From the NCBI GenBank assembly GCA_936940865.1, contig CAKZJB010000224.1, positions 1 through 43,980 of the forward strand: a stretch of DNA of 43,980 nt, read 5' to 3'. The position numbers and the translations under genes are program-made. This document shows, piece after piece, positions 1 to 43,980 of this stretch (within the stretch, counting starts at the first letter, position 1; every line of letters starts with the position of its first letter). Source of the DNA: an uncultured Asticcacaulis sp. Lineage in GTDB: Bacteria > Pseudomonadota > Alphaproteobacteria > Caulobacterales > Caulobacteraceae. Under the pieces are notes generated by a model, which searched no databases, was not told where the DNA came from, and was given only the letters and a program-made list of their open reading frames with translations.

Positions 1-36
1 CCCAAGCGGCAGGCCCGTCTCTATTTGAAATAACGG

Positions 37-54
37 CTGTAACATTAGTGTCAT
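37..54 (+). promoter_or_regulatory. Pho box upstream of pstS
   Basis: Two 7-bp direct repeats, CTGTAAC (37-43) and GTGTCAT (48-54), are separated by ATTA. This 11-bp periodicity and the CTGTMAY-type half-sites match the PhoB-binding Pho box known from E. coli and alphaproteobacteria. The site lies 70 bp before the pstS start, where phosphate-starvation activation would be expected. PhoB itself is not in the window, so binding is inferred. Confidence 0.75.
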
Positions 55-124
55 AAATTGCGGGTACAGGCTCGCGACACTTCCCGGCCGGTTCCGAAAC
101 CGACATCCCCCAAGGAGATGGGAC

Positions 125-1180
125 ATGATGAAGCTTCTTTCCGCCGCCTTCGCCGCGGCTCTTCTGACCTCGACGGCCTACGCGACCGTCGCCTCGGCCG
201 ACACGATTTCGGGCGCCGGCTCGTCGTTCGCCGCGCCGCTCTACGCCAAGTGGGCGGAAGGCTACAAGCGCGCCACCGGCAGCCAGCTGAACTACCAGGC
301 CATCGGCTCGGGCGGCGGCATCAAGCAAATCCAGGCCAAGACGGTCGATTTCGCCGGCTCGGACAAGCCTCTGACCCAGGACGTGCTGAACCAGTACGGC
401 CTCTACCAGTTCCCGACCGCCATCGGCGGCGTGGTGCCGATGATCAACCTGCCGGGCGTCGCCGCCGGTCAGCTGAAGCTGACGGGCCCCGTGCTCGCCG
501 ACATCTACCTCGGCAAGATCACGATGTGGAACGCGCCGGAAATCGCCAAGCTGAACCCCGGCCTGAAGCTGCCGGGCCTGCCGATCACCGTCGTCCACCG
601 TTCGGACGGGTCGGGCACGACCTTCATCTTCACGACCTATCTGTCGCAGGTCGACGGCGAGTGGAAGCAGAAGGTCGGCGCTTCGGACGCCGTTGAATGG
701 CCGGTCGGCCTGGGCGGCAAGGGCAATGACGGCGTTTCGGCCTTCGTCAAGCAGACGGCCGGTTCGATCGGCTATGTCGAATACGCCTATGTCATCAAGA
801 CGGCTGCCAACTATGCCCTGGTCCAAAGCCATGACGGCACCTGGCCGAAGCCGACCGCTCCGGCGTTTGCCGCCGCCGCCGCCGGCGCCGACTGGGCGCA
901 TGCTCCGGGCAACTACCTGATGATCGTCAACCAGCCCGGCGCCAACGCCTGGCCGATCTCGGGCGCGACCTTCGCCATCCTGTACAAGTCCGAAGGCGAT
1001 GCCGCCAAGCGCGCTAACGTCCTGAAGTTCTTCGACTACGGCTTCAAGACCGGCGACTTCAACGCGGCCGACCTGCAGTACGTCCCGATGCCGGCGAACG
1101 TCAAGACGATGATCCGCCAACAGTGGAAGCAGAACATCACCGCCGGCGGCAAGCCGGTTTACGTGTCGCCGAACAAGTAA
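125..1180 (+). CDS. pstS: Phosphate ABC transporter substrate-binding protein PstS
   Basis: Periplasmic phosphate-binding component of the high-affinity PstSCAB importer. The 351-aa product has a Sec signal peptide (hydrophobic stretch at about residues 4-24, cleavage probably after the Ala-Ser-Ala near 25). The mature N-terminus reads ISGAGSSFAAPLYAKWAEGY, typical of PstS, and a HRSDGSGTT phosphate-binding loop lies near residue 158. AAGGAG at 112-117 sits 7 nt before this ATG. It is followed by pstC, pstA and pstB on the same strand, but a strong hairpin-T terminator separates it from pstC. That arrangement would make the binding protein more abundant than the permease. The Pho box upstream points to induction by phosphate starvation. 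Confidence 0.96.
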   Translation: MMKLLSAAFAAALLTSTAYATVASADTISGAGSSFAAPLYAKWAEGYKRATGSQLNYQAIGSGGGIKQIQAKTVDFAGSDKPLTQDVLNQYGLYQFPTAIGGVVPMINLPGVAAGQLKLTGPVLADIYLGKITMWNAPEIAKLNPGLKLPGLPITVVHRSDGSGTTFIFTTYLSQVDGEWKQKVGASDAVEWPVGLGGKGNDGVSAFVKQTAGSIGYVEYAYVIKTAANYALVQSHDGTWPKPTAPAFAAAAAGADWAHAPGNYLMIVNQPGANAWPISGATFAILYKSEGDAAKRANVLKFFDYGFKTGDFNAADLQYVPMPANVKTMIRQQWKQNITAGGKPVYVSPNK

Positions 1181-1204
1181 GCGGCACGCATACTGACAAG
1201 CGAT

Positions 1205-1250
1205 CGGGGCGAGGTTGTGCCTTTTGGCTATAGCCTCGCCCCGAATTTTT
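1205..1250 (+). terminator. Intrinsic terminator/attenuator between pstS and pstC
   Basis: A perfect 10-bp stem (1205-1214 with 1234-1243) encloses a 19-nt loop that holds a small inner GCC/GGC hairpin. It is followed by AATTTTT. Partial read-through would supply pstCAB at lower dose than pstS. Confidence 0.8.
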
Positions 1251-1329
1251 AATAAAACCTGTTGATACCGCACCCGGTGGCGGACTATGCGGACAAGGTG
1301 ATGTCCGGGTACTGAAAAGCAGAGAAGCG

Positions 1330-2268
1330 ATGAGCGAAGAGAAAATCTTGCACAAGTCCGATCCGTTCGATCCGGTCTTTCGCTACGTAGCCTTTGCCGC
1401 GGCGACCCTGCTTATGGCCGTACTTGGCGGTATCGTCGTCTCGCTGTTGATCGGGGGATGGCCGGCCCTGTCGAAATTCGGGCTGAACTTCTTCATCAGT
1501 ACGACTTGGAATCCGGTAACGGACGTTTATGGCGGTGCGGGCCCCATCGTGGGAACGATCGTGTCTTCCCTGCTGGCGCTGGCCATGGCCCTGCCGATCG
1601 CGATCGGTATCGCGGTCTTCCTGACGCAATTCGCGCCCAAGTTCATTTCCCAGCCCCTGTCGATCGCCGTCGAGCTGCTGGCCGGCATTCCGTCGATCGT
1701 CTACGGCATGTGCGGGCTGTTCGTCCTGGCGCCGGTTTTCGCGGCTAAGGTCCAGCTGCCGCTGGTCATGGCGCTGAGCAACAATCCCGATTCCTTCTGG
1801 GCCAAGCTGGTTTACGGCGTCCCGAATGGCGCCAACATCTTCACGGCGTCGCTGATCCTGGCGATCATGATCCTGCCTTATATGTCGGCGGTGTTCCGCG
1901 AACTGTTCCGGTCAATCCCGCCCCAGGTGCGCGAAGCGGCCTTCGGCGTCGGCGCCACGCCCTTCGAAGTCATCACCGGTGTCATCATTCCTTACGTGAA
2001 GAAAGGCATGGTCGGCGTGGTCATGCTGGGCCTTGGCCGCGCGCTTGGGGAAACCATGGCCGTTACCTTCATTATCGGCAATTCGCACGGCTTCCCGAAA
2101 TCGCTCTTCGACTCTGGTTCGACCATCGCCTCGACCATCGCCAACGAGTTCAACGAGGCCAGCGGTCTGCACACCTCGGCGCTCCTGGCGCTCGGTCTCG
2201 TCCTGTTTTTGATCACCTTCGCTGTTCTGGCCCTGGCCAGGGCCCTGCTGTCTTCGCAGCGGTATTGA
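1330..2268 (+). CDS. pstC: Phosphate ABC transporter permease PstC
   Basis: Inner-membrane permease subunit of the PstSCAB phosphate importer. The 312-aa protein has about six hydrophobic segments, the first at about residues 20-42. It carries the binding-protein-dependent permease EAA-type loop (REAAFGVGATPFEVITGVIIP, near 195-215) that contacts the ATPase. Hallmark stretches of PstC include LLAGIPSIVYGMCGLFVLAP and LGRALGETMAVTFIIGN. The ATG at 1330 is preceded by AGAGAAG. The gap to pstA is 10 bp. The length is that of the standard PstC core, with no extra N-terminal membrane extension. Confidence 0.95.
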   Translation: MSEEKILHKSDPFDPVFRYVAFAAATLLMAVLGGIVVSLLIGGWPALSKFGLNFFISTTWNPVTDVYGGAGPIVGTIVSSLLALAMALPIAIGIAVFLTQFAPKFISQPLSIAVELLAGIPSIVYGMCGLFVLAPVFAAKVQLPLVMALSNNPDSFWAKLVYGVPNGANIFTASLILAIMILPYMSAVFRELFRSIPPQVREAAFGVGATPFEVITGVIIPYVKKGMVGVVMLGLGRALGETMAVTFIIGNSHGFPKSLFDSGSTIASTIANEFNEASGLHTSALLALGLVLFLITFAVLALARALLSSQRY

Positions 2269-2278
2269 GGATTTCCCG

Positions 2279-3121
2279 ATGTCGGCCCGTCTCATTCGCA
2301 GAAAACTCGCATCGCAGATTTTCATGGTCGTGTGCGGCATAGCGACGCTGATCGCTCTGACGGCACTCGTCCTTATCCTCTATACCTTGGTCACCCGCGG
2401 TATCGGCGGCCTCAACCTCGAGATCTTCACCCAGGATACGCCAGCGCCGGGATCGCCGGGGGGCTTGCGCAACACCATCGTCGGGTCGGTCATGATGTGC
2501 GGTGTCGCGATGATCGTGGCCCTTGTGGTCGGCGTCCTTTCAGGAACCTGGCTGGCGGAAATCGGCGGCGACACGCCTTACGGCCACGCGGTCCGCTTCC
2601 TGAACGACGTGCTGCTGTCGGCGCCGTCCATCCTGGTCGGACTGTTCGTCTATCAGATGCTGGTCGAACCCTTCCACGGCTATTCGGGCTGGGCCGGCGC
2701 GGTCGCCCTGGCCATCCTGGCGACGCCGATCGTCACGCGGACCACCGAAGACATCCTGAACCTGCAGCCCAATGCCCTGCGCGAAGCCGGCATGGCGCTG
2801 GGCGGATCGCAATTCATCACCATCCGCAAGGTGATCTGGAAGGCCGCCGGTACGGGCCTGCTGACCGGCGGGCTGCTGGGCTTTGCCCGGATTTCCGGTG
2901 AAACCGCGCCGCTGCTCTTCACCTCGCTCGGCAACAACTTCCTCGATCTCGACATGAGCCATCGCATGGGCGCCCTGCCGATCGCCATGTACAATTTCGC
3001 CCTGAGCCCCTACGACGACTGGAACAAGCTGGCCTGGGTCGCCGCGCTCCTGGTCGCGCTGGCCGTTCTCGCCGTCAATATTCTCGGTCGCTGGCTGGCC
3101 CGCGACAAATCCGGTCACTGA
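2279..3121 (+). CDS. pstA: Phosphate ABC transporter permease PstA
   Basis: Second membrane subunit of the phosphate importer, 280 aa with about six transmembrane helices. The EAA loop ([20 protein letters not shown], near 165-185) and the [15 protein letters not shown] motif are characteristic of PstA. AGGA about 8 nt upstream supports the ATG at 2279. It sits between pstC and pstB in the usual order and pairs with PstC as a heterodimeric channel. Nothing is unusual apart from the lack of phoU downstream of the operon. Confidence 0.95.
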
Positions 3122-3156
3122 TCCAGTCCCGCCCATCCTCTGAAACAGAGATTTTT

Positions 3157-3969
<813 letters not shown>

Positions 3970-3992
3970 TACCACTATACGATAAAATCAAA

Positions 3993-4021
3993 GGCGGCGC
4001 TTGCGGGCGCCGCCTTTTTTT
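3993..4021 (+). terminator. Intrinsic terminator of the pst operon
   Basis: An 8-bp GC-only stem (3993-4000 with 4007-4014) with a 6-nt loop is followed directly by seven T. It lies 24 bp after the pstB stop. Confidence 0.9.
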
Positions 4022-4024
4022 ACT

Positions 4025-4083
4025 CCTCCCCATCTTTGATGGGGAGGGGGACCGCGAAGCGGTGGAGGGGTTTCTTGCTTGGG
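4025..4083. repeat. Dispersed palindromic intergenic repeat (CTCCCC type)
   Basis: A 10-bp perfect inverted repeat (CCTCCCCATC at 4025-4034, GATGGGGAGG at 4038-4047) is followed by a GCGAAGC core and GGAGGGG. A related, decayed copy lies at 37150-37172, and a longer palindrome of similar composition at 18584-18684. Such CTCCCC/GGGGAG palindromes recur between genes in Caulobacterales and related alphaproteobacteria. The function is unknown. Confidence 0.5.
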
Positions 4084-4115
4084 CCGCAAGCTGTTGTCCA
4101 CCACCCGCTACCACC

Positions 4116-6101
4116 CTATTTCTTCGTAATATAGACCTTGCGCTCGGCGCCTTCGACCTTGGAGCCGTCTGTCCGCGTGGCCTCCAAACTCAGCACATGC
4201 TCGCCCGGCGTCAGCGATCCCGGCGGGAAGGTGAAGGTAAACTGGACCTTCGGATAGTTGGGGGCGTAGCTCAGATAGTCGGGTGCGTGGAAATTGGGGT
4301 CGTCGATCCCGTATTTGGCGGCGACGACGGGTTTATGGTCGATCATGATATCGACATGGGTGATGCCCTTCGGATCGACGGCGATGCCGTAATGCTGCTT
4401 GCTGTCCTTGACCGTGATGAAGCTGCCGCTGTTCGGGTTGGCCAGATAGAGCTGCGGAATCAGCGGGCAGGGGCCCTTGGGCAGGACGTCGAGCGGCTTT
4501 TGCCGCACGCGCGCCGTATAGAGCGAGAGTACCGTCCGGCCGGGCGGCAGCGAGGTCTGTTTGAACGGCTCGATATCCTCGAAGGTGCGGCACAGCGTCG
4601 TGTACATGGAGAGCGCCTCGCCCACGTGCAGCAGGTAGTCGGGCTCGTCGAGGATGATGACGACGCCTTTGCCGGCTCGGTCTTTTTGCAAGGCTTCGAG
4701 ATCGAGGTGCCAGTCGTGGCGGGCGACGACGAAGCGCGCCACATTGTCGTAGGGCTCGCCCAGCGTATAGATGTGACGGCCTTCCTTGCCCGGTCCCGGG
4801 AATTCGAGGTGCACGGCCGTGCGGTGGCCGGTGGCCGCCCACGCGATGTCGTCGCCGAAGCGGGCCCTGGCGCGCGCCGTGGCGGCCGCCAGGTCGGGCT
4901 CGGCCAGCAGGTAGTTCTCGTTCTGCAGGATGTTATGGGCGCGTTCGGTATAGGGCAGTTCGGCCGAATGGCGGTACTCCCACTGGTAGATGCTGGCGGC
5001 GACGCCGATCACCAGGGCCAGGACCGGGCTGATGGCGATGACGGCGCCGCGTAACAGACGGCCGAAGGGCGTGAAAGCGTTGTCGGCGAAGGCGATCAGC
5101 AGGCCGGGCACGTAGGGCAGAAGCGGCAGATAGGCCATGAAGGGCCAGTGCGGCATGACCTTCTTGTTGATCGTCGCCTGGACGACGTAGAACAGGAAGA
5201 TGGTCACGGCCTGATAGCCCAGCAGCGTATCGGGCTTGTGGCGGTCGTCCACCAGCGAGACCTTGGCCGCGAAGCACAGGGCGACGAAGAAGATGGGCGT
5301 GCACAGGCCGACCTGCGTCAGGACGAAGCTTATGATGTGGTCGGGCGCCGGGTCGAAATGGGGGCGGTTGATAACGTGGAACTGCACCGCCGGCCAGTCG
5401 TGGGTGGCGTTGTAGATGATGGCCGGGATGAAGCCGATGACGCCCAGTACCGCCGTGATGTAGGGACCGGGTCGGGTCCATAGCTTGCGGCCTTCGCGGT
5501 TGACCAGCATGAACAGGACGACGGCAAGGCCGGGCACCAGGAAGCGGAAGTGGACCAACTGGCCGATGCCTGCGCATACGCCTGCCCAGATCCACCACTT
5601 GCGTTCGTCCGTCGCGACCGCGCGGATCAGGCAGCCGCACATGACGACCAGCAGCAGTTGCAGGGCGCCTTCGGGGTAGAAGATCGTACCGTTAAGCGCC
5701 GACGGCGGCAGCAGCAGGGCGATGATGGCGGCCCAGATGGCGTTGCGCCGCGTGGTCAGCGGCTCGGCCAGGAAATAGACGGCGAAGGGAATGGCGGTGG
5801 CGATCAACAGTCCGATGATGCGCAGCGGCCAGATGTGCCAGCCGAAGATCGCGGTGACCAGCCGGGCGATCCACGGAAAGCCGGCCGGGATGTCGGGATA
5901 GCCGAAGTCGGGGTAGGCGCCCGACACGACGAAGTGGCTTTCTTCCCAAATGACATGGCTGATCAGACCGATGGCGAAGCGCCACACCGTCATGACCGCC
6001 AACAGCCCCAAGGCCGCGCGCATCAGCATGCGATCGTCGCCGATCAGCCGCTTTTGCGGTCCCATGCGCTGCCGTTCGGCGCCCAGCTCGATATAGTCCA
6101 T
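4116..6101 (-). CDS. GT-C (ArnT/PMT-like) membrane glycosyltransferase with C-terminal domain
   Basis: Probable polyprenyl-phosphate-sugar-dependent glycosyltransferase of the GT39/GT83 (PMT_2) type, in the inner membrane with the active site facing the periplasm. The 661-aa product has an N-terminal hydrophobic block (about residues 28-395) with roughly ten to eleven helices. The first periplasmic loop holds an acidic WEESHF motif followed by AYPDFGYPDIPAGFPWIARL, as expected for the catalytic acidic motif and following loop of this family. Residues from about 400 to 661 are soluble; the last 100 are beta-rich (LTPGEHVLSLEATRTDG) and resemble an Ig-like fold. AGGGAA 7 nt before the ATG supports the start. 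It is a single gene, convergent with pstB. The acceptor (lipid, polysaccharide or protein) cannot be told from sequence. Confidence 0.75.
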   Translation of the reverse strand: MDYIELGAERQRMGPQKRLIGDDRMLMRAALGLLAVMTVWRFAIGLISHVIWEESHFVVSGAYPDFGYPDIPAGFPWIARLVTAIFGWHIWPLRIIGLLIATAIPFAVYFLAEPLTTRRNAIWAAIIALLLPPSALNGTIFYPEGALQLLLVVMCGCLIRAVATDERKWWIWAGVCAGIGQLVHFRFLVPGLAVVLFMLVNREGRKLWTRPGPYITAVLGVIGFIPAIIYNATHDWPAVQFHVINRPHFDPAPDHIISFVLTQVGLCTPIFFVALCFAAKVSLVDDRHKPDTLLGYQAVTIFLFYVVQATINKKVMPHWPFMAYLPLLPYVPGLLIAFADNAFTPFGRLLRGAVIAISPVLALVIGVAASIYQWEYRHSAELPYTERAHNILQNENYLLAEPDLAAATARARARFGDDIAWAATGHRTAVHLEFPGPGKEGRHIYTLGEPYDNVARFVVARHDWHLDLEALQKDRAGKGVVIILDEPDYLLHVGEALSMYTTLCRTFEDIEPFKQTSLPPGRTVLSLYTARVRQKPLDVLPKGPCPLIPQLYLANPNSGSFITVKDSKQHYGIAVDPKGITHVDIMIDHKPVVAAKYGIDDPNFHAPDYLSYAPNYPKVQFTFTFPPGSLTPGEHVLSLEATRTDGSKVEGAERKVYITKK

Positions 6102-6168
6102 CGCGATGTTCCCTGCCTGCCATCAAGAGCGGCGGACTATAGCAGCGAAAGCCGGGCGCGAAAGACCC

Positions 6169-7026
6169 TTAAGGGTTAATGAGCCCCTGGTCCGCCAGCC
6201 AGTCGCCGAGGCGTGAGCGCCAGTCGCGAACGGCCCTGAGCCTGGAGCGGTCGCCCATGTTGAAACCATGCTGGCCGCCTGACAGGACGTGGCGTTCCAG
6301 CGGCACGTCGGGCCAGGCGCGGTACATGTTTTCAATGACGTCCGTGTCGGCCACGCCCATCTTGTCGTCCCAGGCCGTCAGCAGAAATGCCGGCGGCGGG
6401 GCTGTGAACACCGTCGGGGGGATGCCGAGCGGTCCGGGATAGATTTCGATCAGGAAATCGGGGCGGCCGGGCAGGCGGTCTATCGGATCGGGCGCATTCG
6501 GATCGGGTGCCTTGGACGTAAAGGCGACCATGGAGGTCAGCTCGCCGCCAGCCGAAAAGCCCATGACGCCGACCTTGTTCGGGTCGATATTATAGTCGGC
6601 GGCGTGGGCGCGCACCCAGCGCACAGCGCGGATCAGATCGCCCTGCGCGTCGCCTTCGATCGAGTAGGGAGACCCCGCCTCGCGCGCCAGCACGTATTTC
6701 AGCGCGAACGCCGTGACGCCCTGGCTGGCCAGGTATTGCGCCGGCTTTATGCCTTCCTCACCGAAGACGAGGTTCTGGTGGCCGCCGCCCGGCACGACGA
6801 TGACGGCGGCGCGGCTGGCCTTGCCCGGTGGAGGCATGAAGACAGTGAGCGAGGGATTGTTGATGCTGCGCCACCACCACTCGGCGTGCTGTTCCGGGAT
6901 ATCGCGGCGGGATTCGAAGCCGGGCTGGCCCTTGGGCCACAGATAGACGACGGGCGGATTTGACGTTTGCGCTTGTGCCGCGGGGGCAATGAGACAGGCG
7001 GCCATAAGGGCGAACAGCAGACGCAT
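6169..7026 (-). CDS. Secreted alpha/beta hydrolase, carbohydrate-esterase-like
   Basis: Probable periplasmic or secreted esterase of the BD-FAE/acetylxylan-esterase-like hydrolase_3 group, removing acyl groups from plant polysaccharide or oligosaccharides. The 285-aa product has a signal peptide (MRLLFALMAACLIAPAAQA), an oxyanion-hole VVPGGGH motif (about residue 77), the nucleophile elbow GFSAGGE (about 165), an Asp in LTAWDDKMG and a C-terminal GGQHGFNMG His. AGGGAG 7 nt before the ATG supports the start. A LacI-type operator lies 23 bp upstream. Its proximity to the mannoside genes suggests a role in deacetylation, but the substrate is not determined. Confidence 0.75.
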   Translation of the reverse strand: MRLLFALMAACLIAPAAQAQTSNPPVVYLWPKGQPGFESRRDIPEQHAEWWWRSINNPSLTVFMPPPGKASRAAVIVVPGGGHQNLVFGEEGIKPAQYLASQGVTAFALKYVLAREAGSPYSIEGDAQGDLIRAVRWVRAHAADYNIDPNKVGVMGFSAGGELTSMVAFTSKAPDPNAPDPIDRLPGRPDFLIEIYPGPLGIPPTVFTAPPPAFLLTAWDDKMGVADTDVIENMYRAWPDVPLERHVLSGGQHGFNMGDRSRLRAVRDWRSRLGDWLADQGLINP

Positions 7027-7048
7027 GAAACTCTCCCTGATCCATTAT

Positions 7049-7062
7049 TGTAAACGATTACT
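7049..7062 (-). promoter_or_regulatory. LacI-family-type operator upstream of the esterase gene
   Basis: TGTAAACGATTACT is a near-perfect palindrome centred on CG (7055-7056), with TGTAA and TTACt arms. This is the standard shape of LacI/GalR-family operators in proteobacteria (TGTAAnCGnTTACA). It sits 23 bp before the esterase start and 32 bp after the rbsK stop. The cognate regulator is not in the window. Confidence 0.6.
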
Positions 7063-7093
7063 ATGCCGATAAATCGGGGCTGGCAAGCCGATG

Positions 7094-8017
7094 CTATACC
7101 GGATGGCGCGTCAGAAACGCTTCGACCTCTTCCGGAGACGGCGCGGCGTCGGCCGAGGCGCGCGTCACCGAAATCGCCGCGGCGGCGGACGCGTAGCGCA
7201 GGGCCTCGATCAGGTCCGTTCCGGCGACCAGGCGATCGACCAGGGCGCCGTTGAAGGTGTCGCCGGCACCCGTGGCGTCGACCGCTTTGACCGGGAAGGC
7301 AGGAATACGCACCAGCTCCGCGTCGATGAGCGCGGCGCAGCCCGCCGACCCCAGGGTGACGACGGCCTGCCGCGCGCCGGCCTTGATCAGGGCGCCAAGG
7401 CCTTGGGTCAGCGAGGCGTCGGACAGGTCGGCGATGTCGGTCAGCGCCATCAACTCCAGTTCATTGGGTGTGACGACGTCGGCCAAGGGCAGAAGGTCGA
7501 GCACGCTCGAATCGGCGGGCGCCGGATTGACGACGGTCAGGACTCCATGGCGGCGGGCGATTTCGAGGGCGCGGCGTACCGCCGGCAGCGGAATTTCCAG
7601 CTGCACCACCACGGCCGCCGCCCCGGTGATCAGGCCGCTTGCCGCGTCGATGTCGGCGGGCGATACGCGGCTGTTGGCTCCAGGGGTGACGACGATCATG
7701 TTCTGGCCGTCTTCGGCGACCAAGATATGCGCCATGCCGGTGCGTTCGTCGTCCAGCGTCCGCACCTGCGCGGCGCCGACGCCCTTGCGCGTGAGATGTC
7801 CCATTGCCTGCTGGCCGATGGCGTCGCTGCCGACGGCGCCGACCATTTCGACCGGCCGGCCGAACGATGCGCAGGCCGCCGCCTGGTTGAGGCCCTTGCC
7901 GCCGATCGCCGTCCGCAGGCCGTGGCCGATCAGGGTTTCGTTCGGCTTTGGCAGGGCGGTCACATCGAGCAGGTAATCGAAATTTATGCTGCCGACGACG
8001 ACAATGGGCTTATGCAT
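7094..8017 (-). CDS. rbsK: Ribokinase (PfkB family)
   Basis: Phosphorylates ribose to ribose-5-phosphate in the cytoplasm. The 307-aa product is of standard length, with the N-terminal GSINFDYLLDV strand, GGKGLNQA (PfkB signature 1, residues 39-46), a TPNELE stretch near 183 and the catalytic DATGAGDTF (248-256, base Asp253). Ribokinases usually read GGKGANQA; the Leu here is a minor departure. It is divergent from the nucleoside hydrolase gene across 95 bp. That fits a pathway in which ribose freed from nucleosides is phosphorylated. Another PfkB sugar or nucleoside kinase cannot be wholly excluded. Confidence 0.88.
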   Translation of the reverse strand: MHKPIVVVGSINFDYLLDVTALPKPNETLIGHGLRTAIGGKGLNQAAACASFGRPVEMVGAVGSDAIGQQAMGHLTRKGVGAAQVRTLDDERTGMAHILVAEDGQNMIVVTPGANSRVSPADIDAASGLITGAAAVVVQLEIPLPAVRRALEIARRHGVLTVVNPAPADSSVLDLLPLADVVTPNELELMALTDIADLSDASLTQGLGALIKAGARQAVVTLGSAGCAALIDAELVRIPAFPVKAVDATGAGDTFNGALVDRLVAGTDLIEALRYASAAAAISVTRASADAAPSPEEVEAFLTRHPV

Positions 8018-8112
8018 GGGTGCGTTTCCGGTGAGGCCGCGACGTTACCCAGTTTCGTGGCCACCTGCAAAACCCCTTTACGCCTGCCGCAGGCGCATGC
8101 GAATCGTAAACC

Positions 8113-9051
8113 ATGTCAAAGCGCAAGATCATCATCGATACCGATCCCGGCCAGGACGACGCCCTGGCCATTTTGCTGGCCCTGGCCTCGCCGGAGGATC
8201 TCGACGTCCTGGGAATCGTGGCGGTGGCCGGCAATGTGCCGCTGCACCAAACGCTCAACAATGCGCGCAAGCTGGTCGAATTGTCCGGCCGGACCGATAT
8301 CAAAGTCTTTGCCGGCAGTGAGAGGCCCCTGCGCCAGACCCTGGTCACCGCCGAGCACATCCATGGCGCCACGGGGCTCGACGGGCCCGATCTGCCGGAG
8401 CCGACCTATCCGGTCGAGGAAAAATCCGGCGTCCAGTTCATCATCGACACCTTGCGGACGGTCGACGACGTGACTCTGGTGACGCTGGGGCCGCTTACCG
8501 ATATCGCCAGGGCTTTTACCGAAGCGCCCGACGTCGTCGGCCGCGTGCGCGAAGTCGTGATGATGCTGGGGTCGTGGCGCGAACTGGGCAATGTCTCGCC
8601 GACCGCCGAATTCAACGCCTATGTCGACGCCGCCGCCACCGACATCGTGCTGCGGAGCGAAGCCAGGCTGACGCTTCTGCCGCTCGACGCCACGCACAAG
8701 GTCATCTCCACGCCCGAGCGCATGCAGGTCTTGCGCGACATGGGCAATCGCACGGGGCCGCAGGCGGCCATCATGCTCAAGGCTTCGGAAGCCTTCGACA
8801 TGGCGCGTTTCGGCTGGGCCGGCGCTCCGCTGCACGATCCGTGCACCATTGCCTATCTCTTGAAGCCAGAACTGTTCAGTGGCCGCGAGGTCAATGTCAT
8901 GGTGGAGACCGAAAGCGAGCTGACGCTGGGCATGACCGTGGTCGACTGGTGGAAGTCGACCGACCGCAAGCCCAACGCCACCTTCATGACCGAGGCCGAC
9001 GGCGAGGGCTTCTATCAGTTGCTGTTCGAGCGTTTGCGCAGGTTGCCTTAA
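8113..9051 (+). CDS. Inosine-uridine-type nucleoside hydrolase
   Basis: Hydrolyses the N-glycosidic bond of ribonucleosides to base plus ribose. The 312-aa protein has the Ca2+-binding motif DTDPGQDD (residues 9-16), an EFNAYVDAAA segment (166-175) for ribose contact and His241-Asp242 in APLHDPCTIAYL. These positions coincide with the catalytic and metal-binding residues described for the Crithidia enzyme. No convincing Shine-Dalgarno site precedes the ATG, but the DTDPG motif fixes the N-terminus within a few residues. Divergent from rbsK, it supplies ribose for it. The preference among inosine, uridine and other nucleosides is not determined. Confidence 0.9.
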   Translation: MSKRKIIIDTDPGQDDALAILLALASPEDLDVLGIVAVAGNVPLHQTLNNARKLVELSGRTDIKVFAGSERPLRQTLVTAEHIHGATGLDGPDLPEPTYPVEEKSGVQFIIDTLRTVDDVTLVTLGPLTDIARAFTEAPDVVGRVREVVMMLGSWRELGNVSPTAEFNAYVDAAATDIVLRSEARLTLLPLDATHKVISTPERMQVLRDMGNRTGPQAAIMLKASEAFDMARFGWAGAPLHDPCTIAYLLKPELFSGREVNVMVETESELTLGMTVVDWWKSTDRKPNATFMTEADGEGFYQLLFERLRRLP

Positions 9052-9075
9052 TGCGCACGCTCATCAAGCCTTGGA

Positions 9076-9384
9076 TTAGACCGGAAGGCGCGTGGCGTTT
9101 TCGACCGTATAGTCGGCGGCGACGCGAATGTCGCGCAGGTGGCGGACGCGGCGGATCGATTCTTCGTACAGCGGGTGGGCCTTGTAGGCGCGGAAATCCT
9201 CGATCGAGGCAAATTCGCCGTAGACGATGACGTCGATATCGTTGGCCAACTGGTCGATCTTTTCGTTGTGCGAGACTTCCAGCAGGGCGGCGTGCGGAAT
9301 CTGGGTCAGGACCGACAGGCCGCTGTAGATGCTTTCGAGATCCGCCCGGTCCTTGCAGCTGAACATAACGATGTGACGGATCAT
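9076..9384 (-). CDS. Dabb (stress-responsive alpha/beta-barrel) domain protein
   Basis: A 102-aa single-domain protein of the dimeric ferredoxin-like Dabb fold. It begins MIRHIVMFSCKD, the family's first strand, and contains the DIDVIVYGEFASIEDF...YKAHPLYEES region. I chose the ATG at 9384 because Dabb proteins start at this MIRHI; a GTG 6 nt earlier is also open. No clear ribosome-binding site is seen. It is convergent with the nucleoside hydrolase gene, 24 bp apart. The function is unknown; members include small-molecule-processing and stress-induced proteins. Confidence 0.8.
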   Translation of the reverse strand: MIRHIVMFSCKDRADLESIYSGLSVLTQIPHAALLEVSHNEKIDQLANDIDVIVYGEFASIEDFRAYKAHPLYEESIRRVRHLRDIRVAADYTVENATRLPV

Positions 9385-9462
9385 GAGCACGCACGCAGTA
9401 GCGATTGAAACCAGCGCACTCCTTAAAGCTTAAGGGCAAAGCGTCAAGGCCGAAATGCGCAT

Positions 9463-9864
9463 TCAGGCGTCGCAGGCGCAGTCGGCGGTATGGCGGTGAA
9501 GGGCGCGAAGTCCGCCATAGTTGACCACATGTGCCCCGGCGACCAGCAGGGCGCCCAGAACGCTCATGGGCGCTTCGACGGGTTCGAGGTCGCGAACGAA
9601 GGCCGCGGCCGCGAGCAGGAGCAGGCCCGCCGCCATGGGCGCCCAGACCTTGAGCTTGCGCCAGCCGCCGGAACGCCACAAGGCCAGCGCACTGAGCGGC
9701 GCGGCGATGCTGACCAGGATCTGGTGCACCAGCTCGTTTTGCGAAAAGATGCCGAGAAAGGGCAGGGCGGCGACCAGGAAGGGCAGGAGCAGGCAATGGA
9801 CGACGCACAGGCCCGAAAGGCCCATCGACGCCAGATCCAGCCATTTCGTCTTCTTCGGGGTCAT
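9463..9864 (-). CDS. MerC-domain membrane protein
   Basis: A 133-aa inner-membrane protein with four predicted helices. The first carries CVVHC, the Cys pair that binds metal in MerC mercury transporters, and the tail HRHTADCACDA adds a His/Cys cluster. No merR, merT, merP or merA genes are nearby. The Zur-like box upstream suggests that it handles zinc rather than mercury. I prefer the ATG at 9864, with GGA 8 nt upstream; an in-frame GTG at 9888 would add 8 residues. Confidence 0.75.
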   Translation of the reverse strand: MTPKKTKWLDLASMGLSGLCVVHCLLLPFLVAALPFLGIFSQNELVHQILVSIAAPLSALALWRSGGWRKLKVWAPMAAGLLLLAAAAFVRDLEPVEAPMSVLGALLVAGAHVVNYGGLRALHRHTADCACDA

Positions 9865-9896
9865 CGCGGGTCCATTGGTTCGGCCCACCCCATGTA

Positions 9897-9911
9897 TGTT
9901 ATAGTGTAACT
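9897..9911 (-). promoter_or_regulatory. Zur-like box upstream of the MerC-domain gene
   Basis: TGTTATAGTGTAACT is a near-palindrome matching the alphaproteobacterial Zur pattern TGTTATAnTATAACA at all but two positions. It lies 32 bp before the MerC-domain start. No zur gene is in the window, so the assignment rests on motif shape. Confidence 0.5.
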
Positions 9912-9948
9912 TTGCGCAAGGGCCGATATATAATAAAAAGTGCTTGCC

Positions 9949-9975
9949 GATTTAGTAATTCAAATTTACTAAATC
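9949..9975 (+). promoter_or_regulatory. Operator palindrome of the mannoside operon
   Basis: A perfect 10-bp inverted repeat, GATTTAGTAA (9949-9958) and TTACTAAATC (9966-9975), has a 7-nt spacer and lies 40 bp before the GH130 start. A TATAAT (9929-9934) lies just upstream, so a repressor bound here would cover the region just after the transcription start. TTAGT/ACTAA arms resemble operators of ROK-family sugar repressors such as XylR; the actual regulator is not in the window. Confidence 0.6.
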
Positions 9976-10015
9976 AAAAAGGCCGCACGCCGGCCGTGAC
10001 CCAGGAAGAGTGTGT

Positions 10016-11212
10016 ATGACCTTCGATCCCCTCGCGCGCCTGTCCGCCCTGCGGGCCGACCATGAAGCGCTGCTGAGCCGCCCCAACGCTCCGCAATCCG
10101 CGACCAACGGTGTTTATCAGCGTTATGTGCATCCGGTCGTAACGGCAGCCCACACGCCGCTGGAATGGCGCTACGACCTCAATCCCGAAACCAATCCGTT
10201 CATGATGGAGCGCCTGGGCGTCAACGCCGCGTTCAATGCCGGCGCCATGCTCTGGAACGGGAAGTATATCGTGATGGTCCGCGTCGAGGGCGACGACCGC
10301 AAGTCCTTCTTCGCCGTCGCCGAAAGCCCGAACGGCGTCGATAATTTCCGCTTCTGGCCGCGCCCCGTCGTCATGCCGCAGACGGAAGACCCCGATACAA
10401 ATGTCTATGACATGCGCCTGACGCGACACGAAGACGGCTGGATCTACGGCCTGTTCTGTACCGAGCGCAAGGACCTGAGCCAGCCCGGCGACCTGTCGGC
10501 GGCGGTGGCGCAATGCGGCATAGCGCGGACAAGAGACCTGGTCGCCTGGGAACGCCTGCCGGACCTGAAGACCAACTCGGGCCAGCAGCGCAATGTCGTG
10601 CTGCACCCCGAATTTATCGACGGCAAGTATGCCCTCTATACCCGCCCGCAGGACGGCTTCATCAGCGTCGGGGCGGGCGGCGGCATCGGCTGGGGGCTGT
10701 GCGACGATATGGCCAATGCGGTCATCGAGCAGGAAACCATCGTCGACAACAAGGCCTATCATACCATCAAGGAAATCAAGAACGGCCAGGGGCCGGCGCC
10801 GATCAGGACAGCGGACGGCTGGCTGCACCTGGCGCATGGCGTGCGCAACACCGCCGCCGGCCTGCGCTATGTCCTCTACATGTTCATGACCGAGCTCGAC
10901 CGGCCGTGGGTCATCAATTATGCCCCCGGCGGCCATTTTATCGCGCCGCAAGGCGAAGAGCGCATCGGCGACGTGTCGAATGTCGCCTTCTCCAACGGCT
11001 GGATCGAGGACCGCGGGCGCGTGTTCATCTATTACGCCTCGTCCGACACGCGTCTGCACGTCGCGACCTCGACCGTGGCGCAACTGGTCGACTACTGCAG
11101 GAATACTCCGCCTGACCCGTTGACCTCGGCGGGATGCGTGCAGCAGCGCCTCGACCTGATTGCCAAAAACGAGGCCTTCATGTCCGCGTCCGCGATGCAG
11201 GGCGCCGTGTGA
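10016..11212 (+). CDS. GH130 4-O-beta-D-mannosyl-D-glucose phosphorylase-like
   Basis: Probably phosphorolyses mannosyl-glucose to alpha-mannose-1-phosphate and glucose in the cytoplasm. The 398-aa length and motifs ([35 protein letters not shown], the C-terminal [12 protein letters not shown]) fit GH130 subfamily 1. The ATG at 10016 has AGGAAG 7 nt upstream, so I prefer it to a GTG two codons earlier. The gene overlaps the epimerase start by one base (TGATG), showing tight coupling. With epimerase and symporter it reconstructs the pathway shown for Bacteroides fragilis: mannobiose import, epimerisation to mannosyl-glucose, then phosphorolysis. Exact linkage specificity is inferred from this context. 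Confidence 0.82.
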
Positions 11213-12426
11213 TGCCGCAGACGGAAGCCGTCCGACGGCTGCGCCAGGAGGCGAAGGCGGAGGCAAAGCACATTCTGCAGTGGTGGCGTATGCATTTGCC
11301 GGATGCCGGCGAAGGCTTCCATGGCGAGATCGACGCCGAGGGCCGGCCGGTGCCCGAAGCGCCGCGCAGCGTCATTCTTTACACGCGCATGCTGTGGTTC
11401 TTCTCGGCCATGGCGACCTGGCTGAAGTCCGATGAAGCCCTGGTCCTGGCGCACCGCGCCGCCGGCTATATCCGCAAGCACTTCGTCGATCCCGACCATG
11501 GCGGCCTGTACTGGCTGCTCGACCATCGCGGCCAGGTGATCGACGCCAAGAAGCAGGGCTACGCACAGGCCTTCGGCATATATGCCTTTGCCGAGTATGT
11601 CCGCGCCACGGGCGACCCCGGCGCCCTGGCCATGGCGCGCCAGTTGCAACGCGATATCGAGGAGAGGCTATGGGAGCCTCTGCACGGCGGCTATATCGAG
11701 GCGATGAGCGCCTATTGGCGGGACCCGGCCGACCAGCGCCTGTCGGACAAGGATGCCGATTGTCCGAAGACGATGAACACGCATCTGCACGTGCTCGAGG
11801 CCTATACCTTGCTGCATCGCGTGGCGCCGGACGAGGTGAGCAACGCGGCGCTGTACCGCGCGCTCGACGTCTTTGCGGAACGCTTTGCCGGCGGGTCGGC
11901 CCGGCATGAGAATCGTCATCTGCGTTTGTTCTATGAGATGGACTGGACCGACCGGACCGCCGCCGTCTCCTACGGGCACGATGTCGAGGCCAGCTGGCTG
12001 ATGTGGGAAGCCGCCGAGGTGCTGCACGATCGTGACATGATGGCGCGGGTGCGGCCGCTGGTGCTGGGCCTTGCGGACGCGGCGCTCAAGAACGGTTTCA
12101 ACGGTCGTGGCGGCCTGGCGTACGAGCGCCGTTTTGACGGTCATCTCGACCCCGACGGCGAATGGTGGGGCCAGGCAGAAGGCATGATCGGCTTCGTCAA
12201 CGCCTGGCGGATGACGGGAGAACCCGGATATCTCGACGCGGCCGTCGGTCTGTGGGAGTATCTGAAGGCGCAATACAAGGCCGGCAGCGGCGGGGAGTGG
12301 ACCTGGTACGGCGCCGATGCCGGACGTCCGCCTGTCGGCCTGGCCGGACAATGGAAGTGTCCGTATCACAATGGCCGGGCGATGATCGAACTGGATCACA
12401 GGCTGAAAAGAACAAGAGCTGCCTGA
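11212..12426 (+). CDS. Cellobiose/mannobiose 2-epimerase (AGE family)
   Basis: Converts the reducing-end sugar of beta-1,4 disaccharides at C2, here probably beta-1,4-mannobiose to mannosyl-glucose. The 404-aa protein shows the (alpha/alpha)6-barrel AGE pattern with YTRMLWFFSAMA, DHGGLYWLLDHRG, KQGYAQAFGIYAFAEYVRAT, MNTHLHVLEAYT, SYGHDVEASWLMWEAA and a C-terminal KCPYHNGRAMIELDHRL. These conserved Arg, His and Trp positions occur in cellobiose 2-epimerases. The start is the ATG that overlaps the GH130 stop; the longer frame upstream runs inside GH130 and is not real. N-acylglucosamine epimerase activity is the main alternative, but the neighbours favour mannobiose. Confidence 0.85.
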   Translation: MPQTEAVRRLRQEAKAEAKHILQWWRMHLPDAGEGFHGEIDAEGRPVPEAPRSVILYTRMLWFFSAMATWLKSDEALVLAHRAAGYIRKHFVDPDHGGLYWLLDHRGQVIDAKKQGYAQAFGIYAFAEYVRATGDPGALAMARQLQRDIEERLWEPLHGGYIEAMSAYWRDPADQRLSDKDADCPKTMNTHLHVLEAYTLLHRVAPDEVSNAALYRALDVFAERFAGGSARHENRHLRLFYEMDWTDRTAAVSYGHDVEASWLMWEAAEVLHDRDMMARVRPLVLGLADAALKNGFNGRGGLAYERRFDGHLDPDGEWWGQAEGMIGFVNAWRMTGEPGYLDAAVGLWEYLKAQYKAGSGGEWTWYGADAGRPPVGLAGQWKCPYHNGRAMIELDHRLKRTRAA

Positions 12427-12468
12427 GGCGGCGATAACAATGATAAAAAAGACATTGGGGAAACGAAG

Positions 12469-14358
12469 ATGAACCTGCAACCGATCGATCTGGCCATAGT
12501 CGGCGGCTACGTGCTGCTGACCATCGGCCTCGGCTTCTGGGTGTCGAAACTGTCGTCGAAGAGCCTGTCGAGCTACTTCCTGGCGGGCAACAAGCTGCCG
12601 TGGTGGATCCTGGGCCTGTCGAACGCGTCGGGCATGTTCGACGTCGGCGGCACCATGTGGATGGTCGGGCTTCTGGTCGTCTACGGCCTGAAGTCGGTCT
12701 TCATTCCCTGGCTGTGGCCGGTGTTCAACCAGATCTTCCTCATGGCCTTCCTGGCCGTGTGGCTGAGGCGTTCGGGCAAGCTGACCGGCGCGGAATGGAT
12801 GACCTTCCGCTTCGGGGACGGCGCCGGAGCGCGCGCCTCGCACCTGATCAATGTCGTTTTCGCGCTGATCATGGTCGTCGGCATGCTGGCCTTCGGGTTC
12901 CTGGGCATCGGCAAGCTGGTCGCCGAATTCAGCCCATGGAAGCTGTCGGCCGATCCGCTGGTCAACGACAAGCTCTATGGCCTGATCGTCGTCGGCCTGA
13001 CGACTCTCTATTCGGTCAAGGGCGGCATGTATTCGGTGGTTATGACCGAGGTTCTGCAGTTCTTCATCAAACTTGTGGTGTGCATCGCCATCGGCTGGAT
13101 CGCCTGGTCGACCGTGTCGGCCGACATGATCCACGCCGCCGTGCCGAAGGGCTGGGACAATATCCTGTTCGGCTGGAAGCTCGATCTCGACTGGGCGGGC
13201 GTCGGCGCCGCCGCCAGGCCGGAAAACAAGGTGGTGGCGCAGTCGGCCGTCGCGACCATCGCCAGCGAAGGCCACTCCTATTTCGCCCTCTTCATGGGGC
13301 TGATGACCTTCCAGGGCATCTTCAAGGCCCTGGCCGGGCCGGCGCCCAATTACGACATGCAGCGCCTGCTGTCGGCCAAGTCGCCGTCGGAAGCGGCCAA
13401 GGTGTCGGGCTTCGTCAATCTTGTCCTGCTCTTCCCGCGCTATTTGATGATCGCCGGCATGGCGGTTCTGGCGGTCGTCTTCATCGGCCCGGAATGGACG
13501 CGCATGCAGGCCGAGGCCGTCGCCGCCGGCAAGCCGTTCAGCGGCGATTTCGACGCCATCCTGCCGTGGGTGGTGCATAAATTCCTGCCGCCGGGCCTGC
13601 TGGGCCTGACCCTGGCGGGCCTGCTGTCGGCCTTCATGGCGACCTATTCGGCCTCGCTCAATGCGGCTCCGGCCTATGTGGTCAACGACATCTACAAGAA
13701 GTACTTCAACCCCAACGCCGAACAGAAGACCTATGTGCGGCTGTCCTACCTGACCTCGTTCCTGTTCGCCGTCATCGCCGCGGCGATCGGCTGGCAGCTC
13801 AAGTCGTTCAATGAGATCATCTCGTGGATCACCACGGGCCTCTACGGCGGCTACACGGTGGCCAACGTCGTCAAATGGTATTGGTGGCGGTTGAACGGCA
13901 CGGGTTACGCGGCGTCGATGGCGCTGGGCGTCGTCGCGGCCATGGCGATGACGATCTACAAGGACCCGGCCGGCAATCCGATCGACGGCCTCGCCGCCTT
14001 CCCCTGGCTGTTCGCCGCCCTGGTGGTGGTGGCGGTCGTGGGCTCGTACCTGACCAAGCCCACCGACATGGAAACGCTGAAGGCCTTTTATAAAAAGACG
14101 CGGCCGTGGGGACTGTGGGGCCCGGTCTATCGCGCGCTCAAGGCCGACGAGCCCGATGTCCAGCCCAATCGCGACTTCGGCATCGACATGGTCAATGTCG
14201 TGGTCGGCGTCGTGTGGCAGACGGCCTTGACCGCGTCGGCCATCTTCCTGATCATCCATTCGATGGAGAAGTTCTACATCACGGCGGGCCTGGCCCTGGC
14301 GTGCACCGTGTTCCTCAAGTTCAGCCTGTGGGACCGTTTGCGGGATGAACCGAAGTAG
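12469..14358 (+). CDS. Sodium:solute symporter (SSS family), probable mannobiose importer
   Basis: A 629-aa inner-membrane symporter with about 13-14 helices. SSS features include the N-terminal YFLAGNKLPWWILGLSNASG loop, a long discontinuous-helix core and the LAGLLSAFMATYSASLNAAP segment that contributes to the sodium site. It is longer than typical 500-aa members because of a C-terminal extension with a further helix. It lies 42 bp after the epimerase, preceded by GGGGAAA. In B. fragilis a cation symporter (ManB) occupies the same place in the mannan pathway, so mannobiose or a related disaccharide is the likely cargo (inference). Confidence 0.85.
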   Translation: MNLQPIDLAIVGGYVLLTIGLGFWVSKLSSKSLSSYFLAGNKLPWWILGLSNASGMFDVGGTMWMVGLLVVYGLKSVFIPWLWPVFNQIFLMAFLAVWLRRSGKLTGAEWMTFRFGDGAGARASHLINVVFALIMVVGMLAFGFLGIGKLVAEFSPWKLSADPLVNDKLYGLIVVGLTTLYSVKGGMYSVVMTEVLQFFIKLVVCIAIGWIAWSTVSADMIHAAVPKGWDNILFGWKLDLDWAGVGAAARPENKVVAQSAVATIASEGHSYFALFMGLMTFQGIFKALAGPAPNYDMQRLLSAKSPSEAAKVSGFVNLVLLFPRYLMIAGMAVLAVVFIGPEWTRMQAEAVAAGKPFSGDFDAILPWVVHKFLPPGLLGLTLAGLLSAFMATYSASLNAAPAYVVNDIYKKYFNPNAEQKTYVRLSYLTSFLFAVIAAAIGWQLKSFNEIISWITTGLYGGYTVANVVKWYWWRLNGTGYAASMALGVVAAMAMTIYKDPAGNPIDGLAAFPWLFAALVVVAVVGSYLTKPTDMETLKAFYKKTRPWGLWGPVYRALKADEPDVQPNRDFGIDMVNVVVGVVWQTALTASAIFLIIHSMEKFYITAGLALACTVFLKFSLWDRLRDEPK

Positions 14359-14361
14359 GCG

Positions 14362-15180
14362 CTACTCGCTCTTCACATACGGCTTGATCGCGGCGTCCTG
14401 CGACGCCCAAAGATCGACCGCCAGCTTGCCGAAATAGGCGGAGCCCTTGGCGCTCAGGTGCGTATAGTCGAAGCCCTGGTGCGACGCCGTCGTGCCCTGC
14501 GACGCGTCGGTGAAGACCGCCGGCACCGAGGTGCCCGACGCTTCGGTGTCGAGCACATTCTGCGGAATCGGATCGCCGGCCATGCGGTTGGCCGCGACCG
14601 GTCCCATGGCCTGGACGGCCTTCTGGGTGGCGTCATAAAAATCGACGACCTCCCAGCCCTTGTCACGGGCGACCAGCTTGACCGCGGTCGACCATGGCAG
14701 CAGGTCAGGGCGCAGCTTGCCATCCTTGAACCAGCGCTGCGTCAGCGGCGTCACGAAGATCGGCGTGGCGCCGGCGGCCTGGATGTCGACGCCATACTGG
14801 CGCATGTTGAGCGGGAATTCGGTGACGATGTCGGTATGGCGCTCGGGCTTGGGCGAGCCGTCATTGTGGCCGAAGCCGATCCACACATAGGTCTTCGCAT
14901 AGGCCTTGTTGTCGCGGATCTCAGCCAACGCTTTGTCCCACAGGCCCTCGACGCGATAGCTCTTGGAAGAACGGCCGCCGCGCGCCAGGTTGACGCAGGT
15001 CACCTCGGGCTTGAATTGTGCGCAGAAACCCGTGCCGTAGCCCGACTTTTCGGTCATGGTCGAATCGCCGACCATGATGACGCGGATGGGCTTCAGCGTT
15101 TCAGCGTGCGCCGAGGCGGCACAGGTGAGAGCGGTACAGGCGAGAGCGGCAAGGGCGACGGCAATACGGCGAAACGGCAT
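14362..15180 (-). CDS. Secreted SGNH/CE12-like acetylesterase
   Basis: Probable periplasmic deacetylase of the rhamnogalacturonan-acetylesterase (CE12) type. The 272-aa product has a signal peptide ending near ASAHA. It has the SGNH blocks in order: block I VGDSTMT (nucleophile Ser), block II LARGGRSSKSY (Gly), block III FGHNDGS (Asn) and block V DYTHLSAKG (Asp/His). The ATG at 15180 has GGAGG 5 nt upstream; a GTG four codons earlier is in frame but is itself part of the SD region. It is convergent with the symporter, their stops 3 bp apart. Removal of acetyl groups from oligosaccharides before import is a plausible role. Confidence 0.82.
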   Translation of the reverse strand: MPFRRIAVALAALACTALTCAASAHAETLKPIRVIMVGDSTMTEKSGYGTGFCAQFKPEVTCVNLARGGRSSKSYRVEGLWDKALAEIRDNKAYAKTYVWIGFGHNDGSPKPERHTDIVTEFPLNMRQYGVDIQAAGATPIFVTPLTQRWFKDGKLRPDLLPWSTAVKLVARDKGWEVVDFYDATQKAVQAMGPVAANRMAGDPIPQNVLDTEASGTSVPAVFTDASQGTTASHQGFDYTHLSAKGSAYFGKLAVDLWASQDAAIKPYVKSE

Positions 15181-15306
15181 TAATCCCTCCACATTATGGG
15201 TTATCCATTCACATTATACGACGACGCCGGAGAAGTCTGTCGCAAAATTCCCCGCTCTGCTTGACCTGAACTGTAACAGGTCTATTTACGGATAATGGAG
15301 GCCCCC

Positions 15307-15972
15307 ATGAAGATCGAGATCTGGTCAGACGTCATCTGTCCCTTCTGCTATATCGGCAAGACTCAGCTGGAGGCGGCCCTGGCCGAAACCGGCGTCAAGG
15401 CCGAGATCGAGCATCGCGCGTTTCGCCTGATGCCGGGCGAGACGCCCTACCCGATCGAGGAGATGTTTGCGCGCCGTTACGGCCAGTCGCCCGAGCAGGC
15501 GAAGGCGTCGATGCGCAATGTCGAGGCCATGGCGGCAGACCAGGGGCTGGAGTTCCACATTCCCGGGACGAAGGCCGGGGATACGACCGACGCGCACAGG
15601 CTGCTGATCCTGGCGGGTGACCGCGGCGTGCAGATCGAGCTGTTGAACGCGCTCTATAAGGCCTATTTCACCGATGGCCGCGATGTCTTCGATCGCGATG
15701 TCCTGGTGGCCATTGCCGAAAAGGCCGGCCTTGATCGCGCCGAGGCTGAAAAAGCCCTCGACTCGGAGGAACTGAAGGCGCGCGTCGCCGCCGACCAGCG
15801 CACAGCCGAAACCTTCGGCGTACGCGGCGTGCCCTTCGTCGTCATCGACCGCAAGGTGGCGGTTTCCGGGGCGCAAGGCACGGCCAATTTCGTCAAGGCG
15901 CTGAGGACCGCGGAACCCTCGCCACCGGCCGATGGTGCCTCCTGTGACATAAATGGCTGCGACCCCGCATAA
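15307..15972 (+). CDS. DsbA-family (FrnE-like) thioredoxin-fold oxidoreductase
   Basis: A 221-aa cytoplasmic protein with no signal peptide. It has a CPFC motif (Cys11-Cys14) right after the first strand MKIEIWSDV, a helical insertion and a cis-Pro loop GVRGVPFVVI near 175. This matches the FrnE/DsbA-like group, described in Deinococcus as a cytosolic disulfide isomerase. The C-terminus has an extra Cys pair (ASCDINGCDPA), as FrnE-type proteins can have. GGAGG 5 nt before the ATG at 15307 favours it over an ATG at 15295. It is 83 bp from the Atm1 homologue, which may also act on thiol compounds. Confidence 0.8.
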   Translation: MKIEIWSDVICPFCYIGKTQLEAALAETGVKAEIEHRAFRLMPGETPYPIEEMFARRYGQSPEQAKASMRNVEAMAADQGLEFHIPGTKAGDTTDAHRLLILAGDRGVQIELLNALYKAYFTDGRDVFDRDVLVAIAEKAGLDRAEAEKALDSEELKARVAADQRTAETFGVRGVPFVVIDRKVAVSGAQGTANFVKALRTAEPSPPADGASCDINGCDPA

Positions 15973-16055
15973 AATTCACCAATCCGATTGGCGTCGGGAG
16001 CGGCGCGCCCTATATAGGGCCGAACCGATACGATATATCCCGAAAGCCGAGTTTG

Positions 16056-17933
16056 ATGAGCGCGCCCCAGACCACCACCCAGACTGCGCCCCTGCCGAAA
16101 CCCGAACCCAAGCTGAAAGATACCCTGGCCTTCCTGACGCCCTACCTGTGGCCGAAGGACCGAGCCGACCTGCGCGGCCAGGTCGTCCTGGCGCTTCTGG
16201 CCATGCTGGTGGGCAAGCTGCTGACGGCGCTGACGCCGTTGACGCTGAAATGGGCGACCAACGCCTTTGCCGGCAAGGTGCCGGCGCTCGCGCATCCGAC
16301 CTGGTGGACGCTATTGATCGGCATGCCGATTGCCATGGTCGCGGCCTACGGCATCGTCCGCATCCTGTTCAACATCTTCAACAATGTCCGCGACGCCCTT
16401 TTCGCCGCCGTCGGGCAGCATGCCGTGCGCGGCCTGGCCAACCGCGCCTTCGTCCATCTGCATAACCTGTCGCTGCGCTTCCACCTGCAGCGCCGTACCG
16501 GCGGGCTGTCGCGCGTCATAGAGCGTGGCAAGAGCGGTATCGAAACCATTATTCGCCTGACCATGATGGTCGGTATCCCGACCGTGGTCGAATTCGTCCT
16601 GACTGCCGTGATCATCGCCGCCCAGTTCAGCCTGTGGTACGTGGTCGTTGTTGCCGTCACCGTCGTTCTCTATGTCTGGTTCTCGATCGTGGCGTCGAAC
16701 TGGCGCATCGCTATCCGCAAGGACATGAACGATGCCGACTCCGATTCGATGTCGAAGGCCGTCGACTCGCTGCTCAACTTCGAAACCGTCAAATATTTTG
16801 GCAACGAAAAGCACGAATCGGACCGCTATAACCGCGCCACCGCCAAGTACGAACAGGCGGCGATCAAGACGTACATGTCGCTGGCCTGGCTCAATATCGG
16901 CCAGGCGCTGATCTTCGGCGCCGGCATGACGGTCGTGCTGGTCATGTCGGCCTATGAGGTCGTCCACGGCACCAAGACGATCGGCCACCTGATGATGGTC
17001 AACACCTACATGCTGCAACTGGCCATCCCGTTGAACTTCATCGGCACGCTGTACCGAGAAATCTCGGTGGGCCTGATCGACATGGATGCCATGTTCAAGC
17101 TGCTCGACGAGCCGCAGGAAGTGGTCGACGCCCCGGAAGCCCGGGAATTGCAGGTCGAAAACGGCGCCGTGGTCTTCAAGGACGTCCACTTCTCGTACGA
17201 TCCCGACCGTCCGATCCTGAAGGGGGTCAGCTTCGAGGTCCCGGCCGGCAAGACCGTCGCCATCGTCGGCCCGTCGGGCGCCGGCAAGTCGACCATTTCG
17301 CGCCTGTTGTTCCGTTTCTACGACGTCAAGGGCGGTTCGATCGAGATCGACGGCCAGGACATCCGCGGCGTCAGCCAGTCGTCCCTGCGCCGTGCTATCG
17401 GCATGGTGCCGCAGGACACGGTGCTGTTCAACGACACGATCGCCTACAATATCGGCTACGGCAAGTTCGGCGCCACGCGCGAGGAGATAGAGGACGCCGC
17501 CGAGCGCGCCCAGATCGCCGGCTTTATCGGTACCCTGAGCAAGGGCTATGATACCGAGGTCGGTGAGCGCGGACTGAAGCTGTCGGGGGGGGAAAAGCAG
17601 CGCGTGGCCATTGCGCGAACGCTCTTGAAGTCGCCGCCGATCCTGATCCTCGACGAAGCGACCTCGGCGCTCGATACCCATACCGAACGCGAAATCCAGG
17701 CCTCGCTCGACGACGTGTCGAAGAATCGCACGACCCTGGTCATCGCCCACCGCCTGTCGACCGTGGTCGGCGCGGACGAGATCCTGGTGCTCAAGGACGG
17801 GGTCGTGGCCGAGCGCGGCAAGCACCATCAGCTGATGCGCCTGGGCGGCCTCTATTATTCCATGTGGGAACGCCAGCGCGCCGCCGACGAGGCCCGCGAA
17901 AACCTGGCCAAGGTCGTCGCCGAAGTCGAATAG
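16056..17933 (+). CDS. Atm1/ABCB7-type ABC exporter
   Basis: A 625-aa half-transporter that acts as a homodimer in the inner membrane. It has six helices in residues 40-340, followed by an ATPase domain with Walker A GPSGAGKST, signature LSGGEKQRVAIART, Walker B ILILDEATSALD and the H-loop IAHRLST. The NYNRATAKYEQAAIKTYMSLAWLN and MVNTYMLQLAIPLNFIGTLYRE regions resemble Novosphingobium NaAtm1, a glutathione-derivative exporter linked to heavy-metal tolerance. The ATG at 16056 is one codon after a TTG; the upstream site is weak. It ends in a 16-bp-stem terminator. Export of glutathione or polysulfide species is inferred from the family. Confidence 0.88.
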   Translation: MSAPQTTTQTAPLPKPEPKLKDTLAFLTPYLWPKDRADLRGQVVLALLAMLVGKLLTALTPLTLKWATNAFAGKVPALAHPTWWTLLIGMPIAMVAAYGIVRILFNIFNNVRDALFAAVGQHAVRGLANRAFVHLHNLSLRFHLQRRTGGLSRVIERGKSGIETIIRLTMMVGIPTVVEFVLTAVIIAAQFSLWYVVVVAVTVVLYVWFSIVASNWRIAIRKDMNDADSDSMSKAVDSLLNFETVKYFGNEKHESDRYNRATAKYEQAAIKTYMSLAWLNIGQALIFGAGMTVVLVMSAYEVVHGTKTIGHLMMVNTYMLQLAIPLNFIGTLYREISVGLIDMDAMFKLLDEPQEVVDAPEARELQVENGAVVFKDVHFSYDPDRPILKGVSFEVPAGKTVAIVGPSGAGKSTISRLLFRFYDVKGGSIEIDGQDIRGVSQSSLRRAIGMVPQDTVLFNDTIAYNIGYGKFGATREEIEDAAERAQIAGFIGTLSKGYDTEVGERGLKLSGGEKQRVAIARTLLKSPPILILDEATSALDTHTEREIQASLDDVSKNRTTLVIAHRLSTVVGADEILVLKDGVVAERGKHHQLMRLGGLYYSMWERQRAADEARENLAKVVAEVE

Positions 17934-17975
17934 CGAATACAACGGTCATAGGAATGACCGTTGTATTCGTTTTTT
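17934..17975 (+). terminator. Intrinsic terminator of the Atm1-type gene
   Basis: A perfect 16-bp stem (17934-17949 with 17954-17969), a 4-nt loop and six T begin immediately after the stop codon. It is the longest perfect terminator stem in the window. Confidence 0.95.
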
Positions 17976-17997
17976 CAGCCCAAGCGCCGCATGGCTC

Positions 17998-18156
17998 CTC
18001 GCCCAGCGAAGCGCTTCCGCTTCGCTGCTTGAGCGCAAAGCCTCGGGCGCGCAGTCGCGCTTGCCAACGGCGATCGAGTCGGGGAGCAATCGCCGTTGGA
18101 CCGCACTTCAAAAACGCAACAGGCGCGCCACCCGGGATGTGGCGCGCCTGTTTTTG
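17998..18156 (+). other. Run of hairpins ending in a plus-strand terminator
   Basis: Three stems follow one another: AGCGAAGCG/CGCTTCGCT (18004-18025), CCAACGGCGAT/ATCGCCGTTGG (18064-18099), and a perfect 13-bp stem (18119-18131 with 18139-18151) followed by TTTTT on the plus strand. Transcription from atm1 should already have stopped at 17975, so the last terminator has no obvious upstream gene. This may be an unannotated small RNA or a remnant of dispersed palindromes. The last stem could also slow transcription of the opposing lipoprotein gene. Confidence 0.35.
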
Positions 18157-18181
18157 TCTTCGCCGGAGTTGGCGAAGCGGA

Positions 18182-18406
18182 TTACATCGACGAGCTGCTC
18201 GTCGTGGTCGTGGTGGTTGTTGTCGACATCGCGCCGCCAGAGGCGGACTCGGCCGACATGGCCGTGCCGGTATCGGCCGGGGCGGCAACCTCGGTCGAGG
18301 TTTCCGTCGTCGTGGTCGTATCGGCGGGCTTCGAGCAGGCGGCGGCGGTCAGGGCGAGCGCGGCAGCGGCGAGCGGCAGAAGCTTGGAAGTCAGGCTGGT
18401 TTTCAC
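18182..18406 (-). CDS. Small Thr/Ser-rich lipoprotein
   Basis: A 74-aa predicted lipoprotein with a GTG start. The signal segment LLPLAAAALALTAAAC ends in a Cys at residue 24 that fits a lipobox. The remainder is low complexity: a Thr-rich stretch after the Cys, Ala/Ser/Gly in the middle and a run of eight Thr and four Ser before the last Met. I chose GTG at 18406 because it begins the signal peptide and AAGGG lies about 9 nt upstream; the longer reading lacks support. No enzyme domain is recognisable. It may be an entericidin-like or envelope spacer protein. Confidence 0.6.
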   Translation of the reverse strand: MKTSLTSKLLPLAAAALALTAAACSKPADTTTTTETSTEVAAPADTGTAMSAESASGGAMSTTTTTTTTSSSSM

Positions 18407-18583
18407 GTGGAGGTCCCTTCTCACAAAGACGTGAAAAAGTATTGCACCGCCACGCATAGGTAAGCCGTTCGGTAGGGGCTCCGATTTTATAAAAAGACCA
18501 TAAGCCTGCCACAATTCCACGAGCTTCGATTATTGCAGCCTTATGATAAAGGTTGGAAGCGCGGGCGGCTTTTGCCAAGCCGA

Positions 18584-18684
18584 CCTCCCCCCTTCCGTCT
18601 GGATCGGCTTGACGCCGACCCAGCCACCTTCCCTGTTTACGGGGAAGGTGGCTGCCCGAAGCCTTGGCGAAGGGGGGACGGCAG
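18584..18684. repeat. Large intergenic palindromic repeat
   Basis: A perfect 13-bp inverted repeat (CAGCCACCTTCCC at 18621-18633, GGGAAGGTGGCTG at 18642-18654) is nested in an outer pair, CCCCCCTTC near 18588 and GAAGGGGGG near 18669. Together they could fold into a cruciform of about 100 nt. It resembles the dispersed palindromes of alphaproteobacteria. It fills most of the gene-free stretch 18407-18746, where I see nothing else. Confidence 0.5.
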
Positions 18685-18746
18685 GGGGGACGTCGTTGAA
18701 GCGGGACATTCTGCTTCAGGTAAAAGTCATAACGCTTTAGTGAGGG

Positions 18747-19532
18747 CTACTCCGCCACCCATCCGCCGTCGATGCTGAGCGGGGCGCCATTGATCTGCGC
18801 CGCCGCGTCCGAACACAGGAAGGTCGCCAGCGCCGCCACCTGCTCGACCGTAACGAACTGCTTGGTCGGCTGCGCCGCAAGAATTACATCGCGGATGACC
18901 TGTTCTTCGGTCATGCCGCGGGCCTTGGCTGTGTCGGGAATCTGCTTTTCGACCAGCGGGGTCTTCACATAGCCCGGGCAGATGGCGTTGCAGGTGATGC
19001 CGGACGTGGCGCCTTCCAGGGCGATGGTCTTGGTGAAGCCCAGCAGGCCGTGCTTGGCGGCGACATAGGCCGACTTGAACGGCGAAGCGACCAGCGCATG
19101 CGCCGATGCGATATTGACGATACGGCCCCACTTTTTGGCCTTCATGCCCGGGAAGGCGAGGCGCGTGGTGTGGAAGGCCGAAGTCAGGTTCAGGCCAATG
19201 ATCAGGTCCCACTTTTCCGGCGGAAACTCTTCGATCGGCGAAACGTGCTGGACGCCGGCGTTATTGACCAGGATGTCGACGCCGCCCAGCTTCGCCGCAT
19301 TGGCGAACAGGGCCTCGATCTCAACGGCCTTCGTCATGTCGGCGCCGTCGTAAACGACTTCGACGCCATTGTCTTTCGCGATCCCGGCGCGTTCGGCCTC
19401 GATGGCGGCGGGGTCGCCGAAGCCGTTCAGGATGATGTTGGCGCCTTGCGCGGCCAACGCCCTGGCGATGCCCATGCCGATGCCGCTGGTCGAACCTGTG
19501 ACCAGTGCCGTCTTACCTGTCAATTGTGCCAT
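18747..19532 (-). CDS. bdhA: 3-hydroxybutyrate dehydrogenase (SDR)
   Basis: NAD-dependent oxidation of D-3-hydroxybutyrate to acetoacetate, the step that follows PHB depolymerisation. The 261-aa protein has the SDR cofactor loop TGSTSGIGMGIA (12-23), NNAGVQH (90-96), the catalytic Ser143, Tyr156 and Lys160, and the tail GAPLSIDGGWVAE. The run GYVKTPLVEKQI and the QPTKQFVTVEQVA stretch are typical of bacterial 3-hydroxybutyrate dehydrogenases. It lies 12 bp after the phasin gene on the same strand, so the two form a PHB operon. Confidence 0.93.
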   Translation of the reverse strand: MAQLTGKTALVTGSTSGIGMGIARALAAQGANIILNGFGDPAAIEAERAGIAKDNGVEVVYDGADMTKAVEIEALFANAAKLGGVDILVNNAGVQHVSPIEEFPPEKWDLIIGLNLTSAFHTTRLAFPGMKAKKWGRIVNIASAHALVASPFKSAYVAAKHGLLGFTKTIALEGATSGITCNAICPGYVKTPLVEKQIPDTAKARGMTEEQVIRDVILAAQPTKQFVTVEQVAALATFLCSDAAAQINGAPLSIDGGWVAE

Positions 19533-19544
19533 GGAGGAAGTACC

Positions 19545-19889
19545 TTATTCCTTGGGGGGAGGAGTCTCGGCGGCAGCGTTGAGAGCCTGTTTGCCGCATT
19601 GTTCGACGAAGGTCATGGCGGCGCGGGTGCGGTCCTGGCCGTATTTTACGCAGGTTCGCGTCCAGCGCTGCTGGAGGTCTGCCAGTGCCGCCGGATCATG
19701 CGTATTGGCCGCTTCCTTCATCAGGTCAAAGGCCTCGCGCGTGAAGGCTGTCGTCTCCTCGGCATAACGCTGGGACGTCGCGGTAACCATTTCGATAAGA
19801 TTGATCAGGCTGCGCGCCGCCAGTTGCTGCTGGGCGCCCATCATGTTCAGGCCGGCTTCGAACGGTCCACGGGTCGCGTCCTGGCTCAT
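19545..19889 (-). CDS. Phasin family protein
   Basis: A small helical protein (114 aa from this ATG, 116 from an ATG two codons earlier) that probably coats polyhydroxybutyrate granules. It shows phasin-like amphipathic helices without Pro or Gly breaks (AARSLINLIEMVTATSQRYAEE, then a second helix after HDPAALADLQQRW). AGGG lies 6 nt before the ATG at 19889 but only 1 nt before the one at 19895, so I prefer 19889. The operon with bdhA supports the PHB link. Confidence 0.8.
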   Translation of the reverse strand: MSQDATRGPFEAGLNMMGAQQQLAARSLINLIEMVTATSQRYAEETTAFTREAFDLMKEAANTHDPAALADLQQRWTRTCVKYGQDRTRAAMTFVEQCGKQALNAAAETPPPKE

Positions 19890-19963
19890 GCTCATCCCTG
19901 TCGGCGAAAGCTATCTGTCGCGCAAATTATGGCCTCGTTCGAGGCCGTGTGCAATGCAAAAAG

Positions 19964-20362
19964 TCAGTTCAACAGGATCGAGCCGATCAGCACCTTGGCG
20001 CCCGTTTGCCCGAGCACGGCATCCGTCGCAGCCTGAAGCTGCGCGGACAGATAGTCGGCGTCGACCATGCTCGAAGGCGTCAGGTTGGCGGCATAGGCCT
20101 GGAGGCGGCTGATATAGGCGTCCTTCAGCCGGGGCATGTACAACTTGATCCGGTCGACCATTTTCGGGTCCTTGGCGTACAGGCCCATGTCGAGGCTCAG
20201 GTTTCCGTGGCGGCCGGCCTGCGACGCCGTGAACACATTCAGCATCGGAAACTGGGTATAGCCCGGTCCGCCTCCCTTCTTCTTGGGTTCGGACGCGAGG
20301 GCCGGACCGGCCAGGAAGGCCGTGGACAGGACAAGACGGGCAAGGAAGCGGCGGCGATGCAT
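19964..20362 (-). CDS. Tat-exported small protein, FliL-like
   Basis: A 132-aa protein whose N-terminus MHRRRFLARLVLSTAFLAGPALA looks like a twin-arginine signal. The mature part (LSLDMGLYAKDPKMVDRIKL...LKDAYISRLQAYAAN) followed by the final VLIGSILLN resembles small FliL-like proteins: a beta strand, a long helix and a C-terminal strand. The family is poorly characterised and no flagellar gene is nearby. It is divergent from the response regulator gene across 168 bp. No function can be assigned. Confidence 0.6.
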   Translation of the reverse strand: MHRRRFLARLVLSTAFLAGPALASEPKKKGGGPGYTQFPMLNVFTASQAGRHGNLSLDMGLYAKDPKMVDRIKLYMPRLKDAYISRLQAYAANLTPSSMVDADYLSAQLQAATDAVLGQTGAKVLIGSILLN

Positions 20363-20530
20363 GGCAAGACGATAGGGGGTGAGCGGTTAAGGGAGCGTTG
20401 AGATACAATTTATGGAAATTTAACTATAAAAAACAAAGCATTGATCAACCGGCGATTAAGGGGTTTGTGGCAATGATGTCCGGTGGTGCGGCTTGGCCGC
20501 GCCAGGCTCTCCAGGCAAAAAGGCCACTGC

Positions 20531-21439
20531 ATGACTGCCCACCACGCCCACACGATGCGGCTGCTCAGCAAGATCGACTGCGCCCGTATTGCCGTGCTGG
20601 TCGTGGAGGACAACGATGCCTCTCGCTGCCTGGTCATAGAGCTTCTGCGCGCTTCCGGCTTCGACAATATCAACTTTGCGCGCGACGCCGAAGAGGCGGT
20701 CGAGCAGATGCAGGGGCACAATCCCGACATCCTTCTGCTCGACTGGAACCTGCCGGGCATGTCGGGACTGGAACTCGTGCGCCAGATCCGAGGCGCTGCC
20801 CACAAGAACGACATTCGTTTCACCAATCCCGAAGTGCCGATCGTCATGCTGACGGCGCGCCAGCGCGCGCGCGACGTGACCGCGGCGCGCAATGCCGGCG
20901 TCAACGCCTTCGTGGTCAAGCCTTTCTCGACGACGTCGCTGCTCAAGGCGGTGTGCGGCTCGCTGACCCGCAAGCGCCGCTTTGTCGCCGAGCCGGCCTA
21001 TACCGGACCCGACCGCCGCCGGCGCAAGGCCGAAAATTATCCGGGCCTGCTGCAGCGCGCCGAGGATATGGCGGCCGTGGCGCCGCCGCACCCGCGCAAG
21101 GCCTCGAGTCTCGAATTGGACGGCCTGCGCGATTCCCTGAAGTCCGGCGGCCGCCTGGCCGCCCGCGAGGTCGAACGCAAGGTCCGCGACCTGGTCGACG
21201 CCGAACGCAAGGCGCAGGAAATCCGGCTGGGTCTGATGGAACGCGCCGCCCAGTCGCTCAACGCCTATATCGGACTGTTCGGCCGCGAGGCCGATGCCGA
21301 GGTCGTCGACGTCCATCTCGACGCCCTGATCCGCCTTAACGAGGTGCCGCACGGCCAGGAAATCCTGGCCGACGGTATCGTCCGCCATCTCGACACCCTG
21401 GTCGCCAAGCGCACCGAGGGCCGGAAATCGCTGGCATGA
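20531..21439 (+). CDS. Response regulator with uncharacterised C-terminal region
   Basis: A 302-aa protein with an N-terminal CheY-like receiver (about 20-145): acidic pair Glu26-Asp27, phosphoacceptor Asp71 in LLLDWNLPG, the Thr of MLTARQ and Lys in VVKPFS. A linker with TGPDRRRRKAE follows, a GPDRR element seen after receivers in several alphaproteobacterial regulators. Then comes an alpha-helical, charged C-terminus of about 140 aa with no DNA-binding or enzyme motif. AAAGG 7 nt before the ATG at 20531 supports this start. Its TGA overlaps the next ATG (ATGA at 21436), so it is translationally coupled to the first of two tandem paralogues. No kinase is adjacent. The C-terminus may bind a protein partner. 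Confidence 0.8.
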   Translation: MTAHHAHTMRLLSKIDCARIAVLVVEDNDASRCLVIELLRASGFDNINFARDAEEAVEQMQGHNPDILLLDWNLPGMSGLELVRQIRGAAHKNDIRFTNPEVPIVMLTARQRARDVTAARNAGVNAFVVKPFSTTSLLKAVCGSLTRKRRFVAEPAYTGPDRRRRKAENYPGLLQRAEDMAAVAPPHPRKASSLELDGLRDSLKSGGRLAAREVERKVRDLVDAERKAQEIRLGLMERAAQSLNAYIGLFGREADAEVVDVHLDALIRLNEVPHGQEILADGIVRHLDTLVAKRTEGRKSLA

Positions 21440-22608
21440 ATGCATTCATCTCGAACTCCGCCGCCACCCAGGCCGCCCAGAACGTCAACAACCGCGATGT
21501 GCGCAACCTGGCCAATCTTGGCGAGCGCGCCTCTACCAGCCGCGTTTTGAACCTGTCGCACATCTACCTGACCTCTTCGCGCGAAAAAGAATATCAACTC
21601 CGGCCGTTCTTCCGCGACTCGCAGCTCAACAAATGCATTCTGGTCAAGCATACGTTGCGCACCAACGAGCGCGACCTGTTCGGCCGGAACAGGCGCACGG
21701 CGACAAAGATCATCCTGCCGTTCGATCCACACGACCTTAAGCTGGGCGGCCGATCCATCCTGGTCAACCAGGTGGGCTTCGACGGCTTCTGCCGCAGCTA
21801 TTTCGGCATCGACGACGTCATGGCGATTCCGGATATCCAGATTCTTCGCCTGCTCGACCAGTTGCCGTCGCTCGACCCCTTCCTGGTCCGCGAGCACTTG
21901 AGCCGCAACGGTTTCAAGCCCGGCGCCTGTTACCTCAAGATCTCGCCATTCGATGTCCAGCGCATGGTCGGCTTCGCCAATGCCGAAATCGAGCGTCTGG
22001 TCGTCACGGCCTTCGGCGACGGCTTTGCCGGCGATGCCGGCGTTAAGCTGACCGGCAAGATCCTGGCCGACGAACTCGACAAGGAACTGGCGCCGTTGCG
22101 GCGCGTACTGCGCATGTCGGAAGACGAATTCTCCGATGGCATCTTTTCCTGGCGCGGCTTCCTTTATTTCAAGTGGCGCCACCTGGAGCTTCAGGACGAG
22201 ATGCGCAAGGTGCTTGAGGGCCTGGCCACCTATCAGCCGCAAGGCGCGGCCGACGAGGCCCTGCGCGAATACCTGCGCGAGGTCCGCCCGCGCCTGGCGC
22301 GCAAGATCGTCGACGCCATCGCCAATGTCGGCCGCACCATGGCGGTCTACGACCAGGCCTACCATGCCCTGGTCGAGGGCGAGAATGCCGGACCGTTCCG
22401 CCGCTTCCTGCTCGACGGACCTGAGCTGTTCTTCGAACTGGGCGAAAATATCGGGATATTGAGCCACATCGGTTCCTTCTGGTCTTACCGGATGAACCAG
22501 GCGCTGGACCACCAACGCCTGTCGCCGATGGAATACGCAGATATCCTTATGGATTTCGAAGACTCATTGGCCGTGGTCGGCGGGATGGAAGACGAGAGGC
22601 GGGCATAG
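21436..22608 (+). CDS. Uncharacterised protein, first of two tandem paralogues
   Basis: A 390-aa soluble protein that I do not recognise. It shares collinear blocks with the next gene: RNLANLGERASTSRVLNLSH near the N-terminus, KIILPFDPHDLKLGGR near 95, LLDQLPSLDPFLVREHL near 145, WRGFLYFKW near 238, PFRRFLLDGPELFFELGENI near 322 and EYADILMDFEDSL near the C-terminus. No signal peptide, membrane helix, nucleotide-binding loop or zinc-binding cluster is visible. The start overlaps the stop of the response regulator gene, which suggests a shared complex or pathway. The stop lies inside a terminator hairpin. A regulatory or output role downstream of the receiver is inferred only from linkage. Confidence 0.85.
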   Translation: MNAFISNSAATQAAQNVNNRDVRNLANLGERASTSRVLNLSHIYLTSSREKEYQLRPFFRDSQLNKCILVKHTLRTNERDLFGRNRRTATKIILPFDPHDLKLGGRSILVNQVGFDGFCRSYFGIDDVMAIPDIQILRLLDQLPSLDPFLVREHLSRNGFKPGACYLKISPFDVQRMVGFANAEIERLVVTAFGDGFAGDAGVKLTGKILADELDKELAPLRRVLRMSEDEFSDGIFSWRGFLYFKWRHLELQDEMRKVLEGLATYQPQGAADEALREYLREVRPRLARKIVDAIANVGRTMAVYDQAYHALVEGENAGPFRRFLLDGPELFFELGENIGILSHIGSFWSYRMNQALDHQRLSPMEYADILMDFEDSLAVVGGMEDERRA

Positions 22609-22620
22609 GCCCGCCTTTTT
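22598..22620 (+). terminator. Intrinsic terminator overlapping the stop of the first paralogue
   Basis: GGCGGGC (22598-22604) pairs with GCCCGCC (22609-22615), followed by five T. The loop ATAG contains part of the UAG stop. A ribosome finishing the first paralogue would cover the hairpin, so termination may depend on translation. Confidence 0.7.
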
Positions 22621-22638
22621 AGTTAAGGAAGAGTAACC

Positions 22639-23808
22639 TTGTTCATAGAAGCCCCCATCATGGCCCGCCTGGCCGACAGCAGTTTCAACTCCACGCGGGA
22701 ACTGCGCAACCTGGCGCACCTGACACATGGGGGATCGAGCGACCGCATCCTCAATCTGTCGCGCATCTACCGGCAGTTCCGCGACGACGACGACTACAAG
22801 GAAAATCCGCTCTTCGAGAATTCGGCGCTGAACCGTGCCATCATCATCAAGCACAATCTGCGCGTCGATGAACGTCATCTGTTCCCGTCCACCCGCCAGA
22901 CCGTGACCAAGGTCATCCTGCCTTTCGATCCCTATGATCTGTCGCTGGGCGGGCGCACCCTGTTCGTGCGCCAGCAGCACTTCGAGCAACTGGTCAAGAC
23001 CTATCTGTCGATCGAGGACCTGCTGAAGAGCCGCGACATCGATATCCTGCGCACGCTCGACAGCCTGCCGTCGCTCGATCCCTTTCTGCTGCGCCAGCAC
23101 CTGCTGCGCATCAATGTCCGGCCGTCACCGAAATATTTCCAGATTTCGCCGGACGATCTCAAAAGCATGGGGGCTTTTACGGCGCAGGAAGTCGAAAACC
23201 TCGTCATGGCCGCGCTTGGCGGAGAGGCCATGCAGGGGGCGGCCCGCCTCGGCAAAAAGATCCTGTCCGACGATCTCGATCGCGAGCTTTGGCCTCTAAA
23301 GGAAACGCTGAACATGACCGACGAGCAGTTTTCGAACGGCATCACCTGCTGGCGCGGATTCCTTTATTACAAGTGGGCCTATGTCCGGCTGCAGGACCAG
23401 ATCCGCGAAGTCATGGCGGGCCTGTCGGGCTACAAGCCGGTGGCGACCCACGACGACGTCGTGCGCAACTATCTCAAGCGGTCGCGGCCGCGCGTAGCCA
23501 AGGCCCTGGTCAAGACCATCCAGGAAAGCGGCAAGCTTCTGGAACGTTATGACGAGGTCTATCAGGCGATGGCGGTCGACCGTAACCCTGAACCCTTCCG
23601 CCGCTTCCTGATGCAGGGATCGACCCTGTTCCTGCAACTCGGCGAAAAGCTGGGGATTCTCAACCACATCGTGTCATTCTGGAATTTCCGCATGGCCCGG
23701 GTGCTGGCCAACAATTCCAGACCGCTGGAAAGCGTCGAATACGCCGACATCCTGGTCGACTTCGAGGCCAGCCTGTTTCCGTCGTTCGCTCACGATCAGC
23801 AGGGGTAG
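22639..23808 (+). CDS. Uncharacterised protein, second tandem paralogue (TTG start)
   Basis: A 389-aa protein homologous throughout to the preceding gene. It shares RNLAHLTHGGSSDRILNLSR, KVILPFDPYDLSLGGR, LDSLPSLDPFLLRQHL, the WRGFLYYKW block and EYADILVDFEASL. Both end just after the ADIL.DFE motif, so this is a full-length duplication that has diverged rather than a fragment. A TTG start at 22639 is favoured because AAGGA lies about 9 nt upstream; the first ATG (22660) has no ribosome-binding site. No known domain is seen. Separation from its sister by a terminator suggests lower or conditional expression. Confidence 0.82.
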   Translation: MFIEAPIMARLADSSFNSTRELRNLAHLTHGGSSDRILNLSRIYRQFRDDDDYKENPLFENSALNRAIIIKHNLRVDERHLFPSTRQTVTKVILPFDPYDLSLGGRTLFVRQQHFEQLVKTYLSIEDLLKSRDIDILRTLDSLPSLDPFLLRQHLLRINVRPSPKYFQISPDDLKSMGAFTAQEVENLVMAALGGEAMQGAARLGKKILSDDLDRELWPLKETLNMTDEQFSNGITCWRGFLYYKWAYVRLQDQIREVMAGLSGYKPVATHDDVVRNYLKRSRPRVAKALVKTIQESGKLLERYDEVYQAMAVDRNPEPFRRFLMQGSTLFLQLGEKLGILNHIVSFWNFRMARVLANNSRPLESVEYADILVDFEASLFPSFAHDQQG

Positions 23809-23853
23809 GTCGGGCAATCCGCCGGATCAGCCCGCCCATTGCCCATTCCTGGC

Positions 23854-26022
23854 TCAATCCATCAGCTTCTGCGCCAGGTAGGTGAACTCGATGGCGTAGC
23901 GGTGCGCGGTTTCCTTCAGGTTGGCCGCCGCGGCGTGGCCGCCCTCCGTGTTCTCGTAATAGAGGAAGGGAAGGCCCATCGCCTCGAACAGGGCCGCCAT
24001 CTTGCGCGCATGGACAGGGCCGACGCGGTCGTCCTTGGTTGAGGTCTCGAACAGAGGCTCGGGGTAAGCGACGCCGGCCTTGACGTTGTGATAGGGCGAA
24101 ATCGAGCGCAGGAAAGCGCCTTCGACCGGATCGTCCGGATTGCCGTATTCGCCCTGCCACGAGGCGCCGGCCGACATGTGGGTATAGTTGACCATGTCGA
24201 GCAGCGGCACCTGGACGACGACGGCGTTCCACAGGTCCGGGCGCTGCGTCAGTTGCACGCCCATAAGCAGCCCGCCGTTCGAACCGCCCATGATGCCGAG
24301 GCGGCGCGGCGTCGTCACTTTGCGCGCGATCAGGTCTTCGGCCACCGCCTGGAAATCGTCGTAGATGCGCTGGCGATGGGTTTTCAGGCCGGCCTCGTGC
24401 CACCTTGGGCCGAACTCGCCGCCGCCGCGGATATTGGCCAGCACATAGGCGCCGCCCTTTTCCAGCCAGAGCTTGCCGACGCCAGCGGAATAGCCGGGCA
24501 GCATCGACGCCTCGAAGCCGCCGTAGGCGTAGAGCAGGGTGGGCGTGTTGCCATCGAGCCTGATGTCCCTGCGCGCCACCAGGAAGTAGGGCACCTTCGT
24601 GCCGTCCTTCGACGTCACCCAGAACTGCTGCACCTGCAGGCCCTCGGCATTGAAGCGTTCCGGCGCCGACTTGATCTTTTCCACGGTTCCGGAAGCGGCG
24701 TCGGCGCGGTAAAGCGTCGTCGGCGACAGGAAGCCCGATGCCGTGACGAAAATGTGGTCGCTTTCGTCGTCGGCAGAGGCGATGCCGAGCGTCGAATTGG
24801 CGGGCAGGGCGAGCATCTGCGACGACCACTTGCCGCCGGCATAGTCGAAACTCAAGACCTGGCCCGTCACATTCGACAGGATGGCCAGGACCAGGCGGCC
24901 CTTCGTCTGCGTGACCGCGTCGACCGACTGGTGTTCGTCGGGCGCGAAGACGGTGACGGGCTCCATATGCGCCGGATCGGCGAGGGCGGATTTCAGGTCG
25001 ACGGCGATGATCGCGCCGCTCCTGAAGACCGTGCCCTTGGCCGACGTCCAGTCGTCTTTCAGGCGGAACACGCCCTGTCCCTTGAAATAGGCGCTGAAGT
25101 CGGTGGTCTGCGGCAGGGGCAGGACGACGGGGCCGTTGCCGCCATAATAGGTCTGCAGTGTGTGGAAGAAGTCGAGACCGCGATAGGCCAAATCCATCAC
25201 ATAGTCGCCGTCGATGTCGCGCAGGACGTAGCGGCCCGCCGACACGTCGCTCTTTTCGCCACGAAAGATTTCGACCGCCTGGTCCAGCGTCTGGCCGCGC
25301 TTCAGCGATTTCGTGATGAAGGCATAGCCCGAGGTCGTGACGTCGCCCGGCTGCCATTCCCGCGAGATGTAGATCGTGTCCTTGTCGCGCCAGCTCGCCG
25401 ACTGCTTGCCGGCCGGCAGTTCGAAGCCGTCCTTGACGAAGGCCTTCGTCACCGTGTCGAATTCCCGCACGATTTCGGCGTCGGTACCACCGTCGGACAG
25501 GCTGACCAGGCAATAGCGCTCTTCCGGCGGCAGGCAGTCCGCGCCGTGATAGACCCAGGTCTTGCCGTCGGCCTTGGACAGGGCGTCGATATCGAGCAGG
25601 GTGTCCCACTGCGGCGTGCCGGACCTGTACGACTCCCAGGTCGCCCGGCGCCAGATACCCTGCTTGTGATCGGCGTCCTGCCAGAAATTGTCGACATGGC
25701 CGTGTTTCGCGAATGTCGGAATCGCGATGCGGTCGGTGGCCTCGACGATCTTCAGCATGTCGGCTTCGTACCGGGCGAAGCGCGGGTCCTTCGACAGGCG
25801 GTCGAAGGTCGACTGGTTGTGCGCCTCAACCCAGGCCAGCGCTTTTTCGCCTTCGATATCGTTGAGATAGTCGCGCGGGTCGGCGGCGCCCTTCTCTGCG
25901 GTATTGGGATTGGATGCGGCGGACTTGGCGACGGTCGTCATCTGGGCCTGCGATGAATGAGCGAATGCGGCCATGACAGCCAGCGTCGCCGCGACATATA
26001 CCGATTTGGATGAAAAGCGCAC
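23854..26022 (-). CDS. Secreted prolyl oligopeptidase (S9A)
   Basis: A serine peptidase that cleaves proline-containing peptides, probably in the periplasm. The 722-aa product starts at GTG 26022 with GGGGGA 5 nt upstream and a signal peptide (hydrophobic at about 9-20, cleavage near SSQAQ). It has an N-terminal segment (DPRDYLNDIEGEKALAWV), a seven-bladed propeller (about 115-470) and a C-terminal alpha/beta-hydrolase domain. The catalytic triad is Ser581 in GGSNGG, Asp664 in KDDRV and His696 in EGGHA. The longer frame upstream of the GTG has no signal peptide and is rejected. It is divergent from the membrane protein gene at 26173. Confidence 0.92.
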   Translation of the reverse strand: MRFSSKSVYVAATLAVMAAFAHSSQAQMTTVAKSAASNPNTAEKGAADPRDYLNDIEGEKALAWVEAHNQSTFDRLSKDPRFARYEADMLKIVEATDRIAIPTFAKHGHVDNFWQDADHKQGIWRRATWESYRSGTPQWDTLLDIDALSKADGKTWVYHGADCLPPEERYCLVSLSDGGTDAEIVREFDTVTKAFVKDGFELPAGKQSASWRDKDTIYISREWQPGDVTTSGYAFITKSLKRGQTLDQAVEIFRGEKSDVSAGRYVLRDIDGDYVMDLAYRGLDFFHTLQTYYGGNGPVVLPLPQTTDFSAYFKGQGVFRLKDDWTSAKGTVFRSGAIIAVDLKSALADPAHMEPVTVFAPDEHQSVDAVTQTKGRLVLAILSNVTGQVLSFDYAGGKWSSQMLALPANSTLGIASADDESDHIFVTASGFLSPTTLYRADAASGTVEKIKSAPERFNAEGLQVQQFWVTSKDGTKVPYFLVARRDIRLDGNTPTLLYAYGGFEASMLPGYSAGVGKLWLEKGGAYVLANIRGGGEFGPRWHEAGLKTHRQRIYDDFQAVAEDLIARKVTTPRRLGIMGGSNGGLLMGVQLTQRPDLWNAVVVQVPLLDMVNYTHMSAGASWQGEYGNPDDPVEGAFLRSISPYHNVKAGVAYPEPLFETSTKDDRVGPVHARKMAALFEAMGLPFLYYENTEGGHAAAANLKETAHRYAIEFTYLAQKLMD

Positions 26023-26108
26023 GGTCGTCCCCCGAACCTGATGGAAATTTCGGATGAAACTATCGCTTTTTCGCGATATGGCAAGGCGCTTGAAAAGCAG
26101 CGGCAAAA

Positions 26109-26131
26109 AGTACTTTACAAAATAAAGTTCT
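26109..26131 (+). promoter_or_regulatory. Inverted repeat, probable operator of the membrane protein/regulator pair
   Basis: AGTACTTT (26109-26116) and AAAGTTCT (26124-26131) form an 8-bp inverted repeat with one mismatch and a 7-nt spacer, 42 bp before the start at 26173. The position suits autoregulation by the winged-helix protein encoded second in this operon. Confidence 0.5.
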
Positions 26132-26172
26132 TTGATAGCATGTACGCATCGCTGTTCAGGAGGCTTTGCGCC

Positions 26173-26778
26173 ATGACGACCGACCAACTCGAATCCGAAA
26201 TCGCCTATATGAAATCCATGGCCCTGTCCGGTGGCCATGGACCGCTGAAGAACGGCGCCAGCCTGTTCTGGGCGGGGCTGCTCTACGGCGCCGGCTCCAT
26301 CGGCCAATACGCCATCAATGTCGGCTACCTGCCGCAAAGCCCGTGGACAGCGGCAGGTTTGTGGTTCGGAATCAGCATCGTCTATGCCATCATCATGATC
26401 GTGACGCTAGGGGGCGTGCGCAGGGGCAGGGAAACGCCCGCTACGCGCGCCTCGCATTCGGCGTGGTCGGCGGTAGCGCTCGGCATTTTCGCCTTCATGA
26501 TCTCGATGATCGTGATGGCCAATATCGTCCATGACTTCAACACCCTGTCTTTTGTCATGGCGCCGGTCATCCTGGTCCTCTACGGCGTGGGCTGGTGGGT
26601 CAGCGCCGTCGCGTCCGGCGCCCGCTGGCTGCGCGTCGTCGCTTTCGGCGCCTTCGCCGGCGCACCCGTCCTTTGCCTGCTGACAGGACGGGCGGAACAG
26701 ATGCTGGCCTATGCCGTCGCCCTTTTCCTTTTCGCCATGGCGCCGGGCTTCGTGCTGATGCGCGCGGAGAAGGCCTGA
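26173..26778 (+). CDS. Six-helix membrane protein of unknown function
   Basis: A 201-aa integral membrane protein. After a short cytosolic N-terminus (MTTDQLESEIAYMKSMALSG) it has about six hydrophobic segments arranged in pairs. AGGAGG at 26158-26163, 9 nt before the ATG, fixes the start. It is 2 bp upstream of a winged-helix regulator gene and almost certainly co-transcribed with it. Such membrane protein/HTH pairs are common in proteobacteria, where the regulator often represses the pair. No transport motif is recognisable. Confidence 0.8.
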   Translation: MTTDQLESEIAYMKSMALSGGHGPLKNGASLFWAGLLYGAGSIGQYAINVGYLPQSPWTAAGLWFGISIVYAIIMIVTLGGVRRGRETPATRASHSAWSAVALGIFAFMISMIVMANIVHDFNTLSFVMAPVILVLYGVGWWVSAVASGARWLRVVAFGAFAGAPVLCLLTGRAEQMLAYAVALFLFAMAPGFVLMRAEKA

Positions 26779-26780
26779 TC

Positions 26781-27086
26781 ATGGACTCCTTCAATATCGA
26801 CTCGCTCGACGACGTGATCCACGGGCGGTTGCGATTGGGGATCATGGCTTTTTTGTCGACGGCCGGCTCGGCCGATTTCACCCTGCTGAAAAAGCGCCTC
26901 CAGGCCACGGACGGCAACCTTTCCGTACAGTTGCGCAAGCTGGAGGAAGCTGGCTACGTCGCCATCGACAAGGCCTTCCTCGGCAAGAAACCGCAGACCA
27001 GCGTGACGCTGACCGATGCAGGCCGCACCGCCTATATCGGCTATCTCGACGCCATGCGGAAGCTGATCGCCGACACGGGGCAATAG
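26781..27086 (+). CDS. Winged-helix transcriptional regulator (HTH_34/MarR-like)
   Basis: A 101-aa single-domain DNA-binding protein. Residues 10-90 form a winged helix: DDVIHGRLRLGIMAFLSTAG (helix 1), SADFTLLKKRLQATDGNLSV (helices 2-3, recognition helix around GNLSVQLRKLEE) and a beta wing, AIDKAFLGKKPQTSVTLTDAG. The DGNLSxxLRKLE sequence is typical of the PF13601-type family. It has no ligand domain. The start is 2 bp after the membrane protein stop. It probably represses the operon through the inverted repeat at 26109-26131; what relieves repression is not evident. Confidence 0.85.
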   Translation: MDSFNIDSLDDVIHGRLRLGIMAFLSTAGSADFTLLKKRLQATDGNLSVQLRKLEEAGYVAIDKAFLGKKPQTSVTLTDAGRTAYIGYLDAMRKLIADTGQ

Positions 27087-27090
27087 ACGC

Positions 27091-27120
27091 TGCCGTGGGC
27101 CTGATGGCTCACGGCACTTT
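27091..27120 (+). terminator. Intrinsic terminator after the regulator gene
   Basis: An 11-bp stem with one G-T pair (27091-27101 with 27106-27116) and a TGAT loop is followed by CTTTTATTT. Confidence 0.8.
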
Positions 27121-27176
27121 TATTTGCAAATGAAACTATTTGGGCGCATGCTGGGTGTGAAAAAGAGGACCCCGCC

Positions 27177-28064
27177 ATGGAACCGATCCCCGTCAAACCC
27201 GTTTCCGAGAAACATGGAATTGTCGGCGGTTATGTACCCGCCCGCCCCGACTGGACGATCGAGCAGGATTGGGACGCCTATACGGCGGCCGAGCATGTGA
27301 CCTGGCAGACCCTTTATGCCCGTCAGGTCGAACTGCTGCCGGGGCGCGCCTGCAAGGCCTACCTCGACGGTCTGGACGCCCTTCCGATCGACGGGGAAAC
27401 AATTCCGGACTTTTCGAAACTCAGCGATGCCCTGATGCGGCGAACCGGCTGGCAGATCGTTGCCGTCCCGGGCATGGTGCCCAACGACATCTTTTTCGAT
27501 CACCTGGCCAACCGCCGTTTCCCGGCCGGCCAGTTCATCCGCAAGGCGCACGAGCTCGACTACCTCCAGGAACCCGACGTCTTCCACGACGTGTTCGGCC
27601 ATGTGCCCATGCTGATGAACCCTGTCATGGCCGACTTCATGCAGGCCTATGGCGAGGGCGGAAAGCGCGCTGAAAGGCTGGGCGTGCTCGATCGGCTGGC
27701 CAGGCTCTACTGGTACACCGTCGAATTCGGCCTGGTCGAGGAAGAGGGCGGGGTTCGCATTTTCGGCGCCGGCATCCTGTCGTCCTTCTCGGAAACAACC
27801 TTTGCGCTCGACTCCCCGTCGCCCAACCGCGTCGGCTTCGACCTCAGGCGCGTCATGCGGACGCTGTATCGCATCGACGAGTTCCAGGAGAGCTATTTCG
27901 TCCTGCCGTCGATCGACAGCCTGCTCGACTTTGCCAGCACCGATTTCGCCCCCGTCTATGACGAACTGGCGTCGCAGCCGGATATTCCCGCATCGCAGGT
28001 GCTCGGCACGGACCGGCTGTTCACGCGGGGCACCGGCAGTTATCACCAGGCGTTGATCGCTTAA
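27177..28064 (+). CDS. phhA: Phenylalanine 4-monooxygenase
   Basis: Iron- and tetrahydropterin-dependent hydroxylation of phenylalanine to tyrosine. The 295-aa bacterial-type enzyme has the catalytic domain only, with no ACT regulatory domain. The iron ligands are His137 and His142 in FHDVFGHVPML and Glu183 in WYTVEFGL. AGAGGA 7 nt before the ATG supports the start. It lies upstream of the pterin carbinolamine dehydratase gene (61 bp gap), which recycles its cofactor, so the two form a phhAB operon. No PhhR-type activator gene is in the window. Confidence 0.96.
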   Translation: MEPIPVKPVSEKHGIVGGYVPARPDWTIEQDWDAYTAAEHVTWQTLYARQVELLPGRACKAYLDGLDALPIDGETIPDFSKLSDALMRRTGWQIVAVPGMVPNDIFFDHLANRRFPAGQFIRKAHELDYLQEPDVFHDVFGHVPMLMNPVMADFMQAYGEGGKRAERLGVLDRLARLYWYTVEFGLVEEEGGVRIFGAGILSSFSETTFALDSPSPNRVGFDLRRVMRTLYRIDEFQESYFVLPSIDSLLDFASTDFAPVYDELASQPDIPASQVLGTDRLFTRGTGSYHQALIA

Positions 28065-28125
28065 CCCGGGCTGCCTCTTGCCGGTTGTGCACGGGCCCCC
28101 ATATATCCGGCAGGAGGATTCCGGC

Positions 28126-28422
28126 ATGCCGAAACTCACGCCCGAACAGATAGACGGCCTTCGGCGTGACCTGCCCTTGTGGCAGGCGGACAGCGACTCG
28201 CTTTTCCGTGAACTCGCCTTCGCGGACTTCAAACATGCCTTTGCCTTCATGACCGAAGTGGCCGGCGAGGCCAACCGGGCCGACCACCATCCTGACTGGT
28301 CGAACGTCTATGACAAGGTGTCCGTCCTGCTCACCACCCACGATGCCGGCGGAGTGACGGAAAAAGATGTGGCGCTGGCGCGATTCATCGATGGCGCCGC
28401 GAAGCGCAATGGCGTAAAATAG
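28126..28422 (+). CDS. phhB: Pterin-4a-carbinolamine dehydratase
   Basis: Dehydrates the 4a-hydroxy-tetrahydropterin made by phenylalanine hydroxylase so that the cofactor can be reduced again. The 98-aa protein contains the family signature with His54, His55 and Pro56 (ADHHPDWSNVYDKV) and a third His at 72 (LTTHDAGG), the three catalytic histidines. AGGAGG 8 nt before the ATG at 28126 decides the start; the longer frame is not supported. The phhA-phhB order is as in Pseudomonas. Confidence 0.95.
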   Translation: MPKLTPEQIDGLRRDLPLWQADSDSLFRELAFADFKHAFAFMTEVAGEANRADHHPDWSNVYDKVSVLLTTHDAGGVTEKDVALARFIDGAAKRNGVK

Positions 28423-28540
28423 TACCGCAAAAACGTGGCGTGGGTTCGTGTAAGTCAACAACCCTATTTAATTTTTATTTTTCTGAACCTACTCCTCGTT
28501 ACACGCGAATACCAAGTCTGAGAGGCACCGCGAGTCGCAC

Positions 28541-29236
28541 ATGCTCGAGAAGAAAAACACGATCCTGATTGTGGATGACGAAGAAGAAATCCGCAAAATG
28601 CTCAGCATTTTTCTTGATGCGGCGGACTTCAAGGTCTGCGAATGCGACAGCGGCAAACAGGCCCTGCGTCTCTCGGCTTCGGTGCGTCCCGACCTGATCC
28701 TGCTCGACCTCGGCCTGCCCGATATCGACGGCAAGGAGGTCATTGCCAAGATTCGCGAATGGTCGAATGTTCCCATCGTCGTCCTGACGGCGCGCGCCGA
28801 GGATTCGGACGCTGCGCCCGCGCTCAATACCGGGGCCGACGACTATGTCACCAAGCCTTTCAGCGCCGAGGTCCTTCTGGCGCGCATCAATGCCAACCTG
28901 CGCAAATCGGCGGTCAAGGAAGTGGGCGAGCCCGAAATCGTCCACGGCCCTATCCGCATGGATCTGGTGCGCCACGAAGTTTATATCGACAACGAGCGCG
29001 TGGCCTTTACGCCGAAGGAATACGACCTCCTGCGCTACTTCCTGGTCAATCGCGGCCGCATGCTGACGCACAAGCAGATTCTGAAGGAGGTATGGGGCCC
29101 CGCCCACCTCGAGGATACGCAGTACCTGCGCGTCTATATCGGCCAGGTCCGCGACAAGCTTGAAACCCGTGAGGGCCTCGGCAAGTCGATCGTGTCGGAA
29201 TCTGGCATAGGTTACCGCATGGACCTCGTCGAATAA
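28541..29236 (+). CDS. KdpE-type OmpR-family response regulator
   Basis: A 231-aa DNA-binding response regulator. The receiver has Asp12-Asp13, phosphoacceptor Asp56 in ILLDLGLPD, Thr83 and Lys105 in VTKPFS. The C-terminal winged helix has FTPKEYDLLRYFLVNRGRML and the KdpE-like sequence WGPAHLEDTQYLRVYIGQVRDKLE. KdpE controls the potassium ATPase kdpFABC, but no kdp structural gene is in the window. A kinase with a KdpD-like core lies 560 bp away on the other strand. The target genes may therefore be different. An A/T-rich promoter region (28440-28500) precedes the gene, and a terminator follows it. Confidence 0.88.
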   Translation: MLEKKNTILIVDDEEEIRKMLSIFLDAADFKVCECDSGKQALRLSASVRPDLILLDLGLPDIDGKEVIAKIREWSNVPIVVLTARAEDSDAAPALNTGADDYVTKPFSAEVLLARINANLRKSAVKEVGEPEIVHGPIRMDLVRHEVYIDNERVAFTPKEYDLLRYFLVNRGRMLTHKQILKEVWGPAHLEDTQYLRVYIGQVRDKLETREGLGKSIVSESGIGYRMDLVE

Positions 29237-29268
29237 TGCCGCTTTTTCCCCTGAGTGCCGATGACTGG

Positions 29269-29297
29269 CCCCGATGCGCAAGCACCGGGGTTTTCTT
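29269..29297 (+). terminator. Intrinsic terminator of the KdpE-type gene
   Basis: A 9-position stem with one mismatch (29269-29277 with 29282-29290) and a GCAA loop is followed by TTTTCTTTT. Confidence 0.8.
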
Positions 29298-29429
29298 TTG
29301 ACCGGCTTATGTCGTTCTTACGTAAGGGCTTTCTGACGCCTTTTGTATATTTACGGCCGTTTTTCTAGGCTGAATGCAGATGACAAGGCGCGGCACAAGG
29401 TTCGCGCTCCGTTGCAAGTGGAGGCTTTC

Positions 29430-29612
29430 ATGCTGAACTGGATTGTTACCTTCTTCATCCTGGCCGTCATCGCGGCCTTCCTGGGCTTTACGGGCATGGC
29501 GGGCACGTTCGCGTCGATCGCCAAGTTCATCGCCGTTATCTTCGTGGTGCTGTTCGTCGCCAGTCTGGTCTACCGGATGATCACCGGCCGCAGCGTCAAT
29601 CCGCCGCTATAA
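29430..29612 (+). CDS. DUF1328 (YtjA-like) small membrane protein
   Basis: A 60-aa protein with two transmembrane helices (MLNWIVTFFILAVIAAFLGF and SIAKFIAVIFVVLFVASLVY), joined by a Gly-rich turn and ending in a short basic tail. This is the DUF1328/YtjA pattern. GTGGAGG 5 nt before the ATG fixes the start. Members are often induced by envelope or general stress; the function is unknown. It stands alone, with a terminator 18 bp downstream. Confidence 0.88.
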   Translation: MLNWIVTFFILAVIAAFLGFTGMAGTFASIAKFIAVIFVVLFVASLVYRMITGRSVNPPL

Positions 29613-29629
29613 GCGACGGTAAAACGAGA

Positions 29630-29658
29630 AAGCCCCGCACGCGTGCGGGGCTTTTTTA
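29630..29658 (+). terminator. Intrinsic terminator of the DUF1328 gene
   Basis: A 10-bp stem (29631-29640 with 29643-29652) with a tight GC loop is followed by TTTTTT. The A-run on the 5' side also lets it act on the minus strand. The following 29659-29799 shows no gene. Confidence 0.9.
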
Positions 29659-29799
29659 TTGGGCGTCGGCAAATATTCCGGAGACACGAACTTTGGCGAG
29701 GCCTCCGGCCCGCCCCAAACGCTTTCGCAATGCAGAGGCCAGAGCCGGGTCGGGTGCGTGCGCCATGCAGCGCGGGACCTGACAAGCATATCGCGAGCC

Positions 29800-30555
29800 T
29801 TATGCCCGATGGTCGCGGTAGAACAGGGTAAATACGGCGCCGCCTTCCGGATGGTTGGTCAGTTCGATGCGACCATCCAGAAGCTTCATGATATGCCGGC
29901 AGATGGTCAGGCCTAGCCCCGTGCCGGCATTCTGCTGATCGGCGCGCTGCAGCCGCATGTACTTGTCGAAGACCATGGCCTGCTTGTCCTGCGGAATGCC
30001 GTCGCCGTGGTCGCGGATGCGGACGAAGCCCTCATTGCCGGTCACGCCGTGTTCGATCTCGACATAGGGGTCTTCGCCGCCGTATTTGCGGATGCCGTGC
30101 TTGAAGGCGTTATGCAGCACCAGGCCGATAGCGCGGCTGCCCAGCATGGGATCGGTCCAGATCTCGTCGTGGTCGCCTACAGCGCGGATTTCAAGTTCGC
30201 CGCGGGTCTTGAGCGGCCCCAGGCGCGACAGGCTGTCCTGGATCATCTGGCCCATGCGGCAGGCCTCGAAACGCGGCTTGACGGCCGACGCCTCGAACTT
30301 GGCCATGTCGAGGATGTTGGTGATGAAATAGTCGAGCCGGAAGGCCTCGGTCAGGGCCGAACTGATAAGGGAGCGCCGCTTCTCTTCGGGAAGCTTGTCG
30401 TACAGCATGGTCATGACCTCAAGCGAGCCGATGATGGTCGCCAGCGGTGTCTTCAGGTCATGGGAAACCGACGACAGCATCTGCCGGTGCAGATATTCGC
30501 GCATCTCGTCATGCGAAAGCGATGACAGGTCGTCGGGGATCATGCTCGGGTTCAT
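29800..30555 (-). CDS. Soluble KdpD-like histidine kinase core
   Basis: A 251-aa cytoplasmic kinase with only the HisKA and HATPase domains. The phosphorylated His32 lies in SVSHDLKTPLATIIGSLEVM, close to the KdpD box. An HNAFKHG N-box, RIRDHGDGIP and GTGLGLTICRHI ATP-binding boxes follow. No membrane segment, KdpD/Usp sensor or PAS domain precedes it. I placed the start at ATG 30555; a TTG at 30579 is also open and neither has a good ribosome-binding site. It faces the KdpE-type regulator gene across the DUF1328 gene and is its likely partner. How such a kinase senses its signal is unclear. Confidence 0.82.
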   Translation of the reverse strand: MNPSMIPDDLSSLSHDEMREYLHRQMLSSVSHDLKTPLATIIGSLEVMTMLYDKLPEEKRRSLISSALTEAFRLDYFITNILDMAKFEASAVKPRFEACRMGQMIQDSLSRLGPLKTRGELEIRAVGDHDEIWTDPMLGSRAIGLVLHNAFKHGIRKYGGEDPYVEIEHGVTGNEGFVRIRDHGDGIPQDKQAMVFDKYMRLQRADQQNAGTGLGLTICRHIMKLLDGRIELTNHPEGGAVFTLFYRDHRA

Positions 30556-30643
30556 AACAACAATGCTCGCCACAGGCAATGAACCCTGATGCCGAAACGG
30601 ACCGGAAAAGGCGAAGCCGACATCCAGGCGCGGCCTGCCGGGT

Positions 30644-31003
30644 TCAAAGGCCGGCGCTGGATGATCGGGTGTCGTTGCGATTCTGCGGCTTCTGATGATC
30701 GGCGGCCGCCTTGACGTCTTCGGAGGCCTCGGAAATCGCCGAGGACGCGGCGTCTCCCGCCTTCGATACAGCGGACACGGTGGCGGATCCGGCGCGTGAC
30801 AGGGCTGTGCCGGCGCTGGAGACGGTCGAACTGTCCGTCAGCTCGCTGGTCGCGCTCGCGACCGTCGCAGCGCCAGAATTGATTGCGGCGCCCAGCTTTT
30901 CCTCCGGTGTGCGACGATCGTGGCGATTCAGCAGCCAGGCGGCCGCGAAGACGATCAGGAGCAGGACGACGGCGGTGGACAGGAGGCGTCCGAGAACGTT
31001 CAT
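30644..31003 (-). CDS. Membrane-anchored Ala/Ser-rich small protein
   Basis: A 119-aa protein with one N-terminal helix (LLSTAVVLLLIVFAAAWLL), then a basic turn (NRHDRRTPEEKLGAAI) and a helical Ala/Ser/Thr/Val-rich stretch with loose repeats such as SAGTALSRAGSATVSAVSKA. The composition recalls stress-related helical proteins that line the membrane. It is third in a run of minus-strand small genes (31362-30644) spaced 29 and 12 bp apart. I do not recognise the family. Confidence 0.65.
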   Translation of the reverse strand: MNVLGRLLSTAVVLLLIVFAAAWLLNRHDRRTPEEKLGAAINSGAATVASATSELTDSSTVSSAGTALSRAGSATVSAVSKAGDAASSAISEASEDVKAAADHQKPQNRNDTRSSSAGL

Positions 31004-31015
31004 CCGCGTGCGTCC

Positions 31016-31183
31016 CTATTCGTCGATATGCCCGGCGATCGACTTGAATACCGCCAGTTCGTCCTGGTCTTCCTGGGGATCGAACAGTTCGGGCGGCAGA
31101 TCGTCGTCATAAATATCGCCGTCATAGCGGACCTGGTGAGCATAGTCGGGCTTGCGGTCGGGAACGGGGTAGGGGGTGGACAT
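31016..31183 (-). CDS. Small acidic protein, unrecognised
   Basis: A 55-aa protein with many Asp, Glu and Pro residues: an MSTPYPVPDRKPDY start, a central DGDIYDDDLPPELFDPQEDQ and a possible short helix ELAVFKSIAGHIDE. GGAG 6 nt before the ATG supports translation. It lies 12 bp upstream of the Ala/Ser-rich membrane protein. Length and composition suggest a disordered accessory protein; no domain is recognised. Confidence 0.55.
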   Translation of the reverse strand: MSTPYPVPDRKPDYAHQVRYDGDIYDDDLPPELFDPQEDQDELAVFKSIAGHIDE

Positions 31184-31212
31184 GGGATCTCCGGGAAAAG
31201 CAGGATTTGCGG

Positions 31213-31362
31213 TCAGATTTCCGGACGGTCGACCGGCGGAATATCGGGCAGGACGTCAGGAGGCAGGCCTTCAGGAGGGGCAACGGGATCGTTGGCCGGG
31301 ACTTCGGGCTCGGTGACGTCCGGATCGGGCGGATCGTTGGGGCCGGGCTGAATGATGGACAT
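31213..31362 (-). CDS. Small Pro-rich protein, unrecognised
   Basis: A 49-aa protein in which roughly a third of residues are Pro, with acidic residues between (PNDPPDPDVTEPEVPANDP). It has no signal peptide or helix. AGGGG 7 nt before the ATG supports it as a gene. It heads the run of three small minus-strand genes. It is probably disordered; whether the protein is made needs expression data. Confidence 0.5.
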   Translation of the reverse strand: MSIIQPGPNDPPDPDVTEPEVPANDPVAPPEGLPPDVLPDIPPVDRPEI

Positions 31363-31488
31363 ATGAAATCCCCTGTCGGTGCGATGCGTGCCGACGATAG
31401 GGAAAAGCCTGCAAAGGCTCAGTGTCTAAGCGGGAAAGCGCCTGTAAGGAGCCGGTAAGAGGGGTTTGTAAACCGGACCGACCGTCGT

Positions 31489-33183
31489 TTAGCGCAGCTG
31501 GCCGAGCTTCAGCGCCAGGATGTCGGGCAGGACGGGCTTCGAGATATAATCGTCCATGCCGGCCTGCAGGCAACGCTCGCGGTCGCCGGCCAGCGCATGG
31601 GCCGTCACCCCGATTATGGTGTTGCGGTAACCGCGGCCGGTGGCTTCCTTGGCGGCCTCGAGGTCGCGAATCCAGCGCGTGGTTTCCAGTCCGTCCATGC
31701 CCTGCATCTGCACGTCCATCAGGATGGCGTAGTGCGGGCCGGATGCCGCCTTGATGATGTCGATGGCCTCGGTGCCCGAAGCCGCCGACACGGTGTCGTA
31801 ACCCAGCTCTTCCAGCATCAGGCTGAGAACCATGATGTTGGGCGCATAGTCCTCGACGATGAGGACGCACGGACGGCCGTTTTCACCCAGCACCGGCCTG
31901 TGCACCGTACGCGGCGTGAGCAGCGATGACAGCGACGCCGGAAGCGGACGCACGGCCGGTGTATTGTCCTGGACCTCCTGCTTGCCGGCGCGCGCCTGGC
32001 GCAGGTTGACGAAGAAGCTCGATCCTTCGCCCTGGCGGCTTTCGACGCGGATCGTGCCGCCCATCAGTTCGACCAGCGACCGCGCGATCGACAGGCCCAG
32101 CCCCGAGCCGCCGAAGCGCCGCGTAATGGTTTCGTCGGCCTGGGTGAACTTGTCGAAGATCAGCGGCAGTTTCTCGGCCGGGATGCCGATGCCGGTATCG
32201 CGCACGCTGAGGTCCAGGACGACGTGATCGTCGCCGTCGGACCGGGTTTCGGCCGAGATGACGATGCGGCCTTCGTCGGTGAATTTGAGTGCATTGCTGA
32301 CCAGATTCATCAGAACCTGTTGCAGGCGCGTGCGGTCGCCCATCAGCACGTCGCCATGGGTATGGTCGGCCAGTTCGAGGTGCAGGCCCTTGCGGCTGGC
32401 GTCCGGCTCGAACATCAGGTGGATGTCCTTGAGAATCTCGGCCGGCTGGTACCGTATGGTCTCCAGCGCCACGCGGTCGTCCTCTATGCGGCTGATGTCG
32501 AGCAGGTCGTTGATCAGCTTGAGCAGCAGGTCGGCGTTGGTGCGCAGGGTCTCGACGATCTTCTTCTGGTCATCGTTGAGCTGCGACTTGGCCAGCACGG
32601 TCGCAAGCCCCGTGACGACGTTCATCGGCGTGCGGATTTCGTGGCTCATGGTCGCCAGGAAGCGGCTTTTGGCCTCGCTGGCCTGTTCGGCGCGCTCCTT
32701 GGCCAGCATCAGTTCCTCGCGCTGGCGGGCGTTTTCGCGCAGCAGCATTTCCTTCGTATAGGCCGCCTGCATGATGGCGGGCAAAAGGTCGAGATAGGTC
32801 TGGTTGACGTCCTTCACCGCATAGTCGGCGGCGCCGCGCTGCAGGGCTTCGAGTGCGATGCGCTCATCGCCGCCCACGGTCAGGATGACCGCCGGCGGGG
32901 AATCCGGGATGGCATTGAGCTTTTCCAGGAATTCGAGCCCGCTCATGCCGGGCAGGTTATAGTCGACCAGCAGCAGGTCGTAGCGCTGGCCGTCGGTAAT
33001 GACCTGCAAGGCCTGTTCCGCCGTACCGGCCGTATCGACCTTCAGGCCGGCCCGGTCCATGCGTTTCTGCAGCAGGCGCGCAAGGGCTGCGTCGTCCTCG
33101 ATATAGAGGATGGTCTGCATGCCCGACTGCGGCTGAGCATTGGGGTCCGGATCGGCATCAAGCGGCATCAGGGTATCAGTCAT
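31489..33183 (-). CDS. Receiver-HisKA-HATPase-receiver hybrid histidine kinase
   Basis: A 564-aa cytoplasmic hybrid kinase with no membrane segment. Order: N-terminal receiver (about 22-140, Asp74 in LLVDYNLPG), coiled linker (145-172), HisKA with His181 in ATMSHEIRTPMN, HATPase with NLVSNALKF, RDTGIGIP and GGSGLGLSIA (about 280-395), then a C-terminal receiver (438-560, Asp490 in AILMDVQMQGMDG). The ATG at 33183 overlaps the end of the preceding receiver gene by 8 bp, so the two are coupled. Input is probably phosphotransfer to the N-terminal receiver rather than a ligand. Output would need a histidine phosphotransferase, not found here. Confidence 0.9.
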   Translation of the reverse strand: MTDTLMPLDADPDPNAQPQSGMQTILYIEDDAALARLLQKRMDRAGLKVDTAGTAEQALQVITDGQRYDLLLVDYNLPGMSGLEFLEKLNAIPDSPPAVILTVGGDERIALEALQRGAADYAVKDVNQTYLDLLPAIMQAAYTKEMLLRENARQREELMLAKERAEQASEAKSRFLATMSHEIRTPMNVVTGLATVLAKSQLNDDQKKIVETLRTNADLLLKLINDLLDISRIEDDRVALETIRYQPAEILKDIHLMFEPDASRKGLHLELADHTHGDVLMGDRTRLQQVLMNLVSNALKFTDEGRIVISAETRSDGDDHVVLDLSVRDTGIGIPAEKLPLIFDKFTQADETITRRFGGSGLGLSIARSLVELMGGTIRVESRQGEGSSFFVNLRQARAGKQEVQDNTPAVRPLPASLSSLLTPRTVHRPVLGENGRPCVLIVEDYAPNIMVLSLMLEELGYDTVSAASGTEAIDIIKAASGPHYAILMDVQMQGMDGLETTRWIRDLEAAKEATGRGYRNTIIGVTAHALAGDRERCLQAGMDDYISKPVLPDILALKLGQLR

Positions 33184-33622
33184 GGATATGGGGCACGCGC
33201 ACAACGGTCATCATCAAGCCGAGCTTGCGGATGGCCTCGGAAAATTCGTCATAGCCCACGGGCTTGGTCATGAATACGTTGCAGCCCAGGGCGTAACACC
33301 GATCGATATCGCGCGGGGCGTCGGTGGTGGTCAGAATAACCACGGGCATGCGCCGCGTCGCCTCGTTGGCCTTGAGGTGGCGCAGGATTTCGAAACCGTC
33401 GATGTCCGGCAGATTGAGATCGAGCACCGCCACCATGCGGTCGTAGGGGCGGTCGGGCTGGTCGGCGCCGAAGAAATACTCCAGGGCGGCGGCGCCCGAC
33501 GACAGGTGTTCGATCGGATTCTGCACGCCGACGCGCTTCAGGTTGCGCTTTATCAGACTGGCATGGCCCGCGTCGTCTTCGACGAGAACGATGGAGAAGG
33601 GATCTTCGAACTGGCTGATCAT
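33176..33622 (-). CDS. Single-domain response regulator (Rcp1-like)
   Basis: A 148-aa stand-alone receiver with Glu15-Asp16-Asp17, phosphoacceptor Asp68 in AVLDLNLPD, the TTTDAPRD stretch and Lys in FMTKPVGYDEF. The long loop between beta3 and beta4 (RHLKANEATRRMPVVILTT) is typical of Rcp1/CheY-like regulators paired with phytochrome-like kinases. It lies 21 bp after the CHASE3 kinase and overlaps the hybrid kinase gene. It probably carries phosphate between the two kinases. Confidence 0.9.
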   Translation of the reverse strand: MISQFEDPFSIVLVEDDAGHASLIKRNLKRVGVQNPIEHLSSGAAALEYFFGADQPDRPYDRMVAVLDLNLPDIDGFEILRHLKANEATRRMPVVILTTTDAPRDIDRCYALGCNVFMTKPVGYDEFSEAIRKLGLMMTVVRVPHIHD

Positions 33623-33643
33623 GATGGTTCCTGATGGCCTTCC

Positions 33644-35491
33644 TCAGCTGGCCAGTGCACGGGTTTCGGCCGTGTCGTTGCTTGCCGCCGGCGGCACCTT
33701 TCTCGGCAGGCTGAAATGGAAGGTGGTGCCGATTCCGACATTCGATTCGAACCAGATGGCGCCTGACATTTTGCGCAGGGTCGCCTTGACGAAAGCCATG
33801 CCGAGGCCGAGGCCCCGCACGTCGCCGGTATTGCGGGCGCGCCGGAAGATGTGGAATACCTTCTGGCTGTCTTCGGGTTCGATGCCGCGGCCGTTGTCGC
33901 GGACGGAAAAGATGTAGTCCCGCGCGGTTTCCTGGGCCGAAATCTCGATGTGGCCCGGCCGGTCGGGCTGGAGGTACTTGACGGCGTTGTCGAGCAGGTT
34001 GGAGAAGATCTGTTCCAGCGCCAGGGGGTCGGTGACCAGGTCGGGCATGTCGCCGATAACCACCTCGACCGCCTTCGCCGTGATTTCGTAACTTTGCGCG
34101 CCCAGGCACTTGTCCAGGATGGCGCGCGAACTGACCAGTTCTTCGCGATAGACGTACTTGCCGATACGCGACAGGTCGAGGATGGCGGTGGTCAGGGTGT
34201 CCATGCGGTCCACGGCATTGCCTATGAAGCCGAGCGCTTCCGGGATGTCGAGCTTAAGCACGGTTTGCAGCCGCGCCCAGGTTTTTTCGCCCAGCTTGTC
34301 ACTGGCCGGCTCCAGAATCTGGTTGAGCTCGTCGACGGCCAGCGACAGCTCATGGCTGAAGCCCTTGAGGTTGACGAGCGGTGAACGCATGTCGTGCGAG
34401 GTAATGTAGGTAAAGGCCTCCATGTCGGCGTGGAGTTGCTTGAATTCCTCCTCGCGCTGCTTCTGTTCGGTGATGTCGGTATGCGTGCCGATCAGGGTGC
34501 GGATCTGGCCGAACTTGTCCCAGACGCCGACACCGCGGGACATGACCCAGCGCCACGTACCGTCGCGGTGGCGCATGCGGAAGATGTTATTGTAGAGCGG
34601 GGTCTGGCGCATGATGTACTGGCGCCGGATCTCCAGCATCTGGGCGACATCGTCGGGATGAATCATGGCGATGACGCCTTCGGGCGTCAGCTCCAGTTCA
34701 TGGTCCTCATAGCCCAGCATCGCCTTGAATTCCTTGGAGGCGAAGAAAGTCTCCGTAATGAAGTTGAGCTCATACAGGCCGTCGTTGATGCCATTCATCA
34801 CCATGCGGAAGCGGGCTTCAGCCTTGCGGTTCTCGTCCTCGATGGTTTCGTTCTCGGACTCCAGCTTGATGATGGTCACCGTGCCGGCCAGCACGATGCC
34901 GATGCCCAGGATCGAGCCGATAATCAGGATGTAGATGAAGTTGGCCTTCTGGGAGTCGACGTCCTTGATGTGCTTTTCCAGGTCGACCAGGCGCGCCTTG
35001 ACGCTTTTGTCCATCAATTCGCGAAGCGCGTCCATGCGCTGGCGCTGCACTTCCAGATCGGCGACCGAGACCGCGCCGCGGCCATGCGCCTGGACCGCGG
35101 CCACCTGGGTATTGAGCAGCTTTTGCAGGTCCTCTATGCGATCCAGCCAGATATTTGTCTCGGCGAAGAAGGCGCCGTCGTTATAGGTGGCGTTGCGCAG
35201 GCCGAACAGTTCGGCACGCACCTGGCCGCTGACCTTGGCGTAGGTTTCGAGGAATTTCGGGTCGGCGGAAATGACATAGCCGCGCACGCCTGTTTCCATG
35301 TCGACGAGGTCGAGCAGGATCAGCCGCGTCTGGCGGATCGCCTCATACTGCCGGATGGTATAGGCGTTCAGTTCCTCGACCGTACGGTACTGGTTGTAGA
35401 TGATCATGGTGAAGGAACACAGGGCGATGGACACGATGCTGAAGAACGCCAGATAAAGGTGTTTGACGTTTATGCCCCAGGGTAACCACAT
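33644..35491 (-). CDS. CHASE3-PAS membrane histidine kinase
   Basis: A 615-aa sensor kinase. Transmembrane helix 1 is about 11-32; the periplasmic CHASE3 domain is about 40-180 (VDMETGVRGYVISADPKFLETY is diagnostic). Helix 2 is 185-208, a coiled coil follows, then a PAS domain with PAC motif (about 225-345, TWRWVMSRGVGVWD...GTHTDITEQK). HisKA has His366 in YITSHDMRSPL, and the HATPase has LLDNAVKYL and RDNGRGIE. The histidine box matches phytochrome-type kinases, which fits the Rcp1-like partner that follows. It heads a three-gene phosphorelay operon. CHASE3 ligands are unknown. Confidence 0.92.
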   Translation of the reverse strand: MWLPWGINVKHLYLAFFSIVSIALCSFTMIIYNQYRTVEELNAYTIRQYEAIRQTRLILLDLVDMETGVRGYVISADPKFLETYAKVSGQVRAELFGLRNATYNDGAFFAETNIWLDRIEDLQKLLNTQVAAVQAHGRGAVSVADLEVQRQRMDALRELMDKSVKARLVDLEKHIKDVDSQKANFIYILIIGSILGIGIVLAGTVTIIKLESENETIEDENRKAEARFRMVMNGINDGLYELNFITETFFASKEFKAMLGYEDHELELTPEGVIAMIHPDDVAQMLEIRRQYIMRQTPLYNNIFRMRHRDGTWRWVMSRGVGVWDKFGQIRTLIGTHTDITEQKQREEEFKQLHADMEAFTYITSHDMRSPLVNLKGFSHELSLAVDELNQILEPASDKLGEKTWARLQTVLKLDIPEALGFIGNAVDRMDTLTTAILDLSRIGKYVYREELVSSRAILDKCLGAQSYEITAKAVEVVIGDMPDLVTDPLALEQIFSNLLDNAVKYLQPDRPGHIEISAQETARDYIFSVRDNGRGIEPEDSQKVFHIFRRARNTGDVRGLGLGMAFVKATLRKMSGAIWFESNVGIGTTFHFSLPRKVPPAASNDTAETRALAS

Positions 35492-35679
35492 GGTGTCCGG
35501 TCAGCTTTCCCAATGCCTGCCGTCGTTCTAACGCAAGGCCTCGCCGTTTTATATCCCTTCAGGCCGCCGAATGACAGACTTTCAAGTGGCGGCGACCGGC
35601 GTCCATGTGAACGTTCCCGAGACTGACGGTAGGGTGCGTGATCACAAACGGCAATAAGGGGCGGACGCTTAAAAATAAA

Positions 35680-35713
35680 AAACCCATAAGGAAGTCTTGG
35701 ACTTCCTTATGGG
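35680..35713 (-). terminator. Intrinsic terminator of the YqjE-like gene
   Basis: A perfect 14-bp stem (35683-35696 with 35700-35713) with a 3-nt loop. On the minus strand it is followed by TTTTTTATTTTT. It ends the YqjE-like transcript, 42 bp after the stop. The rest of 35492-35679 is the upstream region of the CHASE3 kinase, where I see no gene. Confidence 0.92.
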
Positions 35714-35754
35714 CAAGACGCCAGGAGAAAAAGGCGGGAGAAGGATACGCTACA

Positions 35755-36171
35755 CTACTTGGGAACACCCTTGGCCTTGACGCGCCGGCCGGCGGCGAAA
35801 ATGCCGTCAAGAAAGGCGCCGGCGGTATCCGTCACCGGCGCCAGCGGCGTTTGCGTACGAAAGGCTTCCAGAATCTCGGCGCGCACGGTCTTCCAGATAC
35901 GCAAGGCGATCACGACGGCGGCGACAAGCAGAACCAGTGCGGTCACGGTCACCGCGATCGCCCCGGTGGCGATATCGGCGCCCGCCGCCAGCATCTGCGC
36001 ATAGCCGAGCCACAGCAGCGCGCACACCATCAACGCGGCAAGAACGGTGGCGAAAACGCCCAGGCAGATGACCAGGGCAAGCCCAGCCAGGGCGTTGAGC
36101 ACATGCGGCCTCGCCGAGGCCAGCTTGCGGTTGACGATGAATAGCTCGAGGAGCCGGGCGAGTGCTTGCAT
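35755..36171 (-). CDS. YqjE-like (phage holin superfamily III) membrane protein
   Basis: A 138-aa protein with an amphipathic N-terminus, two central hydrophobic hairpin segments (LAGLALVICLGVFATVLAAL and IAVTVTALVLLVAAVVIAL) and a basic C-terminus. This is the layout of YqjE/holin-X proteins. The preceding gene is YqjD-like, matching the yqjDE order of E. coli. The TTG-initiated longer frame begins in the terminator hairpin and is unlikely; I use the ATG at 36171, although no strong ribosome-binding site is seen. Role in envelope or ribosome-associated stress is inferred from the family. Confidence 0.7.
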   Translation of the reverse strand: MQALARLLELFIVNRKLASARPHVLNALAGLALVICLGVFATVLAALMVCALLWLGYAQMLAAGADIATGAIAVTVTALVLLVAAVVIALRIWKTVRAEILEAFRTQTPLAPVTDTAGAFLDGIFAAGRRVKAKGVPK

Positions 36172-36192
36172 TGATTTGCGGAGGCGCAGAGC

Positions 36193-36219
36193 CAAAAAAA
36201 GCGTCCGTGAGGACGCTTT
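36193..36219 (-). terminator. Intrinsic terminator between the YqjD- and YqjE-like genes
   Basis: A perfect 9-bp stem (36198-36206 with 36211-36219) with a GTGA-type loop is followed on the minus strand by TTTTTTT. It lies 17 bp after the YqjD-like stop and would make YqjE-like expression depend on read-through. Confidence 0.85.
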
Positions 36220-36235
36220 CCGGGCCGCGTTTCTA

Positions 36236-36529
36236 TCAGCGGCGTGTCAGCAAGGCGCCGAGGATGAAGCCCGCGCCCAGCGCGATAAGACTGGACCGGA
36301 CGGGGTTCAGCCGGATTTCGTCCTGGACGCCGCTGGATACGCGATTGGTCGATTCAAGCGTCCGGTCGACGAAGCTGCGGAACTTCTGACCGGCTTCGTT
36401 GGCATAGTCCGAAACGCTGTCGATCGCCGCACGGCCTTCGGCGACGACCTCGTCCGCCGCGGACTTCAGGTCGTTTTCAGCCGAAGCCCTGGTGACGTTG
36501 GCGGCGACTTTGGTGGCGGTCGAAATCAT
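36236..36529 (-). CDS. YqjD/ElaB-like DUF883 protein
   Basis: A 97-aa protein with a long helical body (ENDLKSAADEVVAEGRAAID...YANEAGQKFRSFVDRTLEST) and a C-terminal membrane anchor with a glycine pattern (LIALGAGFILGALLTRR). This is the hallmark of ElaB/YqjD proteins, which in E. coli tether inactive ribosomes to the membrane in stationary phase. AGGAGA about 7 nt before the ATG supports the start. A 78-nt hairpin lies upstream. Confidence 0.85.
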   Translation of the reverse strand: MISTATKVAANVTRASAENDLKSAADEVVAEGRAAIDSVSDYANEAGQKFRSFVDRTLESTNRVSSGVQDEIRLNPVRSSLIALGAGFILGALLTRR

Positions 36530-36584
36530 GCGTCGATCTCCTCGGAACGAAAACGCGTCGGATTGTCAGGGAGAAGAATAGGGG

Positions 36585-36662
36585 TCGCGTTCACGGAGGC
36601 CGTTTGAGGTCTTAGGCTAGGGGGGGGCGATGAAGAGCCTCAACCGACTGCCGTGAACGCGA
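36585..36662. other. Long imperfect hairpin between the YqjD-like and CsbD-like genes
   Basis: A perfect 12-bp outer stem, TCGCGTTCACGG (36585-36596) with CCGTGAACGCGA (36651-36662), continues after a 4/4 internal loop into CG, TTGAGG and TCTT paired with AAGA, CCTCAA and CG (36601-36613 with 36633-36646, one mismatch and one bulged G). The 19-nt loop contains eight consecutive G. No T-run follows, so it is not a terminator. Elsewhere in 36530-36882 I see no gene. It may be a leader structure of the YqjD-like gene, a small RNA or a palindromic repeat. Confidence 0.5.
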
Positions 36663-36882
36663 TGATCGAAGGCTACAGGGACCGGCCTCAAGGCACCATG
36701 TGCGGAGCGCGATCCGAAAATAAAGACCGCATAAAAGCCTGGGTTGCACTGCGGCGAAGGCCTCGGTTTATCCCATCCTTATGCCGTCTCTTCCGCTCCG
36801 GTGCGTCAATTTTACGGCCACTCGTCTAAGGTCGGATCGATGCGGCCCGCGGGGCTGCCAACCCATCCGAAGGAGACTGCAT

Positions 36883-37050
36883 ATGTCGATAAAGTCGAGC
36901 ATCAAGGAAGCCGCCGGCGCCACCGAGGAAGAACTGGGCGAAGCCGTCCACAACGACAAGATGGCCGAAAAGGGCCGCCGCCTGCGCAACGAAGGCCGTG
37001 TCGGCAACGGCAAGATGCCAAAGGTCACCAAGGTCGGTTCCGAAAAATAA
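36883..37050 (+). CDS. CsbD-like small stress protein
   Basis: A 55-aa protein beginning MSIKSSIKEAAGATEEELGE and continuing with VHNDKMAEKGRRLRNEGRV. The KEAAGxxxEExGxxxxNDKM pattern is that of CsbD-family proteins, hydrophilic proteins induced by general stress. AAGGAG 7 nt before the ATG fixes the start. It has its own terminator. The molecular function is unknown. Confidence 0.85.
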   Translation: MSIKSSIKEAAGATEEELGEAVHNDKMAEKGRRLRNEGRVGNGKMPKVTKVGSEK

Positions 37051-37111
37051 GGTCTTGCCATTCGGCGCAGGTTTTGCCTTCGCCGTCGCGGGGTTTCCCC
37101 CGCACTTCTTT

Positions 37112-37140
37112 GGCCTCCCGGTTCGCCGGGAGGCCTTTTT
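37112..37140 (+). terminator. Intrinsic terminator of the CsbD-like gene
   Basis: A perfect 10-bp stem (37112-37121 with 37126-37135) is closed by a TTCG tetraloop and followed by five T. Confidence 0.92.
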
Positions 37141-37149
37141 GCGGGTCCT

Positions 37150-37172
37150 CCTCCCCATCCCGGATGGAGAGG
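37150..37172. repeat. Decayed copy of the CTCCCC palindromic repeat
   Basis: CCTCCCCATCC (37150-37160) and GGATGGAGAGG (37162-37172) form an inverted repeat with one mismatch. It is the same unit as at 4025-4047, followed here by a GCGAAGC core as well. Confidence 0.45.
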
Positions 37173-37230
37173 TGCCGGCGAAGCTGACGGGGGGCTAAAG
37201 GAAGAAGCCGGCTTCACATCCGATCAAATT

Positions 37231-37295
37231 TGCGATTCATTCTCAAAATATGTTGACGTCGAAATTCCCCGGTCTATTTTTGCAATCGATTCTCA
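37231..37295 (+). promoter_or_regulatory. Promoter with two Fur-like boxes
   Basis: Two related 15-mers, TGCGATTCATTCTCA (37231-37245) and TGCAATCGATTCTCA (37281-37295), share TGCrAT..ATTCTCA, resembling the 7-1-7 Fur box (ATTCTCA is close to one half-site). Between them TTGACG (37253-37258) and TATTTT (37275-37280) are spaced 16 bp, a good sigma-70-type promoter. One box lies upstream of the -35 and the other at the start point, as for a repressed iron-responsive gene. Confidence 0.55.
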
Positions 37296-37318
37296 TTTGC
37301 ATCTTTTGAGAGGCGGCC

Positions 37319-37846
37319 ATGACTCCTTCCGACCTGCGCCAGTTGCGCTATACCGAACATTTCCTGATCTGGTCCATCCGCACTTCGCTGAGCTGCTGTA
37401 CGCAGTGCCGGACGCTCATGCGCGAAATGGACCGCGCCTTCGGACCGCTGAGCCAGGCCGGACACTGCGGTCTCGTCATCTTTCTCCGGGCGATGGGGCA
37501 GGGCAAACGCACCCTCCGTATCGGCCGTCCCGGCCATATCGAACTGACTTCGGACGAAAGGTGCTTTCTGGCATTGTTCGCGGCCCTGCAGGCCGGTGAC
37601 CGCGACCGTGCCACGGCCCATGCGCGCTGGCTGGCCGGTTCGGATGCCGTTCACGACATCTGCCTGGCCGCCGGCGTGCTTACCCGGCTGTTCAGTCAGC
37701 GCGGACTGGAATTCCGGCAATTCGAGGACGCCCGGGCGGCGGGCGCCGACCGGGCTTCCATACCGCCGGATGACGGCAAGGTCAGGGTATTGCCCTGGCC
37801 CCCGCACCGTCCGGCGGAGGATTTGAGCCTATCGTCCGTGTTCTGA
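37319..37846 (+). CDS. Unrecognised protein, probably iron-regulated
   Basis: A 175-aa cytoplasmic protein without a recognised domain. The N-terminal half is helical with a Cys cluster (SLSCCTQCRTLMREMDRAFG, three Cys within four residues) and a further Cys in QAGHCG. The middle is LFAALQAGDRDRATAHARWL; the C-terminus is Pro-rich and probably disordered. GAGAGG 5 nt before the ATG supports the start. The CCxxC and the Fur-like boxes suggest a role in iron or metal homeostasis, but this is inference. It is convergent with the second GH130 gene, 21 bp apart. Confidence 0.7.
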   Translation: MTPSDLRQLRYTEHFLIWSIRTSLSCCTQCRTLMREMDRAFGPLSQAGHCGLVIFLRAMGQGKRTLRIGRPGHIELTSDERCFLALFAALQAGDRDRATAHARWLAGSDAVHDICLAAGVLTRLFSQRGLEFRQFEDARAAGADRASIPPDDGKVRVLPWPPHRPAEDLSLSSVF

Positions 37847-37867
37847 TGAAATGGCGAAAGCCACTGT

Positions 37868-39193
37868 TCAGAGGCCGAGATGCGCCAGCAGATCGCCGAT
37901 TTTCAGCGAGGCGAAGTGGATGCTGGAGTCCGCCACGCCGTAGGGCATGAACAGCCAGTCGCCGACGCGCATGGCGCCACAGGTATAGATGACGTTGGGG
38001 ACATAGCCTTCGCGATTGTCTTCCGACGGAGACAGCAGCGGATCGATGGAGCGGGCAATCACTTTACGCGGATCGTCCTTGTCGAGCAGGGCCGCGCCCA
38101 GCGAATACCGCCGCACTGGCCCGACGCCGTGGGTCAGGACCAGCCAGCCCTCGTCGAGCTCGATCGGCGAGCCGCAATTGCCCATCTGAACCAGTTCCCA
38201 CGGCTGTTCGGGACCCAGGATCCGATCGCCGTTGTTCCAGATCAGCCGGTCGTCGCTTTCGAGATAGAACAGGCTTTCGTGGTCGAGCCGGCCGATGGCG
38301 GCATAGCGGCCGTTGACCCGTCGGGGAAACAGGGCCAGGCCCTTGTGCTGGGCGGCCGCCCCGCGGAACGGCGTCAGCCGGAAGGCGCGGAAATCCGTAG
38401 TCTCGAAGCATTCACACGCCGTCTCGCGGCCATTATAGGCCGTATAGCTGCCAAGATAGACCTGGCTGCCGTTTTCCTCGGTGAAACGGACCATGCGCAG
38501 GTCCTCCAGGCCATTGGCTTGTTGCTTGGTCACGGGGAACAGCACGGTCTCCGATACCGGACACGCCTGGTGGCTATGAACCGTGACGGCGCCCTCGTTG
38601 GGAATGAGGTCGCGCGGCCGGGCGGCGACGGCGAAATCGGTCTCGGGCTTTATCTCGATCGAGCCATCGGCGAAGAAGGTGCCTTCGCGGAAGGAAATCG
38701 TCGAAATGTGGCCCTCTCCGACCGTCCGCGTCGACAGGATAAAGTTCACCGCGCCGTTGCCGGCGCCGGTCTGGTCGGGATGGACAACTACGGACGGATT
38801 CATGACGGCGGCGGCCTGGTAGCTGTATTCGTGGCTGAAATAGGCCCCGATCAGCGCCTTGTGGTCCTCGTCGAGGGCCTCAAGGCCGCCATGAATGCTC
38901 TGGACCTGTTTGAAGCGTTCGAGGAAGATGCCGCGCGTCTGCCAATGGCGCCCGGTGAAGTCGCGGTTGACCTCCTCCAGCACGGTGCGCACCTGGTCGC
39001 CGCTCAGTGCCTTGATGGCTTCGCAGATGCGGCCGACCCGCGAAAAGGCGCCCATGGCCGAATCGGAGGGGGCGATCGATATCTGGAAAGGCAGGATCAC
39101 GACCCTTTCCGGGTTGGCGCGCAGCGTGATCGGGCTCTGCATCATCTCAGTTAGGGGCCTGGCGCCCCTTGGCGTATCGGCACTGCCGTCCAT
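37868..39193 (-). CDS. GH130 family mannoside phosphorylase/hydrolase (second copy)
   Basis: A 441-aa cytoplasmic enzyme of the GH130 five-bladed-propeller type. It differs from the copy at 10016 and belongs to another subgroup. Visible blocks are AAVMNPSVVVHPDQTGAGNG, GLEDLRMVRF (the segment with the conserved Asp), YTAYNGRETACECFETTDF, GNCGSPIELDEGWLVLTHGVG and the C-terminal VIYTCGAMRVGDWLFMPYGVADS. Members of this type act on beta-1,2-mannosides or related oligomannosides. GGGAG 6 nt before the ATG supports the start. It follows the GT4 fusion gene by 80 bp, which suggests that it degrades or remodels that enzyme's product. Confidence 0.8.
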   Translation of the reverse strand: MDGSADTPRGARPLTEMMQSPITLRANPERVVILPFQISIAPSDSAMGAFSRVGRICEAIKALSGDQVRTVLEEVNRDFTGRHWQTRGIFLERFKQVQSIHGGLEALDEDHKALIGAYFSHEYSYQAAAVMNPSVVVHPDQTGAGNGAVNFILSTRTVGEGHISTISFREGTFFADGSIEIKPETDFAVAARPRDLIPNEGAVTVHSHQACPVSETVLFPVTKQQANGLEDLRMVRFTEENGSQVYLGSYTAYNGRETACECFETTDFRAFRLTPFRGAAAQHKGLALFPRRVNGRYAAIGRLDHESLFYLESDDRLIWNNGDRILGPEQPWELVQMGNCGSPIELDEGWLVLTHGVGPVRRYSLGAALLDKDDPRKVIARSIDPLLSPSEDNREGYVPNVIYTCGAMRVGDWLFMPYGVADSSIHFASLKIGDLLAHLGL

Positions 39194-39273
39194 TCAGGTC
39201 TCCCATAGACAGACACCGCCCCGTTCCCAAGCCGTCTCAGGATATCGCGTACCGCGGGGCGGCGAAAGACCGA

Positions 39274-41634
39274 TCATGCATCGGCGCGGCGTTTATCCCG
39301 CACGGCGGTGCGCACGGGGGAAGCGGCGTCGGCCTTGAAGGCAAGCTTCAGCGCAGTCCAGCCGAGATGCCAGGCCAGGATCGACTCGGCGCCCTGGTTC
39401 TGGTTGCAGCCGTGGGGCGTCAGGCCGTCGAAGCAGCCGCCATCCGGCGTTACCAGCGGAATGTTCTGGCTGTTTTCGCCTTCGAACCAGGCGAAGGCGC
39501 GCAGCGCCTCGTCCTGCCATTCGGGCTCGTGCGTGATGCGCGCGGCCGTCAGGCAGGCCTCGATGCTGGCCAGCGCCTCGAGCGGCTGCTGGTCGTAGAG
39601 CGGATGGACCTGGCCGTCTTCCTTGAAGCGCGAGGTCGGCACTGGCAGGAAGCAGCCCTTTACGGGCACGGTCTGCTGTTTCATCAGCCAGTCCAGTGCC
39701 GCCAGGCCATCCTTCAGCATCTCGGTGTCGGACAGGAAATTTCCGGCCAGGATAAGGCCTTCGGCCAGGCGTGCATTGTCGTAGGCCAGGAAGGGTTCCA
39801 GCCAGGGGTGATCCGGACGGGCGAAGCGCTTGTGGTGGTCGTGCAGGACGCGGCCATGATGGCGGATTGCGGCCTGGACGTCCTGGGGATTGCCGACCAC
39901 GCCGAACGCGCGGCAAAGCGCCTTGGCGACGATGGCTACGCCGCGCAGCGACGTCCATTCGGCGCTGACGGCGATGGCGCGCTGCGCCAGGTCGGTGGCC
40001 CAGGTGCGGATGTCCGCCGGCAGGTCGGAGCGGGCCGTCTCGATCAGGGCTTCCAGGGTACGCGCGCAGCAGTCGTCCGACCCGCCGTTGTCCAGCCATC
40101 TGCGGTCGAAGCCCATGAAGTTGCGGAAGCTCTGTCCCGTCCAGGCGTGATCGACGAAGCTGGCATAGGTGTAGACGCGCTTCGACTGGTCCGGCGACAG
40201 GCGCTCCAGCTGGGACTGGCGGGCCAGCAGCATGAGGGCGCGGCAGGTGTCGTCGGTGCAATACCCATGGGCGCGGTCGGGCAGGCGGTACTTGCCATGC
40301 TGATAAAAGCCGGTGTCGTCGCTCATGCGCGCGATGGCGTCGGACGCCGGCCGCAGGGTGGTGAAGGAACGGGTCGTCATGGTCTTTTCCGCTATGGCGG
40401 CGCTGTCGCGCCTGACGTCTTCCTCGGCCCGGGTGATGTAGGCCTCGGCCACCGCCGACCAGCGCGACGACAGGCCGTACATGTAGGCGCGCCGGCTCAT
40501 CGCCTCGCGTTGCGACTCCGAGGCCAATAGGCTGCAGATGGCGCGGGCGAAGGCCGGCGTGTCGTGGAACGGACAGATGATGCCGACCCCGTTCGCCAGT
40601 GCTTCCGTGGCATGCCAGTAGGGCGTCGAGACGACCGGACGGCCAAGCGCGATAGCGTAGGACAGGGTGCCGGAGGTGATCTGGGTCTCGGTGAGGTAGG
40701 GCGTGACGTATATGTCGCTGGCCTGCAGGATCTCCACCAGGTCGTCGTCGTTGACGAAGCGATTGATGAAATGGACATGGTCTTCCACGCCCAGGTCCCG
40801 CGCCATCGCCTTGAGGCTGTCGCGGTATTTTTCGCCCTCGTTGCGGATCAGGTGCGGATGGGTGGCGCCGATGACCAGATAGACCGTGTCGGGATCGGTC
40901 TTCAGGATGTCCGGCATGGCCCTGATGACCGTCTCGATACCCTTGTTCGGCGACAGGAGGCCGAAGGTAGTCAGGGTCTTCTTGCCGGCGAAGCCCAGCT
41001 TGGCCTTGAAAGCCTCGGTGGGACGCAACGGACGTGAAGGCGCGCCGTGCGGCACGATGGCGATCTTGGAGTCCGGCACCTTATAGACGCGCTTCAGGAT
41101 CTCCGCTCCCTTGCGGGTCATCGCGACGACGGTCGCCGAGACGCGGACAAGGCCCTCCATGATGCGGCGCTGGTCGTCGTTCGGTGCCTCCAGGATGGTG
41201 TGCAGGGTGGTGACGATCGGCATGGTCAGCCGCTCGACGAGGTCCAGGATATAGGCGCCCGACGGACCGCCGTAGATGCCGAATTCGTGCTGCACGAACA
41301 TCAGCTGCGTGCCGTTGCTGTTCAGTTCGTCGGCCAGCCGGATATAGGCCGCGACGTCATTCTGCGCCATCGGGTGCGTGACTTCCGGCGGATAGTCGTA
41401 GGTGTTTCCGGGGTCGTTCATGGCGACGACGGTCCAGGTCGCGCCGGGCAGGGCCTTGGCCAGGCAGTTGTACATGTCGCGGGTGAAGGTCGCCAGGCCG
41501 CACTGGCGCGGCGGGAAATTGCCGATGATCGCCGTACGGTTGAAGCTGGCCTCTACGGCGGTGGCGCCGATCCCGGCAATGTCTGCCGCTGTAAAATCTT
41601 CGCCCTGTGCCGTAAAGGTGTTGGCTTCCAACAT
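39274..41634 (-). CDS. GT4 glycosyltransferase fused to a C-terminal helical-toroid domain
   Basis: A 786-aa cytoplasmic protein with two parts. Residues about 30-400 are a GT-B glycosyltransferase: GNFPPRQCGLATFTRDMYNC near the acceptor site, IVPHGAPSR, FGLLSPNKGIETVIRAM (the donor-domain GxxxxxKG loop) and the ETQITSGTLSYAIALGRPVV nucleotide-sugar region. Residues about 430-770 have repeated helical pairs (HGYCTDDTCRALMLL, FLAYDNARLAEGLILAG, LYDQQPLEALASIEACL) resembling an (alpha/alpha)6 toroid of glycoside-hydrolase type. AGAGG precedes the ATG. It is co-oriented with the downstream GH130 gene. A role in making a mannoside oligomer or polymer is inferred. The 350 bp upstream hold no gene; a 7-bp stem lies at 41730-41752. 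Confidence 0.82.
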   Translation of the reverse strand: MLEANTFTAQGEDFTAADIAGIGATAVEASFNRTAIIGNFPPRQCGLATFTRDMYNCLAKALPGATWTVVAMNDPGNTYDYPPEVTHPMAQNDVAAYIRLADELNSNGTQLMFVQHEFGIYGGPSGAYILDLVERLTMPIVTTLHTILEAPNDDQRRIMEGLVRVSATVVAMTRKGAEILKRVYKVPDSKIAIVPHGAPSRPLRPTEAFKAKLGFAGKKTLTTFGLLSPNKGIETVIRAMPDILKTDPDTVYLVIGATHPHLIRNEGEKYRDSLKAMARDLGVEDHVHFINRFVNDDDLVEILQASDIYVTPYLTETQITSGTLSYAIALGRPVVSTPYWHATEALANGVGIICPFHDTPAFARAICSLLASESQREAMSRRAYMYGLSSRWSAVAEAYITRAEEDVRRDSAAIAEKTMTTRSFTTLRPASDAIARMSDDTGFYQHGKYRLPDRAHGYCTDDTCRALMLLARQSQLERLSPDQSKRVYTYASFVDHAWTGQSFRNFMGFDRRWLDNGGSDDCCARTLEALIETARSDLPADIRTWATDLAQRAIAVSAEWTSLRGVAIVAKALCRAFGVVGNPQDVQAAIRHHGRVLHDHHKRFARPDHPWLEPFLAYDNARLAEGLILAGNFLSDTEMLKDGLAALDWLMKQQTVPVKGCFLPVPTSRFKEDGQVHPLYDQQPLEALASIEACLTAARITHEPEWQDEALRAFAWFEGENSQNIPLVTPDGGCFDGLTPHGCNQNQGAESILAWHLGWTALKLAFKADAASPVRTAVRDKRRADA

Positions 41635-41984
41635 ATCGACCTCTGCATACTGTCCGGGGCCCGGCAGCGGGGATCAGAGGAAAGATAATCGACTCCGTCT
41701 GCGCCCGGGCGGTAGAATGGTAATATCGCGGGGCGAAACGAAGGCTCGCCCCTTGCGCTGCAAAATGGCCGGAAGGGCTGTAAAAAGTCAGTTCGGTTGC
41801 CGAAATCGCCCGTAAAGCGTTAATCAGTAACGTGAGCGCACGGGCCGGAAGACGACCGCGCGCAAAGGCATATTTTTCAAGGAAAGTTCAGGACGCGGAC
41901 GGATCGCCGACACGGCAATTCCAGCACGCGTTCAACATGCGATGACGTAATTGTGTCTGCTTTGTGGCCGGGGCGCGGCGGGGG

Positions 41985-42989
41985 CTAACCGACGTCTTCC
42001 CAGCGGCCCGAGGTTTCCGAGCGGAACAGGGCGTCGATGATGCGCATGTTTTGCCGGGCGTCGTCGATGCCATAGGGCAGGGGAATTTCACCCAGGACCG
42101 CACGCGAAAAGTCCTCGCTCATGCGCGTATACTGGTCCGATACGTCCATCTCGAAGATTTCGGCCGACGATCCGTCGAGCGCCTCGCCTGTGTCGATGGC
42201 GAAGATGTTGGGGACATCGGGCTGGGCGTTATACGGCACGGGGATGGTCAGGCGCGCGTCCGCCCCCCAGACGGTCAGCTGCTGGGCGCGCGCCAGCTCG
42301 GTCGATACGCCGAAGGTGAGCTGGCGGCCGCCGCCGAAATCGAGCAGGCCGCCGGTGACGGTGTCGGTGCCGAAGGTGGCGTGACGCGTGACCAGGGCCA
42401 TGACGCGGACCGGCTCGGCTTCGAAGAAGAAGCGGCCGGCGACGACGGGATAGCAGCCGATATCCATCAGCCCGCCGCCGCCCCATTCGACCTTGTTGCG
42501 GATATTGGCCGGGTCCTGGTTGTTATAGCTGAAGAAGGACTGGATCATGCGCGGGGCCGAGCCCAGGGCGCCTTTGCGCACCTGTTCGCGCGCCGCGTTC
42601 CATTGCAGCGAATGGCGGACCATGAAGCCTTCCATGATCAGAACCTTGTCCTGGACGGTCCTCAGTTGATCGAGCTCGGCGGCATTCAGCGCCATCGGCT
42701 TTTCGCACAGGACGTGCTTGCCGGCTTGTGCGGCCTTGAGGGTCAGCGGCACGTGCAGGTGGTTGGGCAGGGGATTGTAGATGGCGTCGATATCGGGATC
42801 GGCCAGCAGGTCCTCATAGGAACCATAGGCCTTTTCTATGCCGATCGACGAGGCCGTGGCCTCGGCCGCGGCCAGGTCGCGCGACGCGATGGCGGCCACG
42901 TCGATATAATGGCTCTTGCGCATGCCGGGGATGACCTTGGCCACGCCGATCCTCGCGGTCGACAACACGCCCCACCTGACCTTTTTCAT
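41985..42989 (-). CDS. Gfo/Idh/MocA family oxidoreductase
   Basis: A 334-aa NAD(P)-dependent sugar or polyol dehydrogenase. The Rossmann N-terminus (KKVRWGVLSTARIGVAKVIP) is followed by NPLPNHLHVPLTLKAAQAGKHVLCEKPMAL (EKP motif, catalytic Lys), the FMVRHSLQW segment and GGGGLMDIGCYPV, the family's C-terminal Asp/His region. GAGGGA 6 nt before the ATG at 42989 favours this start over one six codons earlier. It is divergent from the ABM-domain gene across 74 bp. The substrate is unknown; 1,5-anhydro-sugar, glucose-fructose or xylose dehydrogenases are possibilities. Confidence 0.88.
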   Translation of the reverse strand: MKKVRWGVLSTARIGVAKVIPGMRKSHYIDVAAIASRDLAAAEATASSIGIEKAYGSYEDLLADPDIDAIYNPLPNHLHVPLTLKAAQAGKHVLCEKPMALNAAELDQLRTVQDKVLIMEGFMVRHSLQWNAAREQVRKGALGSAPRMIQSFFSYNNQDPANIRNKVEWGGGGLMDIGCYPVVAGRFFFEAEPVRVMALVTRHATFGTDTVTGGLLDFGGGRQLTFGVSTELARAQQLTVWGADARLTIPVPYNAQPDVPNIFAIDTGEALDGSSAEIFEMDVSDQYTRMSEDFSRAVLGEIPLPYGIDDARQNMRIIDALFRSETSGRWEDVG

Positions 42990-43063
42990 GTTGCGTCCCT
43001 CGCTCATGCTTGAATAGATGGCGAATACCGCGTGCCGGTTCGCGCCGCAACAAGAGAGACCCC

Positions 43064-43363
43064 ATGATCACCGAAATCGCCACCCTGCGCATCGATCCGG
43101 CGAAGGCCGAAGCCTTCGAAGCCGCCGTCGCCGCCGCGAAGCCGTACTTCCAGAGTTCGCCCGGCTGCCACGGCATGGCGCTGGAAAAGGTGATCGAGAC
43201 GCCCGGCCTCTATCACCTGCGTGTCCTGTGGGAGACGGTCGAGGCCCATACGGTGACCTTCCGCGGTTCCGACAACTTCCAGCAATGGCGCGCCCTGGCG
43301 GGGCCTTTCTTCGTGTCGCCGCCCGACGTCGTGCACGCCGAAACCGCCGCGACATTTTTCTAA
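43064..43363 (+). CDS. Antibiotic biosynthesis monooxygenase (ABM) fold protein
   Basis: A 99-aa single-domain dimeric ferredoxin-like protein. Strand 1 is ITEIATLRIDP, a helix KAEAFEAAVAAAKPYFQSSPG follows, then YHLRVLWETVEAHTVTFRGS and FQQWRALAGPFF. This matches the ABM/YgiN pattern in which members act as quinone or heme monooxygenases, or bind small molecules. AAGAGAG upstream supports the ATG at 43064. It lies 3 bp before the PP2C gene, suggesting co-transcription. Confidence 0.85.
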   Translation: MITEIATLRIDPAKAEAFEAAVAAAKPYFQSSPGCHGMALEKVIETPGLYHLRVLWETVEAHTVTFRGSDNFQQWRALAGPFFVSPPDVVHAETAATFF

Positions 43364-43366
43364 GCC

Positions 43367-43980
43367 ATGGCCGCGCCCGACAAGAAACTTAAGGTCGCCA
43401 CGGGCTTCGCCAGCGAAAAGGGGCCGCGCGCCGACAACCAGGATTTCGGCGCGGCCTATCTGGAAGGGCCTCCGCGCCACCATGGCCTGGTCGCGGCCGT
43501 CGCGGACGGGGTCGGCGGCCAGAAGGGCGGGCGCGTTGCCGCCGAACTGAGCGTGCGCGCCTTCATCGACGACTATGTCAGCCAGAGCGACGCTCTGCCG
43601 CCGCGCAAGACGGCCGCCCGGGCGCTGGAAAGCATAAACCACTGGATCCACCAGCAGGGCCAGAAAGACGAGAAGCTGAAGGGCATGGCGGCGGTTTTTA
43701 CCGGCATCGTGCTCAAGGGCCACCGCCTGCACAGCTTCCACGCCGGCGACACGCGGCTTTACCGCCTGCGCGACGGGAGCCTGAGCCTGTTGACGCGCGA
43801 CCACAAGCCCGAGGGCGCCGAAGGCAGCAATCTGATCACCCGTGCCGTCGGCATGGAAGAGTCGCTGCGTATCGACTACCGTGTCCACGACATCCAGCCG
43901 CATGACAGACTGTTGCTGTCGAGCGATGGCGTCCATGGACCGCTCGGCGACGCCGACATCGAAGCGATGCTGGCGGCGCG
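43367..43980 (+). CDS. PP2C-family protein phosphatase, truncated by the window end
   Basis: The first 204 residues of a PP2C serine/threonine phosphatase. Visible metal-binding motifs are SEKGPRADNQDF (motif 1), AVADGVGGQKGGRVAAELS (motif 2), FHAGDTRLYRLRDGSL and LLLSSDGVHGPLGD. The gene starts 3 bp after the ABM-domain stop. In alphaproteobacteria this PP2C type is often fused to a C-terminal serine/threonine kinase, but the rest lies beyond the window and the fusion cannot be judged. Confidence 0.9.
   Translation, partial: MAAPDKKLKVATGFASEKGPRADNQDFGAAYLEGPPRHHGLVAAVADGVGGQKGGRVAAELSVRAFIDDYVSQSDALPPRKTAARALESINHWIHQQGQKDEKLKGMAAVFTGIVLKGHRLHSFHAGDTRLYRLRDGSLSLLTRDHKPEGAEGSNLITRAVGMEESLRIDYRVHDIQPHDRLLLSSDGVHGPLGDADIEAMLAA

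Follow-up and report, generated by a model that had tools for sequence, protein, structure and literature searches.

The window analysed here is a stretch of 43,980 nucleotides from an uncultured Asticcacaulis sp. (contig CAKZJB010000224.1). It carries a response regulator gene that is followed on the same strand by genes for two full-length paralogues, A and B, and preceded by a divergent gene (Table 1). This arrangement had been proposed in an initial annotation, and the reading frames proved to be real: A and B are 47% identical over 363 columns (E 1e-125), the motif blocks quoted for them are collinear in the alignment, and the regulator gene overlaps A through an ATGA at 21436-21439. The regulator frame encodes 302 aa from its ATG, and an alternative in-frame GTG at 20483 is possible.

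Table 1. Features of the regulator-paralogue locus (positions in the window).
Feature	Position	Strand	Description or basis
Divergent neighbour (132 aa), weakly FliL-like and probably exported	19964..20362	-	Profile matches, conserved position
Cle-type response regulator	20531..21439	+	Receiver (residues 22-141), then ARR and a helical C-terminal part
Arginine-rich region (ARR), predicted c-di-GMP site	20975..21070	+	About residues 149-180; CleD peptide match
Helical C-terminal region (CTR) of the regulator	21071..21436	+	Predicted model, helices 177-301
Paralogue A, CC3101-like family, 390 aa	21436..22608	+	Regulator overlap ATGA; predicted fold
Terminator-like hairpin + T5 around A stop codon	22598..22620	+	RNA folding
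Paralogue B, 382 aa (ATG start) or 389 aa (TTG start at 22639)	22660..23808	+	47% identical to A

Pfam Response_reg matched regulator residues 22-141 (E 1.1e-25), and a search of the regulator against Pfam up to E 1 returned no further family. The top PDB matches were to CheY (E 2.8e-18). Residues E26, D27, D71, T108 and K130 are all present, D71 is kept in 17/17 Asticcacaulis regulators, and W72 and F127 occupy the positions of W58 and Y106 in CheY. The ARR matched the CleD peptide 6sft_A in an ungapped alignment (E 0.0035). CleD is a Caulobacter c-di-GMP effector whose binding partner is the flagellar switch protein FliM, and it needs three arginines, R113, R156 and R169, according to the available text of PMC5677366. 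Their window counterparts are R120, R163 and R176, and arginine was found there in 14/17, 17/17 and 17/17 Asticcacaulis regulators, respectively. The first ARR half-motif of the window protein is exact (YTGPDRR) and the second is degenerate (YPGLLQR). Across the 17 regulators the first is exact in seven, reads GPC in nine and SPE in one; GP was found in the second half-motif of a single regulator (L044). Since the second half is degenerate and the first is exact in only 7/17, the regulator may bind c-di-GMP weakly or no longer at all. Judged by its sequence, the window receiver is CheY-like, with an ARR resembling that of CleD.

A predicted model (pTM 0.55) showed the remainder of the regulator as helical, with helices spanning residues 177-301 and block-mean pLDDT values of about 46-83, as the initial annotation had expected. 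Profile comparison of the window-type CTR with the CTR of CleD-type proteins revealed no detectable similarity. In a 24-row regulator tree, window-type proteins and CleD formed separate clades with support of 96/97 and 100/99. Because the window type falls outside the CleD clade, the window regulator was rejected as a CleD orthologue; the window genome (G000) has a separate member of this clade on contig C4.

For A and B, no Pfam or NCBIfam model reached its cut-off, the best being chance-level matches to FdsD (0.049) and DUF4070 (0.053). Above the cut-off, Pfam likewise returned nothing for ten distant family members, nor did NCBIfam for nine distant members and one from genus g32. The fold of A was predicted with a pLDDT of 88.0 and a pTM of 0.83. 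A Foldseek search of this model against the PDB gave no relative with E <= 0.001 (best 0.29), and a PDB-sequence profile search up to E 10 gave a single match, to a designed protein at 0.028. The earlier view that the paralogues show no known domain is borne out by these searches, and the predicted fold of A is confident and unmatched among solved structures. A viral or mobile origin of A was also considered and rejected: its peptide patterns match no viral contig, BFVD held no match at E <= 0.001, and PHROG gave none for A or B up to E 0.1. By eye, neither paralogue has a secretion signal. The family has many invariant polar or aromatic residues: R36, K71, H72, R75, E78, K91, D147, W239 and W247.

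At 16 loci the junction between regulator and A is a 4-base overlap in ten, a 1-base overlap in one and a gap of 11 to 52 bases in five; genes in the retrieved loci were called with a simple script based on codon position rather than a standard gene finder. A G/C hairpin with a 7-bp stem, followed by five T, has the stop codon of A in its loop. Folding of 22580-22635 gave -20.9 kcal/mol (z -3.53), and 0/200 shuffles were equally good. A terminator scan did not list hairpin 22598-22620, and inspection by eye of 14 other folded A-B spacers found no such hairpin with a T run. With this hairpin at the A stop, expression of B may be partly uncoupled from that of A. The divergent neighbour occupies the same place at 15/17 Asticcacaulis loci. 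When 15 members of this neighbour group were compared with FliL models up to E 5, 8/15 and 3/15 were listed, the best at E 0.002 and 0.0025, and every match fell far short of the cut-off. The window's neighbour scored 17.9 bits against NCBIfam PRK12785 (cut-off 197, E 0.002), so that the curated cut-off for FliL membership was not reached. In Pfam, FliL was listed for 1/15 members (E 0.0043, a member other than the window's) and MDMPI_N for 3/15. From these matches the neighbour appears weakly FliL-like.

The regulator is the immediate 5' neighbour of A in 25/25 same-genus genomes; in 24/25, all but G010, a copy of B comes next after A. A second setting was found in genus g32, which we infer from its CleD match to be Caulobacter. 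Among 61 g32 genomes, 49 bear the CC3101-like family, and in 48/49 of these a family gene shares its strand with a cleD-like gene and lies 44-367 bp 5' of it. We call the latter cleD because it matches the CleD peptide at 33/35 letters (E 7e-17) and because CleD E70, R113, R156 and R169 fall on its E, R, R and R at a constant offset. A profile headed by A matched all 48 cleD-adjacent genes (E 2.8e-127 or lower); by these matches, A and B are full-length homologues of the cleD-adjacent gene and belong to the same family. The receiver gene thus comes first in the window's genus (25/25), but in g32 the family gene does. In C. crescentus the family is probably represented by CC3101, an assignment made from locus-number adjacency to CC3100 only; CC3100 is the locus tag of the CleD gene (PMC5677366), and a search by this tag also led to PMC7534056. 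Table 5 of PMC2241609, from 2007, includes CC3101 among signature proteins as hypothetical. If this assignment is right, the ~390-aa family described as unrecognised was already in print, but it does lack a Pfam, NCBIfam or solved-fold match. A single family match is found in 38/49 family-bearing g32 genomes, and 15/63 g32 copies are unlinked. Eight g32 genomes in which the family is not matched carry a cleD-like gene all the same, and the cleD orthologue of the window genome has no adjoining family gene, so CleD does not require the family.

Same-genus genomes have 2 to 5 CC3101-like matches each, with tandem pairs and some interrupted copies, and an order relative has up to 8, some at contig ends. 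Asticcacaulis sp. AC402 carries another copy between purA and a cleD orthologue, one gene from the latter. In a family tree made by quick search from 82 chosen rows (six flagged as long, including L062; 25/79 inner branches open), the Asticcacaulis copies that were placed fall into a single clade, as if they had multiplied within the genus. The family was found in 189/249 genomes of the window genome's taxonomic family and in 47/385 genomes drawn from the class. FliM was detected in 41/47 family-positive and 172/338 family-negative genomes of the class sample, uncorrected for kinship and genome size. Within the window's taxonomic family, seven genomes, one a fragment, have a CC3101-like match and no detected FliM. 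Two FliM-negative genomes, G261 and G264, were identified by elimination from the list of positives. The neighbours of CC3101-like genes vary, both across this taxonomic family and in other Alphaproteobacteria. Outside the two settings most copies lack a close Cle-type gene: a receiver-ARR gene lay in the retrieved stretch of 1/50 non-Asticcacaulis loci (L101, two genes away) and of 0/40 distant loci, the script having called no family gene in two loci of each set (L091 and L092; L177 and L182). A distant member in G331, the only genome of its taxonomic family, lies 3' of cheA, cheW, cheB and cheR on one strand, about 150 bases from a contig end. Fusions implied by long open frames in L151, L152 and L153 were not accepted.

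We tentatively propose, at a little less than an even chance, that CC3101-like proteins are cytoplasmic and work with Cle-type effectors as their partners in controlling the motor and attachment. The locus would then encode a Cle-type, CheY-like c-di-GMP effector together with translationally coupled CC3101-like partners. By analogy with CleD, rising c-di-GMP would bind the ARR and reshape the alpha4-beta5-alpha5 face of the receiver, which would bind FliM. The CC3101-like protein, made beside the effector, would bind it and could set its stability, localisation or motor output in the shift from swimming to attachment. The ARR similarity with its key arginines, linkage to two different Cle-type genes, the AC402 copy, the che-operon member, the co-occurrence with FliM and the weakly FliL-like neighbour all point this way. 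Against it stand the few Cle-type genes near other copies, the 15/63 unlinked copies, the FliM-less carriers, CleD without a family gene, the degenerate second ARR half, the first half being exact in only 7/17, and FliL matches far below the cut-off, with MDMPI_N listed in Pfam for more members than FliL. The broader proposal, of a widespread alphaproteobacterial class of dedicated partners for Cle-type and chemotaxis outputs that has a fold new among solved structures and channels c-di-GMP control of the motor or of attachment through a second protein besides FliM, is doubtful.

The linkage might instead reflect shared expression or lineage-specific history only, with CC3101-like proteins having their own role as an enzyme or regulator. 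The invariant polar and aromatic residues (R36 to W247) could form an active or ligand site, and varied neighbours elsewhere, the rarity of receiver-ARR genes nearby and the eight g32 genomes with cleD and no family match fit this reading. It is rather unlikely, however, given two genera, two Cle lineages, the reversed order of the genes, and close spacing on one strand that is retained in 25/25 and 48/49 genomes. A phosphorylation-driven receiver with A and B as its output, to which c-di-GMP is no longer relevant, would account for D71 in 17/17 regulators where CleD has Glu, for T108 and K130 in the window protein, for the CheY matches and for the degenerate second ARR half. We regard this as improbable: R163 and R176 are arginine in 17/17 and R120 in 14/17, and CleA, which has an acceptor Asp, still works in its D67A form and fails as an ARR mutant, as far as the available text of PMC5677366 describes. 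That the family consists of lineage-expanded elements, such as competing paralogues or selfish pairs, would suit the 2 to 5 matches per genome, tandem pairs and interrupted copies, the up to 8 matches in an order relative and the single Asticcacaulis clade, but is very hard to reconcile with A beside the regulator in 25/25 genomes and a single match in 38/49 g32 genomes.

The partner reading would bear on the way in which Cle proteins use c-di-GMP to speed up attachment to surfaces. A family that has no Pfam or NCBIfam model and is kept beside cleD offers a candidate that can be tested directly in a model organism, and it may supply a partner so far missing from the switch between swimming and life on surfaces. 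FliM binding of Cle proteins is reported, and a further partner is not described, in the available text of PMC5677366.

Two sets of proteins were considered as the identity of A and B and rejected. The Caulobacter proteins FssA and FssB were likewise once uncharacterised and are tied to motor and attachment signalling, but a secretion signal is reported for both in the accessible part of PMC7885107, and none was seen by eye in A or B. Hmr proteins (PMC11481889, available text) were rejected too. The closest known system is the Cle class as described in the available text of PMC5677366. Like CleD (CC3100), the window regulator combines a CheY-like receiver, an ARR with equivalents of R113, R156 and R169 and a variable CTR, and both adjoin a member of the same ~390-aa family. 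They differ in that the window protein has Asp where CleD has Glu and a degenerate second ARR half; their CTRs share no detectable similarity, their clades are separate and the gene order is reversed, the family gene coming first at cleD. The family gene is paired in the window and mostly a single match in g32. The initial annotation had seen a candidate for an undescribed signalling module here, and this holds for the uncharacterised family and its conserved receiver linkage, whereas the receiver itself is CleD-like by its ARR. The CC3101-like family is apparently an unstudied component of known signalling rather than a new kind of signalling.

The window, a single contig (C224, 43,980 bases) of a 5.07-Mb genome, encodes a CheY-like receiver protein (the regulator) followed by A and B, two paralogous ~390-aa members of a CC3101-like family. 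The regulator and A genes overlap in 11/16 loci, which fits a stoichiometric assembly. The hairpin after A suggests a lower or separate level of B in the window; no comparable hairpin was seen by eye when the A-B spacers of 14 other loci were folded. Some Asticcacaulis A-B spacers contain a 25-base palindrome, CCAAAAANCGCNGCACACTTTTTGG, perhaps a repeat element (L041:11177-11201 and L045:11193-11217, also L004 and L034, which are the genome region of L045, and L009, which is that of L041). It was not found in the window with 3 mismatches allowed. A two-component gene cluster lies at 28541-35491 and encodes a receiver joined to Trans_reg_C, a histidine kinase core, a kinase bearing two receiver stretches, a CHASE3-PAS kinase and, by eye, a short receiver-like ORF.

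Features of the locus in window coordinates
Feature	Position	Strand	Remark
Divergent gene	19964-20362	-	132 aa, signal-like N-terminus by eye; divergent from regulator
Receiver (regulator) gene	20531-21439	+	
Paralogue A	21436-22608	+	ATGA overlap with receiver gene
Terminator-like hairpin	22598-22620		A's stop codon in loop
Paralogue B	22639 or 22660 to 23808	+	Alternative starts

The sole Pfam family in the regulator is Response_reg. CheY gave the top PDB matches of the receiver, and the usual phospho-site set is present (E26, D27, D71, T108, K130). The stretch behind the receiver matched PDB 6sft, the arginine-rich peptide of the Caulobacter crescentus c-di-GMP effector CleD, with an E value of 0.0035 (177,635 sequences searched), and more weakly (0.034) with the entire C-terminal part as the query. 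CleD is reported to bind two c-di-GMP and the flagellar switch protein FliM; c-di-GMP binding was lost in R156A peptides and reduced ~five-fold in R169A peptides, and function required R113, in alpha4 (PMC5677366). Alignment placed R156, R169 and R113 on R163, R176 and R120 of the window regulator, and arginine occupies these positions in 17/17, 17/17 and 14/17 Asticcacaulis regulators, respectively. The tandem motif of the arginine-rich region (ARR) counts against a Cle-like reading. In the window the first half is exact and the second is not. Of the 17 regulators, 7 have an exact first half, 9 have GPC there and 1 has SPE; the second half is mostly GLL, GVL, GIL or GLM, and L044 alone has GP. 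The GPC variant is shared by two ARR proteins (L225, L226) of G133, a genome of g32, the genus that we take to be Caulobacter. In C. crescentus, the ARRs of CleB, CleC, CleD and CleE are described as binding c-di-GMP alone, and that of CleA as binding it together with its C-terminal region (PMC5677366).

The initial annotation raised the possibility that the receiver gene always precedes the paralogues. This order holds within the genus, where the regulator lies directly before A in 25/25 genomes and a B copy follows A in 24/25, and is reversed in g32. Of 61 g32 genomes examined, 49 have the family, and in 48 of these a family copy is followed, 44-367 bp further along its strand, by a cleD-like gene. 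At a threshold of E 1e-25, 56 genomes have a cleD-like gene, and 8 of them lack a family match; G235 has the family and no cleD-like gene at E 1e-25, and 15/63 family copies in g32 are unlinked. The neighbour was identified as cleD because the G133 gene is identical to the 6sft peptide at 33/35 letters (E 7e-17) and because E70, R113, R156 and R169 of CleD fall on E, R, R and R of the g32 gene at a constant offset of two. From CleD's locus number, CC3100, we infer that the adjacent family gene is CC3101. If so, the range of a 2007 survey, whose Table 5 gives CC3101 as a protein confined to Caulobacter, Oceanicaulis and Maricaulis (PMC2241609), is too narrow.

In Asticcacaulis sp. AC402 a further family copy lies between purA (Pfam) and a cleD orthologue, separated from the latter by one gene. 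A purA-like gene (by N-terminus) immediately precedes the family gene, or is one gene removed from it, in 4/6 g32 stretches (L137-L140); in the window genome, purA and cleD are near each other with no family gene there. Some g32 genomes have a hybrid histidine kinase immediately ahead of the family gene and cleD (L136:10538-12259, minus strand, by Pfam; also L138 and L139, judged by size and sequence start). The scarcity of receiver-ARR genes at other family loci is evidence against the linkage: a search of all called genes for a receiver with a wide ARR-like motif, GPC included, found one in 1/50 non-Asticcacaulis loci of the first set (L101, two genes away), 0/40 distant loci and 1/15 additional loci from other relatives (L145, at a distance of five genes). 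One of the 40 distant loci has the family gene close to a contig end, downstream of cheA, cheW, cheB and cheR and on their strand.

The family is present in 36/61 relatives, the window's own genome included, in 189/249 genomes of the window's taxonomic family and in 47/385 genomes drawn from the class, where the weakest matches are short stretches with E near 0.001. Two copies contain an internal stop or are in pieces (G020:C1:1705792-1706892, G035:C1:1621797-1622539), and copy loss may therefore be under way in some lineages. A and B share 47% identity across 363 alignment columns, and a third copy in the window genome (contig C144) is 58% identical to A. The earlier view that the paralogues lack a known domain was upheld: neither reached the cut-off of any Pfam or NCBIfam model, nor did distant members (ten for Pfam; nine plus one g32 member for NCBIfam), and Foldseek of the predicted fold against PDB and BFVD returned no match at E <= 0.001. 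The AlphaFold2 model (mean pLDDT 88.0, pTM 0.83), built with 74 sequences (A, B and 72 of 97 listed from fetched loci), predicts four short strands in the N-terminal part and helices alone in the C-terminal half. Polar or aromatic residues are at least 95% conserved at 26 positions, and residues invariant in 74/74 rows include R36, K71, H72, R75, E78, K91, D147, W239 and W247.

FliM was found in 41/47 family-positive versus 172/338 family-negative genomes of the class sample (odds ratio 6.6, Fisher p 1.2e-6), and in 182/189 versus 45/60 within the window's taxonomic family. In genus g31 the CC3101-like family is present in both FliM-positive genomes and gave no match in 14/14 FliM-negative ones. 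All these figures are uncorrected for kinship. Seven FliM-negative genomes have a family match. The divergent gene occupies the same position in 15/17 Asticcacaulis loci, and relatives occur in four Brevundimonas loci (L067, L071, L074, L114) and L144, at ~2.6 to 6 kb from the CC3101-like gene. The other fetched loci outside Asticcacaulis yielded no relative at E 1e-3 except a weak one in L226 (E 4.8e-4, ~2.5 kb from an ARR gene), with a FliL match (E 6.4e-5) below cut-off. For this divergent protein and its relatives, matches at E up to 5 include NCBIfam FliL models in 8/15 and 3/15 members, with best E values of 0.002 and 0.0025, and the Pfam FliL family in 1/15 (E 0.0043), all far below cut-off and alongside other chance-level families, weakly suggesting a FliL-like protein.

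Gene anatomy, ARR similarity and linkage are established, and we tentatively read the regulator, at slightly less than even likelihood, as a Cle-type effector with A and B as dedicated cytoplasmic partners. By analogy with CleD, which is reported to sit at the outer face of the C ring (PMC7534056), the regulator would bind c-di-GMP and dock to FliM; the linkage suggests that A, perhaps B too, would bind and tune it. The output could also lie elsewhere than at the motor, since pilus-mediated attachment is reported to be reduced in a mutant without CleA-E (PMC6581867). We found no study of the Cle-neighbour family among the open-licence papers searched; such studies may nevertheless exist. The Cle class itself is already known. 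A 24-row tree puts window-type regulators and CleD in two distinct clades (support 96/97 and 100/99) whose sister position has support of only 83/94. On the family tree, the Asticcacaulis copies included group in a single clade (99), separately from those of g32. The family is thus linked to two different Cle-type genes.
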